The notes beneath the pieces were generated by a model. The model did no database searches, was not told the DNA's origin, and saw nothing but the letters and a program-made list of their open reading frames with translations. Positions 1-35,626 of a DNA stretch of 35,626 bases are shown in pieces; position 1 is the stretch's first letter, and each line of letters begins with the position of its first letter. The stretch comes from Verrucomicrobiota bacterium (GTDB taxonomy: Bacteria; Verrucomicrobiota; Verrucomicrobiia; Methylacidiphilales; Verrucolacustridaceae). A program made the translations under genes and the position numbers. The stretch is from NCBI GenBank assembly GCA_009927835.1, contig RFMG01000249.1:1-35626 (forward strand), written 5' to 3'.

Positions 1-335
1 AGGTTGTAGCAACACTCGGCACTATCCACAAAAACCGGCTTGCCACCCAATCTGGCCACCGCCCCCGCCGTCGCAAAAAAGGTGAAAGTCGGACAAATCA
101 CTTCATCCCCAGGTCCCACCCCGACAGCTTGTAAGGCCAACAGGAGCGCATCCGAACCGTTCGAAACCCCGATCGCGTGGGGCACTCCGATCCACTTGCC
201 AATCTCCTGTTCGAAAGCCTCCACCTCCGGACCCAGCACAAACCTCCCGCTATCCAGCACCTTTTCAAAGGCAGCCAGCAACTCGGCCCGGTAGGGCGCA
301 TGCTCGGCCACCAAATCCAACATGGGTATCCTCAT
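1..335 (-). CDS. DegT/DnrJ/EryC1-family sugar aminotransferase, N-terminal part (cut by window edge)
   Basis: Not in the ORF track because it has no stop inside the window. I translated it from the reverse strand: it begins MRIPMLDLVAEHAPYR and runs about 111 residues to the window edge. The opening (I-P-x-L-D-L), the GRFVLGPEVEAFEQEI stretch, the VSNGSDALLLAL segment and PGDEVICPTFTF are typical of the PLP-dependent DegT/DnrJ/EryC1 (ArnB/WecE-like) aminotransferases, which aminate nucleotide-linked keto-sugars for surface polysaccharides. The catalytic lysine would lie beyond the edge and is not visible. Two ATGs are possible, at 335 and 323; the latter has a GAGG six bases upstream. Substrate cannot be deduced. 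Confidence 0.85.
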   Translation of the reverse strand, partial: MRIPMLDLVAEHAPYRAELLAAFEKVLDSGRFVLGPEVEAFEQEIGKWIGVPHAIGVSNGSDALLLALQAVGVGPGDEVICPTFTFFATAGAVARLGGKPVFVDSAECCYN

Positions 336-365
336 GTACACCTTGTATTTATATTCTTACCAAGA

Positions 366-938
366 TCAACTTGGACTTAATTCGTCCCTTAATTGATCCA
401 ACCTCGTCATTAGTTCCGGACTTTCTTTGGCACGCAGAAGAACCTTAAGATGCCGATGGATATAACTCCAGTCCAACGATCGTGGTTTTTGCCGTATCAG
501 AATTCCACGAATATCGATCCAATCCTGCGGCCGGTTCGCAAAACACTTCATCACCAAGAGATCCTCGGCGGTGCAGGTTTTTATTTTTGCTCCCGGACAA
601 AATTCCACGTCCACGGCGCGCCCGATCGCTTCGCCCTCATAGGGGAGGCAACCCATGGCAAGATCGATCCCAATCCCTTCCGAACTCCGCAAAAGAAGAA
701 CCCGATTCTCAAGGGCAAACTGCCGCGCCTGGGGAATTCTCGCAGCAAACTTTTCCAACCACGCATCCACGAATTCCTCCTCATCACCCAACCCCACCAA
801 CAGACTCAAATCAACATCCAGGGTAAACCGAGGCTCGCCCCAGGCCTGAACCGCCAATCCACCAATGACACAACCCCTCCAGCCCCTCCCTTCCCAAAAC
901 GTCTGCAAACCCAGCGCAAGCTGGGCTAATTCATTCAT
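366..938 (-). CDS. Nucleotidyltransferase of the AbiEii/MNT-like type
   Basis: A 190-residue protein with the Pol-beta-type nucleotidyltransferase signature: GGLAVQAWG at about residues 27-35 followed by TLDVDLSL, giving the G-G-x-A and D-x-D metal-binding residues, and a later IDLAMG. This arrangement is usual in the AbiEii/AbiGii-toxin-like and DUF6036-like nucleotidyltransferases, many of which sit in two-gene toxin-antitoxin or defence modules and transfer nucleotides to tRNA or to a partner protein. Its ATG overlaps the stop of the small gene upstream by four bases (ATGA), so the two are co-translated. Activity as a toxin is inference; it could also be a stand-alone nucleotidyltransferase of unknown target. 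Confidence 0.75.
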   Translation of the reverse strand: MNELAQLALGLQTFWEGRGWRGCVIGGLAVQAWGEPRFTLDVDLSLLVGLGDEEEFVDAWLEKFAARIPQARQFALENRVLLLRSSEGIGIDLAMGCLPYEGEAIGRAVDVEFCPGAKIKTCTAEDLLVMKCFANRPQDWIDIRGILIRQKPRSLDWSYIHRHLKVLLRAKESPELMTRLDQLRDELSPS

Positions 939-1162
939 GTCCTTAACTTGAGAAAGTAACGCTGCTGCTCCACCAATCCTGAAGTAGGCGAGGCCGAAGA
1001 AAATTTAAGTTCCGCCCGAACAGAACCCTGGAGGAATTTCATCGCTCGGGAAGTGTCCGCACATCGAATCTCCTCTTGCCGAATTTTCTCCAATTCAGGG
1101 GAGGCCCGCTGCCATTGCCGGACGCGCTGCTTCATCAGATCTTCCTCAGCCCTCATGGCCAT
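935..1162 (-). CDS. Small hydrophilic partner protein of the nucleotidyltransferase
   Basis: A 75-residue charged protein, predicted mostly helical (EEDLMKQRVRQWQRASPELEKIRQEEI), with no recognised domain. Its stop overlaps the start of the nucleotidyltransferase (ATGA), and it reads divergently from murA. Position, size and overlap suggest a cognate partner or antitoxin-like protein. It is much smaller than AbiEi, and no winged-helix motif was noticed. ATGs at 1162 and 1156 are both possible starts. Unrecognised by sequence; the role is inferred only from the neighbour. Confidence 0.65.
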   Translation of the reverse strand: MAMRAEEDLMKQRVRQWQRASPELEKIRQEEIRCADTSRAMKFLQGSVRAELKFSSASPTSGLVEQQRYFLKLRT

Positions 1163-1268
1163 AATTTAGCCTACCTACAGGACCAAGCGAGGACTGTTTT
1201 TCTCTGAACGATGATCCCCTTCCTTCAGCGAACAAAGGTCTGAGACTTGGACGGACGGGATTGCCCGC

Positions 1269-2600
1269 ATGCCGCATTCTGGGCAGTTTCTGGTTATGGC
1301 CTCGTCCAACGGATCCAAGTTTATTGTTTATGGCGGCAAACCGATTCAGGGAGAGATCGAACCTCAAGGAAACAAGAACGAGGCCATGCCCCTGATGGCC
1401 GCCGCCTGTCTGACCGATCAGCCAGTGACCCTACAGAATATTCCCCAAATTGAGGATGTCCGGCTCATGGAGGAAATCCTGCACGACCTGGGGTTGACCT
1501 CAAGCGAGTCGGACACCGCCCAAGTTCGCCGTACGTTAACCCTACAGGCCAAGGGCACCCCCAAGTCCACGATCCAGCCGGAGTTGGGGTCACGTTTGCG
1601 CGGCTCCGTCACCCTGGCCGGCCCGTTGCTCGCGAGAACCGGTGAAGTCACCCTGCCCCGGCCTGGAGGCGACCGGATCGGTCGTCGCCGCTTGGACACC
1701 CACCTCCAGATTTTTTCCTCCTTGGGAGCTCAGGTCTCCGACATCCGGGACGGCATTCACATCAAAGCCAAAAAACTCAAGGGAGCCGACATCCTTCTCG
1801 ATGAAACCTCGGTCACCGCCACGGAAAACGGTCTTTGTGCCGCCGTCATGGCCGAGGGCGTCACTGTCCTCCACAACGCCGCGAGCGAACCCCACGTGCA
1901 GGCCTTGGGCAACCTGCTCAACGCCATGGGGGGCCGAGTTTCCGGCATCGGCACCAACACCCTGACCATCGAGGGGGTAAAATCCTTGAAAGGCGCCACC
2001 CACCGGATCAGTGCCGACTACCTGGAAGCGGGATCTTTTCTCGCCTTGGCGGCTGTCACCGGCGGTGAGCTCAAAATCAAAAACACGGCACCCCAGAACA
2101 TGAGGATGATCCTTCAGACCTTCGGCCGGTTGGGTATCCGCACGGAAATCAAGGGGCAGGATATTCTCGTTCCCAAGAGGCAGTCCCTCGAAGTCGAAAA
2201 GGAGTTTGGTGGAGCGGTTCCCCATATTGCCGATGCGCCGTGGCCCGGCTTCCCTGCCGACATGACTTCCGTCGCCTTGGTCACCGCCACCCAGTGCAAG
2301 GGCACGGTGCTGATTCATGAAAAGCTTTTTGAATCCCGCCTCTTTTTCGTCGATGGACTTCTCGAAATGGGCGCCCGCATCATTCTTTGTGATCCCCACA
2401 GAGCGGTGGTTTTGGGCTCCGACAAACTTCGCGGAGCAAAGCTCGCCAGTCCGGACATACGTGCGGGAATGGCTCTTCTCATCGCCTCTCTTTGCGCCGA
2501 TGGTGAATCCGAGATTCGGAATATCGGACAAATCGACCGTGGGTTCAGTCGAATCGAGGAGCGTCTTCGTTCCCTCGGCGCCAAGATCCAAAGACAGTGA
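1269..2600 (+). CDS. murA: UDP-N-acetylglucosamine 1-carboxyvinyltransferase (MurA), Asp-type
   Basis: MurA catalyses the first committed step of peptidoglycan synthesis in the cytoplasm, transferring enolpyruvate from PEP to UDP-GlcNAc. The EPSP-synthase fold signatures are visible: [10 protein letters not shown] near the N-terminus (the conserved Lys-Asn), [14 protein letters not shown], and WPGFPADM carrying the catalytic Asp. The residue normally Cys (Cys115 of E. coli) is Asp here, codon GAC at 1671-1673, residue 135 from the first ATG. Asp at this site is known from Chlamydia and Mycobacterium MurA and makes the enzyme insensitive to fosfomycin. Start: the ATG at 1269 has a GGGA eight bases upstream; the ATG at 1296 (MASSNGSKF) would give a more typical N-terminus. 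Length of 434-443 residues is normal. Confidence 0.97.
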
Positions 2601-2605
2601 GGTTG

Positions 2606-3106
2606 CTATTTGCCTTTTTTTGAATCACTGGAAACCTTATTTTCGAGCTCCAGGAAAGATCGTCCGACCAAAGTGTCTTTCGTAGGACATAAAATACGCT
2701 TAGCCTCCACAAGTGCACTTTTTGCAATCACAACCTGTCCTTCGGCAAGGGCTGCCTCCACAAATGGCTCAACCAAGCCGTAATATAAATTCCCACCTGC
2801 CTGACCTTTCAACTCACGCAGCGCCTTCCGAAATGCGGTTTCTGCCTCACCCCACTTCCCCGCCTCTATCTTTTCACCAACCTCAGCAGCAACAGAGCCT
2901 ATTCCCAGGTCAAACCTGCGTGTTCGATTTTGAACGAGAATCTGCCTGGATAGATCCTTTACCTCCGCATCATCACCCCTTGCCTTGGCGAACTCCAACA
3001 ACTTCTCCTGTCCTTGAACACGTAGGTCGGCAAAATTCGCAAATCGTTTTGTGAAGCGCACCCAAAAATCCTTCTTGGCCTCTGGAGATGCCTCCCTCTC
3101 ATTCAA
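2606..3106 (-). CDS. C-terminal part of the transglutaminase-like protein (frame-shifted from 3103..4269)
   Basis: A 166-residue frame with no ATG or GTG near its beginning. The track start is a TTG overlapping the stop of the upstream frame. The protein is helical and TPR-like (FAKARGDDAEVKDLSRQIL, AETAFRKALRELKG), without a signal peptide. It reads as a natural continuation of the preceding frame: adding one T to the TTTT run at 3105-3108 (minus strand) joins the two into a 554-residue protein. I therefore treat it as the C-terminal domain of the exported transglutaminase-like protein rather than an independent gene. If the frame break is real, it may be untranslated or made by slippage or TTG reinitiation. 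Confidence 0.6.
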   Translation of the reverse strand: MNEREASPEAKKDFWVRFTKRFANFADLRVQGQEKLLEFAKARGDDAEVKDLSRQILVQNRTRRFDLGIGSVAAEVGEKIEAGKWGEAETAFRKALRELKGQAGGNLYYGLVEPFVEAALAEGQVVIAKSALVEAKRILCPTKDTLVGRSFLELENKVSSDSKKGK

Positions 3107-4269
3107 AAGCTCCCCTGAAGGTACCAGGCGGGAAGAAACTCAGGCTGCACTTCCAATGCCGCATCCACCCAACGGTTGGCATCCTCACGCACGAGGGTTC
3201 GGGCCAGGTCAGTGAAAAGTTTCGCCTGCTGATAACCCGGGGATCTTTCTCGGCTTTTCGCAAGAAAGAGCAACTCCGTGTCCGAGATGGGCCTCCATGT
3301 TTGAGGATCGACGGCATTCCCAACAGGATAGTTTTGCGATTCATATCTACCGCAATCAGTCTCCCAGCGGCCCGGAGAATCCATGTATCCAAACCATGCA
3401 TGCCCCCCATCCTCGCCTTGACCTGAAAAGTAGAGGGTGGGCAGACCCTTAGCCTTTCCCGTCATTGCCGCAAAGTAAGCCTGATCCACACAGATTCCAC
3501 CGCGGGATTTAATTTCAGAGAAAAGATAGGGGCCGTACGGCCATACCAGCTGGTTCGACTCATAACGGCGGATATCGTAACGGATGGAACTAAATACTTT
3601 TGAAAAACCACTTCGGCTCGCCGTGACGTTCTTGCGAGCCCACTCCATTTCCGTATCCACTAGGGGATGATCCACGATGAACTTCATCTCACTTACGGTG
3701 AAATCCCGAAGGTCGCTCAGATATCTCCTTGCAACCTGAAGTTCGGTCATCTGTTGCATTCGCCGAACAGGATCGACCTTCTCCAAAGGAACCAATTCGT
3801 GCGCAACCTGATGATGAGGCCAGCCTTTGGGAAAAGGCTGATCGAAAACAAGCGCGATAGCCACAGCAAGACAAGGAAGCACTTGAATGCACTCCGGGTG
3901 TTCCAACTGAATCCTTAGCAGAATTCGAACTGCCTCGGTTGCATCGTCTTCGGGTCGGAGGTTCTCAAGAAAAGGCCGCAGGAGTTGCGAGTTCTCACCG
4001 AGGGAGCGAAATGCAGCCACCTCCTCTTGCGAAAAGTCTGGTCGGGCATATTCAAGCCACTGCCATACCCGAAAGTTTGCAGCTTCGATCGAGTCAGCCT
4101 TTACATCACCCGGTTTCTTCTTGGAAAACTCCTTCTGCAAAGAAAATTTCAAAGTTTCACGTTCGGCTGTCCAAGTCAGGGGGTCGGTGTGCTCCTGCCA
4201 CCACGTAGCAGCATCTGCTTGGATAAGAGAAAATCCTAGGCAAAGGAGCAGGAGAAACAACCTCACCAT
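3103..4269 (-). CDS. Exported transglutaminase-like protein, N-terminal and catalytic part
   Basis: A 388-residue frame starting MVRLFLLLLCLGFSLIQADA, a clear Sec signal peptide, so it acts in the periplasm or at the cell surface. A transglutaminase-like cysteine-protease core is visible late in the frame: GGICVDQAYFA with Cys260, GGHAWFGYMD with His290, and an Asp at 297 or 305 to complete the triad. The region before it is helical and unrecognised. The gene starts six bases after the stop of the PHP phosphatase gene, so the two form one transcript. The frame ends in TGA at 3103-3105 immediately after a TTTT run, and a second frame continues the protein (see the 2606..3106 entry). Substrate unknown; peptidoglycan or protein crosslinks are possible. 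Confidence 0.75.
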   Translation of the reverse strand: MVRLFLLLLCLGFSLIQADAATWWQEHTDPLTWTAERETLKFSLQKEFSKKKPGDVKADSIEAANFRVWQWLEYARPDFSQEEVAAFRSLGENSQLLRPFLENLRPEDDATEAVRILLRIQLEHPECIQVLPCLAVAIALVFDQPFPKGWPHHQVAHELVPLEKVDPVRRMQQMTELQVARRYLSDLRDFTVSEMKFIVDHPLVDTEMEWARKNVTASRSGFSKVFSSIRYDIRRYESNQLVWPYGPYLFSEIKSRGGICVDQAYFAAMTGKAKGLPTLYFSGQGEDGGHAWFGYMDSPGRWETDCGRYESQNYPVGNAVDPQTWRPISDTELLFLAKSRERSPGYQQAKLFTDLARTLVREDANRWVDAALEVQPEFLPAWYLQGSF

Positions 4270-4275
4270 ACCAAA

Positions 4276-5070
4276 TCATCCCAAAGGGACAGAAATCCGT
4301 TTGCGGGATTGGAACCTTTGAACTTCCGTATACCCCACCTCTTTCACCAAGGCGACTGCCCTGGAAAATTCATACCCCACTTCTTGAGGCGCGTGGGCGT
4401 CAGAGGAGATAAGGATGGGGACACTTCTTCGAAAAGCCTCCTCCAAAAAGACCTTGGAAGGATAAATCTCCATGACCTCTTTTCGAAGGCCTGCCGTACT
4501 CACCTCCATGGCGATTCCCGCCGCTTCAATCGCATCCAAGGTTTCCTTGTAGTACGGCCGCAAATCGCCTTTGGGCCGGTGTCCAAACTTTTTCACCAGA
4601 TCGGGATGGGCCATGAAATCAAAAAGGCCGCTTTTTGCTGCTTGAGTCATGGCTTTGAAGTATTTGGTCCAGACCTCCTCCACCGGCTGATCCTTCCATC
4701 GGGCTAACTTCAGCGGATTGTCCACGTCCCAATCGGGTGTGATGTAGTGAACAGCTCCGATGAAATAGTCGAAGTCTGCTTTTTTGGCCAACTCCCGAAT
4801 CCAACTTTCTCTCCCGGGAATGAAATCGCATTCCAAACCCAAACGAATCGGGAGTTGAGGAAACTCACTCCTCGCTTCGTCCACGAGGCGCAGATACTCG
4901 GGAAAATCCGCCAAATCCATCCGCCAATCGTCAAATTTGGTCGGCATGGGGTTGTGCTCAGAGAATCCAATCTCTCCAAGACCTTTGCGAACGGCCTCCG
5001 CCGCATACTCGCGGGGATGCCCTACCGCATGTCCGCATAACGGGGTATGCATGTGGTAGTCGAAAAGCAT
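4276..5070 (-). CDS. PHP-domain phosphoesterase, histidinol-phosphatase (HisJ/HisK) type
   Basis: A 264-residue protein with the metal-binding PHP motifs in order: DYHMHTPLCGH at the N-terminus, EIGFSEHNP, LGLECDFIPG, GAVHYI, FMAHPDL and ISSDAHAPQEVG at the C-terminus. This is the usual layout and length of HisJ-type histidinol-phosphate phosphatases, which remove phosphate from L-histidinol phosphate in histidine synthesis. No other his gene is present, so the substrate is inferred from family only. The track start at 5073 is a GTG directly before an ATG at 5070; I prefer the ATG. It leads a two-gene unit with the transglutaminase-like gene and is divergent from the LPS operon across about 210 bases. 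Confidence 0.85.
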   Translation of the reverse strand: MLFDYHMHTPLCGHAVGHPREYAAEAVRKGLGEIGFSEHNPMPTKFDDWRMDLADFPEYLRLVDEARSEFPQLPIRLGLECDFIPGRESWIRELAKKADFDYFIGAVHYITPDWDVDNPLKLARWKDQPVEEVWTKYFKAMTQAAKSGLFDFMAHPDLVKKFGHRPKGDLRPYYKETLDAIEAAGIAMEVSTAGLRKEVMEIYPSKVFLEEAFRRSVPILISSDAHAPQEVGYEFSRAVALVKEVGYTEVQRFQSRKRISVPLG

Positions 5071-5172
5071 CACTATTACTAACCCTTACCCGGATTTACC
5101 CAAAGCATCATTTTCAATGTGCCGATCAAAAATATAACTCACATCTGTCTCCTGAGCTTCTTTAGCTAATTC

Positions 5173-5206
5173 CAGTGCGATAGTTTAGAATTCTCGTATC
5201 GCACTG
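5173..5206. repeat. Perfect 10-bp inverted repeat in the divergent intergenic region
   Basis: CAGTGCGATA (5173-5182) and TATCGCACTG (5197-5206) are exact reverse complements separated by 14 bases, and the spacer itself holds the palindrome AGAATTCT. It lies between the minus-strand PHP gene and the plus-strand LPS operon. No T-tract follows on either strand, so it is not an intrinsic terminator. An operator for a dimeric regulator is the likeliest reading. No convincing -35/-10 pair could be assigned around it. Confidence 0.7.
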
Positions 5207-5282
5207 ACCATGAATGACCTGCATTCTGTTTTTTATGCGCTTGTAAGTATCGTCTAGCGCTCATGGTAACGTTGCTCAAACG

Positions 5283-6317
5283 ATGCTCTTTCGGCATCAT
5301 CGCAAGATGGCTTCCTCGACCAAAACCCAGATTTCCATAGCACGTCTGCGATCCACTCTGACCGGCTTTCGCAAGCTCCGGATTCTCGTCGTTGGGGATT
5401 TGATGCTCGACGAGTTCATCTATGGGCGTGTTTCCCGCATCTCCCCCGAGGCTCCGGTTCCGGTTGTGCATGTGGAAAGGGAGTTGGCCTATCCTGGCGG
5501 TGCGGCGAACGTTGCGAGAAATCTTGCTGCAATCGGAATCCATGCCGAATTGAGTGGCGGAATCGGCCAGGACCCTGCGGGACAAAAGCTTCTTACCCTT
5601 CTTCGGCACGGAAAGATTGGAACTTCCGGAATCTGCAGATCCAGTAAATTTCCGACGATTTTGAAAACCCGCATTCTCGCAAGGCAGCAGCAGGTGGTGC
5701 GGGTGGACAGGGAGGAGCCTGCGCATCTCACCCCCAAGGAACGACAAGCAGTTCTGAAAAAAGCCCTGGATGTTTTGCCCCGATGCGACGCCGTGATTCT
5801 CGAGGACTATGGGAAAGGACTGTTTGACCAGCCTCTGGTCGACGCCCTTCTGGTTGCTGCTCAAAAAAAGGGAGTTCCCACAGCGGTCGACCCGAATATC
5901 CACAACCCCCTCGATTGGCATGGGGCCACACTGGTCAAACCCAACCGCGTGGAGGCATTCGGCGCCATCGGCCAACCCGATTCATCCCGGCCTGAGGATT
6001 GGATGGCAGCCGGGGAGGAACTTCTCCTTCGCTGGTCATGCCGTTACCTCCTTCTCACTCTGGGGGAACACGGAATGATTCTTTTTCAACCGCATGCCCG
6101 ACCCTTTGCCATCCCAAGCCGGGCCCAGGAGGTTTATGATGTTTCGGGTGCCGGAGACACCGTCATTTCCCTTCTCGCCGCAGGTCTGGCCGCTGGCCTC
6201 AAAGGTCCCGCTGCGGCGGAGATGGCCAACCTGGCCGCAGGAGTTGTTGTTGGAAAACTCGGCACAGCCACAGTGTCCCCTGCGGAGCTGATCCGTGCCG
6301 CCCGCCATCATGGGTAA
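5283..6317 (+). CDS. rfaE1: D-glycero-beta-D-manno-heptose-7-phosphate kinase (RfaE1/HldE kinase domain)
   Basis: A 344-residue PfkB-family sugar kinase. It shows LVVGDLMLDEFIYGRVSRIS near the N-terminus (the heptose-kinase form of the PfkB start), PGGAANVARNLAAIG, and the C-terminal signature DVSGAGDT with the catalytic Asp at about residue 292. It phosphorylates heptose 7-phosphate at O-1 for ADP-L-glycero-D-manno-heptose, the LPS inner-core sugar. Unlike E. coli HldE there is no fused adenylyltransferase domain, so that activity must be encoded elsewhere. Start is uncertain: neither the ATG at 5283 nor the one at 5307 has a clear Shine-Dalgarno. First gene of the LPS operon; the next gene, gmhB, overlaps its 3' end. 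Confidence 0.93.
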   Translation: MLFRHHRKMASSTKTQISIARLRSTLTGFRKLRILVVGDLMLDEFIYGRVSRISPEAPVPVVHVERELAYPGGAANVARNLAAIGIHAELSGGIGQDPAGQKLLTLLRHGKIGTSGICRSSKFPTILKTRILARQQQVVRVDREEPAHLTPKERQAVLKKALDVLPRCDAVILEDYGKGLFDQPLVDALLVAAQKKGVPTAVDPNIHNPLDWHGATLVKPNRVEAFGAIGQPDSSRPEDWMAAGEELLLRWSCRYLLLTLGEHGMILFQPHARPFAIPSRAQEVYDVSGAGDTVISLLAAGLAAGLKGPAAAEMANLAAGVVVGKLGTATVSPAELIRAARHHG

Positions 6318-6857
6318 AACCGCAGTCTTCCTTGACCGCGACGACACGTTGATCGAAAACGTCCCCTACCTGGGTGACCCCGAAAAAGTAACTCTCCTTC
6401 CCGGGGTTTCTTCCGCCATCGCCGAGCTTCATCGATCCAAACTTCCCCTTATCGTCATCAGCAACCAGTCCGGAGTGGGCCGTGGACTCATCACAAAGGA
6501 AGAAGTTCGATCCGTCGACGCCCGAATGGAGGAGCTCCTGGGTGGGGACAAGCTGTTCACCCATTACGGCCACTGCTACGCAGCTCCTGGCGACCCGTAT
6601 GACGATCGGCGCAAACCCTCTCCCAAAATGCTTCAGGAAGCCGCAGTTGCCTTCGATATCGATCTCAAGAAATCCTTCATGGTCGGAAATCGTTGGAGCG
6701 ACATTCAGGCTGGAAACGCCGCAGGTTGTAAAACCATTTTACTAAACCTGCGTGTCCCACCAGAGGAGTTGGAACGTTCCGTCCAAATAGCCTCCTTCAC
6801 CGCTCGTGACTGGTCATCCGCCAAAGACTGGATCCTGGAGCAATCGGAGAAAATGAA

Positions 6858-6861
<4 letters not shown>
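6310..6861 (+). CDS. gmhB: HAD-IIIA phosphatase, D,D-heptose 1,7-bisphosphate phosphatase type (GmhB)
   Basis: About 183 residues with HAD motifs: FLDRDDTLIE (nucleophile and general acid Asp), ISNQSGVGRG, RKPSPKM and VGNRWSDIQAG. It removes the 1-phosphate from heptose bisphosphate, the step after the kinase encoded just upstream. Two details are unusual: the Gly of the usual DRDGT is Asp, and the zinc-binding Cys loop typical of enterobacterial GmhB is reduced to a single Cys (HCYAAPGDPYDD), so the loop is probably zinc-free. The ATG at 6310 overlaps the kinase stop by eight bases (ATGGGTAA). A GTG at 6295 with GGAG seven bases upstream is an alternative start. Confidence 0.88.
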
Positions 6862-9951
<3,090 letters not shown>

Positions 9952-9965
<14 letters not shown>

Positions 9966-10380
9966 ACTTCTCGCCCTCTTGCTGATCGCAACGGGCCTTG
10001 CGCCCGTCTCGGCTGGCAACGGACCCGAATTTCCGATCGGTTCGGTCATCCAGAATTTCTCCCTTCCACAAGCCGACTCCAGCGGGAAAAAGACCGCGAT
10101 GGTGCATGGAAAGCGCGCGACGGTTGTGAGCCCGAATCAGTTGAAGATCGAGGATCTGAATGTCGAGCTGTTCAATTCCGAGGGGAAGGTGGAGACCACC
10201 ATCACGGCAACCCGAAGCGATTTCTGGAGAAAAGAGAACAGGCTCACCACAGACACGGGGATTCTGGTCAAACGACCCACCCTGATGATCTCCTCGAACG
10301 GTATCGATTGGAACGTCGCAGATTCGAGCGGAACCCTTTACAATCGCGTCCGCGTTGTGCTTTCCAGCTCCAGCCCATGA
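9952..10380 (+). CDS. lptC: LptC-like LPS export protein
   Basis: Starting at the ATG at 9952 (MLSARLLALLLIATGLAPVSAG) the protein is 142 residues with an N-terminal signal or anchor. The body, with VVSPNQLKIEDLNVELFNSEG, TTITATRSDFWRKENRLTTDTG and RVRVVL, reads as alternating beta strands in the style of the LptC/OstA jellyroll. In the Lpt bridge LptC sits in the inner membrane and passes LPS from LptB2FG to LptA. The call relies on this fold pattern and on the position between kdsA and lptA; sequence conservation in this family is low. It overlaps kdsA by 14 bases and lptA by ATGA. Confidence 0.75.
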
Positions 10381-10874
10381 AAAGATTCTTTCTCACGTTT
10401 CTCCTCCTCTTCAACACCACGCGTGGGGAAGACTCCCCTACCCCGCCCCCCTCCAACCTCTCGCCAACGAATTCCACGACCACCATCACCAGCGATTCGC
10501 TGGATTTGAACTTGGGCAAGAAAATGGGACGGAAACAAGGAGTGTTTCGTGGCAACGTCCAGGTCGATGAACCCAGGTTCAAGATGACTTCCAAGGAAAT
10601 GACGGTTTTTTTCGCTGAAAACGATGCGGTCGAATCCTTGGAGGCACGCGAGGACGTGGTCATCGAACGCAAGGACGGATCCAGCAAAACCTCCAGTGAG
10701 AAAGCCCTGTACGATATGAATGAAAAAAAGCTCACCCTCCTGAAGGTCGCTCGCCAACCCAAAGTCGTTTCCAAGGACAAAACCGTTTTTGCGGACAAGA
10801 TCATCCTCTACCCGGAAGAAGACAAGATGATGACGGAGGGGGCAAGCCGGGTGATGCTTCAGAAAGCACCCTGA
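10377..10874 (+). CDS. lptA: LptA/OstA-like periplasmic LPS transport protein
   Basis: From the ATG at 10377 (MKRFFLTFLLLFNTTRGEDS) the product is 165 residues with a signal peptide, so it is periplasmic. ITSDSLDLNLGKK, GVFRGNVQVDEPRFKMTSKEM, ESLEAREDVVIE, and KTSSEKALYDMNEKKLTL are the repeating strand pattern of the OstA/LptA jellyroll, which forms the filament carrying LPS across the periplasm. The start is in an ATGA overlap with lptC. The TGA stop (10872-10874) overlaps the proposed CTG start of lptB. The track start at 10308 is only an upstream extension into lptC. Confidence 0.85.
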   Translation: MKRFFLTFLLLFNTTRGEDSPTPPPSNLSPTNSTTTITSDSLDLNLGKKMGRKQGVFRGNVQVDEPRFKMTSKEMTVFFAENDAVESLEAREDVVIERKDGSSKTSSEKALYDMNEKKLTLLKVARQPKVVSKDKTVFADKIILYPEEDKMMTEGASRVMLQKAP

Positions 10875-11629
10875 GTTCGTCCACCCATTCCACACCCCCT
10901 TCGGGGGAACCCATACTGTCGTGTGAGGGTCTGGTCAAACGTTACGGCGAGCGAAACGTTGTCAACGGGGTGAATCTTAACATCAAGGCGGGAGAGGTGG
11001 TGGGATTGCTCGGACCCAACGGAGCCGGAAAAACAACGAGCTTCTACATGCTGGTTGGTTTGGTTCGTCCCACGGCAGGTTCGATTCGGTTTTCGGGCGA
11101 AGACGTGACGGGCATGCCCATGTACCGGCGTGCTCGTCGGGGAATCGGCTATCTTCCCCAGGAGGAGTCGATTTTTCGGCGCCTTACGGTGGAGGAAAAT
11201 CTCATGGCGATCCTGGAGACCCTGCCGATCACGGATCAGGAGCGCCAAGAGCGCTGCCATGAACTCCTGGTTGAGTTGGGCTTGGACAATTTGATCAAGA
11301 GCCATGCCATCCAGCTTTCGGGTGGAGAGAAGCGCCGTCTTGCCATTGCCCGTTGCCTGGTGACACGACCCAGTGTTCTTCTATTGGACGAGCCCTTCAG
11401 CGGGGTCGATCCACTGGCGGTCTACGACATCCAGCAAATCATCCTGACGATGCGTCGCAAAGGCATCGCCGTGCTGATCACCGACCACAATGTCAGGGAA
11501 ACCCTCTCGATTGTCAGTCGAGCTTACCTGATCTGCGAGGGAAAGGTCGAAAGCGAGGGAAATGCCGACTTTCTTATCAATGATCCCGTCGCCCGCGGCC
11601 TTTACCTTGGCCCCCGTTTTTCAATGTGA
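10871..11629 (+). CDS. lptB: LPS export ABC transporter ATP-binding protein, probable CTG start
   Basis: ABC ATPase of the LptB2FG complex that powers LPS extraction from the inner membrane. Motifs: Walker A GPNGAGKTT, Q-loop YLPQEE, signature LSGGEKRR, Walker B LLLDEPFSGVDP, H-loop ITDHNVRE. The track starts at a GTG at 10970, but homologous sequence clearly extends upstream (EPILSCEGLVKRYGERNVV aligns with the LptB N-terminus). That frame is open back to a TGA at 10721-10723 without any ATG, GTG or TTG. I therefore propose the CTG at 10871, which lies in a CTGA overlap with the lptA stop and gives 252 residues. A CTG at 10916 is a second option. Its partners LptF and LptG are not in the window. 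Confidence 0.92.
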   Translation: MSSSTHSTPPSGEPILSCEGLVKRYGERNVVNGVNLNIKAGEVVGLLGPNGAGKTTSFYMLVGLVRPTAGSIRFSGEDVTGMPMYRRARRGIGYLPQEESIFRRLTVEENLMAILETLPITDQERQERCHELLVELGLDNLIKSHAIQLSGGEKRRLAIARCLVTRPSVLLLDEPFSGVDPLAVYDIQQIILTMRRKGIAVLITDHNVRETLSIVSRAYLICEGKVESEGNADFLINDPVARGLYLGPRFSM

Positions 11630-11660
11630 TGCAGGATCATTGTTGCCAGCTTTTTCATCC

Positions 11661-12347
11661 TCACCCGGAAAGAATGGCTTCCAGGGCAGCCTCCGGATTG
11701 TCGGACTTGAGAATCGGCCGTCCAACGACAATCCGGCTCGCCCCCGCTCCGATCGCCTCCGATGCACGTTTCGAACGAGCCTGGTCATCCGACTCGTCCT
11801 TTGGGTCGCGAATCCCGGGAGTGACGATCTCGGCTGCTGCCCCCCATGCCGAGCGCTCTTTGGCGGCCTCGTGGGGGCTGCAAACCACCCCTGCAAGCCC
11901 CGACTTCCTGGACAGAGCAGAAAGACACTCCACCGTTTCGTGGATTCCGCCTTTCCAACCGCCCGCACGGACAGCTTCTGCATTCAAGCTGGTCAAAAGA
12001 GTCACCCCCAACACGGAGGTCTCCTTGTCAACATGGGCAGCTGCTGCGCGCATCATCTCCTCCCCGCCCGCGGCATGGACGGTAAGAAACCGGGGTTTCC
12101 ATTGCGAAACCGCTCGCACCGCCTGCTCAACCGTCTGGGGTATATCGTGAAACTTGAGATCCAAAAAGATGGGAACATCCAACTTTTGAAGACCCGCCAA
12201 AACCTCCCTGCCGCTGCGCAGATAAAGCTGCAAACCGACCTTGAACGTTCCAATTTTGCCTCGGAAACGCTTCGCCCAGCTCAGAGCCTCCTCCGCACTG
12301 TCCACATCCAGCGCGAGAACGATCTGATCGGGTTTCACTTCGTCCAT
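11661..12347 (-). CDS. pyrF: Orotidine 5'-phosphate decarboxylase
   Basis: A 228-residue TIM-barrel enzyme converting OMP to UMP in pyrimidine synthesis. The start IVLALDVDSAEEAL, the active-site motif FLDLKFHDIPQTV at residues 61-73 (the Asp-x-Lys-x-x-x-Asp core), TVHAAGG, and the phosphate-binding end TPGIRDP / GASRIVVGRPI are all present. It converges on lptB with about 31 bases between stops. It is divergent from ispE with only 20 bases between starts, so any promoter must overlap coding sequence. I saw no terminator hairpin in the lptB-pyrF gap. Confidence 0.97.
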   Translation of the reverse strand: MDEVKPDQIVLALDVDSAEEALSWAKRFRGKIGTFKVGLQLYLRSGREVLAGLQKLDVPIFLDLKFHDIPQTVEQAVRAVSQWKPRFLTVHAAGGEEMMRAAAAHVDKETSVLGVTLLTSLNAEAVRAGGWKGGIHETVECLSALSRKSGLAGVVCSPHEAAKERSAWGAAAEIVTPGIRDPKDESDDQARSKRASEAIGAGASRIVVGRPILKSDNPEAALEAILSG

Positions 12348-12367
12348 CTAATCGGGAATTTGCCCGG

Positions 12368-12868
12368 ATGACAACCCGTGCCTACGCCAAGATCAACCTT
12401 GACCTACGTCTCGGCACCCGTCGTCCCGATGGTTATCATCCCATCGACACATTCCTTGTCCGCGTCAACGTGTTCGACACGCTTCACGCGGAGGTTACAG
12501 CCGACGGAAAATGCACCCTGATGATTGATGGCGACAGCCACCTCTCCTCTGGCCCGGATAACCTCGTCATTCGCGCCGCCCAGCTACTTCAGAGATCGGC
12601 CCCCCAAGGTGCGGGAGCCTCACTTCGGCTCGAAAAGAAGATTCCGCAAGGCGCCGGCCTTGGAGGCGGTAGCAGCGATGCCGCATCCGCACTTCTTTTA
12701 ATGCGAAAATTATGGAGAACAAACCACACGGATCGGGAGCTTGCTGACCTTGGGGCGAAGCTGGGTAGCGATGTGCCCTTTTTCTTGCAACCTCACGCAG
12801 CCCGTGCCACGGGCCGGGGAGAGATTCTTGAACCCGTTCCTTTGCAGCATTACCGTGGGCTCTTCTGA
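12368..12868 (+). CDS. ispE: 4-diphosphocytidyl-2-C-methyl-D-erythritol kinase, N-terminal part before an apparent frameshift
   Basis: IspE phosphorylates CDP-methylerythritol in the MEP isoprenoid pathway. This frame has the GHMP-kinase start AYAKINLDLRLG, the ATP-binding loop PQGAGLGGGSSDAASALL at residues 93-110, and LGSDVPFF with the catalytic Asp. It then stops at TGA 12866-12868 after LQHYRGLF. The correct continuation (WALLIHPGFPSP) lies in the -1 frame from 12856. One extra base near 12852-12858 (for instance in CC or G) would give an intact protein of about 287 residues, the normal length. As the gene is expected to be essential, a sequencing deletion is more likely than a pseudogene. 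Confidence 0.9.
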   Translation: MTTRAYAKINLDLRLGTRRPDGYHPIDTFLVRVNVFDTLHAEVTADGKCTLMIDGDSHLSSGPDNLVIRAAQLLQRSAPQGAGASLRLEKKIPQGAGLGGGSSDAASALLLMRKLWRTNHTDRELADLGAKLGSDVPFFLQPHAARATGRGEILEPVPLQHYRGLF

Positions 12869-13230
12869 TCCATCCAGGCTTCCCCTCCCCCACCGCCCAA
12901 GCCTACACCAACTACTCCAAGCAGCCTGGTCCGGGAAATGAGGGGCGACCCCTTCTGCTTACCCAGATGAATGGAAGTGCACTTACGATCCATCCCCGGA
13001 ACGATTTGGAGCGAGCCGTGGAGAGTCGCTTTCTTTGGATCCGAGCGGCTCGCGAGTGGCTCCAAATTCAGCCCAATGTCCTGGCCGCCCGAATGAGTGG
13101 GAGTGGCTCCACCGTCTTTGCCATTTTAAATTCGGAAGTGGAGGCGGTTCGTGTGGCGGAAGCTGCACGGACACACCTTGGGAACGAGGCTTGGATGAAG
13201 GTCGCCCAGTTGATCAGCGGACTGGAGTGA
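12856..13230 (+). CDS. ispE: IspE, C-terminal part in the shifted frame
   Basis: Continuation of ispE without a start of its own: WALLIHPGFPSPTAQAYTNY matches the central IspE segment, and AARMSGSGSTVFAI near the C-terminus is the third GHMP motif, forming the glycine-rich loop. The track reports only the piece after an internal ATG (12967), which would lack any ATP-binding loop. The 3' end stops two bases short of the end of the convergent rpsT. See the N-terminal entry for the frame break. Confidence 0.88.
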   Translation, partial: WALLIHPGFPSPTAQAYTNYSKQPGPGNEGRPLLLTQMNGSALTIHPRNDLERAVESRFLWIRAAREWLQIQPNVLAARMSGSGSTVFAILNSEVEAVRVAEAARTHLGNEAWMKVAQLISGLE

Positions 13231-13232
13231 AA

Positions 13233-13487
13233 TTACCGAAGCTTGTGTGCGATACGCGACTTAATGCGGGCCGAGCGATTGCGGTGGATCGCTTTCCCCT
13301 TGGCCGCGCGATCCAAGCGACGCTGAAGTTCGGGGAACAGTTTGGCCGCTTCCTCTTTTTTTCCCGCCGTGATAAGGGCGATCAGTTTTTTTTGTGCGTT
13401 CCGTGCATGATCCAAGAGGAGCCGATTGACCGCCCTTCGACGCAGGGCACCCCGAGCTTGTTTTGCCGCAGAAGCAGTGTTGGCCAT
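13233..13487 (-). CDS. rpsT: 30S ribosomal protein S20
   Basis: An 84-residue, strongly basic helical protein: MANTASAAKQARGALRRRAVN at the N-terminus, KKLIALITAGKKEEAAKLFPELQRRLDRAAKGKAIHRNRSARIKSRI at the C-terminal half. This is the standard S20 pattern (alternating Lys/Arg/Ala, K-G-x-I-H-x-N-x-A-x-R-x-K-S-R). It binds 16S rRNA in the small subunit. It converges on ispE with two bases between stops, and its start is close to the divergent membrane-protein gene. Confidence 0.96.
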   Translation of the reverse strand: MANTASAAKQARGALRRRAVNRLLLDHARNAQKKLIALITAGKKEEAAKLFPELQRRLDRAAKGKAIHRNRSARIKSRIAHKLR

Positions 13488-13498
13488 AAGTTCAAAGA

Positions 13499-14230
13499 AT
13501 GCCCGAAACCCATGCCCCGCGTCAATCTATGAACCTGGTTCGTTTGGGTCTCTCTCTTCTTCTTTGGCCGGGGTTGATTTCCACCCTCCTTTTTTTTGGC
13601 AAACTTTTCCGAAACATTACACAGACACCCGGGTTCCCCTGGGCAGGTGTCGTGGTCTTTATGGTCGGTTTTATCCTCGCATGTGTTGCTTTTTTTGCAC
13701 TTCCCAGGCCCAGGGGAATTTATGTGCTTGGCCATGAGCTCACTCACGCCCTCGCCGTCTGGTTCAGTGGCGGCAGGGTCCACTCGCTGGAGGCAAGTTC
13801 CAAGGGTGGAAAAGTCGTCTCCGACCGCGTCACCCCATGGATCAGCCTGGCTCCGTATATATTCCCTTTTTACCCCATGATCGCGGGAGTCCTTTGGCTT
13901 GCGGGGACACGGGTTTGGCCTGAGGCACAACAGCTCGCCCTGCCTCTCCTGGGGCTTTGGGGCGCGATTTGGGGATACCATTACGCCTTCACATTCGACC
14001 TTTTTCCGAGCCGTCAGCCCGACTTTCTGATCTATGGCAGGATTTTTTCACTGACCATAATCCTCTTTGGAAATATCCTTCTCCTTGGTGCACTTCTCTG
14101 GACAACCTTCCGACCCGCCCCATTTGGAGAAACCTTGTTTCGCTTGGGAAGGGAGTGGGCTTGGACATACACCTCCATTGCCCACTGGATCACAGGCTTG
14201 CTCTTGCGCTACCTCCCTCGAGCCGACTAG
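13499..14230 (+). CDS. Integral membrane protein with HELTH zinc-protease-like motif
   Basis: A 243-residue, strongly hydrophobic protein with roughly five or six membrane spans. After two N-terminal spans comes the motif VLGHELTHALAVWFSGG at about residues 77-93: HExxH followed by hydrophobic helix, as in M50 (site-2-protease-like) metallopeptidases, and a following ISLAPYIFPFYP resembles the M50 loop. No clear NxxPxxxLDG motif was seen, so the second metal-binding part is uncertain. Substrate unknown. The track start (13499) lies just 11 bases from the rpsT start; an ATG at 13529 (MNLVRLGLSLLLWP) gives a cleaner first transmembrane segment. The call as a peptidase is inference from the motif. 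Confidence 0.7.
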   Translation: MPETHAPRQSMNLVRLGLSLLLWPGLISTLLFFGKLFRNITQTPGFPWAGVVVFMVGFILACVAFFALPRPRGIYVLGHELTHALAVWFSGGRVHSLEASSKGGKVVSDRVTPWISLAPYIFPFYPMIAGVLWLAGTRVWPEAQQLALPLLGLWGAIWGYHYAFTFDLFPSRQPDFLIYGRIFSLTIILFGNILLLGALLWTTFRPAPFGETLFRLGREWAWTYTSIAHWITGLLLRYLPRAD

Positions 14231-14282
14231 AACATCCCTCCGTGCCTGACTTGCCAATACCCGTTCTAATCCGGAATCCCTG

Positions 14283-15497
14283 ATGTCCTCTTTACGATCG
14301 GAGCTGGAGGCACGCATCCAGGTTTGGGCAAAAACCCATTTTCCACAATTGGGACCCGGTCCCTGGGTGCGACCTTGCGCCGACCCGCGGCATGGCCACT
14401 TCCAGACCCATCTTCCGATGGTGGCCGCAAAGCAAACCGGAGCCAATCCCCGTGAGCTCGCCACACGCCTCGCACAGGAGTGCCCCCCACCCCCTGATTG
14501 GTCGACTCCGGAAGTCGCAGGCAGCGGATTTGTTAACTTTCGTGTCAACCCTGAGGCCGTCGGAAAAGCGGTGGAGAAGCTTCGTCAGGATCCAAAACTG
14601 GGCATCCCCCATACACCCCAACCGGAGACGATCGTCGTGGACTTCAGTTCGCCCAACATTGCCAAAGCCATGCATGTGGGACACATCCGTTCGACCTTGC
14701 TTGGAGATTCCCTGTCTCGTCTTCTTTCTCGAATCGGCCACAAAGTCATTCGCATCAATCACTTGGGTGATTGGGGCACTCAGTTCGGGAAACTGCTCCT
14801 CGCCTACCGCAGTGCAGGACGCCCCCCCCTTGATCCCGACCGCTCCATCCAACAGCTGGAGGAATTTTACAAAAAAGGACACGAGGAGGCGGAATCAGAT
14901 CCCATCAAGATGGATGCGGCAAGGGCCGAGCTTGCCGCCCTACAGTCGGGCGAAGCCGAACGATTGAAGGATTGGCAACACTTTTGTCAGCGTTCAGGCG
15001 AACATTTTCATCAGATTTATCGCCGTTTGGGGGTCACCTTTGACCTCGAGAAGGGGGAGAGCTCCTACCACGACGAACTTCCTGGGATCGTGGAGGAGCT
15101 GTTGCACCTGAAAATTGCCACGATCAGCCAAGGGGCCGCTGTTGTTCAGAATCCGGTGATTTCCGAAGAACCCTTTCTTATCAGAAAATCGGACGGGGCT
15201 TTTCTCTATGGAACCACCGACCTTGCCGCTCTCCGTTCCCGCCTGAGAGACCTTCATGCAGACCGCATCATCTACGTCACGGATGGAAGACAACAACTTC
15301 ACTTTCGCTGGTTGTTCGACACGGCCCGAAAGTGGAATCAAAAAGCGGAGCTCGAGCACGTCTGGTTTGGAACGATTCTTGGGCCGGATCGCAAACCCCT
15401 CAAAGCCGGGATGGAACACCCATCAAGCTTGTCGATCTTCTGGACGAGGCAAAAGAGCGGGCAAAAAAGATCCTTCAGGAAAAACGTCCCGACGTAA
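14283..15497 (+). CDS. argS: Arginyl-tRNA synthetase, N-terminal part before an apparent frameshift
   Basis: Class I aminoacyl-tRNA synthetase charging tRNA-Arg. The frame carries the N-terminal Add-1 domain (SGFVNFRV), VVDFSSPNIAKAMHVGHIRST with the HIGH-like signature, NHLGDWGTQFGKLL, and FLYGTTDLAALRSR. Near the end it reaches WFGTILGPDRKPLK and then goes out of frame into 31 unrelated residues ending at 15497. The true continuation, SRDGTPIKLVDLLDEA, lies in the -1 frame from 15404. One more A in the AAA at 15402-15404 restores a 568-residue ArgRS. The break falls exactly at the KMSK-equivalent loop. Essential gene, so a sequencing deletion is the likely cause. Confidence 0.92.
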   Translation: MSSLRSELEARIQVWAKTHFPQLGPGPWVRPCADPRHGHFQTHLPMVAAKQTGANPRELATRLAQECPPPPDWSTPEVAGSGFVNFRVNPEAVGKAVEKLRQDPKLGIPHTPQPETIVVDFSSPNIAKAMHVGHIRSTLLGDSLSRLLSRIGHKVIRINHLGDWGTQFGKLLLAYRSAGRPPLDPDRSIQQLEEFYKKGHEEAESDPIKMDAARAELAALQSGEAERLKDWQHFCQRSGEHFHQIYRRLGVTFDLEKGESSYHDELPGIVEELLHLKIATISQGAAVVQNPVISEEPFLIRKSDGAFLYGTTDLAALRSRLRDLHADRIIYVTDGRQQLHFRWLFDTARKWNQKAELEHVWFGTILGPDRKPLKAGMEHPSSLSIFWTRQKSGQKRSFRKNVPT

Positions 15498-15988
15498 CCG
15501 GCCCTGCCCTGGAGGAGAAGGCAGAGCTTCTGGGAGTTGCCAGCCTGAAATACGCCGATCAGATGCCTGGTCGCAACCTTGACTATGTTTTCACATGGGA
15601 AAAGCTTCTCGCGTTCGATGGCAACACGGCCCCTTACATTCTCAATGCCTATGTGCGTTCGCGCTCGATTCTCAGGAAAGCGGGAATCCATTCTTCACCA
15701 AACCACTCCATCCTTCTTGAGAAACCTGAGGAGGAGGAGCTTTCGCGTCATCTGCTGCGATTGGGCGATATCGTTGAGTTGGCAGCCTCGGACCGGAAGC
15801 CTCACCATCTTTGCGGCTATCTCTTCGAAACAGCGGGTATGTTCCACCGGTTTTTTGAGGCATGCCCCGTCTTGCAGGCGGGTTCCGATCCCCTTCAAAA
15901 ATCCCGCCTCACCCTGGTGGGGCTAACTGGTGACATTCTTCGGGAAGGGCTTGGTCTATTGGGAATTTCAACGTTGGAAGAAATGTAA
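15404..15988 (+). CDS. argS: Arginyl-tRNA synthetase, C-terminal part in the shifted frame
   Basis: Continuation of argS in the -1 frame with no start codon of its own: SRDGTPIKLVDLLDEAKERAKK, VASLKYADQMPGRNLDYVFTWEKLLAFDGNTAPYI, then the anticodon-binding DALR domain ending LTLVGLTGDILREGLGLLGI. The track start at 15332 is an artefact upstream of the break. With the N-terminal piece it completes a full-length ArgRS. It converges on rsfS with a gap of about 22 bases. Confidence 0.92.
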   Translation, partial: SRDGTPIKLVDLLDEAKERAKKILQEKRPDVTGPALEEKAELLGVASLKYADQMPGRNLDYVFTWEKLLAFDGNTAPYILNAYVRSRSILRKAGIHSSPNHSILLEKPEEEELSRHLLRLGDIVELAASDRKPHHLCGYLFETAGMFHRFFEACPVLQAGSDPLQKSRLTLVGLTGDILREGLGLLGISTLEEM

Positions 15989-16010
15989 AACGCAAGTCGG
16001 GAATCGAACC

Positions 16011-16355
16011 CTAATTCAGAACCTGATCGGCATCCCCCCAAAGATTCTCCAGCCGATAGAAGTTCCGCCGGTTGGAATGCATGACGTGAACCAGGACATC
16101 CCCGTAATCAAGGATCATCCATTGGCTGGAGGCCTGACCGGAGGAGCGAAACACTTTTCTTCCCGCCTCTCCCACCCCGCGTTCGATCTCACCTGCTATG
16201 GCTTTGAGCTGTGGCTCATTCTCGGCCGAAACGATGACGAAGAAATCAGCAGGCCCTCCCACCTTTCGCAGGTCCAAGACCAAAGGATCGATACCCTTCT
16301 TGTTGCCGGCAAGATGACGGCACAACAGGGCCAGATCACGCCCCTCTGGACTCAT
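16011..16355 (-). CDS. rsfS: Ribosomal silencing factor RsfS (Iojap family)
   Basis: A 114-residue protein with the DUF143/Iojap signature: VLDLRKVGGPADFFVIVSAEN, SQWMILDYGDVLVHVMHS and RRNFYRLENLWGDA. RsfS binds ribosomal protein L14 and blocks subunit joining in starvation. It overlaps nadD by ATGA, the very common nadD-rsfS arrangement. Here it is the last gene of a minus-strand run that begins with exopolysaccharide export genes. Confidence 0.95.
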   Translation of the reverse strand: MSPEGRDLALLCRHLAGNKKGIDPLVLDLRKVGGPADFFVIVSAENEPQLKAIAGEIERGVGEAGRKVFRSSGQASSQWMILDYGDVLVHVMHSNRRNFYRLENLWGDADQVLN

Positions 16356-16921
16356 CGGTAAAACCGACTCACTTGGATGCGTTTTTCAATCTCCGGGGGC
16401 ACCATGCCGCGAATCGAAAGTTTTTGCTTCAACCGTTGACGGATCTGGGTCGATGAAATGTCAAAACGCTCGGGAAGCACGCTCATCTTGACTGCTGTAC
16501 GGGGTCTGGGTGGGTTGGGTCTTGGGAAAACCAGAAAGTGCACAATACGGGAAAGTTTCTTGTGATCCTTCCATTGATGGAGAACTTTCCACTGATCGGA
16601 ACCCATGATCCAAAATAACTGAGCACCGGGATGCTTAAGACGCCAGCAGAGTGCAGTATCGACGGAATACGACAAGCCAGGACGCATGATTTCCCATGAT
16701 GACACCCTCGCCCACTTCTCCCCTGCCAACCCTGTCTTGAGCCATTGCAGCCTTTCCAAACTGGGTGCGATGGGTTGGGAGCTTTTCAAGGGGGACCGGG
16801 CACAGGGGAGATAAACCACCTCATCCAGACGGAATTTTTCTTTCGCCAGTCGCGCGATCAAAAAGTGCCCAAGGTGAAACGGGTCGAAACTTCCCCCAAA
16901 AAGGCCGATTCGTCTCCTCAG
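16352..16921 (-). CDS. nadD: Nicotinate-nucleotide adenylyltransferase, CTG start
   Basis: NadD adenylylates nicotinate mononucleotide in NAD synthesis. The track begins at residue 21 (MIARLAKEKF, ATT start), but the essential nucleotide-binding motif RIGLFGGSFDPFHLGH lies just upstream in the same frame. C-terminal ISSTQIRQRLK is the second family motif. Between that motif and the upstream in-frame TAA there is no ATG, GTG or TTG; the only plausible start is the CTG at 16921-16919, overlapping the stop of the OPX gene as CTGA, with GGAG six bases upstream. This gives 189 residues, a normal length. The start assignment is thus well supported by both motif and ribosome-binding site. Confidence 0.94.
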   Translation of the reverse strand: MRRRIGLFGGSFDPFHLGHFLIARLAKEKFRLDEVVYLPCARSPLKSSQPIAPSLERLQWLKTGLAGEKWARVSSWEIMRPGLSYSVDTALCWRLKHPGAQLFWIMGSDQWKVLHQWKDHKKLSRIVHFLVFPRPNPPRPRTAVKMSVLPERFDISSTQIRQRLKQKLSIRGMVPPEIEKRIQVSRFYR

Positions 16922-17619
16922 AAAATACTCCGGTCCACCTGAATCTTGTCGTTGGGCTTAAGGCGAATATCGCGACCCTGATCCGCCTGGATCTCCTTCG
17001 CATTAAACTCCTGCGTGACTCCCCCTTGCGTCAATCGGACACGACGGCGATTCGCAAAATCGGTAAAACCACCGCAGGCGGCCACAGCGCCCAAAGCTGT
17101 CAGATCCTTGGTGTAGGGAACCCGCTGAGGCATCCGGACCTCTCCAGTTACGTCGACAAAACGCTGCTCCTTCAGGTCCACGGTCACATTTGGATTGGTA
17201 AAGATCTCCTCTTTCAAGTAGGTCGTTTCAATCAGCTTTTTTAATTCCACCGTCGTTGTATTGGCAGCCATCAAGCTGCCGATATGCGGCATCGAGATTT
17301 TACCGCTCTCGTCGATCTTTACCTCGAAGATTCCTTGGTCTTGGGTTGGGACCCCGGTCAAACGAATGATCAAAGTATCTCCTCCTCGAAGCAGATCGCT
17401 TGTATCGATGCTCGCATCACGCGCGGGGGTTCCCTTTTGACCAGACATTGGATCTGTTGGGAGCACTGGATTGGCTGGCGCTGCTCCATTTCCAGAAAAA
17501 AGCTGATTGGTGTTGAGGATCGATTCAGAGGCTGTTCCGACGTTAATCGACTGCGCAGAAACACGAGAACACCCAATAAGAAAAAAGGTGAAAAAAAGAA
17601 CGTCTCGAGCCTGATACAT
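16918..17619 (-). CDS. Polysaccharide export (OPX/Wza-like) protein, short form
   Basis: A 233-residue exported protein. The N-terminus MYQARDVLFFTFFLIGC has a lipobox (LIGC, Cys17), so an outer-membrane-linked lipoprotein is likely; cleavage after VSA is an alternative. The Poly_export domain follows (LRGGDTLIIRLTGVP...FEVKIDESGKISMPHIG), then one SLBB-like domain (VTVDLKEQRFVDVTGEVRMPQRVPY). It is much shorter than E. coli Wza and lacks the C-terminal amphipathic helix that spans the outer membrane. Start: the track uses TTG at 17622; the ATG at 17619 overlaps the kinase stop as TGATG. Likely works with the co-transcribed tyrosine kinase and the beta-barrel protein. Confidence 0.88.
   Translation of the reverse strand: MYQARDVLFFTFFLIGCSRVSAQSINVGTASESILNTNQLFSGNGAAPANPVLPTDPMSGQKGTPARDASIDTSDLLRGGDTLIIRLTGVPTQDQGIFEVKIDESGKISMPHIGSLMAANTTTVELKKLIETTYLKEEIFTNPNVTVDLKEQRFVDVTGEVRMPQRVPYTKDLTALGAVAACGGFTDFANRRRVRLTQGGVTQEFNAKEIQADQGRDIRLKPNDKIQVDRSIF
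16919..16931 (-). promoter_or_regulatory. Shine-Dalgarno and CTG start of nadD
   Basis: Reading the minus strand, GGAG (16931-16928) is followed by six bases and then CTG (16921-16919), which overlaps the TGA stop of the upstream OPX gene. This site decides the start of nadD because the frame holds no standard start codon before the catalytic GGSFDPFHLGH motif. Confidence 0.75.
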
Positions 17620-19919
17620 CAAAATCGATCCTGCCCGTTGGGAGGGCGCACAAAGGTTATCTTGGGATTGAACTCGGCGTTTGGGACAGATGCCTCCACC
17701 ACTTCCTCACTGTTGGTTACGGATTGATCTTCAGGCGCCGCCGGGGCGACTCTCGCAGTGGATGTGCGTGGCGCGCCACCTCTTGGGGTTCGCTTTTTGT
17801 AACCGTACTGGGTGGAGTACCCGGCATAGTAGTAGTAGTTGTCGTCTGTTTTGATATTCACATTGTTGAGGATCACTCCAAATAGCTTACCTCCAACATC
17901 CTCAATCACGCGTTTTGCCCTTTGGGAGACGTTCCTTGGATAGCGCCTATGCTGGATCAAAAGTAGGGTCACATCCACTTCCTGACTAATAACAGAGGCA
18001 TCGCTGATACCAAGCACCGGTGGCGAATCAAACAGGACCACGTCATAGTTGGGTCGGCAGATATCCAGGAGCGATGCAATCCGTGCACGACTGAACCCGC
18101 CAAGATCCTCCGGTCCGAGATTTCCTGCAGTAAGAACTTCCATATTGGGAATCGATGTGGACTGGATCAGCTCATCCAAGGAGGCTTGCCCAGCCAAGTA
18201 CTCTCCAAGGCCCAAGGTGTTTTCGATCTTGAGAGCATTATGAATATTCGGCCTGCGAATATCGCCATCCACCATCAGAACCTTCATTCCACTCTGTGCA
18301 CAAACCCAACCAAGGTTGAACGTGGTGGTGGATTTGCCTTCACCCGGTCCCCCACTCAGCACGGTGATGGATCGGGCGGAGGAACGAGCTCCCGTGAGAT
18401 TCAACTTGGCACAAAGTATTCGATAGCCTTCGGCAAAACGCGAATTCGGATCATCCTGGGAGAGAAACTTTGCACCCTTCGGAATCACAGCCAGAACACT
18501 GACACCAAGATACCTTTCGACGTCATCCATCGTCTTGATGCTCGTATCCAGATATTCGATAAAGAATGCGAGGCTTAAGCCTAGAATAAGCCCGACAACC
18601 ATGCTTAACCCCAAATTTAACTTAAGATTTGGTTTTACGGGCCGGACTCCAGGCTCAGCTCGGTTCACCACCTGCACGGGTCTTGTCTCGATTCGGGACT
18701 CGACCGACTGCTGTCTGTACCGGGATTCCAAAACTTCAAGCAGTTGGCTCTGGGTCTCCAAATCCCGCCGAGCCTCATTGTAGGGTGCCAGACGATCTCC
18801 CCGGTCGGCCCGCAGCTGGGAGCGAAGCTCACTGACCTCTTTTTCCATGCTCTCCACCTTGGCCTGGGCAACACTGAGGTCGATTGACAAAGCCCTTCGG
18901 ATTCCACTCACCAGCTTGTTCAACTGATCCCTGCGCTCAGCGACAGCACGAATCGCAGCCTGCATTTCAGGATGCTTTTTCCCGTAGCCTTGTTTTTGCA
19001 TGCTCGCCACAACTTGCAGGGCTTGCAAATACTGCTGCTTGGTGGATGCGGTGGTGGAATCTTCCAGCTGGAGAGCCGGCAACGTAGATTCCAACTGCTC
19101 AATGGTCAGGTCTGCGACCTTATCCAGACGCACCTTGCGGGAAATCATGTCGGAACGAAGTTCACTCAAGGCAGCCTCTTTTCTCTGGATTTCCATGTCG
19201 GAGAGGGTGGTCGATTGCACCTGGGCGGTTGCACCCGGAAGCTCATCAATTTTCAGATCCCGCCTGAGGGTCTCAACTTTGGCAGCCGCTTCGCTCACCA
19301 GCTTCTTCTGCTTCTGAACCTCCCCATCCAGGACTTTCAACCCCGCATCACTTCGGCCGGTGATTTCACTCCTTCGGAACTCCTCATAAGCGTCCGTGAT
19401 GGAGTTGGCATACAGCGCCGCCTCCTCGGGATGCGTGCTTTGGCACACCACCTCGATCAGTTTCGTGTTTCGGAACGGCCTCACTTCCAGGTAGCTTTTT
19501 CGGAAAATCATGAAGGCTTGGTCGTCGCTAATGGAGCCTTCGGGCAGCTCCATTACTTTGCAAAGGCGGTTGGCTACCCCCAATTTCGTGATGACGGGAT
19601 AAAGGACTTTCTTGCTCTGAATCAACTCGAACTCGGTCTGGAAGAAGACTGGATCGAAGGAGTCAAACGAGGCTTGAAAAACCTGCAAATCGCGGTTCTC
19701 TTTCTCCACCCGCAACACAGCGGAGGATTCGTAAATCTTGGGCTGAAGCTTCGTGACCACAAACCCCGTGGCCATGACCAAAATCAGAATTGTAACCGAG
19801 GTTGGCCATCGATTTTTGATGACCCTCCACAAGTCATTAACATGAAACGAAGCCTCCTCGGAATTGGCTGTGGAGGCCGCATATCCGTAGGCAGGTGCTG
19901 GGGCAATGCTCTCGCTCAC
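17619..19919 (-). CDS. Wzc-type polysaccharide co-polymerase / BY-family tyrosine kinase
   Basis: A 766-residue inner-membrane protein. An N-terminal Wzz domain with a transmembrane segment (VTILILVMATGFVV) is followed by a long periplasmic coiled coil, a second membrane segment (LGLSMVVGLILGLSLAFFIEY), and a cytoplasmic BY-kinase domain. The latter has Walker A GGPGEGKSTTTFNLG, Walker A' VLMVDGDIRRP, Walker B VVLFDSPPVLG, and a C-terminal tyrosine cluster NYYYYAGYSTQYGY for autophosphorylation. Such proteins control chain length and export of exopolysaccharide or capsule together with the OPX protein. GTG start at 19919. About 50 further residues rich in Pro/Thr follow the tyrosine cluster. 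Confidence 0.95.
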   Translation of the reverse strand: MSESIAPAPAYGYAASTANSEEASFHVNDLWRVIKNRWPTSVTILILVMATGFVVTKLQPKIYESSAVLRVEKENRDLQVFQASFDSFDPVFFQTEFELIQSKKVLYPVITKLGVANRLCKVMELPEGSISDDQAFMIFRKSYLEVRPFRNTKLIEVVCQSTHPEEAALYANSITDAYEEFRRSEITGRSDAGLKVLDGEVQKQKKLVSEAAAKVETLRRDLKIDELPGATAQVQSTTLSDMEIQRKEAALSELRSDMISRKVRLDKVADLTIEQLESTLPALQLEDSTTASTKQQYLQALQVVASMQKQGYGKKHPEMQAAIRAVAERRDQLNKLVSGIRRALSIDLSVAQAKVESMEKEVSELRSQLRADRGDRLAPYNEARRDLETQSQLLEVLESRYRQQSVESRIETRPVQVVNRAEPGVRPVKPNLKLNLGLSMVVGLILGLSLAFFIEYLDTSIKTMDDVERYLGVSVLAVIPKGAKFLSQDDPNSRFAEGYRILCAKLNLTGARSSARSITVLSGGPGEGKSTTTFNLGWVCAQSGMKVLMVDGDIRRPNIHNALKIENTLGLGEYLAGQASLDELIQSTSIPNMEVLTAGNLGPEDLGGFSRARIASLLDICRPNYDVVLFDSPPVLGISDASVISQEVDVTLLLIQHRRYPRNVSQRAKRVIEDVGGKLFGVILNNVNIKTDDNYYYYAGYSTQYGYKKRTPRGGAPRTSTARVAPAAPEDQSVTNSEEVVEASVPNAEFNPKITFVRPPNGQDRF

Positions 19920-19954
19920 CCCTTTAGATTACTTGCCTTCCAAAGGTTTCGCAA

Positions 19955-21304
19955 TCAGTAGGTGCCGCGAACCCCTAAATAAACCACATTGCGGTTATAA
20001 CTTCCTCCGTTGGAATTATTTTCGTCAAAATAGGACTGGTACGTGCTGAAAGTGTACCCCAGCTCTGCCGACAGGTAAGGGTAAAATGCATAGGAAAGCT
20101 TGCAGTTGTAGCTGGCAACCGTTTGTTGGCCACTGCCCTGATATCCTCCGAAGATCGCAATGCTTTGCTGTTTGTCATACTGGGGAGTATAGACAGCAAG
20201 CTGGATACTTAGAGACTGCACCAACTTCAGCTTTTCTGTGAAGGCGTGGTCGGAATTGATGTTCAGGTTGTAAGATTCCGAGTCGGAGGAGGTTTGCTGT
20301 GTCGACTGCTGAATTTGAATCGAAAATCCAGCCGACAAGGAGTTTTGCTGACCGTAGTTCCAAGTAGAGCTTAACGAGGCAAATGGATAAACACCAATCT
20401 CCTGTTCGCCGCTGTTCAGGCCGCCCGGACCAACATTTCTTGGGTTGTCATTTGTCCCATAGTTATCGTTCAGTTGAATTCCTGCTCGCCCCGAAAAGAA
20501 AAGAGTCGGCAAGAAGGTATGATCCGCGCCCAGGGAAAAGGCGACCTGCTGGTTGTCCCGGTAATTTTGATCGCTCTGGTAGTCAAACAGCTGATAGTCG
20601 ATCGAGAAAGTTCCAACCGTCTCCGGTGTAAAATCGAGCCGAAACTGCTGAAAGGCCCCGTTGTTCATGTAGTTCGAGGCAGCAGCACTTCCACTCTGAA
20701 TTCCGCCCCCATTATTGTAACTGGCTGCCCCATCACTGTTGACCAGTTGGTTATTCCAGCGGGTGACCATGGAGAGCCTATCGGTTACGCGGTAATCCGC
20801 TTTGATCGTCCCCAAATTAATGATGTTGCCCTGCGTGTTCGTTACGGGAGCCAACCCGGCAGCAAATTGGGTCGAAATCGGTTGCTCGAAATAATTGAAA
20901 TTATCCGCGATCGTGATGCTAAACCTCGGATCAAAAGCGTAGGTGTACTGACCTGTGAAGGTTTGGTTGTACTGTATGTCGTACGACTGATTTAGACTTG
21001 GATAGTAGATTCCCTGAAAATCGTAGCGGGCGGAAAGATCCGCCTGTAGTCCCGTATAGTTGTAACCAAGAGACGGGTTGACACTGGAATAGGTCGATGA
21101 ATTCACATCATTGGAACTTTGGTACGATTGAGTTAAAGGGTTGCTGTCGTATCCCTCCCGGATGGCCACCGTTGCTGTGAAGGGTTTGGGTCCTTGCTGA
21201 CCTGCAGAGCCCTCAATCTGTGCGAATGAGAAGCTGCACATGGAAAGAAAAACAGCCCAAAACAGTAGGTGCCGGACTGACACCTGAGGGATACCAAACG
21301 ACAT
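19955..21304 (-). CDS. Outer-membrane beta-barrel protein of the exopolysaccharide operon
   Basis: A 449-residue protein with a signal peptide (HLLFWAVFLSMCSFSFAQ) and then alternating aromatic-rich beta strands throughout (YNYTGLQADLSARYDFQGIYY, FSIDYQLFDYQSDQ, YPYLSAELGYTFSTY), ending LGVRGTY, all typical of a transmembrane barrel. No enzyme motif seen. It is the first gene of the minus-strand run with the kinase and the short OPX protein, 35 bases upstream of the kinase. Given that the OPX protein lacks its own outer-membrane span, this barrel is a good candidate for the export porin. It resembles the putative barrel proteins common in exopolysaccharide loci; specific family not certain. 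Confidence 0.8.
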   Translation of the reverse strand: MSFGIPQVSVRHLLFWAVFLSMCSFSFAQIEGSAGQQGPKPFTATVAIREGYDSNPLTQSYQSSNDVNSSTYSSVNPSLGYNYTGLQADLSARYDFQGIYYPSLNQSYDIQYNQTFTGQYTYAFDPRFSITIADNFNYFEQPISTQFAAGLAPVTNTQGNIINLGTIKADYRVTDRLSMVTRWNNQLVNSDGAASYNNGGGIQSGSAAASNYMNNGAFQQFRLDFTPETVGTFSIDYQLFDYQSDQNYRDNQQVAFSLGADHTFLPTLFFSGRAGIQLNDNYGTNDNPRNVGPGGLNSGEQEIGVYPFASLSSTWNYGQQNSLSAGFSIQIQQSTQQTSSDSESYNLNINSDHAFTEKLKLVQSLSIQLAVYTPQYDKQQSIAIFGGYQGSGQQTVASYNCKLSYAFYPYLSAELGYTFSTYQSYFDENNSNGGSYNRNVVYLGVRGTY

Positions 21305-21429
21305 CCACTAAATCTTGTGTTTTATTAATTTTTTTCAATCAAAACACACACTGAATGGTAGTGTTATATCAACTTCTGACCAACAACATGTAAACAATCT
21401 TGATAAATACTTAAGCACATGATCATAAG
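21305..21429 (-). promoter_or_regulatory. AT-rich upstream region of the exopolysaccharide operon
   Basis: The 125 bases between the GT39-like gene and the beta-barrel gene are strikingly AT-rich for this window and are the only sizeable gap in the long minus-strand gene run. They contain a perfect 8-bp inverted repeat, TGTGTTTT (21316-21323) and AAAACACA (21341-21348), in the presumed 5' leader of the barrel gene. A weak TTTACA / TGATAT pair with 17-base spacing can be drawn on the minus strand, but I do not consider it firm. The region most likely holds the operon promoter and control site. Confidence 0.45.
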
Positions 21430-23115
21430 CTAGTTCCACCTTTTCTGAAGTGAAAGTAGGAGGTACTCGTTATTAGGGGGAAGTGAAGTGACAAAGGATT
21501 GTGGCAAATCTGGGGCTTTCTGTCTTCGTATCACGTCTGCCCAAGAACCCCATTCCGAATTCTCCACCATCATCTGGCTGTACATTTTCACATCCGAACT
21601 GGCTGGGGTGAAAAGAATGCTGAATATGGGGGTAACCCTGTCATGAATCTTGATCAACTCCTCCCTTGTCGCGGGCACCCATAAGGTGGGTTGATTCGAG
21701 TACCATGCCTCGGCAGCGGGCAGATCGCTGGCCTGAAACTCCTTGGGCTCAAACCACGAGCGCATAAACAAAAAGATCGGCGGATAGGTTGGAGGATAGG
21801 GAAAAGGAGGCGCACTGGATTGCAGCACAAAACTAAAAACAGGTGCACTCGCCAGTATGCCCACAAGAACAACAAAGATTTTCTCCAGAAGATCGACCTG
21901 CAGGCTCCAACGTTCCACAAAAATAAAAAGGGCGGCCGCACCGTAGACCGATGCCAGAGGAAGAAAGACCAAGGGAATAGGCGTCAAGGCACCGCTCTCC
22001 TCCCGCACAATAAAAGCAGTCGCCAGAAAAAGAATTCCCACCGCCCCCAGCCAAAGCAATTTCGCGGTGGCTGCCGAGGGCCTGCGAAACTTATGCAGGG
22101 CGCTAAAAACAGCCAAGGTGCCGGCGACCGTGGCCCCGCAAAGAACGGGCCCGTGCGAAATCAGGAAGGAAACTCCCCGGACGAACGAGCCCAGGACCCT
22201 CTGCCAAACGTTTGTTTTCTCGATATCGAACGAAAACGTCCGCCAAACCAAATCTCCCGGGTAGTGCGCCGATTCCGATATGAGATACGCCCAATTGATG
22301 CCCACAGGATTACCCGTTGCCATCCATAACCGGACCAACCACCCCAAAAAAAAGAGCAGGGGAATGGCGAAACCCAAAACCAACCAGAATTTCCCCTTTT
22401 GAAAAAGAAACAGGCCGAGACACACCAAGGCCAAAGCAGACCATAGGTGGATCATTTGCACCAAAGGGGTTAGTCCGACAATAAATCCTGCAACTCCAAA
22501 CCATCCGCCACTGCTCGTTTCCGCGTTCTCCGGATCCTCCTCACCTCTCAGACCCAGATAGAAAAAATATCCTGCCCATGCGTAGAGGAGAACCAACAGA
22601 CAAACCGATCCTCCTGCGACGGCATGAGTCCACAGCGGTGTGCTACCAAGGAAAAAAACGGTCGCCAAAAAACCTGTGCCGACATCAAACTGGCCCGTCC
22701 CCCACAGGTAAACAGCCAGCGTGGCCATAGCAACGCACAGAAGATTGAAACCAAGAACCAGATAATCGGGCGGATAAACCTTCATGTTTTTGATGCCTTC
22801 CGGAGAAACACTGTAAGGGACCATTCTGGAAACATCACCGAGCTTAAGGACCAAAGCCAGAGCCGCAGGATAAAGAGGGGGGCTCAGCGTCTCCGGAAAT
22901 TGCTGCACGGAGGGTGCATTGTTGCCAAATTTGGCCCGCAACTGCCACAAGGCCAGGGGCCGGATCAACTGGGTGGTGAGCCCTTGTCCCGTGGCAAGTT
23001 GTCTGGCTTGCTGAGCGAGATCCATCGCCTCGGAAGTCCGAAGACCGTTAAATTGACTGAATCCTATCCAGGTCACGAGGCCGACGGTCAAAAGCACCAG
23101 GGCAACTTTCACCAA
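21430..23115 (-). CDS. Multi-spanning GT39-like membrane protein (putative glycosyltransferase)
   Basis: A protein of about 561 residues with roughly ten hydrophobic segments and a soluble C-terminal tail of about 130 residues, the layout of ArnT/PMT/RgtA-type (GT-C) glycosyltransferases that use polyprenyl-phosphate sugars. The first periplasmic loop reads RTSEAMDLAQQARQLATGQGL, in the place where GT39 proteins have their acidic catalytic motif, but the family's usual DE pair is not obvious, so function is tentative. Start is odd: the track uses TTG at 23115. An ATG at 23126 with GGAAGAGG upstream (MRRVW) hits TGA after five codons, and one extra G at 23112-23113 would join it to VKVALVLL. 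It lies 52 bases downstream of the response-regulator gene. Confidence 0.65.
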   Translation of the reverse strand: MVKVALVLLTVGLVTWIGFSQFNGLRTSEAMDLAQQARQLATGQGLTTQLIRPLALWQLRAKFGNNAPSVQQFPETLSPPLYPAALALVLKLGDVSRMVPYSVSPEGIKNMKVYPPDYLVLGFNLLCVAMATLAVYLWGTGQFDVGTGFLATVFFLGSTPLWTHAVAGGSVCLLVLLYAWAGYFFYLGLRGEEDPENAETSSGGWFGVAGFIVGLTPLVQMIHLWSALALVCLGLFLFQKGKFWLVLGFAIPLLFFLGWLVRLWMATGNPVGINWAYLISESAHYPGDLVWRTFSFDIEKTNVWQRVLGSFVRGVSFLISHGPVLCGATVAGTLAVFSALHKFRRPSAATAKLLWLGAVGILFLATAFIVREESGALTPIPLVFLPLASVYGAAALFIFVERWSLQVDLLEKIFVVLVGILASAPVFSFVLQSSAPPFPYPPTYPPIFLFMRSWFEPKEFQASDLPAAEAWYSNQPTLWVPATREELIKIHDRVTPIFSILFTPASSDVKMYSQMMVENSEWGSWADVIRRQKAPDLPQSFVTSLPPNNEYLLLSLQKRWN

Positions 23116-23167
23116 ACGCGTCGCATGGGGCCCTCTTCCAGGTTGAAAACCAGATCCTGCAAAGAAC

Positions 23168-24529
23168 TCACCGCCTTACCTTACCTTTCTTTGCAGGTTC
23201 AGCCAGCTTGCGATGCAGGGTTCTGCGGCTGATTCCCAAAGCCCTCGCTGCCTGAGAAATATTCCGCCCCGACTTCTCCAAGGCAGCGTGAATTGCGCTT
23301 TGCTTTAGCTCATCCAACTTCAGCGATTGATCCTGATGGACTGAAATCGTCGACCCTCCGTCCCTGCGAACCGCCATCGGCAAATCACCCGGCTCGATAA
23401 ACTTCCCTTTGGCCAACACAACGCCGTGCTCCACCGCCGTCCTTAACTCCCTCACGTTACCGGGCCAAGAATACGCCACCAGTGCCTCCATACACTCTTT
23501 TGAAAAGGGCAGCTCCTCTTTCCCGTTTTCACGCCCATACTCGTGACGAAACGATTCGGCCAAAAGCGGAATATCCTCCGGTCGCGCCCGCAAAGGGGGC
23601 AAAAGGATCTGCACCACCCGGATGCGAAAGAAGAGATCCTCACGAAATTTTCCCTCGCGGACCAGCTTCTCCAAACTCCGGTGGGTAGCTGCAACCAGAC
23701 GGACATCCACCTCAATCAATCGGTTTCCACCCACCCGCTCGAATGCCCTCTCTCCCAAGACCCGCAAAAGCTTGACCTGCGTTGCCGCATCAATCTCCCC
23801 AATCTCGTCCAGAAAGATCGTCCCGCCGTTGGCTTGCTCAAAACGTCCCACCCTCCGCTCGGTCGCACCGGTAAAACTTCCCTTCTCATGCCCGAAAAGC
23901 TCACTCTCCAGCAACTGCGGGGAAAGGGCGGCACAGTGGACCGCAACAAAAGGCGCGCCTCTTCTGGAACTCAACCCATGCAGTGCGCGAGCCACCAGCT
24001 CCTTCCCAGTCCCACTCTCCCCCTCCAAAAGGACACTGGCCTTGCTGTCCGCCACTTGCCGCACCTGATCCAACACCTTCTCCATGGCCTCCGATTTCCC
24101 AAGAATCCGATCCAAACCGAAAGACCGATCCAGTTGGGCACGAAGCTGGATATTCTCCCGTTCCACCTTGACGGCTTGCACCGCCCTCCGCAACAGCAGT
24201 TGGGTCCGGTCCAGGTCCAGAGGCTTGGTCACATAGTCGTAGGCACCCTTCTTGATCGCCTCGACCGCGCTTTCCACCGAGCCATATGCGGTCATGACGA
24301 CACAAGGAGGAGGGGGAGAGTGCTTCTGGCACAAATGCAGAACATCCAGCCCGCTTTCGCTTCCCAAGCGCAGATCGGTCAAAACCACATCCATCGGCTC
24401 GGACTGCAGCAGATTTCGCGTTGTCTCCACATTCACGGACAGAAAAACCTCAAAATAGTCCTCCAGGGCTCGACGCAGCGCTTCCCGGGTGTTCTTTTCG
24501 TCATCCACAACAAGCAACTTGGGCTTCAT
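23168..24529 (-). CDS. NtrC-family sigma-54-dependent response regulator
   Basis: A 453-residue three-domain regulator. The receiver domain has DDEKN, the phospho-acceptor Asp in VVLTDLRLG, and VTKPLD. The AAA+ domain has Walker A GESGTGKE, GSFTGA in place of the usual GAFTGA sigma-54 contact loop, Walker B GTIFLDEIGEID and LFFRIRVVQI. The C-terminal Fis-type helix-turn-helix ends NISQAARALGISRRTLHRKL. It activates sigma-54 promoters when phosphorylated, presumably by the kinase whose gene overlaps its start (ATGA). Targets are unknown; the downstream GT39-like gene or the exopolysaccharide operon are candidates by position only. Confidence 0.95.
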   Translation of the reverse strand: MKPKLLVVDDEKNTREALRRALEDYFEVFLSVNVETTRNLLQSEPMDVVLTDLRLGSESGLDVLHLCQKHSPPPPCVVMTAYGSVESAVEAIKKGAYDYVTKPLDLDRTQLLLRRAVQAVKVERENIQLRAQLDRSFGLDRILGKSEAMEKVLDQVRQVADSKASVLLEGESGTGKELVARALHGLSSRRGAPFVAVHCAALSPQLLESELFGHEKGSFTGATERRVGRFEQANGGTIFLDEIGEIDAATQVKLLRVLGERAFERVGGNRLIEVDVRLVAATHRSLEKLVREGKFREDLFFRIRVVQILLPPLRARPEDIPLLAESFRHEYGRENGKEELPFSKECMEALVAYSWPGNVRELRTAVEHGVVLAKGKFIEPGDLPMAVRRDGGSTISVHQDQSLKLDELKQSAIHAALEKSGRNISQAARALGISRRTLHRKLAEPAKKGKVRR

Positions 24530-25704
24530 TCTGTCGAACCGGGCGCTTCCGCGGTTGATGTTTCCGTCAAAAGATGGATCCTTCGCTCCTGCATCGGGAT
24601 CTGCAACCTCACCGATGTCCCCTTTCCCTCACGGCTCGTGATTTGAAGCGACCCCCCATGCTCCCGCGCAATCCTCTGCACAATCATCAACCCCAGACCT
24701 GTGCCATCCTGCCGGGTGGTGAAAAACGGGCTCCCCAATTGGGGAAGATGCTCCGGGGAAATTCCAGGTCCGTTATCCCGGCATTCGAAGAACCAATCAT
24801 CCCCCTCCCGCCCCATGGTGATGGAAATCAACCCCTGCTCCCCCGCCGCCTGCATTGCGTTGCGCACAATATTGTAGATCGCCTGCTTCATCTGCTCCCG
24901 ATCCATCGGGACCTGCGGATGGGAAGTGCTGAGCTTCTTTTCCAGAAGAATCCCGCGATCCTGGAGCTCCACCTCCAGGGGAAGGAGCGCCTCCTCCAGG
25001 ACAACGGCGGGGTCCTCCACCGTTTTGCGGATGGGGTGGGGCCGAAGGGCACGTAGAAACTGGGTGATCAAACCATCCAAACGGCGAATTTCCTGCTGGC
25101 ACACCCCGATCGACTCCCGGATTCTTTCCCCTTGGCTTTCGGGAAGGGTGGACAAATCCCTTGCCATGATTTGCAGGTGAAGGTGCAGACTGTTGAGAGG
25201 ATTGCCCAACTCGTGGGCGACCCCGGCCGCCAGCAGGGTCAGCGCCTCCGAACGCCCCGCCTCAACCGCATGTTTCGTTTCCGCTCGCTCCCTTGTAATG
25301 TCTTGGAAGATCGCGGCATGCAACCCACCCGCACGTCCGGACCTCTCCAACGGCACCAGGTAGTAGTTCAGGATTCGCGGTTCGGGATACGACACCTCGA
25401 TCGTCCCGGAGGAGGAGCGATTTTCACGAAGAAGCTGCCTCCAGTCCAGCCCACGCAAACTTCTCGATAAAGTCCACGTGCCAGGCTCCCCACCCTCGGG
25501 AAGACCCAACAAAATCCCTGCCGCGCGGTTGCGATAGGTGATTTTGCCCTCCCCATCCACCACGGCCACGCCCTCTTGGAGAGTGTTAAAGATGGTTTCT
25601 AAAAGATGCTTATCCTCCGCCAACCGGACGATCTGGGACTGGATCTCCCCCGCACCCACCCGGTCCGCCCGCTCCAACAAACGCTCCAAGAATGAGGACT
25701 TCAT
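24526..25704 (-). CDS. NtrB-like sensor histidine kinase (cytoplasmic, PAS domain)
   Basis: A 392-residue kinase without transmembrane segments. An N-terminal coiled coil leads to a PAS domain (LETIFNTLQEGVAVVDGEGKITYRN), then the dimerisation and phospho-acceptor region with the H-box GVAHELGNPLNSL, and the ATPase domain with N-box NIVRNAMQAAG, G1 DNGPGIS, and G2 GTGLGLMIV. The H-box with Asn-Pro-Leu is typical of the NtrB class paired with NtrC regulators. Its stop overlaps the regulator's start (ATGA), so they form a cognate pair sensing an internal signal. It follows corA by 15 bases on the same strand. Confidence 0.95.
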   Translation of the reverse strand: MKSSFLERLLERADRVGAGEIQSQIVRLAEDKHLLETIFNTLQEGVAVVDGEGKITYRNRAAGILLGLPEGGEPGTWTLSRSLRGLDWRQLLRENRSSSGTIEVSYPEPRILNYYLVPLERSGRAGGLHAAIFQDITRERAETKHAVEAGRSEALTLLAAGVAHELGNPLNSLHLHLQIMARDLSTLPESQGERIRESIGVCQQEIRRLDGLITQFLRALRPHPIRKTVEDPAVVLEEALLPLEVELQDRGILLEKKLSTSHPQVPMDREQMKQAIYNIVRNAMQAAGEQGLISITMGREGDDWFFECRDNGPGISPEHLPQLGSPFFTTRQDGTGLGLMIVQRIAREHGGSLQITSREGKGTSVRLQIPMQERRIHLLTETSTAEAPGSTE

Positions 25705-25719
25705 GCCCCGTGTCCCTCG

Positions 25720-26691
25720 TCAAAACCAGCGCTTGAATTTCAGCCATAGCCCCATGCCGATCATCAAGGAGAGCGTGATGGCCATCAGCATCCAATACCC
25801 ATGCGGATGATCCAGCTCGGGCATATGCCGAAAGTTCATCCCATACCACGATCCCACCACGACCGGTGGAATGGTAACCGCCGTTAATGCCGTGAGCACT
25901 TTGATTCCCTCATTCGCCTCGTGGGCCGAGCGGTTCGTGTACACGTCAAAGGCCACCATCATCCGGTCATTGCACCCTTGCAACCTTTCGTCCACACGGG
26001 TCAAGGCATCCTGCACGTCACGGAAATAGGGCAGCATGAGGGCACGGATTAATTTCGATTCCCCACGCGCCAGACGGGAAATCACCTCCCTTTGCGGACG
26101 CAGGGCCTGCCGCAAACTGGAGAGACGGCGACGCGCCCGTAAGATGCGCTTCGATAGATCCTCTTTCCCCATTCCGGACAGGGCTTTCTCCTCCACCTGC
26201 TCCATATCCTCCGTCAGCGCCTCCACCACGGGCAAATAGGAGTCAGCCACATGATCCAGAATTTGGTGGGTGAGACGGTCTGCCCCCCTGGCCTGCTGAC
26301 CCGTTCCCTTCACGAGCCTGTCCTTCAGAACGGAAATTCCGGGAATCGGCTCACGATGATAGGTCACCAGAAACTCTTTCCCCATGAATAAATTCAGCTC
26401 GGAGATCTTGAGGGTCTTCTCCGCTGTGATGTCCACGCTGTGCACAATCATGAAAAGATAGTCCTCATAATCCTCGATCTTCGGCAACTCACTCAAGGTC
26501 ACGCAATCCTCGATCGCCAACGGGTGGAACTCGAAAAGGATTTCCAAGATCGATTTGGTCTCTTCCGGCGTGGGATTGGTCAAATCAATCCATAAAATCA
26601 AACCCTTGTCGGCCCGAGCGAGACGCAACGCCTCCATCTCCAAATTATGGCTGACCGGTCGACCTTCGCTGAAAACGAACGATTCGATCAT
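25720..26691 (-). CDS. corA: CorA-family divalent-cation transporter
   Basis: A 323-residue protein. The long N-terminal cytoplasmic domain (LEILFEFHPLAIEDC, EDYEDYLFMIVHSVD) is followed by helical stalk segments and two C-terminal membrane spans: VLTALTAVTIPPVVVGSWYGMNF with the family's GMN selectivity motif, and GYWMLMAITLSLMIGMGLWL. Ends with basic residues (KFKRWF), as usual. CorA forms pentamers that take up magnesium or cobalt. It is the first gene of the corA-kinase-regulator-GT39 unit and is divergent from gpmI by about 100 bases. Confidence 0.95.
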   Translation of the reverse strand: MIESFVFSEGRPVSHNLEMEALRLARADKGLILWIDLTNPTPEETKSILEILFEFHPLAIEDCVTLSELPKIEDYEDYLFMIVHSVDITAEKTLKISELNLFMGKEFLVTYHREPIPGISVLKDRLVKGTGQQARGADRLTHQILDHVADSYLPVVEALTEDMEQVEEKALSGMGKEDLSKRILRARRRLSSLRQALRPQREVISRLARGESKLIRALMLPYFRDVQDALTRVDERLQGCNDRMMVAFDVYTNRSAHEANEGIKVLTALTAVTIPPVVVGSWYGMNFRHMPELDHPHGYWMLMAITLSLMIGMGLWLKFKRWF

Positions 26692-26793
26692 GCGGCCAGT
26701 ATCTCCCTTTTTCCGTCACTCGTCCAAAGTTTTCCCTGCTCGCCACAGAACGCATCTCGATTCCAAGCCAATTCTCGGTACTCTTGGACCGCA

Positions 26794-28350
26794 ATGAAAC
26801 GTCCGGTTCTTCTTCTGATTCGCGACGGCTGGGGAATCAACCCTGCCGGGCGGTCTGGCGCCGAACATCAGGGTGACGCCACACTCCTCGCCAGAACCCC
26901 CGTTCATGACCGCCTGTATCAAAATTATCCGATGTCCAGACTACAGGCCAGCGGACTTCAGGTGGGCCTGCCCGAAGGTCAGATGGGGAACTCGGAAGTG
27001 GGCCATCTGAACCTCGGTGCGGGTCGGATCGTCTATCAGGAGCTCACACGCATCAACCTCGCTGTGGCAGACGGATCCCTCCACAACAACACCACCCTGC
27101 AGGCCTGTCTACGGCAGGCGCAAGGTCACCGACTCCACTTTCTCGGGCTGGTTTCGGATGGCGGCGTTCACTCCCACATCGATCACCTGATCGCGCTGCT
27201 CCACATCGCCTCCCAAGCCGGACATCGCGATACCTATGTTCATGCCATGACCGACGGACGGGATTGCTCCCCCACATCCGGGCGGCAATGGATCGATCGA
27301 TTGGAGAGGGAGATAAAATCATGTCCCGGCACATGCCTGGCCACAATGATCGGCCGTTACTACGCCATGGATCGGGATCGTCGTTGGGAAAGGGTCAAAC
27401 TCGCCCGGGATCTTTTTGTCGATGGAAAAGGTATTCCCGCCGAATCCGCCACAACGGCCATCTCGAAAGCGTATGCGGACGGAAAAACGGACGAGTTCAT
27501 CCCACCCATCAGCCTCGTGGGTTCCGCCAACCCCCTGATCCGGGCCGGGGACGTGCTCTTTTTCTTTAACTTCCGCGCCGATCGAATGCGGCAGATCGTC
27601 CGCGCTTTGGCCGATCCGGCATTTTCCGATTTTTCCTCAGATGCCAGACCCCCGGTCAAAGTCTTCACAATGACTCCCTATGAGGCTGATTTTACAAAGA
27701 TGGGATTCCACCATCTCTTCACACCTCTTCCGATGAACGATCTTCTCGGTGAGGTTGTCGCCGCGCACGGCCTTTCCCAGGCCCGGCTGGCCGAGACGGA
27801 AAAATACCCCCACGTCACCTACTTCTTTAACGGAGGCAAGGAAACTCCCAACCCCGGGGAGGAGAGGGTCATGGTCCCCTCCCCCAAGGTTGCGACCTAC
27901 GACCTCCAACCGGAAATGAGCGCACCCGAGCTCGCACAGAAGGTGGTCGAGCGCATCGAAAGGCGTCTGGATGACATGATCATCCTGAACTTCGCGAATC
28001 CGGACATGGTGGGGCACACCGGAGTCCTCTCCGCGGGCATTCGAGCCGTGGAAACCATCGATCGGGCCGTCGGGCAGGTTTTGGAAGCCTTGGAGAAGGT
28101 CGGCGGAAAAGCCCTGGTTACCGCCGATCACGGAAACTGCGAGCAGATGCTGGAGAAAAACGGAACTCCTCACACCTCCCACACCACGAATCTCGTCCAC
28201 TGCCTGTATGTGGCTCCCGACTCCAACGCCCACACCATGGCTGACGGAATTCTTGCCGATGTTGCGCCAACCCTGTTGGCCATGTTGGGACTTCCCAAAC
28301 CCGCCGCCATGACGGGATCCTCACTCCTGCGGCCTAAAGCGAAATCCTAG
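26794..28350 (+). CDS. gpmI: 2,3-bisphosphoglycerate-independent phosphoglycerate mutase
   Basis: Interconverts 3- and 2-phosphoglycerate in glycolysis using two manganese ions. From the ATG at 26794 (MKRPVLLLIRDGWG) it has 518 residues; the track extension to 26647 overlaps corA and is not part of it. Motifs: IRDGWGINP, the catalytic Ser67 in QMGNSEVGHLNLGAGR, HAMTDGRDC, FFNFRADRMRQ, NFANPDMVGHTG and TADHGNCEQM. Length fits the family. Convergent with the hypothetical gene on the minus strand: the two stop codons share the four bases CTAG. Confidence 0.97.
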   Translation: MKRPVLLLIRDGWGINPAGRSGAEHQGDATLLARTPVHDRLYQNYPMSRLQASGLQVGLPEGQMGNSEVGHLNLGAGRIVYQELTRINLAVADGSLHNNTTLQACLRQAQGHRLHFLGLVSDGGVHSHIDHLIALLHIASQAGHRDTYVHAMTDGRDCSPTSGRQWIDRLEREIKSCPGTCLATMIGRYYAMDRDRRWERVKLARDLFVDGKGIPAESATTAISKAYADGKTDEFIPPISLVGSANPLIRAGDVLFFFNFRADRMRQIVRALADPAFSDFSSDARPPVKVFTMTPYEADFTKMGFHHLFTPLPMNDLLGEVVAAHGLSQARLAETEKYPHVTYFFNGGKETPNPGEERVMVPSPKVATYDLQPEMSAPELAQKVVERIERRLDDMIILNFANPDMVGHTGVLSAGIRAVETIDRAVGQVLEALEKVGGKALVTADHGNCEQMLEKNGTPHTSHTTNLVHCLYVAPDSNAHTMADGILADVAPTLLAMLGLPKPAAMTGSSLLRPKAKS

Positions 28351-28829
28351 TTTTGTCCGGGAATGGCCGTCTCGCTGTGCAACACAGAGCCCCAGACCTT
28401 GACCAGTTCACACACATCCACCGTTTTTGTCTCCTCATTGGGAAACTGCACCACCGCAGAGCCGTAATCCTGATGGGTGGACTCCTTTTGAATCGACACA
28501 ATCGTGCCCTCCACCATCTGCGAGTCATAGGCGGAAACGACCCGATCCCCGGGCTCGAGGGGATTTAAAAACTGCCAAAAGCAGTCATCCAGCATCCGAT
28601 TGGTCTCCTTAAGGTTCTTGTGCATGTCCTCCTCAAGGTCATCCGCTTTCATCGCCTTGGTCAGTCCCTCGATCAGGCGGGTGTGTCTGTCCAGAATCGC
28701 ATAAAGCCTCCTCTCCGCCTGCTCGATTCGAATTTCATTCGCCGTCATCGCCAAGGCACGCAAGGAACCGCTTGGCTTCTCCGCCACATCCTCTTTTTTC
28801 CTCTGTTTCTTGCCCATGGAAACCATCAT
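28347..28829 (-). CDS. Hypothetical protein with coiled-coil and small beta-barrel-like C-terminus
   Basis: A protein of about 160 residues, unrecognised. The N-terminus is lysine-rich (MGKKQRKKEDVAEKP). A long helical middle follows (AERRLYAILDRHTRLIEGLTKAMKADDLEEDM). The C-terminal part, PGDRVVSAYDSQMVEGTIVSIQKE...SAVVQFPNEETKTVDVCELVKV, resembles a small five-stranded SH3/KOW-like barrel. The track starts at TTG 28853; I prefer the ATG at 28829, which follows AAGGGAAGGA. It is the last gene of the HtrA-HAD run, nine to ten bases from the track ends of its neighbour. Function cannot be assigned. Confidence 0.65.
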   Translation of the reverse strand: MMVSMGKKQRKKEDVAEKPSGSLRALAMTANEIRIEQAERRLYAILDRHTRLIEGLTKAMKADDLEEDMHKNLKETNRMLDDCFWQFLNPLEPGDRVVSAYDSQMVEGTIVSIQKESTHQDYGSAVVQFPNEETKTVDVCELVKVWGSVLHSETAIPGQN

Positions 28830-28862
28830 TCCTTCCCTTGAACCCTGCCGCAAGCCCCCACG

Positions 28863-29537
28863 TCAGCCGCTTCTGGCTGGACCCGACTGCGCCATCCAAC
28901 GAAACATCCCGACCGCGTCGTCAAAGCAACGGCTTCGGAATCTTCCCATCTCTCCATATCCGTGCCGCACAAAAACAGCCTCGACCGAAGCGTTCTGGGC
29001 GGTCTGAAGATCCACCTCGCTGTCCCCAACAAAAAGATGGCGCCCACTCCCCGCCCCCATCCGTTTCAACGCCAACTTGAGCGGCCTGGGATCCGGCTTC
29101 CGGACTGTCTCGTCTCCGCTCACCACCACACGAATCCAATCTCCCCATCCCAGTTTTCGGATTAACGACCTCGCGGCGGTCCCGTCCTTGTTCGTGCAGA
29201 CTCCTAGCTTCCAACCCCGTTGAATCAGCCGTTGTAATCCCTCATGCACTCCGGGATAGGGACGACTTGCCCCACGCGCGTTGCGTTGATATTCACGGAA
29301 ATACTCGTTGGATATCCCAAGAATCTCACCCTTCCCCGCTTTGGCTCCCGTTGCCGACCATGCCCTCGCGATCAAAGTATTCGGCCCATGCCCAACCAGT
29401 GTCATCACTTCCTCCCTGCTTAAACTCCTCCTTTGATGACCTTCCAAAACGCGGTTCAAGGCATCAGTAATCTCGCCCAGGGTATCCACCAGGGTTCCAT
29501 CCAGGTCAAAGACCGCCCACCCGCTCAACCGACTCAC
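28863..29537 (-). CDS. gph: HAD-superfamily hydrolase, phosphoglycolate phosphatase (Gph) type
   Basis: About 224 residues with HAD motif I WAVFDLDGTLVDT, motif II VCTNKDG, motif III lysine in ETVRKPDPRPL, and motif IV FVGDSEVDLQTA, plus the helical cap domain (EVMTLVGHGPNTLI). This matches the Gph/PGP branch, which hydrolyses 2-phosphoglycolate, though relatives act on other small phosphates. The track starts at TTG 29549, directly after the upstream TAG; a GTG at 29537 (MSRLSGWAVFDLDGT) behind a GGGGGGG run looks more natural. It is tightly linked to the HtrA-like genes upstream. Confidence 0.85.
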   Translation of the reverse strand: MSRLSGWAVFDLDGTLVDTLGEITDALNRVLEGHQRRSLSREEVMTLVGHGPNTLIARAWSATGAKAGKGEILGISNEYFREYQRNARGASRPYPGVHEGLQRLIQRGWKLGVCTNKDGTAARSLIRKLGWGDWIRVVVSGDETVRKPDPRPLKLALKRMGAGSGRHLFVGDSEVDLQTAQNASVEAVFVRHGYGEMGRFRSRCFDDAVGMFRWMAQSGPARSG

Positions 29538-29549
29538 CTGCCCCCCCAA

Positions 29550-31013
29550 CTAAAGCCTGCGCAGGGCGGGAAGTCCGTAATCGTTTCGGATCTTCTCCGA
29601 AACCGAGGGCAAGTCCTGTGCCTGCAGAACCAGTTTTCCGGGCTCATCCCGAAACTCAAAAACCAGGTCTCCCGACTTCGTCTCGTCCACAACTTGGGCA
29701 AGCTCGTTCAGGTTTGCGATCGTCCGACCGTTCACCTTTTCCAGAACGAGGCCCGAAAGCTGCAGATAACCCAGGGTGATCGGGGATGGTAAAACCTGAC
29801 TCAAAAACACGACCTTGCGTGACGGATCGGGTCTTTTCTCATGCTGGAATGTGAACAGCTCGACAAGTCTCTGGGGGGCTCGTTCCGACCACTTATCCCC
29901 CCACTCCTGCAGGTAGGTGCCGGTAAGCTCCTGAAACACCAGTCCCCCCGCCACCAGGTACCGGGGCGCCGTGTCGAATTGCAATGTGGGAATCGCCACC
30001 TCATCCCGGGCTTTCCGATCATACGTTCCGGTGAGCTCCATCTCTTTCCCGTTCCGTGAAATTCGAAAACGGGCGGGAGAACCGATCGTCGGCTTGGTCC
30101 GGATCAAATTTCCGACTGCGGTCGGGCCATAGAGGGGATCGCGATAGTTCCCGTCCTCGTCCAACTTGTACCCGTCCACGCTCAACAACACATCCCCTTC
30201 CCGCAACCCGGCTCTCCCGGCCGTCCCCCTCGGGTTGACCCGCGTCAGCAAAAGGCCGCCTCCCGACTTCGGCGCCAGCACCTCCTCCCTTAAATTCGGA
30301 TCCCGTAAGGGACTCCAACTAACCCCCAAGGTGGGAAACCCTTCATACTTCCCGTCGGCCGCATCTTTCAAAAAGTGCTCGATCATCGGAACGGGAATTG
30401 CCGTTCCCTCCTGCGAATCCCGATCATACCCCATCATCATTCCCGCCAACTGGCCATCTTTCATCAGCGGCAAGGTGTAGCTGTCATCCCTCTTTGGCAG
30501 CGACACGCGGACTCCGTACACCAAAAAGCCGGCCTCGTCCGAGGGGTACCGCCCCACCCCGGCGGAAAGAATCTCCGCCTGGTTGCGCAGCATCTCCCCG
30601 TTCCGCTCCAACTGCCATACCTCCGTTTTGTCGCCCGCACGCAGCGCGGGACCCAGCAGCACACCGGAAAACCCCTTGAGGAAGTTGCGGTCGGTAGGCT
30701 GCAACAAGGCAAGATTCGCCTCGTAGTCGATCGCCTCCACCTCGGCGGCACACTTTTCGGCCGAACCCGGTTTTTCCAGCCCCACTTCCGTCCGATTCGC
30801 CACCAAAGCTGCGGTTGCCAAAACCTTTCCTCCCGGGAGAACCACCCCTGTTCCATTCAGACCGTAGGGGGATTTTTTCTGCCAAGGACGAAACTGGTCG
30901 TACGCCTGGATCGAGGCTCTCACCCGGACCAGGGACCCGCGGGAATCATCCTCCCCCACCGCCACGCTGACCAGGGAAACGCCCGCCAGGATCCAGACCC
31001 ACACCCCCTTCAC
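29550..31013 (-). CDS. Inactive HtrA-like protein with PDZ domain (pseudoprotease)
   Basis: A 487-residue exported protein (signal VWVWILAGVSLVSVAVG) with the same overall layout as the HtrA-like gene upstream: trypsin-like domain, PDZ domain (GGLLLTRVNPRGTAGRAGLREGDVLLSVDGY), and a C-terminal second PDZ-like part (LSGLVLEKVNGRTIANLNEL). By alignment with its neighbour all three catalytic positions are changed: His to Ala69 (VLATAALVA), Asp to Asn100 (EANLALLQ), Ser to Tyr179 (SYTLPLM). It should bind but not cut. It starts with GTG in a GTGA overlap with the protease stop, so the pair is made together and may form a mixed complex. Confidence 0.85.
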   Translation of the reverse strand: MKGVWVWILAGVSLVSVAVGEDDSRGSLVRVRASIQAYDQFRPWQKKSPYGLNGTGVVLPGGKVLATAALVANRTEVGLEKPGSAEKCAAEVEAIDYEANLALLQPTDRNFLKGFSGVLLGPALRAGDKTEVWQLERNGEMLRNQAEILSAGVGRYPSDEAGFLVYGVRVSLPKRDDSYTLPLMKDGQLAGMMMGYDRDSQEGTAIPVPMIEHFLKDAADGKYEGFPTLGVSWSPLRDPNLREEVLAPKSGGGLLLTRVNPRGTAGRAGLREGDVLLSVDGYKLDEDGNYRDPLYGPTAVGNLIRTKPTIGSPARFRISRNGKEMELTGTYDRKARDEVAIPTLQFDTAPRYLVAGGLVFQELTGTYLQEWGDKWSERAPQRLVELFTFQHEKRPDPSRKVVFLSQVLPSPITLGYLQLSGLVLEKVNGRTIANLNELAQVVDETKSGDLVFEFRDEPGKLVLQAQDLPSVSEKIRNDYGLPALRRL

Positions 31014-32530
31014 TTGCTCTCCTCCTCTTTTTTCCAGGAACCCTTGGCCAACCGACGCCCTCCCAACTCCGTACGGTGGGCCTGGGTGATTCCGTACTGC
31101 GTCATGATTCTGGGCATCACCTGGTCCACCTCCCCCTTTTTCAAAACCGCAGGCCGCTGATCCCCCTCGAATCGAATCACGGTCCGCTCCCCGCCCGATT
31201 CCAGCGCGGGCAAAACATCCGCCAAGGTGCGGATCCTGCGGCCATTGATTTCACGCACCACCTGCCCCGCGAGTCCCACCAGATAGACATTCGAACGATC
31301 CGGCAAAACGGAGGCCAGGATCACCGGTTCCGGAGTCTCCCGATAGATCTGATCCTGCCCAAACAGCGTGTACGTCTGGCGCAAACGCAGATCGGCACTT
31401 CCGGCCAGCACCGCCATGAGATTCGCCGTCAGGGGCTGAAAAACCAACCCGCCATACAAAACATACCGGGGCGGCTCCTCATAAAGATTCTCGTACATGG
31501 AGAACATCTCGGCGGGACGGAGCGTGATCTTCCGCTTCTCCAACGCCTGATTTCTCCAGACCCCGAGTTCCACCGTATCCCCAGCGAATTTTCGCTCCAC
31601 AATCTCCTCCAGCTGGACGGGTTGCCCATCCAGACGAACCGAGCCGTCGCTTTCGATCGGATGACCGTCGATGGAGAGAAGGACATCCCCTTTTTGCAAC
31701 ACCCCGTCGGCCGATCCCTCCGAAAAAATGTCGGTCACCACCACACCCTGCCCGTCGTTCGGCCGTTGATAGTAGTGGCGCATGGCCGGGTTCTCCAGCG
31801 GCATCCAGCGAATCGCGAGGTCCACATAATGATCGTAGTGCCCATCCTCCACATCTTTCAGAAACCTCCGGATCACGGGAGTCGGGATCATGTAGCCGAC
31901 ATTCTGGGCCACATCCCCACGGAACCCCTGAAACGCCACCCCCACGACCTTGTCCGCCTGCATGACGGGGCCTCCGCTGTTTCCGGGATTGATCGCGGCA
32001 TCAATCTGGATCGCCAGGTGGGACTCCCTTCCGGAATGGGTGTAGGAGTTGTAATCAATACGGCTCACCACCCCGCGGGTCACCGATAAACGGTCCCCGC
32101 CGATCGGGAATCCATAAACCGACACCACCGATTCCAACTCCGGTATTTCGCCGATGGGCAGAACGCTCGTTCCCTTGAGGAAATCCGTGTCCTCCACCTG
32201 CACCAGCGCCAAATCGCAATCATGGGCCACATGGAGAACTTTGGCGGGATACTTCCTTGGATCCGCCTCCCGTTGAACGGTCAGATAGCGTGCTCCACTC
32301 ACCACATGGGCGTTCGTTAGGATCCGATTCCCATCAATCACAAAACCGGCCCCGCGGGCCGAACTGACCGTCCCGGGGTTCCATGGAAGGCGATAGTCCC
32401 AAGTTTGGGCGGTCACTTCGATCATCACCACGTTTTTTCGGGCCTCGCTCAGCTGCCAATCCCTCGTTCCACAACTCCCCAAAAGTGGAATCAGGAGAAG
32501 CCCTCCAACCCTGAAAACTCCTTTCAACAT
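31010..32530 (-). CDS. HtrA/Deg-like serine protease with PDZ domains, lipoprotein
   Basis: Starting at the ATG at 32530 (MLKGVFRVGGLLLIPLLGSC) it has 506 residues and a lipoprotein signal with Cys20; the 691-residue track frame extends wrongly across the SMR gene. The trypsin-like domain keeps the triad: His75 in ILTNAHVVS, Asp106 in HDCDLALVQ, Ser185 in INPGNSGGPVM. A PDZ domain follows (GQGVVVTDIFSEGSADGVLQKGDVLLSIDG), then a further PDZ-like segment near the C-terminus (LVGLAGQVVREINGRRIRTL). It is a periplasmic, membrane-anchored quality-control protease by family. It overlaps the inactive paralogue by GTGA. Confidence 0.92.
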   Translation of the reverse strand: MLKGVFRVGGLLLIPLLGSCGTRDWQLSEARKNVVMIEVTAQTWDYRLPWNPGTVSSARGAGFVIDGNRILTNAHVVSGARYLTVQREADPRKYPAKVLHVAHDCDLALVQVEDTDFLKGTSVLPIGEIPELESVVSVYGFPIGGDRLSVTRGVVSRIDYNSYTHSGRESHLAIQIDAAINPGNSGGPVMQADKVVGVAFQGFRGDVAQNVGYMIPTPVIRRFLKDVEDGHYDHYVDLAIRWMPLENPAMRHYYQRPNDGQGVVVTDIFSEGSADGVLQKGDVLLSIDGHPIESDGSVRLDGQPVQLEEIVERKFAGDTVELGVWRNQALEKRKITLRPAEMFSMYENLYEEPPRYVLYGGLVFQPLTANLMAVLAGSADLRLRQTYTLFGQDQIYRETPEPVILASVLPDRSNVYLVGLAGQVVREINGRRIRTLADVLPALESGGERTVIRFEGDQRPAVLKKGEVDQVMPRIMTQYGITQAHRTELGGRRLAKGSWKKEEESK

Positions 32531-32605
32531 AAGACTCCATCGTATCACCCGGAAAAACCGAGTAAACCAGATTGCCTCATGTCTCCCTGGTCCTACGATG
32601 CCCCC

Positions 32606-32932
32606 GTGAATGCTTGGGTCCTCCTCGCCATTTCGATCGGGCTGGAAGTCAGCGGAACCCTCTGTTTGAAACAGTCCGATGGGATGACTCGACCCCTTCC
32701 CGCCCTCGGGGTGATTCTTTTTTACCTCGGTGCTTTCACCCTGATGTCCATATGCGTAAAGACCCTCGAGGTCAGCACGGTCTACGCAATCTGGTCGGGT
32801 GCGGGAACGGCTTTGATCGCGCTCATCGGAATCATGTTTTTTGGAGAAAGCTATCCTTGGGTGAAAATCGCAGGTCTTGCCCTGATCATCGGCGGTGTTC
32901 TGCTGCTCCGCTCCTCCAGCGGGAGCGCCTAG
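32606..32932 (+). CDS. Small multidrug resistance (SMR) family transporter
   Basis: A 108-residue protein with four transmembrane helices, starting from GTG at 32606 ([17 protein letters not shown]) or from the ATG at 32579 for 117 residues. The membrane-embedded Glu in helix 1 ([11 protein letters not shown], EmrE Glu14), and [17 protein letters not shown] in helix 3 match the EmrE/QacC branch of proton-coupled cation exporters. Substrate could be quaternary ammonium compounds or other cations; the sequence alone does not say. Divergent from the HtrA-like gene (about 50-75 bases) and convergent with upp, sharing CTAG at the stops. Confidence 0.9.
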
Positions 32933-33561
32933 ATCGTCCCGAAGATCCTGTCGCCGGCATCTCCCAGGCCCGGCAAAATGTAACCGTGGGAGTTCAGCTT
33001 CCTGTCCAGGGCCGCGGCGTATAACGGAACATCCGGGTGATGCTTGTGAAAACAGGTGACCCCCTCCGGCGCCGCCACCAGACACAGGAATCGGATCGAC
33101 CTGGGCTTGGCACTTTTTAGCCGATCCGTGGCCGCCACCGCCGAGTTTCCGGTCGCCAGCATGGGATCGAGCAGAATCAGATCCCGCCCCCGCAGGGTTT
33201 TCGATGCTTTAAAATAGTACTCCACCGGCTCCAGGGTCCGGTGATCCCGATAAATTCCGATATGCGCTACACGCGCGGATGGAAAGATATGCAGCATGCC
33301 ATCCAGCAGCCCCATGCCCGCCCGCAGAATGGGGACCAAAACCATCTTCTCCCCCTTCAACACCGGGGCGGACAGGGTTTCGAGCGGGGTGGAAATTCTT
33401 TTGCGGGTCAGAGGCAGATCTCGAGTCACCTCGTAGGACATCAGCATGGCCACCTCACCCACCAGGGCGCGGAACTCCGTGACACTGGTCTCCCTGCGCC
33501 GCAACAGCGACAACTTGTGCTGCACCACCGGATGCCGGACCAGGTGGAAGTTCCTCCTCAC
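32929..33561 (-). CDS. upp: Uracil phosphoribosyltransferase
   Basis: A 210-residue salvage enzyme making UMP from uracil and PRPP. Family signatures: [17 protein letters not shown] at the N-terminus, [15 protein letters not shown], the PRPP-binding [17 protein letters not shown], and the uracil-binding C-terminal [19 protein letters not shown] start at 33561 with AGGAGG at good spacing. It follows ychF by eight bases on the same strand, so the two are probably co-transcribed. Confidence 0.97.
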
Positions 33562-33569
33562 ATCCCCTC

Positions 33570-34694
33570 CTAGACGTTGAACCGGAAATCCATCACATCG
33601 CCGTCCGCAACGACGTACTCTTTTCCCTCCACCCGCAACTTGCCGGCCTCCCTCACTTTCTGCATCGTCCCGACCGCCTGCAGATCGGCAAAGGCCACCG
33701 TCTCCGCCGCGATAAACCCTCTCTCAAAATCGGTATGGATCACCCCGGCCGCTTGGGGTGCTCGGTCGCCGGCATGAATCGTCCAAGCCCTCGTTTCCTT
33801 GGGACCCGTGGTCAGGTAGGTCCGCAGACCCAAAAGATCATACGCGGCACGAATCAGGGATCCGACTCCCGACTCGGCCACCCCGAGACTGGCCAAATAA
33901 TCCTTGCCCTCCTGCTCGGGAAGATCCACCAGCTCCGACTCGATCTGTGCGCTCACGACCACGGATCGGCTCGAAAGATGGGTCCCGCAATACTCCTCCA
34001 CCTTCCGCACCTGCTCCCCCGTCTTTCCCGTTCGCTCCCCCTTTCCCAAAGCCCCCAGCTCGTCCTCCTTCACATTGCAGGCGAAGAGGGTCGGTTTGGA
34101 GGTCAGAAGAAAAAATCCCCGGATCAATTTTTTTTCATCCTCCGTCATCTCGAGGGTCAGCGCGGGACGACCCGAATCCAAGTGCGGTTTCAATCGACCC
34201 AACAGGGCGAGTTCCGCTTTCGCATGCGCATCCCCCTGCTTGGCCGCTTTTCCGGGCTTGTCCAACCGTTTGGTGACCGTTGCCAGATCGGACAAAACCA
34301 GCTCCGTGACGATGGTTTCGATGTCCCGCAACGGGTCGACCGTTCCCGCGACATGATGGATATCCGCGTCTTCAAAACATCGCACCACCTGGATGATCGC
34401 ATCCACCTCCCGAATATGGGTCAAAAACTGGTTTCCCAACCCCTCCCCCTGGCTTGCCCCCTTCACCAAGCCTGCGATGTCCACCAGTTCAATGGACGCG
34501 GGAAGAATCTTTTCGCTGCCCGACATTTTGGCCAGCCAATCCAATCGGGAGTCAGGGACGGTCACCATTCCGACATTCGGCTCGATCGTGCAGAAGGGAT
34601 AATTCGCCGCCTGGGCCTTCCTCGTGCGGGTGACCGCATTGAAAAGCGTGCTTTTGCCCACGTTCGGGAGCCCCACGATGCCGGCGCGTACCAT
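33570..34694 (-). CDS. ychF: Redox-regulated Obg-family ATPase YchF
   Basis: A 374-residue TRAFAC-class P-loop protein. I start it at the ATG at 34694 ([16 protein letters not shown]) behind AGGA; the track start at 34772 adds an unlikely extension. P-loop GLPNVGKST at 8-16, G3 region [10 protein letters not shown], the altered G4 NVKEDE (YchF prefers ATP over GTP) and the C-terminal TGS domain ([33 protein letters not shown]) are all visible. It associates with ribosomes and is linked to stress responses. Confidence 0.97.
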
Positions 34695-34821
34695 CCCGAA
34701 TCCTACCCACATCGCACCCTCTGCCTCAATCTTGCGCTCCTTCGCCCATGACTTTGCAATTTCCAATCTCACCGTGGGGTTGGTCTTGCGATCCCCCCCC
34801 CGGACACGCTCAAATCAGCCC

Positions 34822-35626
34822 ATGGACAAAATCGGGATCGGACTGATCGGTTGCGGAACGGTGGGATCCGGTTTGGTCCGGAACCTCCCGCTCGCCAATC
34901 CCCTGCTTGAAGAGCGGCTGGGAATCCACCTCGAGATCCGCGGAATCTCTGTCCGTGACCTGTCGAAACCCCGCGCTTCCCTCCCCCTGCAACCTGTGTC
35001 CGACTGGAAAAAAGTCGTTGCCGATCCCCGTGTCCAAATCCTCGTGGAGCTGGTCGGAGGAACAGAGGAGGCGTTTCACATTGCGGAAGCCTGCCTCAAG
35101 GCCCACAAACCCCTCGTCACCGCCAACAAGGCCCTTCTGGCCGAACGCGGCCAGGAACTCATCCCTTTGGCACAAAAGCACGCCACCCCCATCTACTATG
35201 AGGCCAGTGTCGCTGGCGGGATTCCCGTTCTCAAGGCACTGAGGGAAGGTCTCGTCGCCAACCAACTCCTCGGTCTTCACGGCATCATCAACGGCACCTC
35301 CAACTACATCCTCTCCCGAATGGCCGAGGCCGGCTCCGATTTCGCCACCGTCCTCCAACAGGCCAAGGAGCTGGGATATGCCGAGGCGGATGATCGTTTG
35401 GATGTGGATGGAATCGATGCCGCCCACAAAGCCTCCATCCTCTGCCTGCTTGCCTACGGCTTTCTGCCCAAATTTTCCGAAATCCCCGTGGAGGGGATCC
35501 GAAAAATCACCTCTCAGGATGTCACCTTTGCGCGGCAGCTCGGTTACATCGTGAAACTTCTGGCGCTGGTTCGTCCCGTCGGGAAAGAGCAGATCGAGGT
35601 CCGCGTCGCCCCCACCCTCGTCCCCG
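34822..35626 (+). CDS. hom: Homoserine dehydrogenase, N-terminal part (cut by window edge)
   Basis: Not in the ORF track because the frame runs off the right edge. From the ATG at 34822 it reads MDKIGIGLIGCGTVGSGLV, a Rossmann NAD(P)-binding start, then LVELVGGTEEAF, VTANKALLAERG with the conserved Lys, and GIINGTSNYILSRM followed by GYAEADDRLDVDGIDAAHK, the homoserine dehydrogenase signature. About 268 residues are present. It reduces aspartate semialdehyde to homoserine for threonine and methionine. A C-terminal ACT domain, if any, would lie outside. Divergent from ychF across about 127 bases, which include a run of nine Cs and no clear promoter. Confidence 0.95.
   Translation, partial: MDKIGIGLIGCGTVGSGLVRNLPLANPLLEERLGIHLEIRGISVRDLSKPRASLPLQPVSDWKKVVADPRVQILVELVGGTEEAFHIAEACLKAHKPLVTANKALLAERGQELIPLAQKHATPIYYEASVAGGIPVLKALREGLVANQLLGLHGIINGTSNYILSRMAEAGSDFATVLQQAKELGYAEADDRLDVDGIDAAHKASILCLLAYGFLPKFSEIPVEGIRKITSQDVTFARQLGYIVKLLALVRPVGKEQIEVRVAPTLVP

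Follow-up and report, generated by a model that had tools for sequence, protein, structure and literature searches.

The window analysed here is a 35,626-nucleotide stretch of contig RFMG01000249.1 from a Verrucomicrobiota bacterium (assembly GCA_009927835.1; Methylacidiphilales, Verrucolacustridaceae). On its minus strand lies a series of overlapping genes that begins with a polysaccharide tyrosine kinase and continues through a polysaccharide export protein (OPX) to nadD and rsfS, and on its plus strand lie lptA and lptB. The features relevant to this report, with positions counted in the window, are as follows:

17619-19919, minus strand: Wzc-like polysaccharide tyrosine kinase, which opens the series and overlaps the start of OPX (TIGR01007 and sequence)
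16918-17622, minus strand: polysaccharide export protein OPX, the upstream partner in the overlap (PF02563, SLBB domains)
16958-16960, minus strand: in-frame TAA upstream of nadD (sequence)
16928-16931, minus strand: predicted GGAG Shine-Dalgarno motif within the OPX Arg-Ser codons, with a 6-nt spacer; sole invariant synonymous choice among 76 columns
16918-16921, minus strand: CTGA stop-start overlap (OPX TGA at 16920-16918), kept in form in 17 loci of the genus
16919-16921, minus strand: predicted CTG start codon of nadD, the sole in-frame candidate; of 17 genus genomes, 11 have CTG here and 6 have TTG
16352-16921, minus strand: nadD, nicotinate-nucleotide adenylyltransferase, 189 aa, with its CTG at 16921-16919 and its stop at 16354-16352 (TIGR00482, PF01467, translation)
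16011-16355, minus strand: rsfS, next gene downstream, whose ATG overlaps the nadD stop as ATGA (TIGR00090 and sequence)
10871-10873, plus strand: candidate CTG start of lptB, sharing a CTGA with the lptA stop at 10872-10874; the frame lacks an ordinary start both here and in genome G003 (TIGR04406)

Two other genes of the window are interrupted. The argS gene (14283-15988) has a frame break near 15400, where G003 has one continuous 587-codon ORF, and this split is probably an assembly or sequencing error; ispE (12368-13227) is broken near 12850 at a point that is intact in G003. Together, the two breaks suggest indel errors in the assembly.

NadD is an essential enzyme, and a genome search found it as a single copy in the 1.73-Mb assembly; a weak match to a second NadD was rejected because its ORF reads as CoaD by sequence. 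The nadD product scores 144.8 bits against TIGR00482 (cut-off 112.45), with profile positions 1-194 of 194 matched, also matches PF01467, and contains the nucleotidyltransferase motif GG[ST]FDPxHxGH as GGSFDPFHLGH, which is conserved in the genus. It is thus a full-length enzyme with the motif, like the NadD of other bacteria (TIGR00482), and differs from them in how its frame begins. Among 80 nadD loci sampled across bacteria, the other 79 have an in-frame ATG, GTG or TTG upstream of the motif, whereas the locus of this genus is the only one that lacks an ordinary start.

Read on the minus strand, OPX ends in GTG GAC CGG AGT ATT TTC TGA, while the nadD frame runs TAA GCC CAA CGA CAA GAT TCA GGT GGA CCG GAG TAT TTT CTG AGG AGA CGA ATC GGC CTT TTT and then enters GGSFDPFHLGH. 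Between the TAA at 16960-16958 and this motif, the nadD frame contains no ATG, GTG or TTG, and its single CTG, at 16921-16919, shares the bases TG with the OPX stop. The earliest ordinary start in the frame is a TTG at 16861, which lies past the active-site motif, and initiation at such inner codons would cost NadD its active site. As is expected of a CUG-initiated gene, no ATG, GTG or TTG could therefore yield the full conserved protein. The original prediction had described this frame as free of ordinary starts, with one CTG over the OPX TGA and GGAG six bases upstream, and that description is exact to the base.

The same prediction placed the nadD start at the CTG of the CTGA overlap and proposed comparing this codon in close relatives, where an ATG would have spoken against it. 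A search of 60 related genomes and 21 genomes of the genus, the genomes compared being metagenome-type assemblies, provided 18 usable nadD junctions. The OPX/nadD junction has the same form in 17 of the 18 genus loci, namely a 4-base overlap with the OPX TGA, and in these 17 genomes the OPX C-terminus reads ...VDRSIF. The start codon is CTG in 11 of them and TTG in 6, counts that come from related genomes and hence do not amount to 17 independent cases. Neither ATG nor GTG occurs at this position in any of the 17 same-genus overlaps, so the codon at the proposed start is CTG or TTG throughout and never ATG, and the comparison strongly supports the predicted start. Six relatives have TTG, an accepted start codon, at exactly this position, which identifies it as the start. 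The exception within the genus is locus L014, in which OPX ends in TAA, a TTG start follows three bases later, and OPX and nadD lie in the same frame. OPX and nadD are also neighbours in L019, from another family of the order; there they overlap as TTGA, GGAG is absent and NadD has a longer N-terminus. Initiation of nadD at CTG, or at TTG in relatives, within a stop-start overlap is thus well supported as a prediction from comparative sequence.

Further evidence comes from codon conservation upstream of the overlap. Over the last 120 OPX codons of the 17 genomes, 76 columns have an invariant amino acid with a degenerate codon choice, and the only one in which all 17 genomes use a single codon is the Arg CGG that supplies the GG of GGAG. 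At the remaining OPX positions with an invariant Arg, four or five codons are in use. The Ser that follows the conserved Arg is encoded by AGY in all genomes, and in L014, where the start is shifted, CGG has been lost and the Arg codon is CGA. This one frozen synonymous choice suggests that the predicted GGAG ribosome-binding site is probably under selection, and it constitutes the strongest evidence for putative initiation exactly at the overlap. A search of the 1.73-Mb assembly for a 16S gene carrying the anti-Shine-Dalgarno sequence found none, and an inspection of the junction for RNA structure found only a weak hairpin of five pairs, with no compensatory changes.

Coupling of translation through overlapping stop and start codons, usually with a Shine-Dalgarno motif, is an established process (PMC6728339). 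The OPX/nadD junction has its expected elements, with a stop and start overlapping as CTGA or TTGA in 17 of 18 genus loci and a motif in the upstream gene (GGAG, 6-nt spacer, frozen CGG). It resembles the described ATGA and TGATG termination-reinitiation pairs in its 4-nt overlap, its Shine-Dalgarno motif inside the upstream gene and its co-directed genes, but differs in that the start is ATG in those pairs and CTG or TTG here, with coupling predicted from sequence (PMC6728339). On the reading we favour, ribosomes that have just terminated OPX would translate nadD from the CTG of the overlap; the GGAG six bases upstream, which lies within the Arg-Ser codons of OPX, would hold them in place, and fMet-tRNA would start on the CUG, making Met the predicted first residue. 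The C-terminal Phe of OPX would confine the start to CTG or TTG, between which it would drift. We regard this scheme of GGAG-held termination-reinitiation, with a start drifting through the OPX Phe codon, as very probably correct, and the 4-nt overlap makes coupling of nadD to OPX translation likely.

The constraint on the start codon follows from the way in which the two reading frames share bases. The last OPX codon is Phe in all 17 overlap genomes, and its third base doubles as the initial base of the nadD start. Because this Phe is invariant, the only silent options are TTC|TGA, which gives CTG, and TTT|TGA, which gives TTG, while an ATG or GTG at the nadD start would require a change of the OPX Phe to Leu. 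On a tree of OPX and NadD, the state changed between CTG and TTG at least four times, two of these changes being forced by well-supported branches. The first base of the start appears to vary like the third base of any Phe codon, and, with a CTG:TTG ratio not significantly different from that of other fixed OPX Phe columns, the choice between CTG and TTG looks close to neutral.

It was also proposed originally that the CTG sets a low, upstream-dependent expression level. An effect of this kind is plausible, and in its stronger form the idea would be that CTG is selected rather than merely tolerated, either keeping NadD low or tying it to OPX synthesis. In E. coli, CUG does initiate only weakly (PMC11497404), and CTG outnumbers TTG by 11 to 6 even though TTC makes up 32% of the Phe codons in OPX. 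The excess over the other fixed OPX Phe columns (27:41) is not significant among these related genomes (Fisher p = 0.10), so that silent drift explains the CTG without a regulatory role, and repeated switching to and from TTG argues against a needed level. Selection for CTG is for these reasons an improbable, though not negligible, reading.

A far less probable alternative is initiation of nadD at a rare codon further in, for example the ATC at codon 5 (16909-16907); GAGGAG, from 16918, would then serve as the Shine-Dalgarno sequence, and the CTG would be an inner triplet. A few bacterial genes are known to start at ATT or ATC, and GAGGAG does lie a few bases before the ATC in the window; however, this motif is missing from the other genomes, and codon 5 reads ACG in the five genomes L008-L012. 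Within this clade, codons 3-8 of nadD differ at silent positions alone, as translated codons do, which places the start upstream of codon 3. Moreover, the conserved GGAG is spaced for the CTG and not for codon 5.

Less probable again is that nadD has no start of its own and is expressed as an OPX-NadD fusion through a -1 frameshift at the last OPX codon. In its favour, nadD is offset by -1 relative to the OPX frame, a tRNA-Phe paired with TTC might re-pair with TTT, and -1 shifts are known to be stimulated by an upstream Shine-Dalgarno-like sequence such as GGAG. Yet the slip codon is CTT instead of TTT in 4 of the 17 genomes, and in L014 the OPX TAA stands in the nadD frame with TTG right after it, so no frameshift could join the genes there. 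Since OPX has a signal-peptide-like N-terminus and would be exported, whereas NadD is cytoplasmic, a fusion of the two is unlikely. That a sequencing or assembly error deleted an ordinary nadD start deserves almost no credence, for although the argS and ispE breaks relative to G003 indicate that base errors do occur in this assembly, the relatives refute it with CTG at the same place in ten other genomes and TTG in six.

Initiation at CTG or TTG by ribosomes arriving from OPX, the preferred reading, has to be set against the rarity of CUG starts. CUG accounts for 0.024% of bacterial starts and yields 0.86% of the AUG output in E. coli (PMC11497404), which might be too little for an essential gene. 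A reconstruction over 36 genome groups recorded switches to CUG at 2 of 61,358 AUG, 1 of 5,080 GUG and 1 of 2,468 UUG starts (PMC5622118). Caution is also counselled by Caulobacter dnaA, in which a CUG is bound by initiation complexes in vitro, as seen in toeprints, but is unused in vivo (PMC8443254). The nadD case shares with CUG-initiated bacterial genes a CTG that is the sole possible start at the right place (PMC11497404; PMC5622118); unlike in those genes, this CTG is kept across a genus, belongs to an essential gene and alternates with TTG at a position that is silent in OPX. The apparent conservation of CTG in an essential gene is what is notable, the mechanism itself not being new. CUG is deemed a near-useless bacterial start, and an essential gene appears here to have tolerated it throughout a genus. 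The OPX/nadD junction may accordingly offer a natural test of how far termination-reinitiation offsets a poor start codon. In practical terms, gene callers limited to ATG, GTG and TTG would truncate NadD beyond its active site and perhaps LptB too.

The lptB gene provides a candidate second CTG start in the window. Its product scores 334.2 bits against TIGR04406 (cut-off 240), and its frame contains no ATG, GTG or TTG from the upstream stop until a GTG at 10970, inside the conserved N-terminus. The same arrangement is present in G003 (L357), where lptA ends in CCC TGA, a CTG stands in the lptB frame and there is no ordinary start. Because the Pro codon of the LptA end, CCC|TGA, is fourfold degenerate, and CCA|TGA would give ATGA, an ATG for lptB is one silent change away, yet both genomes keep CTG. 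The stretch from the CTG to GEPIL is poorly conserved (the junction includes the GGGGAACCCAT block), and a start at an ATA or ATC codon 14-15 codons in, preceded by GGGGAA, is possible. A CTG start of lptB is accordingly ambiguous on the sequence of two genomes. When non-ordinary starts were sought by eye in more distant genome pairs, nadD and lptB were the sole convincing cases among approximately 100 genes; there was much noise, and this census is not a genome-wide count. The pair G011 and G003 proved too similar for such a comparison, as wrong-frame ORFs passed.

The presence of two genes without an ordinary start, nadD and lptB, in one 35-kb window raises the idea of a lineage with relaxed start-codon discrimination, in which CTG would be a regular start at gene junctions, a suggestion that we consider doubtful. 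The initiator tRNA of the genus has the anticodon stem TCAGG-CTCATAA-CCTGA, in which A29-U41 replaces G29-C41, the first of the three G-C pairs (L216-L226), and this replacement was found in the 11 genus genomes whose initiator tRNA was read. A special initiator tRNA behind CTG use was considered and rejected: the A29-U41 gene is not specific to the genus, having a 100% match in another family of the order, and this pair alone therefore cannot explain the nadD CTG. In the initiator variant described as no longer discriminating against CUG, the altered pair is 30-40 (PMC11497404), and that pair is intact in the genus. A literature search on A29-U41 initiators returned nothing.

The initiator tRNA locus shows further peculiarities. 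Homing-endonuclease-like ORFs (MYQVYVLNN...KYIG), which read like GIY-YIG proteins, lie directly behind the initiator tRNA gene at L221 958-1535, L218 1540-1830, L223 1148-1306 and in L294, accompanied by repeated copies of the tRNA 3' end, and the arrangement looks like a mobile element. In addition, L220, L225 and L227 (minus strand) contain extra 5' halves of the initiator tRNA that extend up to the anticodon loop and are followed by a TCCCGCAATTGCGGGA-like hairpin; in several genomes, these extra halves sit near the intact gene.
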